A stretch of DNA of 36,640 nucleotides. Origin: Alphaproteobacteria bacterium (lineage in GTDB: Bacteria > Pseudomonadota > Alphaproteobacteria > VGDZ01). Each line of letters begins with the position of its first letter. Position 1 is the first letter of the stretch. Below are positions 1 through 36,640 of this stretch, piece after piece. The notes below the pieces were generated by a model. The model searched no databases. It was not told the origin of the DNA and saw only the letters and a program-made list of their open reading frames with translations. Location: assembly GCA_016869515.1 (NCBI GenBank), contig VGDZ01000026.1, positions 1-36,640 of the forward strand, read 5' to 3'. The position numbers were made by a program, and so were the translations under genes.

Positions 1-1
1 G

Positions 2-2446
2 CCGCGGGCGCAGATCAGCGCCTGGCGCGCGCGGGCCGATCTGCTGTCGACCCAAGGCCGCTTGGCCGAGGCCGAACCCTATCGTCGCTCGGCGATCCGG
101 ACGCTGCTGGAACTCGGGCGACGCGCGCCCGACGGGGCGCTGGAGAACGCGCGCATCGCGCTGGCCCGCGACCTGACCGCGATGGGTCGGACGGCCGAGG
201 CCGAGGCGGAGTTGGTGATCGCCATCCGCTCGCTGCAGTCGCGGCCGGAGCGGACCTTGGGCGTGGTCGGCAGCCAGGTCTCCGCCATTCAGGGTTTGGC
301 GGCGGTTTTCGCCGGCTATGGCCGGTTCGCCGATGCCGAGACCGCGGCCAGGCGGGCGATCGCCCTTTGGCGCGAGGCCGGAAGCGCCGCCGCCGGCACG
401 TCGCTGCTGCCTTTGGCCCAGGCCTTGGCGGCGCAATATCGCTGGACCGAAGCGCTGGCGGAATACGATCTGGCGGCGCGGACCTTGCGCAACGAAGCCG
501 ACATCAGGCGCCGGACTTTGGAAAGCGATCCGAGCTATGTCCTGGCTTTGGCCATGGGCGGGCGAGCCCGCCAGGCCGAGGCGGCGGCGACCGCCGGGCT
601 CGCCGAGAGGACGCGGATACTGGGCGAAGGCGGGGCGATGTCGGCGTTGGAGCTGCGCGGGTTGCGGGGGCTCGCGCTGGCGGCGCTGCGGCGGCACGGC
701 GAAGCCTGGACCGAATTCGAGGCGGCGCGCGCGTTGTTCGAATCCGCGCCCGACGCCGAGGGCGAAGACGAACTGGCGCCCTCGGCACGCGAGCGCCGCA
801 TCGCCCTGATGCTGGACGCCTATCTCGATACCGCGCGACTGGTGCTGCCGCAGAACGCGGAAACGCTGGACCGGCTGTTCGCGTTGTCCCAGCGCACCGG
901 CGGCCGCGGCGTTCAGCGCGCGTTGTCGGTTGCGGCGGCACAAGCCGCTGCGGGCGAACCCGCCCTGGCCGAGCTGGTGCGCCAAGACCAGGATGCGCGG
1001 CGCAGGCTGGTGGCGCTGGAGCGTTCGGCGGTGGCGGCCGCGGCCGCCAACGAGGCCCAGGTCCTGGCCGAGATCCGGGCCGATATCGGCCGACTGCGCC
1101 AGGCGCGGGCGCGTATCGGAGATGAAATCGGCCGGCGCTTCCCGAACTATCACGAACTGGTCGAACCGCTGCCGCTGTCGATCGCCCGCGCCCGGGCCGC
1201 GTTGCGCGACGACGAGGCGCTGATCGTGTTCGACGTCGGCGAAGCGCGGACTTTGGGTTGGGCCATTCCCAAACGCGGCGAGGCGGTGCTGCGTCACATT
1301 GCGTTGGGCCGGACCGAACTCGAACGCGAGGTCGCCGGCTTGCGCGCCGGTCTCGAGACCAAGGGGCCGGAGCTTTCCCAAGTGCCGCCGTTCGACGTCG
1401 CCGCTTCCCACCGGCTCTATCGTCAGCTCTTGGCGCCGCTCGAATCCGGCTGGCAACACGCGCGCAAGCTGATCATCGTCGCCGAGGGCGCGCTCGGGCA
1501 GCTGCCGGCGGCCTTGTTGGTGACTGCCGCGGTGCCCCAGCCGCGCGATCTGGCGCTGCCGTTCGATGGCTATCGCCGCGTGCCCTGGCTGGCGCGTCGC
1601 GTCGGCATCACCGTGCTGCCCTCGGTCGCGTCGCTGGCGGTGATGGATGCCGTCCCGGCCGGCGCTCCGGGACGCGAACCCTTTATCGGCTTCGGTGCAC
1701 CCGAATTCGGCGATCGAACCGCGGCGCAGGCGGCGGCCGGCGCGCTGTCGATGCGGGCGGTGCGGGTGATGAAGGCGGGCGGCGACGGTGCGCGACCGCG
1801 ATCGGCCGATCTGGCGGCTTTGCCCGACACTGCATTGGAGCTGCGCGACATCGCGCGCGCGCTCGGCGGCAACGAGGCGCGCGACGTCGTGCTTGGTCCG
1901 GCGGCGACGGTCGACGCGGTCAAACGCGCCGATCTGCGCAACAAGCGCGTGCTGGTCTTCGCTACCCACGGCCTGGTGCCGGGCGATGTCGAAGGACTTG
2001 GCGAGCCGGCTTTGGCGCTGACGCCGGGCGCGAACGATCGCGGCCTGCTGACCGCAAGCGACGTCATGCGGCTCAAGCTCGACGCCGATTGGGTGGTGCT
2101 GTCGGCCTGCAACACGGCCGCGGCCGCCGGGGCAGGCGGCGAGGCCGCATCGGGCCTGGCGCGCGCTTTCCTCTATGCCGGCGCGCGCACCGTGCTGGTG
2201 TCGAATTGGCCGGTCGAGACCGGTGCTGCGCGGCGGCTGACCGCGGAACTGTTCCGCCGGCTGGCGGCCGATACCAGCCTCGGGCGCGCGCGCGCTTTGC
2301 GCGGCGCCATGCTGGCGATGATCGACGGCGAGCCAGCCCTCGACCCGCGCAGCGGCGCACCGGCCTTTTCCTACGCCCATCCGCTGTTCTGGGCACCCTT
2401 CACCCTGATTGGCCACGGCCGCGGCGGCCAGGGCCCCGAGTCCTGA
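2..2446 (+). CDS. TPR-CHAT domain protease-like protein, 5' partial
   Basis: The reading frame is open to the left edge, so the true start lies outside the window. The first two thirds are Ala/Arg/Glu-rich helical repeats in TPR style, with recurring patterns such as GRFADAETAARRAIALW and RWTEALAEYDLAARTL. The last 300 or so residues are a CHAT domain, the caspase-related peptidase fold of clan CD. The predicted catalytic histidine is in FATHGLVPG (codon 1967-1969) and the cysteine in LSACNTAAAAG (codon 2108-2110). Both are present, so the peptidase should be active. C-terminal landmarks FLYAGARTVLVSNWPVE and HPLFWAPFTLIG are typical of CHAT. In known TPR-CHAT proteins the repeats sense a partner and the CHAT domain cleaves a target. 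The target here is unknown, and no gasdermin-like partner is visible inside the window. It ends 18 bases before the convergent CoA-transferase gene. Confidence 0.9.
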   Translation, partial: PRAQISAWRARADLLSTQGRLAEAEPYRRSAIRTLLELGRRAPDGALENARIALARDLTAMGRTAEAEAELVIAIRSLQSRPERTLGVVGSQVSAIQGLAAVFAGYGRFADAETAARRAIALWREAGSAAAGTSLLPLAQALAAQYRWTEALAEYDLAARTLRNEADIRRRTLESDPSYVLALAMGGRARQAEAAATAGLAERTRILGEGGAMSALELRGLRGLALAALRRHGEAWTEFEAARALFESAPDAEGEDELAPSARERRIALMLDAYLDTARLVLPQNAETLDRLFALSQRTGGRGVQRALSVAAAQAAAGEPALAELVRQDQDARRRLVALERSAVAAAAANEAQVLAEIRADIGRLRQARARIGDEIGRRFPNYHELVEPLPLSIARARAALRDDEALIVFDVGEARTLGWAIPKRGEAVLRHIALGRTELEREVAGLRAGLETKGPELSQVPPFDVAASHRLYRQLLAPLESGWQHARKLIIVAEGALGQLPAALLVTAAVPQPRDLALPFDGYRRVPWLARRVGITVLPSVASLAVMDAVPAGAPGREPFIGFGAPEFGDRTAAQAAAGALSMRAVRVMKAGGDGARPRSADLAALPDTALELRDIARALGGNEARDVVLGPAATVDAVKRADLRNKRVLVFATHGLVPGDVEGLGEPALALTPGANDRGLLTASDVMRLKLDADWVVLSACNTAAAAGAGGEAASGLARAFLYAGARTVLVSNWPVETGAARRLTAELFRRLAADTSLGRARALRGAMLAMIDGEPALDPRSGAPAFSYAHPLFWAPFTLIGHGRGGQGPES

Positions 2447-2464
2447 CGCTCAGGGACAAGAGTC

Positions 2465-3685
2465 TCAAGCGAGTTTGACGGCGCCCGATGCCGCGAGTCG
2501 CGCGATCGCGGCCGCATCGTAGCCGTGTTCCTGCAGCAGTACCCGGGTGTCCGCGCCCAGTGCGGGCGGCGGCGACGGCTGGGCGAAGCCGCCGTCCTGG
2601 ACGAAGCCCGGGCGAGTGACCCGCAGCGCCTGTCCGTCCGGTCCGGTCATGGCGATGGTCTCGACGAAACCGCGGTCGGCCAGTTGCCCGCCGGCGAGAG
2701 CTTCCGGCACGGTCACGATCCGCCCAGCCGGGACTCCGGCGGCGTTGAGCAGTTCTTCCCACTCGGTGGCGTCGCGCGCCGCAAGCGCGGCCGTGATCTC
2801 GCGGTTGAGCGCCGCGCGGTGGTCGAGCCGCGCCCGGCGTTCCGCGAAGCGCGGGTCGGTCTTGAGATCGGGACGGCCGATCAGATCGCACAGCGCGCGA
2901 TATTGCTTGTCTTCGTTGGCGGCGATGTTGAGCAGGCCGGCTTTGGTGGCGAAGGCGCCCGAGGGCGCGGCCGAGAAATTCTCGTTGCCCATGGGCCTGG
3001 GTTCGATGCCGGCATTGAGGTAGTTCGACACCACCCAGCCCATGGTCGCCAGCGTCGCTTCCATCAGCGCGAGGTCGATCCGCCGCCCGCGGCCGGATTG
3101 GCGCGCTTCGAGCAGCGCCGCGCAGATCGCGAATGCCGCGGTCAGGCCGCCATAGGTGTCGGAGATCGGAAACCCGGCGCGCAAGGGGGCGCTGGTGGCA
3201 TCGCCGGTGACGCTCATCGCCCCCGACAAGCCCTGGATGATCTGGTCATAGGCCGGCCGCTCGGCCCAGGGGCCTTCCTGTCCGAAACCGGAGATGGCGC
3301 AATAGACCAGGCGCGGATTGCGCGCGGCCAGGGTCGCATAGTCGAGGCCGAGCCGCGCCATGACGCCGGGCCGAAAGTTCTCCAGCACGACGTCGGCCCG
3401 CTCGACCATGCGCAAGAACACCTCGCGGCCCTCGGCGTGCTTGAGGTCGATCGCGACCGAACGCTTGGTGACATTGACCGCGACGAAGGACAGGCCCATG
3501 CCGCGGGCGTTCATGCGCGGATCGCCGCCCAGTCGCCGGGCGAGATCGCCGCCCACCGGGTTCTCGATCTTGATCACTTCGGCGCCCTGGCGCGCGAGCT
3601 GATAGCCGCAGAACGGACCGGCCAGGACGTTGGACAGGTCGAGGACGCGGATTCCGGAAAGCGGCGGAGCGGGCGCGGGTGTCAC
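2465..3685 (-). CDS. Type III CoA-transferase (CaiB/BaiF family)
   Basis: Family III CoA-transferases move CoA between carboxylic acids through an aspartyl-CoA anhydride. The N-terminus LSGIRVLDLSNVLAGPFCG is the family's usual opening, followed by GAEVIKIENPVGGD and the NFRPGVMARLGLDYATL segment. The aspartate equivalent to the catalytic residue of formyl-CoA transferase is in FPISDTYGG. I chose the GTG at 3685 because it overlaps the stop of the upstream channel gene as GTGA and gives 406 residues, normal for the family. A longer start at 3784 would run about 100 bases into that gene. It is last in the leftward operon with cysK, alaX, sseA, GNAT and FNT. The acyl substrate cannot be read from sequence. 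An oxalate/formate-type exchange is possible because the adjacent channel belongs to the formate/nitrite family, but this is inference. Confidence 0.88.
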   Translation of the reverse strand: MTPAPAPPLSGIRVLDLSNVLAGPFCGYQLARQGAEVIKIENPVGGDLARRLGGDPRMNARGMGLSFVAVNVTKRSVAIDLKHAEGREVFLRMVERADVVLENFRPGVMARLGLDYATLAARNPRLVYCAISGFGQEGPWAERPAYDQIIQGLSGAMSVTGDATSAPLRAGFPISDTYGGLTAAFAICAALLEARQSGRGRRIDLALMEATLATMGWVVSNYLNAGIEPRPMGNENFSAAPSGAFATKAGLLNIAANEDKQYRALCDLIGRPDLKTDPRFAERRARLDHRAALNREITAALAARDATEWEELLNAAGVPAGRIVTVPEALAGGQLADRGFVETIAMTGPDGQALRVTRPGFVQDGGFAQPSPPPALGADTRVLLQEHGYDAAAIARLAASGAVKLA

Positions 3686-4503
3686 GCGCTCGACGAGCCT
3701 TGCGAGCGGGCCCGGCGGTAGCACACCCAATAGACCAGGGCGACCCCGCCACCGCCGCCGACGATATTTCCCAGCGTCACCCAAAAGAGATGGACGAAGA
3801 ACAGTCCCGGCGCCACGCCCTCGGCGCCCAGCAGCCAGGCCAGCGGCACCAGATACATGTTGGCGATGCTGTGCTCGAAGCCCAGCGCGACGAAGGCCGA
3901 GATTGGCAGCACGATCGCCAGCACCTTGGAGGCGACGTCATGCGCCGCCAGGCACAGCCACACCGCCAAGCACACCAGCGCGTTGCAGAGGCCGCCGCGG
4001 ATCAGCGCTTCAAGCGGCGTCTGCGCCAGTTTGGCCTGGGCGATGGCCCGCGCCGTGGCCGCCGGCGCGCCGTCGCCCAGTGCCATCACCCCCGACAGCC
4101 AGATCAGCCAGGCCATGGCGGCGGCACCCGCGAAATTGGCCACATAGACCAGCAGCCAATTGCGCGCCAATTCGCCGCCGGCGATGCGGCGATCCACCCA
4201 GGCCATCACCATCAGCGCATTGCCGGTGAACAGCTCGGCTCCGGCCACCACCACCAGCACCAGGCCGAGCGAAAAGGCGGCGCCGCCCAAAAGTCGCGTC
4301 GGGCCGAAGCCGAAGGGCGAGCCGGTGACGGTGAAGGTGTAAAGCATGGCGCCGAAGGCGATGAAGGCTCCGGCCAGCGCCCCCAGCATCAAGGTCTCGA
4401 GCGCCGGCAGCCGCGCCTTGGCGGTGCCCATCGCCTCGACCCGCAGCGCGATCTCGGCGGGCGCATAGGCGTCGAGCGGGTTCGGGGTCGGCCGATCGCT
4501 CAT
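3682..4503 (-). CDS. Formate/nitrite transporter (FNT) family anion channel
   Basis: This is an inner-membrane pentameric channel of the FocA/NirC/HSC family, which conducts small monovalent anions such as formate, nitrite or hydrosulfide. The 273 residues contain six hydrophobic segments and the family landmarks: GAELFTGN (about 88-95), RGGLCNALVCLAVW (169-182) and GFEHSIANMY (208-217). The last includes the pore-lining histidine at 211. NIVGGGGGVALVYW closes the final helix. The gene starts 7 bases after the GNAT stop, and its own TGA overlaps the GTG of the CoA-transferase, so it is translationally coupled. Substrate is ambiguous. The CoA-transferase neighbour would suit formate. The mercaptopyruvate sulfurtransferase and cysteine synthase in the same operon would suit HS-. 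The family call is firm and the substrate is not. Confidence 0.92.
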   Translation of the reverse strand: MSDRPTPNPLDAYAPAEIALRVEAMGTAKARLPALETLMLGALAGAFIAFGAMLYTFTVTGSPFGFGPTRLLGGAAFSLGLVLVVVAGAELFTGNALMVMAWVDRRIAGGELARNWLLVYVANFAGAAAMAWLIWLSGVMALGDGAPAATARAIAQAKLAQTPLEALIRGGLCNALVCLAVWLCLAAHDVASKVLAIVLPISAFVALGFEHSIANMYLVPLAWLLGAEGVAPGLFFVHLFWVTLGNIVGGGGGVALVYWVCYRRARSQGSSSA

Positions 4504-4510
4504 TTCCAGC

Positions 4511-5059
4511 TCAGGGCATCGGTTCGATGAACATCTGGCGCCGATCGTAAGGCACGAAGCCGTGGCGCTGGTAAAGCGGCAGGGCGCGCGGATGGTCGAG
4601 GGTGTTGGTGTTGACCGTGACCCGCTCGGGGTTCTTCGACCAGGCTTGGTCGAGCCCGGCCCGCAGCAGCCAATCGCCCAGGCGCTTGCCGATGAATTCG
4701 GGCATCAGCCCGAAATAGGCGATGTCGACCGCCTTGGGAGCGCGGCGGGCGTCGACCTCGACATAGCCCGCCGGCACGCCGTTGACATAGGCCACCAGGA
4801 TTTCGATCCGGGGATCCTGAACGATGCGTCCCAGTTCGGCGTCGCTCATCCGACGCCGCTCGACCCAATGATAGGCCTTGCCGACGCCCTCGTAGAGAAA
4901 GCGGTAAAAGCGCACGGTCGGATTCTCGGCCCGCAACAAGGCGATCTTGCCCAGCGCCGCGGGCGGCTCGCGCCGCGGTCCCTCGGGACGGCGGAACATC
5001 TCGAGGAAAGTGACCGTGGCCTCGAGCGTGCGCCGCGGCGGGACCAGCGACAGGCTCAT
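4511..5059 (-). CDS. GNAT family N-acetyltransferase
   Basis: This 182-residue GNAT-fold acetyltransferase presumably transfers acetyl from acetyl-CoA to an amine. Visible features are the beta4 strand VDIAYFGLMPEFIGKRLG with the acetyl-CoA-binding turn, helix GDWLLRAGLDQAW, and the late NTNTLDHPRALPLYQRHGF motif that packs against the pantetheine arm. The N-terminal 50 residues are less conserved. The ATG at 5059 is chosen because it forms an ATGA overlap with the sulfurtransferase stop and begins MSLSLVPPRR. An upstream ATG at 5092 would overlap that gene by 37 bases. The gene lies between sseA and the FNT channel gene in the leftward operon. The acceptor substrate is unknown. Confidence 0.85.
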   Translation of the reverse strand: MSLSLVPPRRTLEATVTFLEMFRRPEGPRREPPAALGKIALLRAENPTVRFYRFLYEGVGKAYHWVERRRMSDAELGRIVQDPRIEILVAYVNGVPAGYVEVDARRAPKAVDIAYFGLMPEFIGKRLGDWLLRAGLDQAWSKNPERVTVNTNTLDHPRALPLYQRHGFVPYDRRQMFIEPMP

Positions 5060-5895
5060 GTCACCACCGGCGTATCCTGGCGCCCGCCCCATTCGGTCCA
5101 GGAGCCGTCGTAGATCGCCCAGTCGCGATGGCCGAGCATGTGCAGGGCAAATCCCAGCCAGCAGGCGGTCACGCCCGAGCCGCAGGAGGCGATCACCGGT
5201 CGAGCGAGATCGATGCCGGCGCCGAGGATGCGCTGACGCAGCGCATCGGCCGGCAGCAAGGTCTGGGTCTTGGCATCGAGCAGGCTTTCATAGGGCAGGT
5301 TGATGGCGCCCGGCATGTGGCCCGAGCGCAAGCCCGGCCGCGGCTCGGGCGCGGTGCCGGCGAAGCGGCCGGCGGCGCGGACGTCGACCACCTGCTCGCC
5401 GCCCTTCGGCAGGTTGGCCCGCACCTGGTCGAGATCGCGCACCAGCATGGTGTTCATGCGGGCGGTGAAATGGCGCTCGCGCGGGGTCGGCACGTCGGTC
5501 GTCGTCGGCCGGCCTTCGGCCTCCCATTTGGCGAAGCCGCCGTCCAGCACCGCCACGTCGCTGTGGCCGAAGAGGCGGAACATCCACCACGCCCGCGTCG
5601 CCGCCGACAGGCCCTTGTTGTAGATCACGATCCGGCTGCCGTCGCCCAGGCCCAGCTTGCGCACCCGGCTGGAGAACTTCTCCGGGCTGGGCAGCATGTG
5701 CGGCAGCGGATTCGTGTCGTCGGCGATGTCGTCGATGTCGAAATGGACCGCGCCCGGCAGATGGCCTTGGTCGTAAAGCTGGCGGCCGGTGTGCTGGAGG
5801 GTGAAGGTGGCGTCGACCACCCGCACGTCGGGCGCATCGTGATGCGCCGCCAGCCACTCGGTCGAGACCAGCGCGTTGGGATTGGCGTAAGGCAT
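5056..5895 (-). CDS. sseA: 3-mercaptopyruvate/thiosulfate sulfurtransferase, tandem rhodanese
   Basis: This protein transfers sulfane sulfur from 3-mercaptopyruvate or thiosulfate to a thiol acceptor. The first product with mercaptopyruvate is pyruvate plus a cysteine persulfide. The 279 residues hold two rhodanese domains. The N-terminal one (about 8-125) is inactive-type and includes HLPGAVHFDIDDIAD. The C-terminal one (about 150-275) carries the active-site loop CGSGVTA with Cys238. CGSGVTA is the signature of the mercaptopyruvate-type enzymes rather than CRKGVT rhodaneses. The ATG at 5895 is preceded by an AGGA-like ribosome site. The gene is 28 bases downstream of alaX and overlaps the GNAT gene by ATGA. 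Its operon with cysK and an FNT channel suggests a role in cysteine and sulfide balance. Confidence 0.92.
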   Translation of the reverse strand: MPYANPNALVSTEWLAAHHDAPDVRVVDATFTLQHTGRQLYDQGHLPGAVHFDIDDIADDTNPLPHMLPSPEKFSSRVRKLGLGDGSRIVIYNKGLSAATRAWWMFRLFGHSDVAVLDGGFAKWEAEGRPTTTDVPTPRERHFTARMNTMLVRDLDQVRANLPKGGEQVVDVRAAGRFAGTAPEPRPGLRSGHMPGAINLPYESLLDAKTQTLLPADALRQRILGAGIDLARPVIASCGSGVTACWLGFALHMLGHRDWAIYDGSWTEWGGRQDTPVVT

Positions 5896-5923
5896 GTCGG
5901 CGATCCTGGTTCTGCGGCCGGCG

Positions 5924-6628
5924 TCAGGCGAAGGCCACCATGACGCGGCGGTTGAGGCGGCCCTTCTTTTCGATCTTGGTTACGGCCACCTTGCCGATCT
6001 CCGAAGTCAGGCGGACATGGGTGCCGCCGCAAGGCTGCAAGTCGAGGCCGGCGACTTCGATCAGCCGCACCTTGCCCTGGCCGGTGGGCGGCTTGACCGA
6101 CATGGTCTTGACCAATTCCGGCTTCGCCGCCAACTCGGCATCCTCGATCCAGCGCGCCGCCACCGAATGATTGGCAGCCACCAATTCGTTGAGCTTGGCG
6201 CCGATCCGGTCCTTGTCGAGCGTGGCTTCGGGAATGTCGAAATCGAGCCGGCCCTTGCCGTCGCCGACCTGGCCGCCGGTGACCGGATAGGGCAGCACCG
6301 CCGACAGCAGATGCAGGCAGGTATGCATGCGCATCAGCCGGTAGCGGCGATCCCAGTCGATTTCGGCCGAGACCTTGGTGCCGACCGCCGGCGCAGTTGC
6401 GCCCTCGGCCAAAAGATGGATCACGCCGCCACTGGCGCCCTTGATCGCATCGGCGACCGCGACCGCCTGACCGTCGGCCAGGACCAGACGGCCGCTGTCG
6501 CCCGGCTGGCCGCCGCCGGTGGGATAGAACACGGTGCGGTCGAGTTCGACCTCGCGCCCCTCGGCGCGGGTGACGATGCCGGGGCAGGCCCGCAAATACG
6601 CGTCGTCGCGGAAAGCCAATTCGGTCAT
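5924..6628 (-). CDS. AlaX-type alanyl-tRNA editing protein
   Basis: This is a free-standing homologue of the AlaRS editing domain, which hydrolyses Ser-tRNA(Ala) (and Gly in some forms). The 234 residues show the zinc site expected of the family: H102TCLH106 (HxxxH) and C200GGTH204 (CxxxH). The N-terminal YPTGGGQPGDSG loop is the conserved glycine-rich motif of AlaX-M proteins. The length fits the medium AlaX class and there is no aminoacylation domain. It sits 21 bases after cysK and 28 bases before sseA in the same operon. Serine is the precursor of cysteine, so pairing a serine mischarging editor with cysteine synthase makes physiological sense, but that link is inference. Confidence 0.92.
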   Translation of the reverse strand: MTELAFRDDAYLRACPGIVTRAEGREVELDRTVFYPTGGGQPGDSGRLVLADGQAVAVADAIKGASGGVIHLLAEGATAPAVGTKVSAEIDWDRRYRLMRMHTCLHLLSAVLPYPVTGGQVGDGKGRLDFDIPEATLDKDRIGAKLNELVAANHSVAARWIEDAELAAKPELVKTMSVKPPTGQGKVRLIEVAGLDLQPCGGTHVRLTSEIGKVAVTKIEKKGRLNRRVMVAFA

Positions 6629-6649
6629 GGACGGTCTTTCGGGTTTCGC

Positions 6650-7654
6650 TCAGCCTTCCAGCCAGCCCGGCACCGGCAGGTTCTTGGACTTGAGGAAGGC
6701 GGGGTTGAACAGCTTGGACTGATAGCGGCTGCCGCTATCGGCCAGGATGGTGACGATGGTGTGGCCGGGACCCATGTCCTTGGCCAGGCGGATGGCGGCG
6801 GCGACGTTGATTGCCGACGATCCGCCCAGGCACAGCCCTTCGTGCTGGAGCAGGTCGAACAGCACCGGCAGCGCCTCCTCGTCCGGGATGCGATAGGCGT
6901 CGTCGATCGGCGCGCTTTCGAGATTCTTGGTGATGCGGCCCTGGCCGATGCCCTCGGTGATCGAGCTGCCTTCGGCCTTGAGTTCGCCGTGCTTGTAGTG
7001 GTGATAGAGCGCGGCGCCCATCGGGTCGGCCAGGACGATGCGCACCTTGTGGTTGTTGGCCTTGAGCGCGATGGCGCAGCCGGCCAGCGTGCCGCCGGTG
7101 CCGACCGCGCAGGTGAAAGCGTCGACGCGGCCTTCGGTCTGGCGCCAGATCTCGGGGCCGGTGCCGATGACATGGGCCAGCCGGTTGGCGGTGTTGTCGA
7201 ACTGGTTGGCCCAGACCGCGCCCGCCTTCTCGGTCCGATTCAACTCCTCGGCCAGGCGGCCGGAATATTTGACGTAGTTGTTGGGGTCCTTGTAGGGCAC
7301 GGCTGGCACTAGGCGCAGATCGGCGCCGCACAGCCGCAGCATGTCCTTCTTTTCCTGGCTTTGGGTGTCGGGCATGACGATGACGGTGCGATAGCCGCGG
7401 GCATTGGCCACCAGCGCCAGGCCGATGCCGGTATTGCCGGCGGTGCCTTCGACCACCGCGCCGCCCGGCTTGAGCAGGCCCTTTTCTTCGGCGTCGCGGA
7501 TGATGAACCACGCGGCGCGGTCCTTGACCGAGCCGCCGGGGTTGAGGAACTCGGCCTTGCCCAAGATCTCGCAGCCCGTGGCGGCCGAGGCCCGCTTGAG
7601 CTTGATCAGCGGCGTCTCGCCGATCGAGCCCACGAAACCGTCGCGAACGTCCAT
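6650..7654 (-). CDS. cysK: Cysteine synthase A (O-acetylserine sulfhydrylase)
   Basis: This is a PLP enzyme making cysteine from O-acetylserine and sulfide, acting in the cytoplasm. The 334 residues show the PLP lysine in NPGGSVKDRAAW (Lys44), the substrate loop EGTAGNTGIG (69-78), and the phosphate-binding loop VGTGGTLAG. The protein is about 20 residues longer than E. coli CysK, typical of a common alphaproteobacterial subgroup. The start at 7654 (MDVRDGFVGSIGETPL) is preferred over an in-frame codon at 7753. The longer form would reach past the promoter at 7680-7708 and into the divergent GNAT gene. A GGGAATTGGGG stretch lies just before the ATG as ribosome site. It is the first gene of a six-gene leftward operon ending with the CoA-transferase. 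Confidence 0.93.
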   Translation of the reverse strand: MDVRDGFVGSIGETPLIKLKRASAATGCEILGKAEFLNPGGSVKDRAAWFIIRDAEEKGLLKPGGAVVEGTAGNTGIGLALVANARGYRTVIVMPDTQSQEKKDMLRLCGADLRLVPAVPYKDPNNYVKYSGRLAEELNRTEKAGAVWANQFDNTANRLAHVIGTGPEIWRQTEGRVDAFTCAVGTGGTLAGCAIALKANNHKVRIVLADPMGAALYHHYKHGELKAEGSSITEGIGQGRITKNLESAPIDDAYRIPDEEALPVLFDLLQHEGLCLGGSSAINVAAAIRLAKDMGPGHTIVTILADSGSRYQSKLFNPAFLKSKNLPVPGWLEG

Positions 7655-7679
7655 GCCCCAATTCCCTTGTCCGGCGCCG

Positions 7680-7708
7680 AAGCTAGCGGGGGCGCGGTCC
7701 CGGTTCAA
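7680..7708 (-). promoter_or_regulatory. Probable sigma-70-type promoter of the cysK operon
   Basis: Read on the minus strand, TTGAAC (7708-7703) is followed after 17 bases by TAGCTT (7685-7680). The -35 matches consensus at four of six positions and the weak -10 is usual for alphaproteobacteria. Transcription would start near 7673, about 18 bases before the cysK ATG at 7654. No other promoter-like gap exists downstream, so it probably drives all six genes. Confidence 0.45.
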
Positions 7709-7736
7709 GCCGGCGATGGGCATGCTAGAAGGCGTC

Positions 7737-8246
7737 ATGTCCGTCCTGACCACGGCGCGGCTGATCCTGCGCCCGTTCCGATCCGACGACCTTGCCGCCT
7801 ATGCCGCGATCCGCGCCCGGCCGGAAGTCGCGCGCTGGCTGCCGCCGGGCAGCGAGCCGGCCGAAGTGCGGGCGCGCAAGACCATCGAAGCCTTCGCCGC
7901 GGCGTGGGCCGAGCGCGGCTACGGTCCGCATGCCGCCTTCGACCGCGCCAGCGGCCGGCTGCTCGGTCATCTCGGCCTGCGCTATCTGCCGCAATTCGAG
8001 GAGACCGAAGTCCTTTATGCGCTGACGCCGGAGGTCTGGGGTCAGGGGCTGGCGTTCGAAGGCACGGCCGCGGCGCGGGATTGGGGATTCGGCGCGCTCG
8101 GGCTCGCGCGGCTGATGGCCATAACCTTGGCCGAGAACCGCGCCTCGCGGCGGGTAATGGAAAAGCTTGGTCTGCGCTACGAGAAGGACACCGTGTTCCA
8201 CGATCTGCCGGTGGTCTATTACGCGCTGGATCGGCCGGGCGCGTGA
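7737..8246 (+). CDS. GNAT acetyltransferase, RimJ/RimL-like
   Basis: This 169-residue acetyltransferase of the Acetyltransf_3 (RimJ/RimL) type opens with LTTARLILRPFRSDDL, the classic N-terminus of this group. EVLYALTPEVWGQGLAFEG carries the beta-bulge and acetyl-CoA pyrophosphate-binding turn, and LAENRASRRVMEKLGLRYE is the standard closing helix-strand motif. Members acetylate ribosomal-protein N-termini, amino sugars or small amines. The substrate here is open. The ATG at 7737 is preceded by AGAAGG. Transcribed divergently from cysK, with 82 bases between starts. Its stop is followed one base later by the ATG of the membrane-protein gene, so the two are probably cotranscribed. Confidence 0.88.
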   Translation: MSVLTTARLILRPFRSDDLAAYAAIRARPEVARWLPPGSEPAEVRARKTIEAFAAAWAERGYGPHAAFDRASGRLLGHLGLRYLPQFEETEVLYALTPEVWGQGLAFEGTAAARDWGFGALGLARLMAITLAENRASRRVMEKLGLRYEKDTVFHDLPVVYYALDRPGA

Positions 8247-8247
8247 G

Positions 8248-8949
8248 ATGATTCCGCAGATCCTGCGCTGGGCGGCGATCGGCTATGTCGTCATCGCCGC
8301 CGCCAGCAAATCCTATTACTGGTTCCTGCCCAACACGCCGATCGGCGTGGCGCTGGAATTGGCGATGGCGGCGGCGGCGCTGGCTTTCGCGCGCTGGCCC
8401 TGGGCGATGGCGCCGGCGGCGCTGGCCTATGGCTTGGCTTCGGCCCAGTTCTATGGACCCGATCCGAACGGCACTTGGCGGGCAGAGGGACTGAAATCCT
8501 ATCTCTATGCGCCGCGGCAATGCGGGCTCGGGATCCGCTTTCCGGCGTCGCCGCGCGCGGGCGCGGGCGAGGTGCTGGGGCAGCGGGGCGAGATCGCGCT
8601 TTATGCCGATCTGCCGTCGCGGACGGCACTGCGCGCGGAGTGCCTGCGGGTGAACGCGCCCGAGGCCGAATTGGCGGCGCTGTCGGCGCGGATGCTGGAC
8701 GAATGGGCGCGCCGCGCCAAGCTCGAGATCAGCCATCGCGAACAGGTCGCGCGCGGCGACGTCACGGTCATGACCCTGGTCGGCGAAAGCCACGGCCTTT
8801 CGGCCGAAAACGAGAAGACCGTCAATCGGGTCGAGTTGCGGCTGACGCTGATCGGCCGGGGGCTGATGCTGGCGATCGCCATGGCGCCCGGCGATGCGCC
8901 CTGGCCGGAGATGGCCGAACGCTTCCTCACCAGCGTGACGGCGCGATAG
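8248..8949 (+). CDS. Unknown membrane-anchored protein
   Basis: I do not recognise this 233-residue protein. The first 70 residues are hydrophobic and likely make two or three membrane helices (about 5-22, 31-48 and 51-68). A soluble region of about 160 residues follows, with an acidic/alanine helix APEAELAALSARMLDEWARR and strand-like stretches VTVMTLVGES and VELRLTLIGRGLMLAIAM. The soluble part resembles a small alpha/beta domain that could lie outside the membrane. The start is fixed by spacing: the ATG comes one base after the GNAT stop. It ends 10 bases before the promoter of the pseudo-caspase gene. No catalytic motif is visible. Confidence 0.7.
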   Translation: MIPQILRWAAIGYVVIAAASKSYYWFLPNTPIGVALELAMAAAALAFARWPWAMAPAALAYGLASAQFYGPDPNGTWRAEGLKSYLYAPRQCGLGIRFPASPRAGAGEVLGQRGEIALYADLPSRTALRAECLRVNAPEAELAALSARMLDEWARRAKLEISHREQVARGDVTVMTLVGESHGLSAENEKTVNRVELRLTLIGRGLMLAIAMAPGDAPWPEMAERFLTSVTAR

Positions 8950-8959
8950 TTGGTCGGAG

Positions 8960-8987
8960 TTGAAAAACCACGCCGCGCCGCTACCAT
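8960..8987 (+). promoter_or_regulatory. Probable promoter of the pseudo-caspase/FGE gene pair
   Basis: TTGAAA (8960-8965) and TACCAT (8982-8987) are separated by 16 bases, a good alphaproteobacterial sigma-70-type pair. Transcription would begin near 8994, giving a leader of about 20 bases before the GTG at 9014. This argues against the alternative TTG start at 8960, which coincides with the -35 box. Confidence 0.45.
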
Positions 8988-9013
8988 TGATCGGAATCGG
9001 TAGCGAGGCGGCC

Positions 9014-10702
9014 GTGGTTCGGTCAGGGTTAGCCGTATTGTTGGCGATGGTGACGGCGTCCGCGGGACTCGCCTCCGAGCCGCGGTTTCGGGAGCCCAAT
9101 GCCGGAACCGTCGCCATTATCATCGGCAACAAGAACTATCGGCACTCCGAATTGCCAAATGTCGAGCGCGCCTATGAGGACGCCGAGGCCATGCGCCGTT
9201 TTGCGGTGGACGTGTTGGGCGTGCCGACGGAAGACGTCAGGGTACTGCGCGACGCCACCAAGGCGATGATGGAGACGGTTTTTGGAAATTCCTCCAATCA
9301 TCGCGGCCGTCTCCTGCGCCATGGCCACTTGCCCGATCCCGCGCATATCATCATCTACTACTCTGGCCACGGCGCGCCAGGTGCGCGCAACAAGCGCCCA
9401 CATCTCATGCCGGTCGAAGCCCACCCCGATTCGGCCGAGGTCGAGGGCTACTCCCTGATCGACCTTTACGTAAACCTGTACCGCCTCAACGTCACTACCG
9501 CGACGCTGTTGCTCGACACTGGGTTCTCCGGTGCAACACATCGGGGAATGGCGATTTCGAAATCCAGGCCCGTGGCGGCAACGTTGGAACCGCCTTACAC
9601 CGTACCAGGATTGGTGGTCATGACGGCGTCGTCGGGGGCGGAAGCGTCCTATGGCCCGGCGACAAAGACCCATGGCCCCTTTACCGAGTTCCTGTTGCAA
9701 GGGCTTTATGGCGCGGCTGATCGCGGTCCGGGCGGCAATGGCGACGGCCAGATCACCATCGCCGAACTCAAGTCCTATCTCGACCGGAATATGAGCCCGC
9801 AGGTCTTGGCCGCCATCGGCCGCCCACGGCAGGCCGAAGTACTGGGCGATGCCTCGCGCGTGGTCGTTCAATTCGATCCCGGCAAGTTGCCGCTCAGGCC
9901 ACAGATCGATCTCGCCGCCATCGATGCCGCGACCGTCTTCCGATTGCAGCCGATCGAATCGCCGACTGTGAGAGCGGAACCGGGGCCGACGTTTCGCGAT
10001 TGCCCAACCTGTCCCGAAATGGTGACGGTTCCGGCCGGCAGTTTCGTCATGGGTAGCAACGCCGTCGATTCGATGCGCGGCGCGTTTCCCGCACGACGCG
10101 TCGAATTGGCAAGTTTCGGGCTGGGAAGAACCGAAGTCACGATTCAGCAATGGCGGGCTTGCGCGGAGGCCGCCGATTGCAAAGGTGATTTGGTTCGCGA
10201 TGCGCCGGGGACGGAGAACCTGCCGGTCAACGGACTTTCGTGGCAGGAGGCGCAGTCCTACATCGCGTGGCTGCGCAGGATTACCGGCAAGCGCTACCGG
10301 TTGCCGAGCGAATCGGAGTGGGAGTATGCGGCGCGCGGCGGAACGACGTCGCGTTACGTCTGCGGCAACGACTGGCGATGTTTGAACGACATCGCCTGGT
10401 ATTCGCGCAATTCGGGCGGGGCCGTGCGACCGGTTGCGACCAAGCGGCCGAATGCCTTTGGCCTATACGACATGCTCGGCAATGTGGGCGAATGGGTCGA
10501 GGACTGCAGATATTCATCGTTCTTTGGAGCCCCGACCGATGGCCGAGCTTGGGTCGCAAGCAATTGCAAGGCGCGCATTTGGCGGGGCGGAGATTGGGAT
10601 TCTTCACCGGCCGACATGCCGGTGGACAGCCGCTGGAGCGGTGATATCGAATCGCGGTATCGCGCCTACGGTCTGCGCGTGGCCAGAGATTTGGCGCCAT
10701 GA
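9014..10702 (+). CDS. Secreted caspase-fold protein lacking catalytic Cys, fused to FGE/SUMF domain
   Basis: This is a two-domain exported protein of 562 residues from the GTG at 9014. A signal peptide (VRSGLAVLLAMVTASAGLAS) is followed by a peptidase C14-like domain (about 25-290): VAIIIGNKNY strand, the histidine motif IIYYSGHG (His119), and LLLDTGFSG where active relatives have DxCxSG. The cysteine position is Gly170 (codon ggg, 9521-9523), so proteolysis is unlikely. An EF-hand-like GNGDGQITIAEL lies near 245. From about 325 a formylglycine-generating-enzyme-like domain begins with FRDCPTCPEMVTVPAGSFVM, then YRLPSESEWEYAARGG, NAFGLYDMLGNVGEWVEDC and YGLRVARDL. The Cys-x4-Cys pair that real FGEs carry after RGG(S)W is missing. 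The frame is intact and an ATGA overlap couples it to the next gene. Likely a periplasmic binding or scaffold protein; function unknown. Confidence 0.88.
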   Translation: MVRSGLAVLLAMVTASAGLASEPRFREPNAGTVAIIIGNKNYRHSELPNVERAYEDAEAMRRFAVDVLGVPTEDVRVLRDATKAMMETVFGNSSNHRGRLLRHGHLPDPAHIIIYYSGHGAPGARNKRPHLMPVEAHPDSAEVEGYSLIDLYVNLYRLNVTTATLLLDTGFSGATHRGMAISKSRPVAATLEPPYTVPGLVVMTASSGAEASYGPATKTHGPFTEFLLQGLYGAADRGPGGNGDGQITIAELKSYLDRNMSPQVLAAIGRPRQAEVLGDASRVVVQFDPGKLPLRPQIDLAAIDAATVFRLQPIESPTVRAEPGPTFRDCPTCPEMVTVPAGSFVMGSNAVDSMRGAFPARRVELASFGLGRTEVTIQQWRACAEAADCKGDLVRDAPGTENLPVNGLSWQEAQSYIAWLRRITGKRYRLPSESEWEYAARGGTTSRYVCGNDWRCLNDIAWYSRNSGGAVRPVATKRPNAFGLYDMLGNVGEWVEDCRYSSFFGAPTDGRAWVASNCKARIWRGGDWDSSPADMPVDSRWSGDIESRYRAYGLRVARDLAP

Positions 10703-11508
10703 GATATGGCCAAGGCTTGGTGCTTGCTTGGGTCGCGGTGGCGGCGACCACAGTCATGGCGCAGGCCGCCGGACAGGTGTTTCGCGATTGCCCGCAATGC
10801 CCCGAGATGATCGTGGTTCCGGCGGGGAGTTTCGTCATGGGCTCGGGGCCGCACTTGGAGTCCGAAGAGGATGACGAATATGTCGACCAGCGCGAGACAC
10901 CCGCCCGCACCGTGGCGATGCGGGGCTTCGCGCTTGGACGGACCGAGGTGACGTTTCGACAATGGGATGCCTGCGTCGCTTCGGGGGCCTGCATTCATCG
11001 GCCGCATGACGAGGATTGGGGACGCGGAACCCGGCCAGCGATCAATGTCTCGTGGCATGACGCCAAGCAGTACCTCGATTGGTTGAGCCGCACGACCGGC
11101 AAGCGTTACCGATTGCCGAGCGAGGCGGAATGGGAATATGCCGCGCGCGCCGGGACCACGACCCACTATCATTGCGGAAAGAGGGTGCAATGCCTGCTCG
11201 ACACGGCCTGGACCAAGATGAACAGCCATGACCACTCGCAGCGGGTCGCTACGCGCAAGGCCAACCGATTCGGACTGCACGACATGGTCGGCAATGTCTA
11301 CGAATGGGTCGAGGATTGCTGGTTTCCCGATTATACCGCTGCTCCGGCAGATGGGCGCGTGCGGGCCGTCGAAGCCTGTCCACGCCGCACATTGCGCGGC
11401 GGGTCTTGGTTGGTCGGGGGACATCTCGGCCGGCCGGCCAGCAGGCTCGGCTACGATCCAAACTATCGGGGCAACGATATGGGGTTTCGTGTGGCACGCG
11501 ACGAATAG
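10699..11508 (+). CDS. Secreted FGE/SUMF-domain protein, catalytic cysteines absent
   Basis: This 269-residue exported protein consists of a signal peptide (RYGQGLVLAWVAVAATTVMA) and one FGE-sulfatase domain. The domain opens FRDCPQCPEMIVVPAGSFVM, nearly identical to the C-terminal domain of the preceding protein, then ALGRTEVTFRQWDAC, RYRLPSEAEWEYAARAG, NRFGLHDMVGNVYEWVEDC and DMGFRVARDE. The cysteine pair of true formylglycine-generating enzymes, expected after RGGSW, is replaced by VGGHLGRPAS. Oxidation of a sulfatase cysteine is therefore unlikely. The ATG overlaps the upstream stop (ATGA), so the two proteins are made together. They probably arose by duplication of one domain and may act as partners in the periplasm. 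The gene ends 12 bases before the compound palindrome. Confidence 0.9.
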   Translation: MRYGQGLVLAWVAVAATTVMAQAAGQVFRDCPQCPEMIVVPAGSFVMGSGPHLESEEDDEYVDQRETPARTVAMRGFALGRTEVTFRQWDACVASGACIHRPHDEDWGRGTRPAINVSWHDAKQYLDWLSRTTGKRYRLPSEAEWEYAARAGTTTHYHCGKRVQCLLDTAWTKMNSHDHSQRVATRKANRFGLHDMVGNVYEWVEDCWFPDYTAAPADGRVRAVEACPRRTLRGGSWLVGGHLGRPASRLGYDPNYRGNDMGFRVARDE

Positions 11509-11520
11509 GCGCAGCGCCTA

Positions 11521-11608
11521 GGGCATGATCGATCTGTCTTGAACCATAGGGATCAAGACAGATCGCGGATCATGCCCTTGTATTTGGCTCTGGACCGCGA
11601 TCCCTATG
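11521..11608. repeat. Compound palindrome, possible bidirectional terminator
   Basis: In the 180-base gap between two convergent gene pairs, 11521-11542 pairs with 11553-11577. The arms match over 22 positions with only GCG (11565-11567) bulged out, and the loop is 10 bases (11543-11552). A second inverted repeat overlaps it: CATAGGGATC (11545-11554) plus GCGG (11565-11568) is complementary to CCGCGATCCCTATG (11595-11608), with ten bases between the two blocks looped out. The two foldings exclude each other. No T-run follows either stem, so classic intrinsic termination is not certain. A dispersed palindromic repeat is the alternative. The rest of the gap holds nothing I can identify. Confidence 0.75.
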
Positions 11609-11688
11609 AACCGATCGCTGTTCGGGGCGGTCGGTGGACCGGCCGGAAATGACCTGCCATCTTCCGACCAGCGTGACGGCGCGGTGAT

Positions 11689-12504
11689 TCAGAGCGAGCG
11701 GATGTCGCCGTCGAGCGTTGCGCCGAAGCGCTGGAAGAACAGCCGCCAGAACAGCCGGTGCTCGGGTCCCTGGTTGGCGCGGAATTTCTCGCGGCCGACC
11801 TGGTGAATCACCACCACGGTCCCGGCCAGGTTGGGCTTGAGATCGCGATAGGGCTGGGCGCGGTAGATCTGATCGTAGCCGCCGATGCGGCGGTAATGCG
11901 AGAAACCGGCGGTGTGCTCCAGCATGTCCGAGACGATCACCAAACGGCGCGACCCGACCGAGGTGAAGGGCTCGAGCCGCGAGATCGCCTCGATCGAGCC
12001 GACGATCGGCGATTGGTCGTGGGTCGAGGCGACGGTGAACTCGTCGAGCACGACGTCGAGCGGGCGCTTGAAATTGGTGTCGTGGAGCTGCTGGATGCGT
12101 TCGGCGGTCTCGACCAGGACCTTTGCGTCCGGCGCGCGGCCCGGGTTGCAATAGGAGAACACCCGGATCGGCGAGACGTCGGTGGTCTGGGTGATGGTGT
12201 AGATCGACAGCCATTCGTGGCGCGGCAGCCGGCGCGCCTCCTCCAGCACGATCTTGCGCAGATTGTCGGTCTGCAACTTGGTGAGCGGATCGGTGCGGTC
12301 GACCAATACCACCACATGCAGCTTGGGGGCCTGGTCTTCGCGACAATTGGTTTCCTTGTCGACGCTCGGCGGGACGAAGAACACCGATCCGCTCAGCAGC
12401 AGAAACAGCGCCGTCACCGCCATGCCGAGCCCGATCCAGGTCCAGCGGCCGATATCGCCGCGGGTGACCGCGCGCCGAAATCCGGCTGAGGTGCGGCGAC
12501 GCAT
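11689..12504 (-). CDS. Membrane-anchored protein with von Willebrand A-like domain
   Basis: The 271-residue protein has a basic N-terminus, one membrane helix at about 22-45 (GLGMAVTALFLLLSGSVFF), and a periplasmic domain. The domain begins KLHVVVLVDRTDPLTKLQTD, which looks like the first strand of a vWA/Rossmann-type fold followed by Asp-x-Thr-Asp. Further strands are RLVIVSDMLEH and GTVVVIHQVGRE. A full MIDAS (DxSxS) is not present: the sequence is D-R-T-D-P-L-T, so metal binding is uncertain. The ATG at 12504 lies two bases after the upstream stop, so it is cotranscribed with the four-helix membrane protein. I do not recognise a named family. A periplasmic partner or ligand-binding role is inference. 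Confidence 0.72.
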   Translation of the reverse strand: MRRRTSAGFRRAVTRGDIGRWTWIGLGMAVTALFLLLSGSVFFVPPSVDKETNCREDQAPKLHVVVLVDRTDPLTKLQTDNLRKIVLEEARRLPRHEWLSIYTITQTTDVSPIRVFSYCNPGRAPDAKVLVETAERIQQLHDTNFKRPLDVVLDEFTVASTHDQSPIVGSIEAISRLEPFTSVGSRRLVIVSDMLEHTAGFSHYRRIGGYDQIYRAQPYRDLKPNLAGTVVVIHQVGREKFRANQGPEHRLFWRLFFQRFGATLDGDIRSL

Positions 12505-12506
12505 GG

Positions 12507-13985
12507 TCAGATCGCGTAGGGATCGACCCGATCGCGCTTGCGGCGGTTTTCGCTCGCCAGGGTCTCTGCCTGGGCCTTGATGCCCGCCACCCAAGTCGAG
12601 AACGCGTCGATCTCGGCCGCTACGATCTGCTCGACCTCGACCTTGGCTCCTGGGGCTGCGCGCTTGGTGGCGCCGATCACCGTCCACAATTCCGCGCCCA
12701 GCGCGTCGGCGATCTTGGGGTCGGGCTGCTTGATCTGAATGTCGAGGTCGACCGGCTGATTGAAATATGGCGGTGCCGCGGTCCGGCGGCTGGCGCGATT
12801 GGCGTCACGGTAGTCGTTGACGACGACGTTGCACGCGCTTTGCGATTCGGATGCCAGTCGGTCGAAGGCGCGGCGCCGAATTTCGGCGGCATAGCGGGCT
12901 TGATCGAGGCTTTCCATGCTCCTGTCCCAATAGGTCACGCGCTGATCGACTTCGTCGACGCCGTCTTCGGCCAGATCCGAGATTTCCGTCTGCAATTGCT
13001 TGCGTGCGTCCTCGAACGCCGTTTCGGTCGCCAGATAGCGTCGATAGACCGCGCTGTAACCGGGATAGGGATCCTCGGCGAAATATCCCGTCTGCAGCGC
13101 CGCGATGGCGATCATGATGCCGACCAGAAACAGCAGCCAGGAATCGAAGTTGGTGACGCCGAAGAATCGACTCAGCAGGCGCTCGATCACCATCTGCAGC
13201 GCCTTGTCCCAAAACGACTGATTGTCGAGAACGTCGCGATAATGCGCCACCGCCAAGTTGAAAGCGACGATGAGCGCCAAGCCGAGCAATCCGCCGATAT
13301 AGCCCGCCAGCCGGCGCGGCAGCTGGACATGGTGAATGTTGCGGATCACCAGCCAGCCGATCAGGCAGGCGGCGGCGACGTTCACGCCGGTGATGAAAAA
13401 GGCGCGGACCGCGCCGCCGAGCAGGCCGAGATCGGTCGCCAGCCGGAAGAAGTAGGCGTTGAAGCCGGTCTCGACCGACAGCATGACGAATACGCCGCCG
13501 AACAGCGCGATGGGATTGCGCGCCGGCACCGGCAAATGTGTCAGCCGATTGACTTCCTTGAATTTGTGGAAATCGTCGAACGCTTCCAGGCGGTCGACCC
13601 AAAGCTGGCGAAGCTCTTCGGCGGCATTGACCCGGGTTTGCATGGCGCGAGCGCGGATCGTGGCCGGAATATCGCCCAGGTCCGAGGTGTTCTGCTGGGC
13701 GGCGATGCGCTGGACGTTGAGATGCTGTTCGAACAGCACCCGTTCGGCATCTTCGCGCGCGTCGTCGACCACGCGCTGATAGGTGTCGGTTACGCGGCGT
13801 TGCGTGCTGTCGAGGGCGGTATCGGCCTCGTTCGGAAGGTCGTTGGCGCCCTGGCGCGTGGCGATGCGGACGACGTCGAGCTGCCGCGAGACTTTTTCAG
13901 GATCAGGCACGCGATAGCGCGGCTCGACCCCTTGGGGGACGTCGCGGCTGGGTCCGCCGTTGCGGCGCAAGAATCCTCCGAACAT
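12507..13985 (-). CDS. Unknown four-helix membrane protein with coiled-coil arms
   Basis: The 492-residue protein has a long hydrophilic, helix-rich N-terminal arm (about 30-150, rich in Arg, Asp and Gln). Four membrane helices follow near 158-180, 190-214, 226-248 and 281-302, then a second charged helical arm (about 310-400) including ETAFEDARKQLQTEISDLAE, and a soluble tail. No catalytic motif is visible. The layout recalls membrane proteins that oligomerise through coiled coils, but I cannot name the family. The ATG at 13985 has GAAGGAG at a suitable distance upstream. Its stop is two bases before the vWA-like gene, so they form a two-gene operon transcribed leftward from the gap shared with the ABC-transporter operon. 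Confidence 0.75.
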   Translation of the reverse strand: MFGGFLRRNGGPSRDVPQGVEPRYRVPDPEKVSRQLDVVRIATRQGANDLPNEADTALDSTQRRVTDTYQRVVDDAREDAERVLFEQHLNVQRIAAQQNTSDLGDIPATIRARAMQTRVNAAEELRQLWVDRLEAFDDFHKFKEVNRLTHLPVPARNPIALFGGVFVMLSVETGFNAYFFRLATDLGLLGGAVRAFFITGVNVAAACLIGWLVIRNIHHVQLPRRLAGYIGGLLGLALIVAFNLAVAHYRDVLDNQSFWDKALQMVIERLLSRFFGVTNFDSWLLFLVGIMIAIAALQTGYFAEDPYPGYSAVYRRYLATETAFEDARKQLQTEISDLAEDGVDEVDQRVTYWDRSMESLDQARYAAEIRRRAFDRLASESQSACNVVVNDYRDANRASRRTAAPPYFNQPVDLDIQIKQPDPKIADALGAELWTVIGATKRAAPGAKVEVEQIVAAEIDAFSTWVAGIKAQAETLASENRRKRDRVDPYAI

Positions 13986-14028
13986 CGGTGCACTCCTTCG
14001 AGAGTGTCACGGGAATAAATGGTACGTC

Positions 14029-14058
14029 ATTATCGTCTTACAAGTCCAGCGGGTGCAA
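14029..14058 (-). promoter_or_regulatory. Possible promoter of the four-helix/vWA-like operon
   Basis: On the minus strand, TTGCAC (14058-14053) and GATAAT (14034-14029) are 18 bases apart. The -10 matches consensus at five of six positions, unusual in this GC-rich window, while the -35 is weak. The start codon at 13985 lies about 37 bases from the predicted transcription start. The surrounding stretch 14010-14080 is the most AT-rich of this intergenic gap, and the promoter of the divergent ABC operon must also lie here but is not clear. Confidence 0.35.
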
Positions 14059-14114
14059 TAGACGAAAAATACGACCATACGGGAACGAAGCCCGACTCGG
14101 CCTATGGTGGCGCC

Positions 14115-15626
14115 ATGCGCGCTGCCCGTTGGGCTTTGATTTTGCTGGGGTTAACCCCGTTCGCCGCCCAGGCGACGGTGCCGCGCGACACGCTGGTCGT
14201 CGCCACCCAGCTTGACGATCTGATCTCGCTCGACCCGGCGGAGATTTTCGAGATCGGCGGCGCCGAGGTCGCGGCCAATCTCTATCGCCGCCTGATCGGT
14301 TTCGAACCCGGACTATGGGACCGGCCGGTCGGCGATCTGGCGCAAATATGGCAGGTCGAGCGCGAGGGACGGCGCTATGTCTTCGTGCTGCGAACGGATG
14401 CGCGCTTTGCCTCCGGTCGCACCGTGAACGCCGAAGACGTGGTCGGTTCCTGGCGCCGTGTACTGGCGAAGGACAAGGCGCCGGCGGCGGTGTTGCGCAG
14501 CATCGGCCTGAGCCCCGAGCGGCTGTCGATCGCGCAGGGGCAGGTGGCGATCGACCTGCCCGAGGCGCTGGCGCCGGGCCTGGTGCTGGCGGTGCTGGCT
14601 TCGACCGCGGCGTCGGTGATCGACCTTCAAGCCATTGCCGACAAACCCGAGGGCTGGCTTGGGCGCAATTCGGCCGGGGCAGGCGCATTCGAACTGGCGC
14701 ATTGGAGCCCGCAGGAGCGCGTCACCCTGCGCCGCAATCCGCACCATCCCCAGCCGGCGACCATGGCGCGGATCGTTTTGCGCCATGTCGCCGAACCGAC
14801 CACGCAGCGATTGATGCTGCAACGCGGCGATGTCGATCTGGCGCGCAATCTCGGCCCCGATCTCATGGCCGGTTTGGGGCGATTTCCCGATCTTGCCGTC
14901 GCCGCCTATCCCAAGGCCGCGCTTTATTATCTCGCCGTCAATCGCCGCCGTCCGACTTTGGCTGAGGACGGCGCCCTGGCCGCAATCAAATCAGCGCTCG
15001 ACGTGCCGGCGCTGGTGGCGGCGACGCTGGGCGCGCGCGGCCGACCCCATGCCGGCATCGTGCCGGCCGGGTTCCTGGGCGCGGCCGAAGAGGGACATGC
15101 CGCGCCCAAGCCCGCGCCCTGGCCGGCCGGCCTGACGCTCGACGTGCGCGCGGCGCCGCCGACCCTCGACCTGGCCGAGGCGATCCAAGCCCAGCTGGCC
15201 AAGGCCGGCATCGCCGTCGCCATCCAGCCCGGCGATTCCAAGACCGTGCTGACGCGCTATCGCGCCCGCCGCCACGATCTGGTCATTGCGCGCTGGGCGC
15301 CGGACTTCGCCGATCCCCATGCCAATGCCGAACCCTTCAGCCGCAACCCCGACAATGGCGACGCGGCCGGCGAGAGGACTCCGGCCTGGCGCAACGGCTG
15401 GGTCGATGCCGAAGCCATGGCGCTGGTCGAACAGGCGGTGCGCGAATTCGACTCCGAGCGGCGCGCCGCGCTTTATCGCCGGCTCCAGGCGATCCATCGC
15501 CAGCGCGGGCCATTCGTGATCCTGGCGCAGGAGGTCGAGATCGTCGCCATGCGGCGCGGGCTTGCCGGCCTGGTCAATGGTCCGCTGCCGGAAATGCTGC
15601 GCTTCGAAAGCGTGACCAAGCCATGA
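14115..15626 (+). CDS. ABC transporter substrate-binding protein, family 5 (DppA/OppA/NikA type)
   Basis: This periplasmic binding protein (503 residues) belongs to a peptide/nickel-class importer. A signal peptide RAARWALILLGLTPFAAQA precedes the mature TVPRDTLVVATQLDDLISLDP. The phrase NLYRRLIGFEPG and the lobe sequence FVLRTDARFASGRTVNAEDVVGSW are hallmark SBP_bac_5 motifs. I chose ATG 14115 because it begins the signal peptide. An in-frame ATG at 14019 would add 32 hydrophilic residues before it. The stop overlaps the first permease gene as ATGA. The ligand could be a peptide, nickel complex or opine; sequence alone does not tell. Confidence 0.92.
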   Translation: MRAARWALILLGLTPFAAQATVPRDTLVVATQLDDLISLDPAEIFEIGGAEVAANLYRRLIGFEPGLWDRPVGDLAQIWQVEREGRRYVFVLRTDARFASGRTVNAEDVVGSWRRVLAKDKAPAAVLRSIGLSPERLSIAQGQVAIDLPEALAPGLVLAVLASTAASVIDLQAIADKPEGWLGRNSAGAGAFELAHWSPQERVTLRRNPHHPQPATMARIVLRHVAEPTTQRLMLQRGDVDLARNLGPDLMAGLGRFPDLAVAAYPKAALYYLAVNRRRPTLAEDGALAAIKSALDVPALVAATLGARGRPHAGIVPAGFLGAAEEGHAAPKPAPWPAGLTLDVRAAPPTLDLAEAIQAQLAKAGIAVAIQPGDSKTVLTRYRARRHDLVIARWAPDFADPHANAEPFSRNPDNGDAAGERTPAWRNGWVDAEAMALVEQAVREFDSERRAALYRRLQAIHRQRGPFVILAQEVEIVAMRRGLAGLVNGPLPEMLRFESVTKP

Positions 15627-16624
15627 AGGGTTGGCCGGCGCACCTCGCCGCCCTGGCGCTGACCGCGCTCGGCCTGTTGGCGGCGACCTTCTTCATCGGC
15701 CGCGTCGTGCCGATCGATCCGGTGCTGGCGGCGATCGGCGAGCGCGCGCCGCCCGAAGCCTATCGCACCATGCGCGAGGCGTTCGGATTGGACCGGCCGG
15801 TGTTCGAGCAATTCTTGCGCTATCTCTGGCAGGTGCTGCGGCTCGATTTCGGGGATTCGATCCTGACCGCGCGTCCGGTGGCGCGGGATCTGCTGCGGGT
15901 GTTTCCCGCGACTTTCGAACTGGCGACTGTGGCGATGCTGCTGGGGATCGGGTTCGGGCTACCGCTGGGCGTCGCCGCCGCTTTCTGGCATGGCCGCTGG
16001 CCCGACGCGCTGGCGCGCGGCGTGGCGCTGTTGGGATATTCGGTGCCGGTGTTCTGGCTCGGGTTGATGGGATTGCTGGTGTTCTATGCCGGGTTGGGTT
16101 GGACCGGCGGTCCCGGGCGGTTGGCGATCTGGCTGGAGGACGATCTGCCGCGGGTCACCGGGCTGATGACGGTCGATGCCGTGCTGGCCGGACATTGGGC
16201 GGCGCTGGCTAGCGCGCTCGGCCATCTCGTCCTGCCGGCTTCGGTGCTGGGTCTGTTTTCCGCCGCCGCCATCGCCCGCATGACCCGCGCCGCGCTGATC
16301 GAGCAGCTGGCCCAGGACCACGTCACCGCGGCGCGGGCGCGCGGCATTCCCGAATGGCGCGTGGTGCTGCGCCACGGCCTGCGGCCGGCGGCGGCGCCCC
16401 TGGTCAACACCGTCGCCCTGAGTTACGGCCATCTGCTCGAGGGCAGCGTGCTGACCGAGATCGTCTTCGCCTGGCCGGGGCTGGGGCTTTATCTGACTCA
16501 GGCGCTGCTCAGCGCCGACATGAACGCGGTGCTGGGCGCGACCTTGCTGGTCGGCGTCTTGTTCATCGGCTTGAACGCGCTGTCCGATCATTTGGTGCGC
16601 CGGCTGGACGCGCGGTCGCGATGA
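15623..16624 (+). CDS. ABC transporter permease, DppB/NikB type
   Basis: This is an inner-membrane subunit of 333 residues forming half of the translocation pore. It starts with a membrane helix (HLAALALTALGLLAATFFIG), then the periplasmic loop VPIDPVLAAIGERAPPEAY and FGLDRPVFEQFLRYLWQVL, which are landmarks of the DppB/NikB N-terminus. The EAA loop contacting the ATPases is TAARARGIPEWRVVLRHGLR. About six hydrophobic helices are visible. Both ends overlap neighbours by ATGA, consistent with fixed stoichiometry of the complex. Assigned with the adjacent binding protein, second permease and two ATPases to one importer. Confidence 0.93.
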   Translation: MKGWPAHLAALALTALGLLAATFFIGRVVPIDPVLAAIGERAPPEAYRTMREAFGLDRPVFEQFLRYLWQVLRLDFGDSILTARPVARDLLRVFPATFELATVAMLLGIGFGLPLGVAAAFWHGRWPDALARGVALLGYSVPVFWLGLMGLLVFYAGLGWTGGPGRLAIWLEDDLPRVTGLMTVDAVLAGHWAALASALGHLVLPASVLGLFSAAAIARMTRAALIEQLAQDHVTAARARGIPEWRVVLRHGLRPAAAPLVNTVALSYGHLLEGSVLTEIVFAWPGLGLYLTQALLSADMNAVLGATLLVGVLFIGLNALSDHLVRRLDARSR

Positions 16625-17415
16625 GCGAGCGCATCGGCTGGGCAGCAGTCGGATTGTTGGTCGCCCTGGCCGTGCTGGGGCCTTGGCTGGGGGGCGATCC
16701 GACAGCGCAGGATCTGGGCGCTAGATTGCTGCCGCCTTCGGCCGCGCATTGGTTCGGCACCGATCATCTCGGCCGAGACCTGTTCGCGCGCGTGGTCGGC
16801 GGCGCCGGGATCACGCTGGCGATCGTAGTGCTGGTGGTGGCGGTGTCGGCGCCGCTCGGGCTGGTCATAGGCGCCGTGGCCGGAACCATGGGCGGTGCGG
16901 TCGAGGCCGTGCTGATGCGCCTGACCGACATCGCACTGGCGCTGCCGCGCCTGGTGCTGGCCTTGGCGCTGGTGGCGGCGCTGGGTCCGGGCATCGAAAA
17001 CGCCGTGCTGGCGATCGCGCTGGTGGCGTGGCCGTCCTATGCCCGCGTCGCGCGGGCCGAGGCCAGCGTGCTGCGCCAAGCCGACTTCATCCTGGCGCTG
17101 CGCCAGATGGGGGCCGGCGAGACGCGCATCGTGCTGGTGCACATGCTGCCGCTCTTGGCCGGCAGCGTGATCGTGCGGGCGACGCTGGACATGGCCGGCA
17201 TCGTCCTGACCGCGGCCGGGCTTGGGTTTCTCGGCCTCGGCGCCCAGCCACCCATGCCGGAATGGGGGGCGATGGTGGCCCAGGGCCGGCCCTATCTGCT
17301 CGACCAGTGGTGGGTGGCGACGCTGCCGGGCGCGGCCATCCTGATCGTCAGCCTGGGGTTCAATCTCTTGGGCGACGGCCTGCGCGACCGCATCGACCTG
17401 CGGAGCCGCGAATGA
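16621..17415 (+). CDS. ABC transporter permease, DppC/NikC type
   Basis: The second permease of the importer has 264 residues. The conserved segment HWFGTDHLGRDLFARVVGGA (about 42-61) is diagnostic of DppC/NikC proteins, and the EAA loop is ALRQMGAGETRIVLVHMLP. C-terminal GFLGLGAQPPMPEWGAMVAQG is also family-typical. The ATG at 16621 overlaps the first permease stop as ATGA. The frame is open far upstream, but starting there would lie wholly inside that gene. About 264 residues is slightly short, lacking the long N-terminal extension of peptide-type DppC and closer to NikC. Confidence 0.93.
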   Translation: MSERIGWAAVGLLVALAVLGPWLGGDPTAQDLGARLLPPSAAHWFGTDHLGRDLFARVVGGAGITLAIVVLVVAVSAPLGLVIGAVAGTMGGAVEAVLMRLTDIALALPRLVLALALVAALGPGIENAVLAIALVAWPSYARVARAEASVLRQADFILALRQMGAGETRIVLVHMLPLLAGSVIVRATLDMAGIVLTAAGLGFLGLGAQPPMPEWGAMVAQGRPYLLDQWWVATLPGAAILIVSLGFNLLGDGLRDRIDLRSRE

Positions 17416-18122
17416 TCGCGCTCGATGGCCTTTGCGTGCGCGCGGGCAAACGGAGCCTGATCGAGGGACTCGATCTGAGCCTGGGCCGCGAGCGGCTGGG
17501 TATCGTCGGCGAGTCGGGGTCCGGCAAGTCGCTGACCGCGCGCGCCATGCTTGGGCTGTTGCCGCGCGGGCTGACGGCGACTTGGCGGCGCTACGAGTTC
17601 GACGGACGGAAGGCCGAGCCGCGGCGATTGCGCGGTCGCGGCATCGGCCTGGTGATGCAGGACCCCAAACAGGCGCTGAACCCGGTGCTGACGGTGGGCG
17701 AGCAATTGCGCGAGACTCTGGCGGTGCACGGCCGCAAGGCCGATCCCGCTGCGCTTTTGGACGAAGTCGGCCTCGCGCCGGAAACCCTCGATCGCTATCC
17801 GCACCAGCTTTCGGGCGGCATGGGGCAGCGGGCGATGATCGCCCTTGCCTTGGCGCCCGAGCCGCGGGCGCTGATCTGCGACGAAGCCATTTCGGCGCTC
17901 GATCCCGGCCTGGCGCTGACGGTGCTGGCTTTGCTCGATCGGCTGGTCGCGCGGCGCGGGCTGGGCCTGATCTTCATCAGCCACGATCTCGGACTGGTGG
18001 CGCGGTTCTGCGATCGGCTGATGGTGATGAATCGCGGCCGCGCGGTCGAGACGCTTGCCGCCCGCGATCTCGCGCGCGCCGCCCATCCCTACACCCGCGA
18101 ACTCCTGGTGGCGGCGCAATGA
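17412..18122 (+). CDS. ABC transporter ATP-binding protein, DppD/NikD type (short form)
   Basis: One of the two ATPases that power the importer on the cytoplasmic face. In 236 residues it shows Walker A GESGSGKS, a Q-loop VMQDPKQALNPVLTVGEQL, the signature LSGGMGQR, Walker B ALICDEAISALDP and the switch histidine in FISHDLG. All catalytic residues are present. It ends soon after the H-loop and lacks the roughly 80-residue C-terminal oligopeptide extension with its cysteine cluster found in DppD/OppD, so it is NikD-like in size. ATGA overlaps join it to the permease upstream and the second ATPase downstream. Confidence 0.93.
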   Translation: MIALDGLCVRAGKRSLIEGLDLSLGRERLGIVGESGSGKSLTARAMLGLLPRGLTATWRRYEFDGRKAEPRRLRGRGIGLVMQDPKQALNPVLTVGEQLRETLAVHGRKADPAALLDEVGLAPETLDRYPHQLSGGMGQRAMIALALAPEPRALICDEAISALDPGLALTVLALLDRLVARRGLGLIFISHDLGLVARFCDRLMVMNRGRAVETLAARDLARAAHPYTRELLVAAQ

Positions 18123-18847
18123 TCGAGGTCGAGAACCTGCGTATCGCCCATGATGGGCGCGCCGTGGTCGACGGCGTGTCCTTCAAGGTCGAAGGCGGTG
18201 CGTGTCTAGGTCTGGTCGGCGAAAGCGGCTCGGGCAAAAGCACGATCCTGCGCGCGCTTGCCGGCCTCAACCGCGAATGGAGCGGCGCCATGCGCCTGGA
18301 CGGCGCCGCGCTGGGGCCGGTTCGAACGCCCGGCTTCCATCGCCGCGTGCAGATGGTGTTTCAGGAGCCGCTGGCGGCGCTGCACCCGCGCCAGAACGTG
18401 GCGCGTCAATTGGCCGAGCCGCGGTTGATCCAGCGCCTAGAGCCACGCGATCCGGTGCCGGCGCTAGCCGAGGTCGGCCTAGGTCCCGAATTGCTGGGGC
18501 GCTATCCGCACCAGATTTCGGGCGGCCAGCGCCAGCGGGTGTGCATTGCGCGCGCGCTGATGCTCGATCCCGAAGTCCTTCTGCTGGACGAGCCGACGGC
18601 GGCGTTGGACGCCGTGGTGGAACGCCACGTGCTCGATCTTCTGGCCCGGCTGAGGACCGAACGCGGCCTGACCATGATCCTGGTCAGCCATAGCCTGAAA
18701 ACCGTGCGGCGCATGGCCGGACGCGTCGCGGTTCTGGATGGCGGCCGGATCGTCGAAACCCCGACAGTCGCGGATCTCGATGCCGCCCGCCACCCGGTCA
18801 CGCGCCGCATGGTCGAAGCCGCAATCGGTTATCGCCGCGCGGCTTGA
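18119..18847 (+). CDS. ABC transporter ATP-binding protein, DppF/NikE type (short form)
   Basis: The second ATPase has 242 residues. Motifs are Walker A GESGSGKST, Q-loop MVFQEPLAALHPRQNV, signature ISGGQRQR, Walker B VLLLDEPTAALD and switch histidine in LVSHSLK. The segment PYRYPHQ-like GRYPHQISGGQRQRV is characteristic of this subfamily. Like its partner it stops before the oligopeptide-type C-terminal extension. The start is set by the ATGA overlap at 18119-18122. It is the last gene of the five-gene operon; the TTGACA of the next promoter overlaps its stop codon. Confidence 0.93.
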   Translation: MIEVENLRIAHDGRAVVDGVSFKVEGGACLGLVGESGSGKSTILRALAGLNREWSGAMRLDGAALGPVRTPGFHRRVQMVFQEPLAALHPRQNVARQLAEPRLIQRLEPRDPVPALAEVGLGPELLGRYPHQISGGQRQRVCIARALMLDPEVLLLDEPTAALDAVVERHVLDLLARLRTERGLTMILVSHSLKTVRRMAGRVAVLDGGRIVETPTVADLDAARHPVTRRMVEAAIGYRRAA

Positions 18848-18872
18848 CAGCGCTGGGGGCGGGTGATGCCAT
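18844..18872 (+). promoter_or_regulatory. Probable promoter of the secreted alpha/beta hydrolase
   Basis: A perfect TTGACA (18844-18849) overlaps the stop codon of the upstream ATPase gene. Seventeen bases later is TGCCAT (18867-18872), a weak -10. Transcription would start near 18880, about 19 bases before the ATG at 18899, with GGGGGAG as ribosome site. The hydrolase can therefore be expressed apart from the ABC operon. Confidence 0.45.
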
Positions 18873-18898
18873 CCTTCGCCTGAACGCGGGGGAGTTTC

Positions 18899-20857
18899 AT
18901 GAGAGCCATTGCCTTGATCCTGGCCGGCGCGGTGTGCGCGTCGCCGGCCATCGCCAAGATCACCTCGATCCAGATCGACAAGGTCGAGCCCTTCGCCGAG
19001 GCCATGAGTTTCGGCGCGGTGGGCGCCTATGAGCGCGTCATCGGCAAGGCCAAGGGCGAACTCGATCCGCGCCATGCCGGCAATCGCGGCATCGTCAATC
19101 TCGACAAGGCGCCGCGCAACGCCCGCGGCATGGTCGAGTACGAGACCGATCTGTTCATCCTGCGCCCGGCCGATCCCGCCAAGGGCAACGGCAAGCTGCT
19201 CTACGAGGTCAACAACCGCGGCCGCAAATTCCTGTTCCATTGGCTGATGGACGCGCGCGCCCAGTCCGCCGGCGCCAACAACGATGCCAAGTCCAAGGAG
19301 GACGCCGGCAACGGGCTGTTCATGCGCCAGGGCTACACCATGGTCTGGAGCGGCTGGGACGCCGACGCGCCGCGCGGCGCCGACGGCATGGGTCTGGCGA
19401 TGAGCGTGCCGCTGCCGCTGAAGGACGGCCAGCCCATCACGGGCGCGGTACGCGAGGAGCTGGTGTCGGGCACGCGCGGCGCGCCGGCGGACCAGTTCCG
19501 CCTGTCCTACGAGGCCAAAAGCCTGGACAAGTCCCAGGCCAGCCTGACCATGCGGCGCAAGCGCGACTACGCGCCGGTCGAGATTCCGGCCGGCGGCTGG
19601 GAATACGTCAATGCCCGCAGCATTCGCCTGCTGCCGGCCGGCACCAAGCCGGAACTCGGCGCGATCTACGATTTCCGCTATACCGCCAAGAATCCCAAGG
19701 TGCTGGGCATCGGCTATGCCGCCACCCGCGACGTGGTGGCGCATCTGCGCCATGACGGCCGCGGCTTCGCCCAGACCTACGCCATCGGCATATCCCAGAG
19801 CGGTCGCTATTTGCGCGACCACATCTCGGGCGGGTTCAACAAGGACGAACAGGGGCGGCAGGTGTTCGACGGCGTGCTGGCGCATATCTCGGGCGTCGGC
19901 CGAGTCTTCCACAATTACGCCTTCGGCCAGCCCGGCCGCACCAACACCCAGTTCGAGGATCACGACTATCCCGAAAACGCGTTTCCGTTCTCGGCCGCGC
20001 GCCTGACCGATCCGGTCACCGGGCGGACGGGCTCGCTGTTGCGCGGCGACGCTTCGGATCCGCTGCTGATGGAAGTCAACACCGCGACCGAATACTGGCA
20101 GAAGGGCGCCTCACTGCTGCATACCGATCCGCTCGGCAAGCAGGACGTCGAATTGCCGCGCAATGTGCGGGTCTACATGGTGGCGGGAACGCAGCATGGC
20201 GGGCGCGGCGGCCTGACCGACGCCGCCGGACCCTGCGCCAATCCGCGCAATCCGCACAATCCGATGCCGGCCTTGCGCGCGCTGATGACGGCGTTGGACG
20301 AATGGGTGACCAAGGGCACCGCGCCGCCGGCTTCGCGCGTGCCCAATTTCAAGGACGGCACGCTGGCGGCCGAGGACCGCATCGGCTTTCCCGCCATTCC
20401 CGGCGCGGTCGCGGCGCGGCAGGTCAACGCCGTCACCGTGCCGGTCGATTGGATCAATCCGCCGCCGGACGCCAAGCGGCGCAATTACCGCCCGCTGGTG
20501 TCCAAGGTCGATGCCGACGGCAACGAAGTGTCGGGCATCCGCCTGCCCGACATCGCCGTGCCGCTGGCGACCTATGCCGGCTGGAATCTCTACAAGTTCC
20601 CCTATGCCGAGGGCGATCTGTGCGATCGCGACGGCTCGCGCCTGGCCTTCGCCCGCACCAAGGCCGAGCGCGAGGCTCGGCGCGACCCGCGGCCTTCGCT
20701 CGAGGAACGCTATTCCAGCCACGACGACTATGTCGCCAAGGTCCAGGCCGCGGCGACGGCGCTGATGCGCGAGCGGTTGATGCTGCCCGAGGACGCCGAG
20801 GCCTATGTCGCCCGCGCCCGCGCCACCAACCCGCTGGTGGCGCCGCGCGGGTCGTGA
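18899..20857 (+). CDS. Secreted alpha/beta hydrolase domain protein (Abhydrolase_10-like)
   Basis: This 652-residue exported hydrolase has a signal peptide (RAIALILAGAVCASPAIA) followed by KITSIQIDKVEPFAEAMSFG. LYEVNNRGRK and the long GYTMVWSGWDADAP segment are typical of the large, poorly characterised alpha/beta hydrolase family with this architecture (I believe PF20091). The nucleophile elbow is GISQSGRYLRD, with the central serine as predicted catalytic residue. A late histidine in MVAGTQHGG is a candidate for the triad. The natural substrate is unknown; ester or lactone hydrolysis is likely from the fold. It lies 51 bases after the ABC operon, so its product may generate the ligand for that importer, though its own promoter makes this only a suggestion. 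Confidence 0.85.
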   Translation: MRAIALILAGAVCASPAIAKITSIQIDKVEPFAEAMSFGAVGAYERVIGKAKGELDPRHAGNRGIVNLDKAPRNARGMVEYETDLFILRPADPAKGNGKLLYEVNNRGRKFLFHWLMDARAQSAGANNDAKSKEDAGNGLFMRQGYTMVWSGWDADAPRGADGMGLAMSVPLPLKDGQPITGAVREELVSGTRGAPADQFRLSYEAKSLDKSQASLTMRRKRDYAPVEIPAGGWEYVNARSIRLLPAGTKPELGAIYDFRYTAKNPKVLGIGYAATRDVVAHLRHDGRGFAQTYAIGISQSGRYLRDHISGGFNKDEQGRQVFDGVLAHISGVGRVFHNYAFGQPGRTNTQFEDHDYPENAFPFSAARLTDPVTGRTGSLLRGDASDPLLMEVNTATEYWQKGASLLHTDPLGKQDVELPRNVRVYMVAGTQHGGRGGLTDAAGPCANPRNPHNPMPALRALMTALDEWVTKGTAPPASRVPNFKDGTLAAEDRIGFPAIPGAVAARQVNAVTVPVDWINPPPDAKRRNYRPLVSKVDADGNEVSGIRLPDIAVPLATYAGWNLYKFPYAEGDLCDRDGSRLAFARTKAEREARRDPRPSLEERYSSHDDYVAKVQAAATALMRERLMLPEDAEAYVARARATNPLVAPRGS

Positions 20858-20911
20858 GGGCCTGTCGCGGAGAGCGGGATTATGGCCTTCTGCTCTTTCT
20901 GGCCAGACGCC

Positions 20912-20935
20912 CGCCGGCATAAATAGAGGCCGGCG
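20912..20935 (+). terminator. Hairpin after the alpha/beta hydrolase
   Basis: CGCCGGC (20912-20918) pairs perfectly with GCCGGCG (20929-20935) across an AT-rich 10-base loop. It lies 54 bases after the hydrolase stop in a 217-base gap between convergent genes, where a terminator is expected. The following TCGTT is only weakly T-rich, so Rho-independent termination is plausible but not certain. Nothing else recognisable is in this gap. Confidence 0.45.
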
Positions 20936-21074
20936 TCGTTCGACAGGACCGGGTCAGGCGCGGCGCGTCGTCACGGTACGCCGATGCGCGCGCGCCGGAG
21001 CTTTCTCTCGGCGGAATGTCCGTACCTCATCGAAACGCTGCGCCGGCCGCCGGTGACGAAGGCGCCGGACGCGC

Positions 21075-21323
21075 CTATCCGCGCTTGCGCCGCTTCGGGC
21101 GGGGCCGCGAGGGATGCAGCAATTCGTGCAAGGGGGCGATGAAATAACGGATCATGGCGTTGTCGACCGTCCGCGCGGTGGCGCCGCGCCAGGCCTCTTC
21201 GGCCTTCTTGTAGCTTTGGTAGACGCCGACCAGATGCAGCGTCTCGGGCGCGGCGAACAGGTCGCGCGCCAGATCGATCAGCTCGCCGCCGAACACCAGA
21301 TAAAGTTCTTGTCGCTTGGCCAT
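21075..21323 (-). CDS. DUF4170 family small protein
   Basis: This 82-residue cytoplasmic protein resembles the alphaproteobacterial DUF4170 family. Family-like features are LYLVFGGELIDLA at the start, LHLVGVYQSYKKAEEAW in the middle and TVDNAMIRYFIAPLHELLHP near the end. A basic tail (PRPKRRKRG) follows. The function of the family is unknown. It is divergent from fabG, with only 40 bases between start codons. The predicted fabG -35 lies inside this gene's first codons, so the two are likely to interfere transcriptionally. Confidence 0.82.
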   Translation of the reverse strand: MAKRQELYLVFGGELIDLARDLFAAPETLHLVGVYQSYKKAEEAWRGATARTVDNAMIRYFIAPLHELLHPSRPRPKRRKRG

Positions 21324-21337
21324 GATCGCTCTATGCC
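21309..21337 (+). promoter_or_regulatory. Possible promoter of fabG
   Basis: TTGTCG (21309-21314) and TATGCC (21332-21337) are 17 bases apart, the same -35 sequence as seen before yicC. The predicted start near 21344 leaves about 20 bases before the fabG ATG, with a strong GAGGAGGA ribosome site. The -35 overlaps the start of the divergent DUF4170 gene. Confidence 0.35.
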
Positions 21338-21363
21338 CCTAAAGGGCGAGGAGGACTTATCCC

Positions 21364-22104
21364 ATGTTCGATCTGACTGGCAAGACCGCGCTTGTCACCG
21401 GTGCCTCGGGCGGCATCGGCGGCGCCATCGCCGCGGCCCTGCACGGTCGCGGCGCGACCGTGGCGGCCTCGGGCACGCGCAAGGACGTGCTCGATGCGCT
21501 GGTGGGGCGTCTCGGCGCGCGTGCTCATGCGGTGGCGGCCGATCTGGGCGATCGCGCCGCGGTCGATCGGCTGGCGAAAGAGGCCGAGGCCGCGCTGGGC
21601 GGGCGGATCGACATCCTGGTCAACAATGCCGGCCTCACGCGCGACGGCCTCGCGCTGCGCATGAAGGACGAAGACTGGGACAAGGTGATCGAGGTCAACC
21701 TGACTTCGGGGTTTCGCCTCGCGCGCGCCTGCCTGCGCGGCATGATGAAAAACCGCTTCGGGCGCATCGTCGGCATCACCTCGATCGTCGGCGTCACCGG
21801 CAATCCCGGCCAGGCCAATTACGCCGCCTCCAAGGCCGGCATGATCGGCCTGACCAAGGCGCTGGCGGCCGAAGTCGCCTCGCGCAACATCACCGTCAAT
21901 TGCGTGGCGCCGGGCTTCATCGCCACCGCCATGACCGATGCCCTACCCGAGGCGCAGAAGGAAAAGCTCAAGGCGGCGATTCCGGCCGGCGCCCTGGGCA
22001 CGTCGGAGGACATCGCCGCGGCCGTGGTCTATCTCGCCAGCGCCGAGGCCGGCTATGTCACCGGCCAGACCGTTCACGTCAACGGCGGCATGGCGATGAT
22101 CTGA
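21364..22104 (+). CDS. fabG: 3-oxoacyl-[ACP] reductase
   Basis: This NADPH-dependent reductase of type II fatty-acid synthesis reduces 3-oxoacyl-ACP to 3-hydroxyacyl-ACP. The 246 residues begin MFDLTGKTALVTGASGGIGG with the nucleotide-binding TGxxxGIG, then NNAG (87-90), and the catalytic Ser140, Tyr153 and Lys157 in ITSIVGVTGNPGQANYAASK. VNGGMAMI is the canonical C-terminus. It is the housekeeping FabG type, not a random SDR. Yet fabD is absent upstream and acpP, which normally follows, is about 8.9 kb away. Its stop overlaps the start of an amidohydrolase gene (TGATG). Confidence 0.95.
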   Translation: MFDLTGKTALVTGASGGIGGAIAAALHGRGATVAASGTRKDVLDALVGRLGARAHAVAADLGDRAAVDRLAKEAEAALGGRIDILVNNAGLTRDGLALRMKDEDWDKVIEVNLTSGFRLARACLRGMMKNRFGRIVGITSIVGVTGNPGQANYAASKAGMIGLTKALAAEVASRNITVNCVAPGFIATAMTDALPEAQKEKLKAAIPAGALGTSEDIAAAVVYLASAEAGYVTGQTVHVNGGMAMI

Positions 22105-23594
22105 TGACCGCGCGGCTGCTGGCGGGCGCGCGGCTGGTCCTGCCGGGCGCTTCGCCCCGGGCCGAGTTGCCGCTCGGAGCCCTGCTGGTCGAGGCCGGGC
22201 GGATCGCGGCGATCGCGACCGCGCCCGAGGAGATCCAGGCGCTGCGCGGTCGCGCCAACGAGGTCGACGATCTCTCCGGCCTGACCCTGATGCCGGGGTT
22301 GATCAACGCCCACTACCATTCCTACGGCAATGCCGCGCGCGGCACCGAGAACGCGCTGCCGCTGGAACCCTGGGCGCTTTACACCGTGGCCTATGGGCGG
22401 GCGCTGGGGCCCGAGGCGATCCGGCTGTCGATCCTGCTGGGCGCGGCCGAGATGCTGCGCGCCGGCATCACCGGCGCGATCGACCATTTCGCCCATGTCG
22501 GCTTGACCGAAGAGGCGCTGGCGGCGCATCGCCAAACCGGCATGCGCATCGGCTTCGCGCCTTTCCTGCACGATCTCTACGATCACGACGTGCTGGGCGT
22601 GGCGCTGCCGGCCGAGATCAAGCGCCGCATCGAGGGGCCGCCGCGGCCCGGACCGGATGCCATTGCCGGCCGCATCCGCGACTTGCACTCGGGCTGGCAG
22701 GGGCGGGAAGGCCGGATTGCGATCCTGTTGGGACCCAATGCGCCTTTCCGCTGTTCGGACGCGATGTTGGCTAGCTGGCGCGATTTGGCGCGGACCCTAG
22801 ACGCGCCCTCGCACACCCATCTGCTCGAAACCCGCCTCCAGGCCGAGGCCGGCGCCAAGCGTTGGGGCGAGGGACGGACGCTGGGCGCGCTCGATCGGCT
22901 CGGCCTGGTCGATGCACGCCTGTCCTGCGCGCACGCGATCTGGCTTGCGCCGGCCGAGCGCGAGTTGATGGCGCGACGCGGCGCTGTCGCGGTGCACAAT
23001 CCCAGCAGCAATCTGATGCTGGGCTCGGGGCTGATGGATCTGGCGGACTATCTGGCGCGCGGGGTGACGGTGGCGCTGGGCAGCGACACCGCCAATACCG
23101 GCGGCCGGCACGACCTGTTCGGCATCATGCGATTGGCGATGATGCTGCCCAGGCCGGGCCAAGCCGATCCCGCGCGCTGGATCGACGCCGCGGCGGCTTT
23201 CAGGTTGGCAAGCGAAGGCGGTGCCGCGGCGCTGGGAATGAAAGACGAGCTGGGCCGGATCGAGGAGGGCGCGCGGGCCGATCTGGTGGCGATCGATCTC
23301 GAACACGCCGCGAGCGCGGCGCTGGTGCCCAATCTGGCGGCGCTGGTCCAGCACGCATCGCCCGCGCTGGTGCGCGCGACCATGGTCGAAGGGTGCTGGG
23401 TCTATCGCCAGGGCAAGGTGCTGGCTTTCGACGAGGTCACGGCCCTGGCGCGATTCCGCGACCTGCGGGCCGAGATCGCCGAGCGGGCGCGGCCCGAACT
23501 CGAGGCCGCCGATGCGGCGCGCGAGGCTTTTCTCAGGCTTTACGCGGCTGGGGCGCCAGCGCCGTCACCGTCGGGTGATCGCGCTCGGACGTGA
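22104..23594 (+). CDS. Amidohydrolase family protein (deaminase/chlorohydrolase-like)
   Basis: This metal-dependent hydrolase of 496 residues belongs to the TrzA/AtzA/SsnA-type amidohydrolase superfamily, whose members deaminate or dechlorinate N-heterocycles such as guanine, cytosine, adenosine derivatives and triazines. The metal ligands visible are His-x-His in LINAHYHSYGN, a histidine in SHTHLLE, another in SCAHAIW and the aspartate in LGSDTANTGG. A beta-sandwich cap from both termini (DLSGLTLMPG; IEEGARADLVAID) is typical. The ATG overlaps the fabG stop as TGATG, so translation is coupled although the functions look unrelated. The last 62 bases overlap the end of the convergent ferredoxin gene. 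The substrate is unknown. Confidence 0.88.
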   Translation: MTARLLAGARLVLPGASPRAELPLGALLVEAGRIAAIATAPEEIQALRGRANEVDDLSGLTLMPGLINAHYHSYGNAARGTENALPLEPWALYTVAYGRALGPEAIRLSILLGAAEMLRAGITGAIDHFAHVGLTEEALAAHRQTGMRIGFAPFLHDLYDHDVLGVALPAEIKRRIEGPPRPGPDAIAGRIRDLHSGWQGREGRIAILLGPNAPFRCSDAMLASWRDLARTLDAPSHTHLLETRLQAEAGAKRWGEGRTLGALDRLGLVDARLSCAHAIWLAPAERELMARRGAVAVHNPSSNLMLGSGLMDLADYLARGVTVALGSDTANTGGRHDLFGIMRLAMMLPRPGQADPARWIDAAAAFRLASEGGAAALGMKDELGRIEEGARADLVAIDLEHAASAALVPNLAALVQHASPALVRATMVEGCWVYRQGKVLAFDEVTALARFRDLRAEIAERARPELEAADAAREAFLRLYAAGAPAPSPSGDRART

Positions 23595-23871
23595 AACGCG
23601 GCGAGGATCCGCCCGGCTTGCCCCAGCCGGTGACTTGCGGGCCGAAGAACTCGGCATTGATGGCGCGATAGGCGCTCTCGTTTGCCGGCAATTCGTCGTC
23701 GGGATAGATCGCATCGACTGGGCAGACCGACAGGCACAGCGCGCAGTCGATGCACTCCTCGGGCTGGATGTAGACCATGCGGCCGCCGACATAGATGCAA
23801 TCGACCGGACAGACCGGCAGGCAGGCCTTGTCCTTGACGTCGACGCAGGCCGAGGCGACGACGTAGGTCAC
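23533..23871 (-). CDS. fdxA: 7Fe ferredoxin, FdxA type
   Basis: This 112-residue electron carrier has one [3Fe-4S] and one [4Fe-4S] cluster. Cysteines at 9, 17, 21 and 25, then 40, 43, 46 and 50, match the Azotobacter ferredoxin I pattern shifted by one: Cys9, 17 and 50 for the 3Fe cluster, and Cys21, 40, 43 and 46 for the 4Fe cluster. CIDCALCLSVCPVDAIY is diagnostic. The start is GTG (GTG ACC TAC), three bases after the hydratase stop, which makes it the last gene of the seven-gene leftward operon. The 3' end overlaps the amidohydrolase gene on the other strand. It could accept or donate electrons for the FAD oxidoreductase upstream, but it could also be general housekeeping. Confidence 0.93.
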   Translation of the reverse strand: MTYVVASACVDVKDKACLPVCPVDCIYVGGRMVYIQPEECIDCALCLSVCPVDAIYPDDELPANESAYRAINAEFFGPQVTGWGKPGGSSPRFTSERDHPTVTALAPQPRKA

Positions 23872-23874
23872 GCC

Positions 23875-24648
23875 TCAGCGCCCTTGCCAGACCGGCTTGC
23901 GCTTCTGATTGAACGCCGCGACGCCTTCGTCCTGGTCCTTGCAGCTCAGGGCCGCGATCAGCGCCGGCAGCTTCTGGGCGCGGGCCTCGCGCGCGTCCAG
24001 ATGCGCGGTGCGGCGCACGGTCTGCTTGATGGCCCGCAAGGACAAGGGCGCGCAAGCCAGGATCTCGCCCAGCCAATGATCGACCGCCGAGTCGAGTCCG
24101 GCCCGCGCCACCACCTGGTTGACGATGCCCATCGCCAGCGCCTCGGCCGCCTTGATGCGGCGGCCGGTCAGCAGCACGCTCATCGCCTGGCGGAAGGGGA
24201 TCTGGCGCTGCAGCAGCACCATGCCGCCGTCGAGCGGGATGCGCCCGAGCCGCGGCTCGGTGAATCCGAAGGTCGCTTCCTCGACCGCCACCACCAGATC
24301 GCAGCCCAGCACCATTTCGAAGCCGCCGCCCAGCGCATGACCGTTGACCCGCGCGATCACCGGCACGTCGAGCGTGCGGCGCAGCGCGATGCCGCCGAAA
24401 CCGTCGGGCCGCGGCTGCGCCCAGTATTCGAGGCCGGTCAGGCCGGTGTCCTTGGTGTCGGCGCCGGCGCAGAAGGCGCGCTCGCCGCCGCCGCTCAGCA
24501 CCACCGCGCGCACGCCGTCATCGTCTTCGATCGCGCGCCAGATGCGTTCCAGCTCGGCCTCGGTCGCGCCATCGACCGCGTTCAGCACCTTGGGCCGGTC
24601 GATCGTCACCCGCGCGACATGGTCGGCGACCGAGAAATGAACCGTCAT
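23875..24648 (-). CDS. Enoyl-CoA hydratase/isomerase family protein (CaiD-like)
   Basis: This crotonase-fold enzyme of 257 residues acts on acyl-CoA thioesters. The oxyanion-hole segments are ERAFCAGADTKD and VNGHALGGGFEMVLGCDL. Both glutamates of a true hydratase are present, one in GGGFEM and one in FTEPRLGR, so water addition to a 2-enoyl-CoA is expected. Close gene linkage to a CaiB-type CoA-transferase (ATGA overlap at 24645-24648) parallels the caiB-caiD pair of carnitine metabolism, but the true substrate is not readable. The start ATG 24648 is chosen for that overlap; the frame is open further upstream inside the CoA-transferase gene. Confidence 0.9.
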   Translation of the reverse strand: MTVHFSVADHVARVTIDRPKVLNAVDGATEAELERIWRAIEDDDGVRAVVLSGGGERAFCAGADTKDTGLTGLEYWAQPRPDGFGGIALRRTLDVPVIARVNGHALGGGFEMVLGCDLVVAVEEATFGFTEPRLGRIPLDGGMVLLQRQIPFRQAMSVLLTGRRIKAAEALAMGIVNQVVARAGLDSAVDHWLGEILACAPLSLRAIKQTVRRTAHLDAREARAQKLPALIAALSCKDQDEGVAAFNQKRKPVWQGR

Positions 24649-25829
24649 GCCACCACCTTGTCGGTCACCAGCTGGGCGATGCGTTCGGGCGGATAGCCCA
24701 GCTCCTGAAGAATCGCGCGCCCGTCCTGGCCGAGCAGCGGCGGTCGCGCGCGGCGGATCGGTGCGTCGCCCATGTCGATCGGCGAGCCGACCAGCTTCAT
24801 CGATCCGTTCGATCCGTCGGCAACCTCCATCACCATGCGGTTGGCCGCGGTCTGGGGATCGGCCAGGGCTTCGGCCATGTTGCGCACCGGCGCGCAGAGC
24901 AGGTCCTGTTCCTCGAGCCGCGCCAGCCAATGCGCCGTGGTCTCGGCGGCGAAGCGCTGGCGGAAGACGGCCTGGATGCGGGCGCGGTTCTGGACCAGCT
25001 TGGGGAAGCTGTCGAAATCGGGACTGGCCGACAAGTCTTCAATCGCCAGCGCCCGGCAGATGTCCTGCAGCGGATTGGCCTTGAAGGCGCCGACCATGAC
25101 CAGGGCGCCGTCGCGGGTCGCGAACACGCCCGACAGCGGCATCGCCCCCCAATTCAATTCGCGCTTCAGCATCATCCAGGCGGCGGCTTCCTGCATCTGC
25201 ATCGCCAGCATCGAATTGTAGAGCGAGACGTTGATCTCCTGGCCCTCGCCGGTCTTGTCGCGCTGGATCAGCGCCAGCAACACGCCCTGCACCATGTGCA
25301 TGCCGGCGGAATAGTCGGCCAGCGCGGTCGGGTAGACGCTCATCGGCCCGTCCATGTCCGAGCGGCGGTGCATCACGCCGCTGACCGCCTGCGCCAGCAC
25401 GTCCTGGCCGCCCTTGTGGGCGTTGGGGCCGGTCGGCCCGAAGCCCGAGCCGAAAGCGTAGACGATGCGCGGATTGATCGCCCGCAGGGCCTGGTAGCCG
25501 AAGCCCATGCGTTCCATCACGCCGGGGCGGAAATTGCTGCACACCACGTCGGCGCGGCGGATCAGGTCGAGCGCGATCTGCTTGCCGGCGGGGCCGCGGG
25601 TGTCGAGCGCGATCGAGCGCTTGTTGCGATTGAGGCTGCGGAACACGGCGGAATCGAGTCCGCCGGGATCGTCCGGGATCGAGCTGCGCGACAGATCGCC
25701 CGCGCCCGGGCGTTCGATCTTGATCACCTCGGCGCCGTAATCGCCCAGCATCTGGGTGGCGCAGGGACCCATCATCACCTGGGTAAAATCGACGACGCGG
25801 ATGCCGTCCAGCGGCAGCGGCTTGGTCAT
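24645..25829 (-). CDS. Type III CoA-transferase (CaiB/BaiF family)
   Basis: This 394-residue enzyme activates a carboxylic acid as its CoA thioester by transfer from another acyl-CoA. It opens LPLDGIRVVDFTQVMMGPCA, followed by YGAEVIKIERPGAGDLSR, NRNKRSIALD and NFRPGVMERMGFGYQAL. The catalytic aspartate is in the TALADYSAGMHM segment, matching formyl-CoA transferase's GDSNTGMHL. It differs markedly from the other CoA-transferase at 2465-3685, so they are not recent duplicates. It sits 8 bases after the FAD oxidoreductase and overlaps the hydratase. In this operon it probably performs the CoA activation step before hydration. Confidence 0.9.
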   Translation of the reverse strand: MTKPLPLDGIRVVDFTQVMMGPCATQMLGDYGAEVIKIERPGAGDLSRSSIPDDPGGLDSAVFRSLNRNKRSIALDTRGPAGKQIALDLIRRADVVCSNFRPGVMERMGFGYQALRAINPRIVYAFGSGFGPTGPNAHKGGQDVLAQAVSGVMHRRSDMDGPMSVYPTALADYSAGMHMVQGVLLALIQRDKTGEGQEINVSLYNSMLAMQMQEAAAWMMLKRELNWGAMPLSGVFATRDGALVMVGAFKANPLQDICRALAIEDLSASPDFDSFPKLVQNRARIQAVFRQRFAAETTAHWLARLEEQDLLCAPVRNMAEALADPQTAANRMVMEVADGSNGSMKLVGSPIDMGDAPIRRARPPLLGQDGRAILQELGYPPERIAQLVTDKVVA

Positions 25830-25837
25830 GGCGGCGC

Positions 25838-27190
25838 CTATTCCGCCGCCGCCGGCAGGGTCTTGGCGTTGGCCGAGGGCCGATCGCCGGGGTCGCCGCC
25901 ATGGGCGCGGATGCGCCGCTGCAAGGCGCCGACCTCGACCGCGCGCGGGGCGACGCCGGAGGACAGCGCCATGGTCGCGGCGATGCCGGCCGCCTCGCCC
26001 ATCGCCATGCAAGGCGGGATTTCGCGCGAAATCTTCTGCGCCTGGCTGGTGGCGGAATAATGCCGGCCCGCCACCAGCAGATTGTCGACCCCGCGCGGCA
26101 GCAGCGCGCGATAGGGCGTGTAGTAGTCGCGGCCACGGGCGACGGAATCGGCGAAATGCACGCGTTCGACCACGTCCTCCTTGCTGACGACGTATTCGCC
26201 TTCCAGCAGCCGGGTCTGGCGCACGCCGGTCTGCGGCGCGACGTCGATCACGTGGCAGCGCTCGAAACCCGGCATCGGCGTCGACCGCAGATGGTCGAGC
26301 AGGGCATAGATGCGGCGACGGCCCTCGACTTCGGCCCGGGTCAGGTCCTCGACTTTGATGCCGTCATAGCCGGCCATGTGCGGGCAATTGCACCACACCA
26401 CGCCCGGCAACGGCGTCTTCAGCCACCACATGTCCCACGACCCACCCATGATCTTCTTGCAGGCGCGATCGAGTTCGGCATGGCGCGCGGGGTGTTCGTA
26501 CTGGAAGCGCTCGGCGGCCTCGGTGTCGACCCCGCCCAGCCGGAACACGGTGGTCAGGATGTAGCTGCCATGGGCGAAGGGCGCGCCGGCCGAGGCGGCG
26601 ACGTCGAGATCGCCGGTGGCATCGATCACCATCTCGGCCAGCACCGCCTCGCGCCCAGCCTTGGTTTCGCACACCACGCCGCAGGCGCGGCCGTCCTTGA
26701 CCAAAGTGCGCGAGAACCAGGATTGCAGCCTGAGTTCGACCTTGCGCTCGCGGATCAAGTCGAGCGAGCAGCGCTTCCAGCCGTCGGGATCGAAGGCGAC
26801 GGCATAGGTGATCGGCTGCGGCTTGGACTGGGAATGGAAATCGTGCACGCCCCAGCGCGACCATTTGCGCCACATGTCCTCGGCCACGCGCCGGTCGGCC
26901 GCGGGCGGGAACACCGCCAGGCCCAGCCGCGCCATGCGCTCGACCAGTTCCTGGCACAGGCCGGTGACGGTGATCTCGCTGCCATTGGTCATGTCGTCGA
27001 GCACCAGCACCATGCCGCCCGAGGCCAGGCCGCCGAGATAGGGGAAGCGCTCCAGCAGCACGGTCTTGGCGCCTTCGCGCGCCGCGGCCAAGGCGGCGGC
27101 GGTGCCGGCCGGTCCGCCGCCGACCACGACCACGTCGGCGCGGGCGACGATGCGCGCTTGGCCGCCCGGTTCGGAGATGTATTCGCTCAT
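25838..27190 (-). CDS. FAD-dependent oxidoreductase (FAD_oxidored-like)
   Basis: This flavoprotein of 450 residues has a dinucleotide-binding Rossmann motif GGGPAG (24-29) in DVVVVGGGPAGTAAALAAAR, then LLERFPYLGGLASGGMV. MVIDATGDLDVAASAGAPF and the late NLLVAGRHYSATSQAQKISRE with CMAMGEAAGIAATMAL are typical of the PF12831-type family. These enzymes often oxidise or reduce small organic substrates, and several are fed electrons by ferredoxins. The ATG at 27190 gives MSEYISEPGGQ; the frame extends upstream into the permease gene without a reason to start there. It lies 13 bases after the permease and 8 before the CoA-transferase gene. Confidence 0.87.
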   Translation of the reverse strand: MSEYISEPGGQARIVARADVVVVGGGPAGTAAALAAAREGAKTVLLERFPYLGGLASGGMVLVLDDMTNGSEITVTGLCQELVERMARLGLAVFPPAADRRVAEDMWRKWSRWGVHDFHSQSKPQPITYAVAFDPDGWKRCSLDLIRERKVELRLQSWFSRTLVKDGRACGVVCETKAGREAVLAEMVIDATGDLDVAASAGAPFAHGSYILTTVFRLGGVDTEAAERFQYEHPARHAELDRACKKIMGGSWDMWWLKTPLPGVVWCNCPHMAGYDGIKVEDLTRAEVEGRRRIYALLDHLRSTPMPGFERCHVIDVAPQTGVRQTRLLEGEYVVSKEDVVERVHFADSVARGRDYYTPYRALLPRGVDNLLVAGRHYSATSQAQKISREIPPCMAMGEAAGIAATMALSSGVAPRAVEVGALQRRIRAHGGDPGDRPSANAKTLPAAAE

Positions 27191-27203
27191 GCGCGGGACT
27201 CCC

Positions 27204-28025
27204 TCAGCGCGCGCTCTGGGGCTGCCAGCGCACGACCGCCGATTCGATGGTGCCGATGACCAGGAAGAACAGGGCCGAGAAGGTCGAGCCGACGACGATG
27301 GTGGCATAAAGCATCGGCGTGTCGAAATTGTAGGTCGATTGGATGATCAGCGCGCCGATGCCCTTGGTGGCGCCGATCCATTCGCCGACGATGGCGCCGA
27401 TCACCGAGGTCGAGGCCGCGATCTTCAGCGCCGAGAACAGGTAGGGCAGGGAGTTTTGCACCCGCAGCTTGAAGAACACCTCGCGCGGGCTGGCCGAAAG
27501 CACGCGCATCAGTTCCAGCGCCTGGGGATTCACGTCCGACAGCCCGCGCACCATGTTGACCAAGGTGGGGAAGAAGCAGATCAGCGCGGCGATGGCGATC
27601 TTGGGTTCCATGCCGTTGCCCAGCATCAGCACCAGGATCGGCGCCTTGGCCACCACCGGGATGGTGTTGATCATGACCGCGATCGGGAAGAACGCCTCCT
27701 CGGCGGTTTTCTTGTGGACGAAGACGGTGGCGATGACGATGGCCGAGGTGTTGCCCAGCAGGAAGCCCAGCACGGCCTCCAATGCGGTCGGCGCCAGATT
27801 GGCCATCAGCACGTCGAAACGCTCGACCAGCATGGCCGCGACCGATTTGGGATGAGGGGCGATGAAGGGACGGATCTGGAAGGCTTCGACCGCGAACCAC
27901 CACAGCGCGATCAGGCCCACGACCGCCGCCGCCGGCAACAGCCGCTTGCGCCAGACCAGGCGCTTGCGTTCGGCCTCGAAGCGCGCCTGGGCCTCGCGGT
28001 CGGCGGCGAAAGCGACGGCGGTCAT
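27204..28025 (-). CDS. ABC transporter permease, TauC/SsuC/ThiX type
   Basis: This 273-residue inner-membrane permease belongs to the taurine/sulfonate/pyrimidine-precursor class of importers. After a charged N-terminus there are about six helices, the first being [21 protein letters not shown]. The EAA loop is [20 protein letters not shown], and [21 protein letters not shown] is the standard segment after it in SsuC/TauC proteins. ATGA overlap with the ATPase gene (28022-28025) shows coupling. Works with the adjacent ATPase and binding protein. Confidence 0.92.
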
Positions 28026-28816
28026 GCGGCGCCCTCCAGCGCCCGGCGCAGTACCGCCGCCAGGCGCACGAATTCCGACGTCTCGCGCAGACCGAGCGCG
28101 CGCGGGCTAGGCAGGTCGATGGCCACGGTTTCCTTGACGCGGCCCGGACGCGCCGCCATCACCAGCACGGTCTGCGACAGGAACACCGCCTCGTAAATCG
28201 AGTGGGTGACGAAGACGATGGTGGTCCCGGTCGAGCGCCAGATGCCGAGCAGTTCCTCGTTCAGGCGATCGCGCGTGATCTCGTCCAGCGCGCCGAACGG
28301 CTCGTCCATCAACAGAAGCTTGGGTCCGCCGACCAGGGCGCGGGCGATGGCGACGCGCTGGCGCATGCCGCCCGAAAGCTCGTGCGGATAGGCCGCTTCC
28401 CAGCCGGACAGGCCGACCAGGTCGAGCAATTCCTTGGGCGAGCGCTTGCCCGGACGGGCGGCGGCGCCACCGACTTCAAGCGGCAGCGCGACGTTGTCGA
28501 TGGCCGAGCGCCAGGGCAACAGGGCCGCATCTTGAAACACAAAGCCGATGTCGCGGGCCTGGCGCGCCGCCGCCGCCGTTCCGCCCAGCACCTGAAGCGT
28601 GCCGGTGGTCGGCGGCAGCAGATCGGCGATCAATCGCAGCAAGGTCGACTTGCCGCACCCCGAGGGCCCCAACAGGGTGACGAAGCTGCCCTCGGCGATG
28701 CGGCAGGAGACGTTGTCCAGCGCCGTCACCGTGCCGCGCTCGGTGGTGAATCGCACCGAGACGCCGGCACAGGCGACGGCGTCGGCCGCTGGCTTCAATT
28801 GCGGAGCGGCCGACAC
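28022..28816 (-). CDS. ABC transporter ATP-binding protein, TauB/SsuB type
   Basis: This 264-residue ATPase of the importer carries Walker [15 protein letters not shown]-loop [18 protein letters not shown], signature [15 protein letters not shown], Walker [17 protein letters not shown] and switch histidine in FVTHSIYEA. The Q-loop LLPWR is characteristic of the nitrate/sulfonate/taurine class. The start appears to be GTG (GTG TCG GCC), nine bases after the binding-protein stop. It overlaps the permease start. Confidence 0.93.
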
Positions 28817-28825
28817 CGGACGGGC

Positions 28826-29866
28826 CTAGAGCTTCGGCCGTTGCGCGGCAGTGGCGTTGAGGATCGACAGCGTCGCCAGCTTGTCGAGCGCCGGCGGGCC
28901 CGAACTGCCGAACTCGCCGAGTTCGTTGTAGAGCTTGACCTGCTCGCTCCACACCGCCATGTCCATGGTTCCCCAGCCGCGGGATTTGGTGGCGGCGGTG
29001 AAGGCGAACTTCAGCATCACCGGCGCCGCGTCCATTTCGTCCTTCTTGACCAGGTTGGGATATTCCTTGACCAGGAAGTCGACGGCCTTTTCCATATTGG
29101 CTTGGGCGTACTGCCAGCCGCGCGCCGTGGCGCGGACGAAGCCCTGCAGCGCCTCGGCCTTCTTCTGCAGCGTGTCCTGGGTGGCGTAGAACGGCAGGGC
29201 ATAGAGCTGCACGCCCGAATCCCACAGCCGCAGATCGACCCGCTGGCCCTCGAGCGGCTTGAGCGCCGTGGTGTTGGTCAGCCAGCCGGTGATGACGTCG
29301 ACCTGTCCGGTCAGGATCGGCGTCATGTCCGAGCCGATCACCACCGCCTCGACGTCCTTCTCGGCGATGCCGTTCTTCTTGAGCATGGCCGAGAGCAGGA
29401 TCTTGGCGGTGGCCTGGGTGCCGACCTTCTTGCCGATCAGATCCTTGGGCGTGCGCACCGGCTTCTTGGACAGCGAGAAATAGGTGAAGGGATGCTCCTG
29501 GGCGCCGACCGCGAAGCAGCTGACCGGGATGTTCTTCGACACCGCGTGCATCAGCGAGGGGCTGGACGACACTTGGCCGATCTCGAACCGGCCCGAGGCG
29601 ACGATGGCGACGCCGTCGATGGTCGGGCCGCCGGGATGGATGACGAGGTTGATCTTCTCTTCTTCGTAATAGCCCATGTGCTTGGCGACGATCTCGCCGA
29701 TCTGGTTGCCCGAGGCCAACCAGCCGAGCTGGAGATTGACGGTGGTGGTGCGCGCGGCCTGGGCGTAGCCGCGGCCCGGCACCAGCCCGCTGGCGAGGAC
29801 ACCGGCGGCGCCGGCGGTGGCGAGCGCGTTGCGGCGGCTGATGCCGGCCTTGGTCTTGACGATCAT
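28826..29866 (-). CDS. ABC transporter substrate-binding protein, NMT1/THI5-TauA-like
   Basis: This periplasmic binding protein of 346 residues is the first gene of the seven-gene operon. The N-terminus ISRRNALATAGAAGVLASG has a twin-arginine-like motif and a hydrophobic stretch, ending near GYAQA. TVNLQLGWLASGNQIGEIVAKH and KVGTQATAKILLSAMLKKNG match the NMT1/SsuA-like fold. Family members bind sulfonates, nitrilotriacetate-like acids, aromatic acids, or pyrimidine precursors. I chose ATG 29866 because GGAGGG stands just before it; a codon at 29902 has no such site. The ligand is unknown but is likely what the downstream enzymes degrade. Confidence 0.9.
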   Translation of the reverse strand: MIVKTKAGISRRNALATAGAAGVLASGLVPGRGYAQAARTTTVNLQLGWLASGNQIGEIVAKHMGYYEEEKINLVIHPGGPTIDGVAIVASGRFEIGQVSSSPSLMHAVSKNIPVSCFAVGAQEHPFTYFSLSKKPVRTPKDLIGKKVGTQATAKILLSAMLKKNGIAEKDVEAVVIGSDMTPILTGQVDVITGWLTNTTALKPLEGQRVDLRLWDSGVQLYALPFYATQDTLQKKAEALQGFVRATARGWQYAQANMEKAVDFLVKEYPNLVKKDEMDAAPVMLKFAFTAATKSRGWGTMDMAVWSEQVKLYNELGEFGSSGPPALDKLATLSILNATAAQRPKL

Positions 29867-29901
29867 GGGGGTTCCCTCCTCCGATCCCGAAATCGAACCC
29901 A

Positions 29902-29931
29902 AGTCTAGGCCCGGCGTCGCGCTCTAGAAAA
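29902..29931 (-). promoter_or_regulatory. Possible weak promoter of the seven-gene catabolic operon
   Basis: On the minus strand TTTTCT (29931-29926) and TAGACT (29907-29902) are 18 bases apart. Both boxes are weak, as expected for an activator-dependent promoter. With a start near 29895, the dyad at 29950-29972 is centred close to -66, the usual place for a LysR-type recognition site. Confidence 0.3.
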
Positions 29932-29949
29932 GCACTGTTTTTCGCACGT

Positions 29950-29972
29950 GGCGATGCCAAAATGGCATCGCC
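29950..29972. promoter_or_regulatory. Perfect dyad, probable LysR operator
   Basis: GGCGATGCCA (29950-29959), AAA, then TGGCATCGCC (29963-29972) is a perfect 10-base inverted repeat. Inside it TGCCAAAATGGCA fits the T-N11-A rule of LysR-type binding sites. It lies in the 121-base gap between the LysR gene and the catabolic operon, immediately before the LysR ribosome site, so binding could activate the operon and repress the regulator itself. Confidence 0.7.
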
Positions 29973-29987
29973 AGAAGGAGCCCGGCA

Positions 29988-30965
29988 ATGCATGCGGCGG
30001 TGCTGACTTATCTCGATCAGATCGACCGGCGGGGCTCGATCCGCGGCGCGGCGGCGACGCTGGCGATCGCGTCCTCGGCCGTCAACCGGCGGCTGCTGCG
30101 GCTCGAACGCGAATTGGGGACGCCCCTGTTCCAGCGCCGGCGCGACGGCGTCACGTTGACCCCGGCCGGCCAGGCGGTGCTGGCCCATGCCCGCGGCACG
30201 CTCGACGGCTTTGCCCGGCTGGGGGCCGAGTTGGATGCCTTGCGCGGCGTGACCGCGGGCGTGGTGAAGATCGTCGCCATCGACTCGCTGATGGTCAATT
30301 TTCTGCCGTCTCTGGTCGCCGATCTGGCGCGGGCGCATCCGCGCATCGTCTTTCAGGTGCTGGCCGAAGGTCCGGTCGGCGCGACCGAGGCGCTGCGAGC
30401 CGGGCTTGCCGACATCGCCTTGGCCTTCGTCGACGAGCGCAACCGCGATCTTGCCGTTGTCGCGCGGTGCGAGGTCAGCCTCGGGGTCATTATGGCGCCC
30501 GGCCACCCGCTGGCGCGACTGCGTCAAGTGCGTCTGGCCGAGTGCGCGTCTTACCCCATGGTGCTGTCGCACGATTCGATGCCGCTCAATCCGCTATTGG
30601 CATCCGAATTGGCCGAGCACGGGACGCGGCTTGGGCCGCGGGTGGTGTCGAACGGCATCGATTTCATGCGACGCATGATCCTGGCCGGATTGGGGGTGGG
30701 ACTGTTCACGCCCTTGGGCTTTGCCAAGGAGATCGCGCGCGGGCAATTGGTGCATCGGCCGCTGGCCGAGCCACGGCTGGCGCGGCTTGCGATCGGGGCG
30801 ATGACTCTGCGCAGGCGTCCGCTTGCGCCGGCGGCGGCGCTTGCGCTCGAAGCGATTCGGGCGCGCCTGGGCGACCTAGCCAAGACCGGCGCGACCATGC
30901 TAAGAGGGCGCGGAATCGGGCGGCGAGGCGCGCGTCAGCGCGGCCGCTCGAAAGGAAACCTATAG
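29988..30965 (+). CDS. LysR-type transcriptional regulator
   Basis: This 325-residue regulator has an N-terminal winged helix-turn-helix (about 1-60: [20 protein letters not shown] and [19 protein letters not shown]) and an effector-binding domain (about 88-290: [18 protein letters not shown] onward). It is divergent from the NMT1/TauA-like binding-protein gene and so most likely controls that seven-gene operon with a substrate-derived effector. AGAAGGAG is a good ribosome site before ATG 29988. The last 25 or so residues ([21 protein letters not shown]) are unusually basic and look like translation into what should be the acpP upstream region. Confidence 0.92.
30876..30904 (+). promoter_or_regulatory. 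Possible acpP promoter inside the LysR 3' end
   Basis: CTAGCC (30876-30881) and GCTAAG (30899-30904) are 17 bases apart, within a CATGCTAAGAG context. The predicted start near 30911 gives a leader of roughly 78 bases to the acpP ATG. It lies wholly inside the LysR coding sequence. acpP is highly expressed in most bacteria and needs its own promoter here, since the gene upstream is a regulator. Confidence 0.35.
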
Positions 30966-30988
30966 CTTTCAGCCGGGAGTCCGGGTTC

Positions 30989-31225
30989 ATGAGCGACATT
31001 GCCGAGCGGGTCAAGAAGATCGTCGTCGAGCATCTGGGCGTCGAGGAAGAGAAGGTCACCGAGGCCGCCCATTTCGTCGACGATCTGGGCGCCGACAGCC
31101 TGGACACGGTCGAACTGGTCATGGCGTTCGAAGAGGAATTCGGCATCGAAATTCCCGACGACGCGGCCGAAAAGATCCTGACGGTCAAGGACGCCATCGC
31201 CTTCATCAAGGAAAAATCCGCCTGA
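30989..31225 (+). CDS. acpP: Acyl carrier protein
   Basis: This 78-residue acidic protein carries growing acyl chains on 4'-phosphopantetheine. The attachment serine is Ser37 in [20 protein letters not shown], the canonical DSL motif. The sequence [20 protein letters not shown] is the standard start. The rich acidic helix II and [16 protein letters not shown] tail complete the fold. It starts 23 bases after the LysR stop, with CGGGAG-like spacing upstream, and is followed by fabF after 40 bases. Its usual upstream neighbour fabG is instead about 8.9 kb away. Confidence 0.95.
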
Positions 31226-31265
31226 TCGCGGGCGACGACGCTGCCGCGCAGTTAGGGACGGCACG

Positions 31266-32528
31266 ATGCGACGGGTAGTCGTAACCGGCATGGGCATGGT
31301 CACGCCGCTGGGCGGCGCGATGAAGCCATCCTGGGAGCGCTTGATCGCCGGCGAAAGCGGTGCCGGTCCGATCACCCGCTTCGACGCCAGCGCTTTTTCG
31401 GCCAAGGTCGCCTGCCAGGTGCCGCGCGGCAACGAGAGCGCGGCGCCGTTCAATCCCGACACCTACATGGAGCCGAAGGAACAGCGCAAGGTCGACGATT
31501 TCATCATCTATGGCGTGGCCGCGGCCGACATGGCGCTGAGCGATTCCGGCTGGAAGCCCGCCGCCGACGCCGAGCGCGAGACCACCGGCGTGATGATCGG
31601 CTCGGGCATCGGCGGCCTGCCCGGCATCGAAGAGGCCTCGATCACGCTCAAGGAAAAGGGCCCGCGCCGAGTCAGCCCGTTCTTCATCCCCGGCCGCCTG
31701 ATCAACCTGGTCTCGGGCCAGGTTTCGATCAAGCACGGGCTGTGGGGACCCAATCACGCCGTGGTCACGGCCTGTTCGACCGGAGCGCACGCCATCGGCG
31801 ATGCCGGCCGGATCATCGGTCTGGGCGATGCCGACGTCATGGTGGCGGGCGGCGCCGAAGCCACGGTCTGCCCGATCGGCATCGGCGGCTTCGCCGCCAT
31901 GCGGGCGTTGTCGACCGCCTTCAACGACCAGCCCAAGCGCGCCTCGCGGCCCTGGGACAAGGACCGCGACGGCTTCGTCATGGGCGAGGGCGCGGGCTGC
32001 GTGGTGCTGGAAGAATACGAACACGCCAAGCGCCGCGGCGCGCGGATTTATGCCGAGCTGATCGGCTACGGCATGGCCGGCGACGGCTACCATGTCTCGG
32101 CGCCCGATCCCAACGGTGCGGGCGCTTTCCGTGCCATGCGGCGGGCGCTGCAGAGCGCCAAGCTCAATCCCGAGGATGTCGACTACGTCAACGCCCACGG
32201 CACCTCGACTCCGCTCGGCGACGAGATCGAGCTGGGAGCGGTCAAGCGGCTGTTCGGGCAAGCCGCCTACAAGCTGTCGATGTCCTCGACCAAATCCGCC
32301 ATCGGCCATCTGCTGGGGGCGGCCGGCGCGGTCGAGGCGATCATCTCCATCCTGGCGATGCGCGATCAAGTCGCGCCGCCGACGCTCAATCTCGACAATC
32401 CCTCCGAGGGCTGCGACATCGACCTGGTGCCGCACAAGTCCAAGCCGCGGACGATCCGCGCCGTGCTGTCGAACTCGTTCGGTTTCGGCGGCACCAATGC
32501 CTCGTTGATCTTCAAACGGGCGGCCTGA
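31266..32528 (+). CDS. fabF: 3-oxoacyl-[ACP] synthase II (KAS II)
   Basis: This elongating condensing enzyme of type II fatty-acid synthesis has 420 residues, and the Cys-His-His triad is complete. Cys170 is in VVTACSTGAHA, His311 in NAHGTSTPLGD and His348 in STKSAIGHLLGAAG (with Lys343). The N-terminus MRRVVVTGMGMVTPLGG and C-terminus SNSFGFGGTNASLIF are canonical. It sits directly after acpP, in the usual acpP-fabF order. mltG begins 31 bases downstream. Confidence 0.96.
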   Translation: MRRVVVTGMGMVTPLGGAMKPSWERLIAGESGAGPITRFDASAFSAKVACQVPRGNESAAPFNPDTYMEPKEQRKVDDFIIYGVAAADMALSDSGWKPAADAERETTGVMIGSGIGGLPGIEEASITLKEKGPRRVSPFFIPGRLINLVSGQVSIKHGLWGPNHAVVTACSTGAHAIGDAGRIIGLGDADVMVAGGAEATVCPIGIGGFAAMRALSTAFNDQPKRASRPWDKDRDGFVMGEGAGCVVLEEYEHAKRRGARIYAELIGYGMAGDGYHVSAPDPNGAGAFRAMRRALQSAKLNPEDVDYVNAHGTSTPLGDEIELGAVKRLFGQAAYKLSMSSTKSAIGHLLGAAGAVEAIISILAMRDQVAPPTLNLDNPSEGCDIDLVPHKSKPRTIRAVLSNSFGFGGTNASLIFKRAA

Positions 32529-32559
32529 CACGCGCGCCGGCGCGATCATTTCCTGGTTT

Positions 32560-33516
32560 GTGTTGCTGACGACAGCGGCGGCGATCGCCGCCGGCTGGTG
32601 GGCATGGCGCGATTTCGAGCGGCCGCGGGCGCCGCCATCCGAAGTCGTGGTGCGCCTGCCGCGCGGGGCCGGACTTGAGAGCATCGCCGCAAATCTGGCC
32701 AAGGCCGGCGTGATCGAGCATCCGCGGCTGTTCGCCGCCACAATCGCGCTGCTGGGCGAGAACAAGCGGCTCAAGGCCGGCGAATACCGCTTCGCGGGCG
32801 CGCTGTCGCCACGCGGGGTGATGCGCAAGCTGATCGACGGCGACGTGGTGGTGCGGAAATTGACCGTGCCCGAGGGCCTGACGGTCATGCAGATCCTGAC
32901 CTTGCTTGCCGGCGCCGAGGGATTGGAACCGGTCGGGGCGCCGTCCCAGCCGCGCGAAGGCGGATTGCTGCCGGACACCTATCACTATGTCTGGGGCGAC
33001 AACGCCGCGCTCTTGGTCGAACGCATGCGGCGCGGGATGGACGAGGCGCTACGCCAGGCCTGGGACAGGCGCAACGCCAATTTGCCGCTGCGCGGCCCGG
33101 CCGAGGCGCTGGTGTTGGCCTCAATCGTCGAAAAGGAAACCGGCATCGCGGCGGAACGGCGCCGGGTCGCCGGGGTGTTCGTCAATCGCCTGCGGCGCGG
33201 CATGAAACTGCAATCCGATCCGACCGTGATCTACGGCTTGACTCAAGGCAAGGCCGCCTTCGAGCGCGCCCTCAGCCGCGCCGATTTGCAATCGGATACG
33301 CTTTGGAACACCTATGTCGTCGACGGTTTGCCGCCGACGCCGATCGCCAATCCCGGGCGCGAATCTCTGGCGGCCGCGGTCGATCCCGAGGCGCACGACT
33401 TTCTCTATTTCGTCGCCGATGGTTCGGGCGGCCATGTTTTTGCGCGCACGCTCGAAGAGCACAACCGCAATGTCGCCCGCTGGCGGGCGACGCGAGCCCA
33501 GACCCAGACGCGCTAA
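32560..33516 (+). CDS. mltG: Endolytic murein transglycosylase
   Basis: This inner-membrane lytic transglycosylase cleaves nascent peptidoglycan strands and sets glycan length. The 318 residues have one N-terminal helix (about 1-17), a LysM-like region, then EGLTVMQIL, GLLPDTYHYVWG, the catalytic glutamate Glu191 in LASIVEKETG, and SDPTVIYGLTQG. YVVDGLPPTPIANPG is typical of the C-terminus. The start is uncertain: GTG 32560 has no clear ribosome site, and the frame is open back into fabF without an ATG, so it may depend on translation of fabF. Its TAA overlaps the stop of the convergent SDR gene by four bases. Confidence 0.93.
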   Translation: MLLTTAAAIAAGWWAWRDFERPRAPPSEVVVRLPRGAGLESIAANLAKAGVIEHPRLFAATIALLGENKRLKAGEYRFAGALSPRGVMRKLIDGDVVVRKLTVPEGLTVMQILTLLAGAEGLEPVGAPSQPREGGLLPDTYHYVWGDNAALLVERMRRGMDEALRQAWDRRNANLPLRGPAEALVLASIVEKETGIAAERRRVAGVFVNRLRRGMKLQSDPTVIYGLTQGKAAFERALSRADLQSDTLWNTYVVDGLPPTPIANPGRESLAAAVDPEAHDFLYFVADGSGGHVFARTLEEHNRNVARWRATRAQTQTR

Positions 33517-34274
33517 TCCTTGGCCGGGGCTCGGCGCAACAGATGATCGCTCCAGGAGGCGGGCAGGAACTGGAGCAGGCGCATCGCCGCCAACACCGGC
33601 CAAGGAAAGGCGATCCGCGCTCGGTTGCGGGCGAGGCCGCGGGCGATGACCCTGGCCGCCCGGTCGGCATCCATCAGGAAAGGCATCGGAAAGCGGTTGC
33701 GCGCTGTCAGGCGCGAGCGCACATAGCCCGGGCAGATCACCGAGACCCGTATGCCCTTGCGCGCGAAGCGGCCGCGCAGGGCCTCGCCGTAGGTCCGCAC
33801 CGCCGCCTTGGAGGCGGAATAAGGTCCCGCGCCCGGTAGGCCGACGAAGCTCGCCATCGACGCCATCAGCGCGATCTGGCCGCTGCCGCGCGCGGCCATG
33901 CGTTCCAGCGCCGGATGGACGGTGTTGAACACGCCTTCGACGTTGACCGCGAACAGGCTGCGGGCGATGGCATCGATGCCCGAGGCATCGCCCGATCCGG
34001 CCGAGATGCCGGCATTGGCGATTACCAGATCGAGCGGCCGGCGCGCATCGCTCTCGGCCACCAGCCTAGCCATGGACTCGCGCTCGGTGACGGCGATCGG
34101 GGCGGTGAGGACCTCAGCGCCCTTTGCGCGGCAGGCCGCGGCCACCGCCTCCAAGCGCTCGTTGTCGCGGCCGGTCAAGGTCAGCTCGCTGCCGGGCGCG
34201 GCGTAGTGCAGGGCCAGCGCTTCGCCGATTCCCGAAGACGCGCCGGTGATCAGGATCGAGCGCGGGTCGCGCAT
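33513..34274 (-). CDS. Short-chain dehydrogenase/reductase
   Basis: This classical SDR-fold oxidoreductase has 253 residues. Nucleotide binding is through LITGASSGIGEALALHYA (TGxxxGIG), NAG is in VIANAGISAGSG, and the catalytic Ser, Tyr and Lys lie in MASMASFVGLPGAGPYSASKAA. A Pro-Gly motif ICPGYVRSRL follows. The C-terminal helix region ARIAFPWPVLAAMRLLQFLP is hydrophobic and may touch the membrane, as in some lipid-acting SDRs. The start ATG 34274 precedes RDPRSILITG. It is on the strand opposite mltG and yicC and so interrupts the usual cell-wall/nucleotide gene run. The substrate is unknown. Confidence 0.9.
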   Translation of the reverse strand: MRDPRSILITGASSGIGEALALHYAAPGSELTLTGRDNERLEAVAAACRAKGAEVLTAPIAVTERESMARLVAESDARRPLDLVIANAGISAGSGDASGIDAIARSLFAVNVEGVFNTVHPALERMAARGSGQIALMASMASFVGLPGAGPYSASKAAVRTYGEALRGRFARKGIRVSVICPGYVRSRLTARNRFPMPFLMDADRAARVIARGLARNRARIAFPWPVLAAMRLLQFLPASWSDHLLRRAPAKD

Positions 34275-34278
34275 GGGG

Positions 34279-34307
34279 TTGTCGCTCCGGGGCAGGGGCC
34301 GATAGAG
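34279..34307 (+). promoter_or_regulatory. Possible promoter of yicC-gmk
   Basis: TTGTCG (34279-34284) is followed after 17 bases by ATAGAG (34302-34307); shifting one base gives GATAGA with a 16-base spacer. It is in the 79-base gap between the divergent SDR and yicC genes, leaving about 40 bases of leader before the yicC GTG at 34354. Confidence 0.4.
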
Positions 34308-34353
34308 TCGTGTGCGAGTCGCCAACCCGCCGCCGCGACCGTAAGGGGAATTC

Positions 34354-35238
34354 GTGACGCTTTCCAGCATGACCGGCTTTGCCCGCGCCGAGGGCGCGCT
34401 CGGCGCCCGTCGCTGGGCGTGGGAGGTCAAGAGCGTCAACGGCAAGACCCTCGACCTGCGCTTTCGGTTGCCGCCCGGATTGGATGGCATCGAATTGCCG
34501 GCGCGCCAGGCGGCGCAGCGCCGCTTCAAGCGCGGCAACCTGACGCTCAATCTGCGGCTCGATCAGGAGACGGGGACAGGCGCGCTGCGGGTCAATCGCG
34601 CGGCGCTGGACCAGTTGCTGCCGGTGTTGAGCGAGTTGCGCGCGCAAGGATTTGCCGCGCCCAGCGCCGACGGCATTTTGGCGCTGCGGGGCGTGATCGA
34701 GACCGAGGCGCCGATCGAGGACGAAGCGGCGCGCTCGGCATTCGAGGCGACGGTGCTGGAATCCTTCGATCTTGCGCTAGTTAGGTTGGAACGGGCGCGG
34801 CGGGAGGAAGGCGCGAGGCTGGGCGGGGTGCTCGGGTCGCTGGTCGACGAAATCGCGTTGCTGACCGATCGCGCCGGATCTTTGGCCGCGCTGCGTCCCG
34901 AGGCCATGGCGGCGCGGCTCAAGGCGCAATTGCGCGCGCTGCTCGAGGCCGAGCCGGCCTTGCCGGCGGATCGTGTGGCGCAGGAAGCGGCATTGCTGGC
35001 GGTCAAGGGCGATGTGCGCGAGGAACTCGACCGCCTCGCGGCGCATGTCGCCCAGGCGCGGCAGCTTTTGGCCGAGGGCGAGGGCGCCGGACGGCGGCTC
35101 GATTTTCTGGCCCAGGAATTCAACCGCGAGGCCAATACGCTGTGCAGCAAGGCGAACGATCTCGAACTGACCCGGATCGGGCTCGATCTCAAGCTGGCGG
35201 CCGATCGGCTCAAGGAACAGGTGGCCAATCTCGAATGA
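34354..35238 (+). CDS. yicC: YicC/YloC family endoribonuclease
   Basis: This 294-residue member of the YicC family includes characterised endoribonucleases acting on small RNAs in E. coli and Bacillus. It starts with GTG, giving LSSMTGFARAEGALG, the family signature, then WEVKSVNGKTLDLRFRLPPG and a long helical middle. The C-terminus LAQEFNREANTLCSKANDLE and GLDLKLAADRLKEQVANLE is conserved. The gene overlaps gmk by ATGA, the usual yicC-gmk pairing in proteobacteria. The GTG is chosen because it starts just ahead of MTGFAR and follows GGGGAA. Confidence 0.94.
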   Translation: MTLSSMTGFARAEGALGARRWAWEVKSVNGKTLDLRFRLPPGLDGIELPARQAAQRRFKRGNLTLNLRLDQETGTGALRVNRAALDQLLPVLSELRAQGFAAPSADGILALRGVIETEAPIEDEAARSAFEATVLESFDLALVRLERARREEGARLGGVLGSLVDEIALLTDRAGSLAALRPEAMAARLKAQLRALLEAEPALPADRVAQEAALLAVKGDVREELDRLAAHVAQARQLLAEGEGAGRRLDFLAQEFNREANTLCSKANDLELTRIGLDLKLAADRLKEQVANLE

Positions 35239-35867
35239 CCCAATCGACCCGCATTCCGCGCCGCGGCGTGATGTTCGTGCTGTCCTCGCCTTCGGGCGCC
35301 GGCAAGACCACGATTTCCCGGCGCCTGATCGAAGCCGGCCTGCGCATGTCGGTGTCGGTGACCACCCGCAAGATGCGGCCGGGCGAGGTCGACGGCAAGG
35401 ACTATTGGTTCATCTCGCCCGAGCGCTTCGCCGCCATGGTGCGCGACGGCGAACTGCTCGAGCACGCCACGGTCTACGGCTACAGCTACGGCACGCCGCG
35501 CACGCCGGTCGAGGCGGCGCTGGCGCGCGGCGAGGACGTGCTGTTCGACGTCGATTGGCAAGGCACGCAGCAGCTGCGCCAGGCCAAGCCCGGCGACGTG
35601 GTGTCGGTGTTCGTGCTGCCGCCCTCGCTCAAGGAACTGGAGCGGCGGCTGCGCGGGCGAGGGCAGGATTCCGAGGAGACGGTACGGCGGCGCCTGGCGC
35701 GCGCGCCCGACGACATGAGCCACTGGGCGGAATACGACTACATCCTGGTCAACGACGACCTCGAGGACTGCGTGCGGCGCGTCCAGGGCACCCTCGAGGC
35801 CGAGCGGCAGCGGCGCGACCGGCTGCTGGGGGTCGGCGACTTCGTGCGGCGACTGGCACAGAATTAG
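35235..35867 (+). CDS. gmk: Guanylate kinase
   Basis: This cytoplasmic kinase converts GMP and ATP to GDP and ADP. The 210 residues show the P-loop SSPSGAGKT (17-25), SVSVTTRKMRPGEVDGKDYWF containing the GMP-binding arginine region, the YGYSYGTPRTPVE segment with tyrosine ligands, and LFDVDWQGTQQLR. The ATG overlaps the yicC stop. The end overlaps the convergent rsmA stop by four bases, so the two transcripts run into each other. Confidence 0.96.
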   Translation: MTQSTRIPRRGVMFVLSSPSGAGKTTISRRLIEAGLRMSVSVTTRKMRPGEVDGKDYWFISPERFAAMVRDGELLEHATVYGYSYGTPRTPVEAALARGEDVLFDVDWQGTQQLRQAKPGDVVSVFVLPPSLKELERRLRGRGQDSEETVRRRLARAPDDMSHWAEYDYILVNDDLEDCVRRVQGTLEAERQRRDRLLGVGDFVRRLAQN

Positions 35868-36640
35868 AGTGCGCGCGCCAGGGCGGCGAATGCCGTCACG
35901 TCCAGGGTTTCGGCGCGGGCGGTCGGATCGATGCCCAAGGCCTCCAGGCGCTCGGCGGTGAAGCCGAGGCCCTTGAGTCCGGCGCGCAGCATCTTGCGGC
36001 GCTGACCGAAGGCGGCGGCGACGACCTTCTCCATTGCCGAGAACTCGGCGCGAGCCGAGGGTTCCGCGCGCGGCGTCAGGCGCACGACGCTCGAAGTCAC
36101 CTTGGGCGGCGGCAGGAAGGCGCCGCGGGCGACGTCGAATTCGATGCGCGCTTCGCACAGCCACTCGGTCAGCACCGAAAGCCGGCCGCGCGTCTTGCCG
36201 CCTGGCCGCGCGACCAAGCGCTCGGCCACTTCCTTTTGGAACATCAGCAGCATGCCGGTCAGCGTGCCGGGCCGTGCCCGGACCAGGCGCAGCCATTTGA
36301 TCAGCAGCACGCTGGCGATGTTGTAGGGCAGGTTGGCGACGACACGGAACGGACCCTGGGCAAGGGCCGCCTCGTCGATTTCGAGGGCATCGTTCCGGAT
36401 CACGGCGAGGCGCGGATCGGCGATCTCGGCCAAGGCGGCAAGGCAGCGTGGATCGCGCTCGACGGCGATCAGGCGCGAGGCGCCCGCGTCGAGCAGCGCG
36501 CGGGTCAAGGTGCCGGGGCCGGGTCCGATTTCGATCACCGGCATTGGGTCGAACGGGGCCGCGGCCGCGGCAATGCGGGCGACGACGCGCCGATCGTGCA
36601 GGAAGTTCTGGCCGAAGCGGCGATCCGGCGTCAGCCCGTG
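35864..36640 (-). CDS. rsmA: 16S rRNA dimethyladenosine transferase, 5' partial
   Basis: RsmA/KsgA dimethylates two adjacent adenosines near the 3' end of 16S rRNA during small-subunit maturation. The gene enters from the right edge. The visible N-terminus reads HGLTPDRRFGQNFLHDRRVV, with the conserved GQNFL; only a few residues are missing. S-adenosylmethionine binding is in VIEIGPGPGTLTRALLDAG and motif IV is VVANLPYNIAS. KEVAERLVARPG and the late AAFGQRRKMLRAGLKGLG are also characteristic. It lies convergent to gmk, as in many alphaproteobacteria. Confidence 0.95.
   Translation of the reverse strand, partial: HGLTPDRRFGQNFLHDRRVVARIAAAAAPFDPMPVIEIGPGPGTLTRALLDAGASRLIAVERDPRCLAALAEIADPRLAVIRNDALEIDEAALAQGPFRVVANLPYNIASVLLIKWLRLVRARPGTLTGMLLMFQKEVAERLVARPGGKTRGRLSVLTEWLCEARIEFDVARGAFLPPPKVTSSVVRLTPRAEPSARAEFSAMEKVVAAAFGQRRKMLRAGLKGLGFTAERLEALGIDPTARAETLDVTAFAALARAL

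Follow-up and report, generated by a model that had tools for sequence, protein, structure and literature searches.

The window, a 36,640-nt stretch of alphaproteobacterial DNA (contig VGDZ01000026.1 of assembly GCA_016869515.1), contains on its plus strand a 562-codon frame that, by open reading frame analysis and translation, opens with GTG at 9014 and closes at 10702. The encoded protein begins with a putative signal peptide, continues with a caspase-fold domain and ends in an FGE-like domain, and its frame runs without a break, as the original prediction for this locus had held. The features of this gene and of the one that follows it are:

9014–10702, plus strand: gene for the pseudo-caspase/FGE-like fusion protein of 562 aa, starting with GTG about 5 nt behind a GAGG motif
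9014–9073, plus strand: putative signal peptide, VVRSGLAVLLAMVTASAGLA, followed by SE (heuristic call; hydropathy peak at residues 4–12; similar paralogue N termini)
9098–9868, plus strand: caspase-fold domain without catalytic Cys (Pfam C14, profile match, AF2 and Foldseek)
9356–9373, plus strand: YYSGHG with retained His119, residues 115–120 (translation and dyad alignment)
9515–9532, plus strand: DTGFSG replacing DACFSG, within LLLDTGFSG (Gly170 codon GGG at 9521–9523)
9641–9658, plus strand: E-A-S-Y-G-P replacing the substrate-loop signature Q-x-A-S-W-D, residues 210–215 (alignment)
9992–10699, plus strand: FGE-like (PvdO-type) domain without FGE active-site cysteines, beginning FRDCPTCPEM
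10699–11508, plus strand: exported FGE-like-only gene, 269 aa, joined to the fusion gene stop by an ATGA overlap

By eye and by a hydropathy heuristic, the N terminus carries one Arg, a hydrophobic stretch and small residues (GLA-SE), and export of the fusion protein via this putative signal peptide is plausible. An alternative TTG start lies at 8960, where GGAG abuts the start codon with zero spacing. The promoter proposed originally comes down to a single weak 9/12 site at 8960–8987 that does not clearly exceed chance, with 2 promoter-like sites found versus 0.7 ± 0.9 in shuffled sequence. The downstream gene encodes a protein with an export-type N terminus, an FGE-like domain and no other domain, and is likely to be a translationally coupled partner of the pseudo-caspase gene. 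Just upstream of the fusion gene (8248–8949, plus strand) lies a gene whose 233-aa product has hydrophobic segments at its N terminus and no confident family. Two minus-strand genes further downstream, at 11689–12687 and 12507–13985, gave no Pfam, NCBIfam or PADLOC match; one product is a multi-helix membrane protein, the other has sequence reminiscent of a vWA domain (VVLVDRTDPL... LVIVSDMLEH).

State of the caspase active site

The N-terminal domain matched Pfam Peptidase_C14 over residues 33–232 with 32.1 bits against a cut-off of 21.4. The full-length AF2 model was weak (pLDDT 68.8, pTM 0.50) and its best Foldseek matches fell on the FGE part; the caspase domain was therefore modelled separately, which gave a pTM of 0.82. 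Foldseek searches with this model returned 3v4o as the best match (E=3.5e-11), with the MALT1 caspase domain, metacaspases and caspases among the best PDB matches, so that the caspase fold looks intact within the limits of the six-row alignment behind the model.

The histidine of the catalytic dyad is kept in YYSGHG and codon 170, aligned with the catalytic-cysteine column, reads GGG, both as originally claimed. An alignment of homologues at the Gly170 column, proposed at the time as a check, revealed His/Cys in 55 of the 56 distinct sequences that were readable at both dyad columns, the window protein alone having His/Gly. The relatives were drawn from own-genome paralogues, the class, the phylum and named genomes, with genus, family and order each represented by one genome, that of the source itself. 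Most of them were found with the window protein as query and the remainder by profile or family searches; the 55:1 split is therefore no artefact of searching with active enzymes only. With Gly170 the domain lacks the catalytic cysteine that defines an active C14 peptidase. A sequencing error behind Gly170 was considered and rejected: a cysteine codon (TGY) is two base changes away from GGG, and other active-site columns are altered independently.

To describe these further alterations, we defined near-invariant columns as those at least 90% conserved among 26 close relatives, which gave 59 columns. The window protein has lost 17 of them (29%), compared with a median of 3.3% and a maximum of 19% among the close relatives. 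The losses include Y130H, L132M, C170G, S185R, L222P, A264V-R265L and Q272R, together with the run Q210E-A212S-S213Y-W214G-D215P, their placing relative to the active site resting on the alignment. This run removes the A-S-W-D signature, which, judged by its position behind the strand that follows the cysteine, we take to be the counterpart of the S-W-R substrate loop (L3) of animal caspases. The remaining 42 of the 59 columns are retained. Kept residues comprise His119 in S-G-H-G, D56, D168, G38-N39, F171-S172-G173 and most scaffold glycines; D56 is one of the retained near-invariant columns and D168 is visible in DTGFSG. These two aspartates occupy the two acidic S1-pocket positions, as assigned by metacaspase alignment and PMC6426788.

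Cleavage could in principle persist if Thr169 or Ser172, which flank the site, served as nucleophile beside the kept His119, or if a cysteine were supplied from elsewhere. We consider this highly improbable. Ser172 is near-invariant in active relatives as a residue of the SG motif, and the S-W-D loop and Gln272 are gone. The cysteines of the window protein are at positions 330, 333, 383, 389, 450, 456, 498 and 518, leaving none before residue 330 and hence no substitute within the caspase domain; a nearby cysteine taking over the catalytic position, named originally as evidence that would overturn the prediction, is thus absent. Taken together, the 55:1 cysteine column and the additional loss of the S-W-D loop and Gln272 strongly support the reading of this domain as a pseudo-protease. 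By its caspase p20 fold, substituted His-Cys dyad and retained acidic-pocket aspartates, the window protein is a pseudo-orthocaspase.

The FGE-like tail

The C-terminal domain matched Pfam FGE-sulfatase over residues 333–558 with 153 bits. There is no Cys beyond residue 518, where the FGE active-site pair would sit, and the tail thus lacks the cysteine pair near the C terminus by which a formylglycine-generating enzyme is recognized. The absence of these cysteines had been noted in the original prediction and is correct, but the conclusion drawn from it does not carry over: all seven FGE domains of the source genome lack the pair, which is therefore a family property and not a special loss. 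The closest solved relative of the tail was PvdO of Pseudomonas aeruginosa (5hha; 124.6 bits; TM score of 0.81, relative to the target); next came FGE enzymes, TvpA and PorK. PvdO has the same FGE-like fold at 35% identity and no caspase domain, and the tail scored 157 bits with the NCBIfam PvdO equivalog model, below its cut-off of 500. PorK, another FGE-like fold without the cysteine pair, acts as a non-enzymatic docking hub in the envelope (PMC12421860). PorK/GldK proteins share the fold but have no caspase domain, and the window tail scores well below the curated GldK cut-off.

These matches bear on the idea that the gene is retained for its FGE-like domain alone, with the caspase fold as an inert spacer and the tail, alongside the FGE-only neighbour, as a binder or a PvdO-like oxidoreductase. 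The FGE part does score much higher than the caspase part (153 versus 32 bits), PvdO is the best solved relative and an FGE-only gene adjoins; however, the FGE part is likewise fast-evolving, an inert spacer need not keep His119 and both pocket aspartates, and the PvdO score lies far under the cut-off, making this explanation rather improbable in our view. The tail as a variable recognition protein diversified by a diversity-generating retroelement (DGR) was also tried. Its C-terminal ...GxRVAR end and the pairing of a long and a short FGE gene resemble DGR targets (PMC10907252), and TvpA is among the structural relatives, but no reverse transcriptase was found in the 97% complete assembly and the C-terminal 143 bases have no template repeat in the genome or near the gene. 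We rejected this candidate, which is barely conceivable for an assembly in which neither element was found.

Paralogues and tempo of evolution

Exported caspase–FGE paralogues with an intact DACFSG are encoded on contigs C30 and C32 of the same genome, and fragments on C149 and C42 also carry DACFSG. The own-genome paralogues (C30 and C32, and fragments on C149, C42 and C18) share the caspase and FGE-like domains with the window protein at 38–43% caspase-domain identity, and the hydrophobic export-type N terminus is common to the window protein and the C30 and C32 paralogues. They retain DACFSG and ASWD, whereas the window protein has neither. Contigs C149, C42 and C18 end inside caspase–FGE genes (loci L006, L018 and L011), with exact contig-end overlaps of 127 bases between C149 and C42 and 113 bases between C42 and C18; their caspase parts are near-identical and their FGE tails differ. 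The shared overlaps and differing tails mean that the genome contains copies left unresolved in the assembly. A further caspase of the source genome (L015, on C128) has Sel1-like repeats in front and the variant motif LEACFSGG. Tandem caspase–FGE genes with intact DACFSG lie at 2767–5412 and 5920–8577 of a locus from Nitrospira sp. bin75 (L025), one with two FGE-like domains and the other with an FGE domain bearing large inserts. The viral contigs searched held no relative of the window protein, and the plasmids searched gave partial matches only, none over 80% of the protein.

The window protein has evolved fast in both domains. The terminal branch of its caspase domain was 1.67 changes per site, against a median of 0.30 and about 0.3 for two own-genome caspase–FGE paralogues, and that of the FGE domain was 1.82, against a median of 0.68. 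Third-position GC across 9014–11508, which covers the pseudo-caspase and FGE-only genes, was 0.73, compared with 0.79–0.89 in three nearby genes and 0.85–0.86 in the C30 and C32 paralogues. The long branches and low third-position GC possibly reflect weakened constraint on the whole gene. About 860 amino-acid changes were inferred on the branches. An unconstrained gene should have collected about 40 stops along with them, and 0 are present; the estimate presumes a neutral branch throughout, a recent onset of decay being compatible with zero stops.

Slow decay is the explanation that these rates bring forward: a redundant copy among caspase–FGE paralogues would have lost its active site under relaxed selection while its frame is still unbroken. 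The acceleration of both domains, the lowered third-position GC, the highest number of conserved-column losses within the group and the coexistence of intact paralogues in the genome all fit. Against this, the frame, the export signal and 42 of the 59 near-invariant columns survive a long branch, none of the roughly 40 stops expected without constraint throughout is present, and the losses are concentrated on the catalytic and substrate loops; we regard decay as unlikely, though it keeps appreciable weight. The original claim that the protein is maintained finds support in the retained columns and in a frame that has stayed intact along the long branches, and is weakened by the fast evolution of both domains, with which relaxed selection would agree as well. 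The counter-evidence named for it, homologues with the cysteine combined with relaxed selection on this gene, was found in its first part, own-genome paralogues included; in its second part the signs point both ways. Most likely, the protein is exported and maintained in a non-proteolytic role, either binding or regulatory.

Proposed origin and comparison with known systems

We propose, with a probability of roughly 0.6, that the gene product is secreted and is a pseudo-orthocaspase bearing an FGE-like tail, and that it arose from a duplicated active caspase–FGE gene, lost its nucleophile and substrate loop, and was retained. The ancestor would have been an active exported caspase–FGE gene of the type still found in the source genome; after duplication, loss of the nucleophile and of the loop that binds the substrate would have deprived one copy of the ability to cleave, and this copy would then have been kept. 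By analogy with PorK, the FGE-like domain may offer a periplasmic surface for docking or binding, and the caspase domain, with its acidic pocket kept, may partner or compete with the active caspase–FGE paralogues without cleaving. The FGE-only protein, translated directly afterwards, probably works alongside the pseudo-caspase. A more specific version, in which the protein would be a periplasmic c-FLIP counterpart that, with the FGE-only partner, joins or competes with active paralogue complexes and so sets their activity in the envelope, is doubtful.

Pseudo-orthocaspases are numerous, yet nearly untested, and a genome with exported dead and exported active copies of one architecture is convenient for asking whether the dead regulate the live. 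According to PMC6426788, pseudo-orthocaspases account for 18.9% of alphaproteobacterial orthocaspases and are abundant also in Cyanobacteria, with His-Gly dyads listed for Synechococcus PCC 7502 and PCC 7335. A pro-death role of the Synechocystis orthocaspase SyOC under oxidative stress has been suggested on the strength of a knock-out (PMC7889975). The window protein has in common with bacterial pseudo-orthocaspases (PMC6426788; SyOC, PMC7889975) a p20-type fold, a broken dyad and retained acidic-pocket aspartates. The alphaproteobacterial examples described in the consulted passages of PMC6426788 are almost all from Rhizobiales and mostly have Tyr-Ser, Tyr-Ala, Phe-Ser, Gln-Cys or His-Ala dyads, with no FGE tail described there, whereas the window protein has His-Gly, carries an FGE tail and, relative to the pseudo-orthocaspases described there, has additionally lost the S-W-D loop.

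Fusions of caspase and FGE-sulfatase domains account for 33 of 671 prokaryotic sequences in PMC3501461, which records a Trichodesmium erythraeum caspase–FGE fusion as catalytic-dyad negative. Published precedents exist for pseudo-orthocaspases in bacteria, for His-Gly dyads and for a catalytically negative caspase–FGE fusion, and the window protein combines known features. It shares its domain order with the known caspase/FGE-sulfatase fusions (PMC3501461) and differs from them in being alphaproteobacterial, in its putative signal peptide and in having intact paralogues in its genome.
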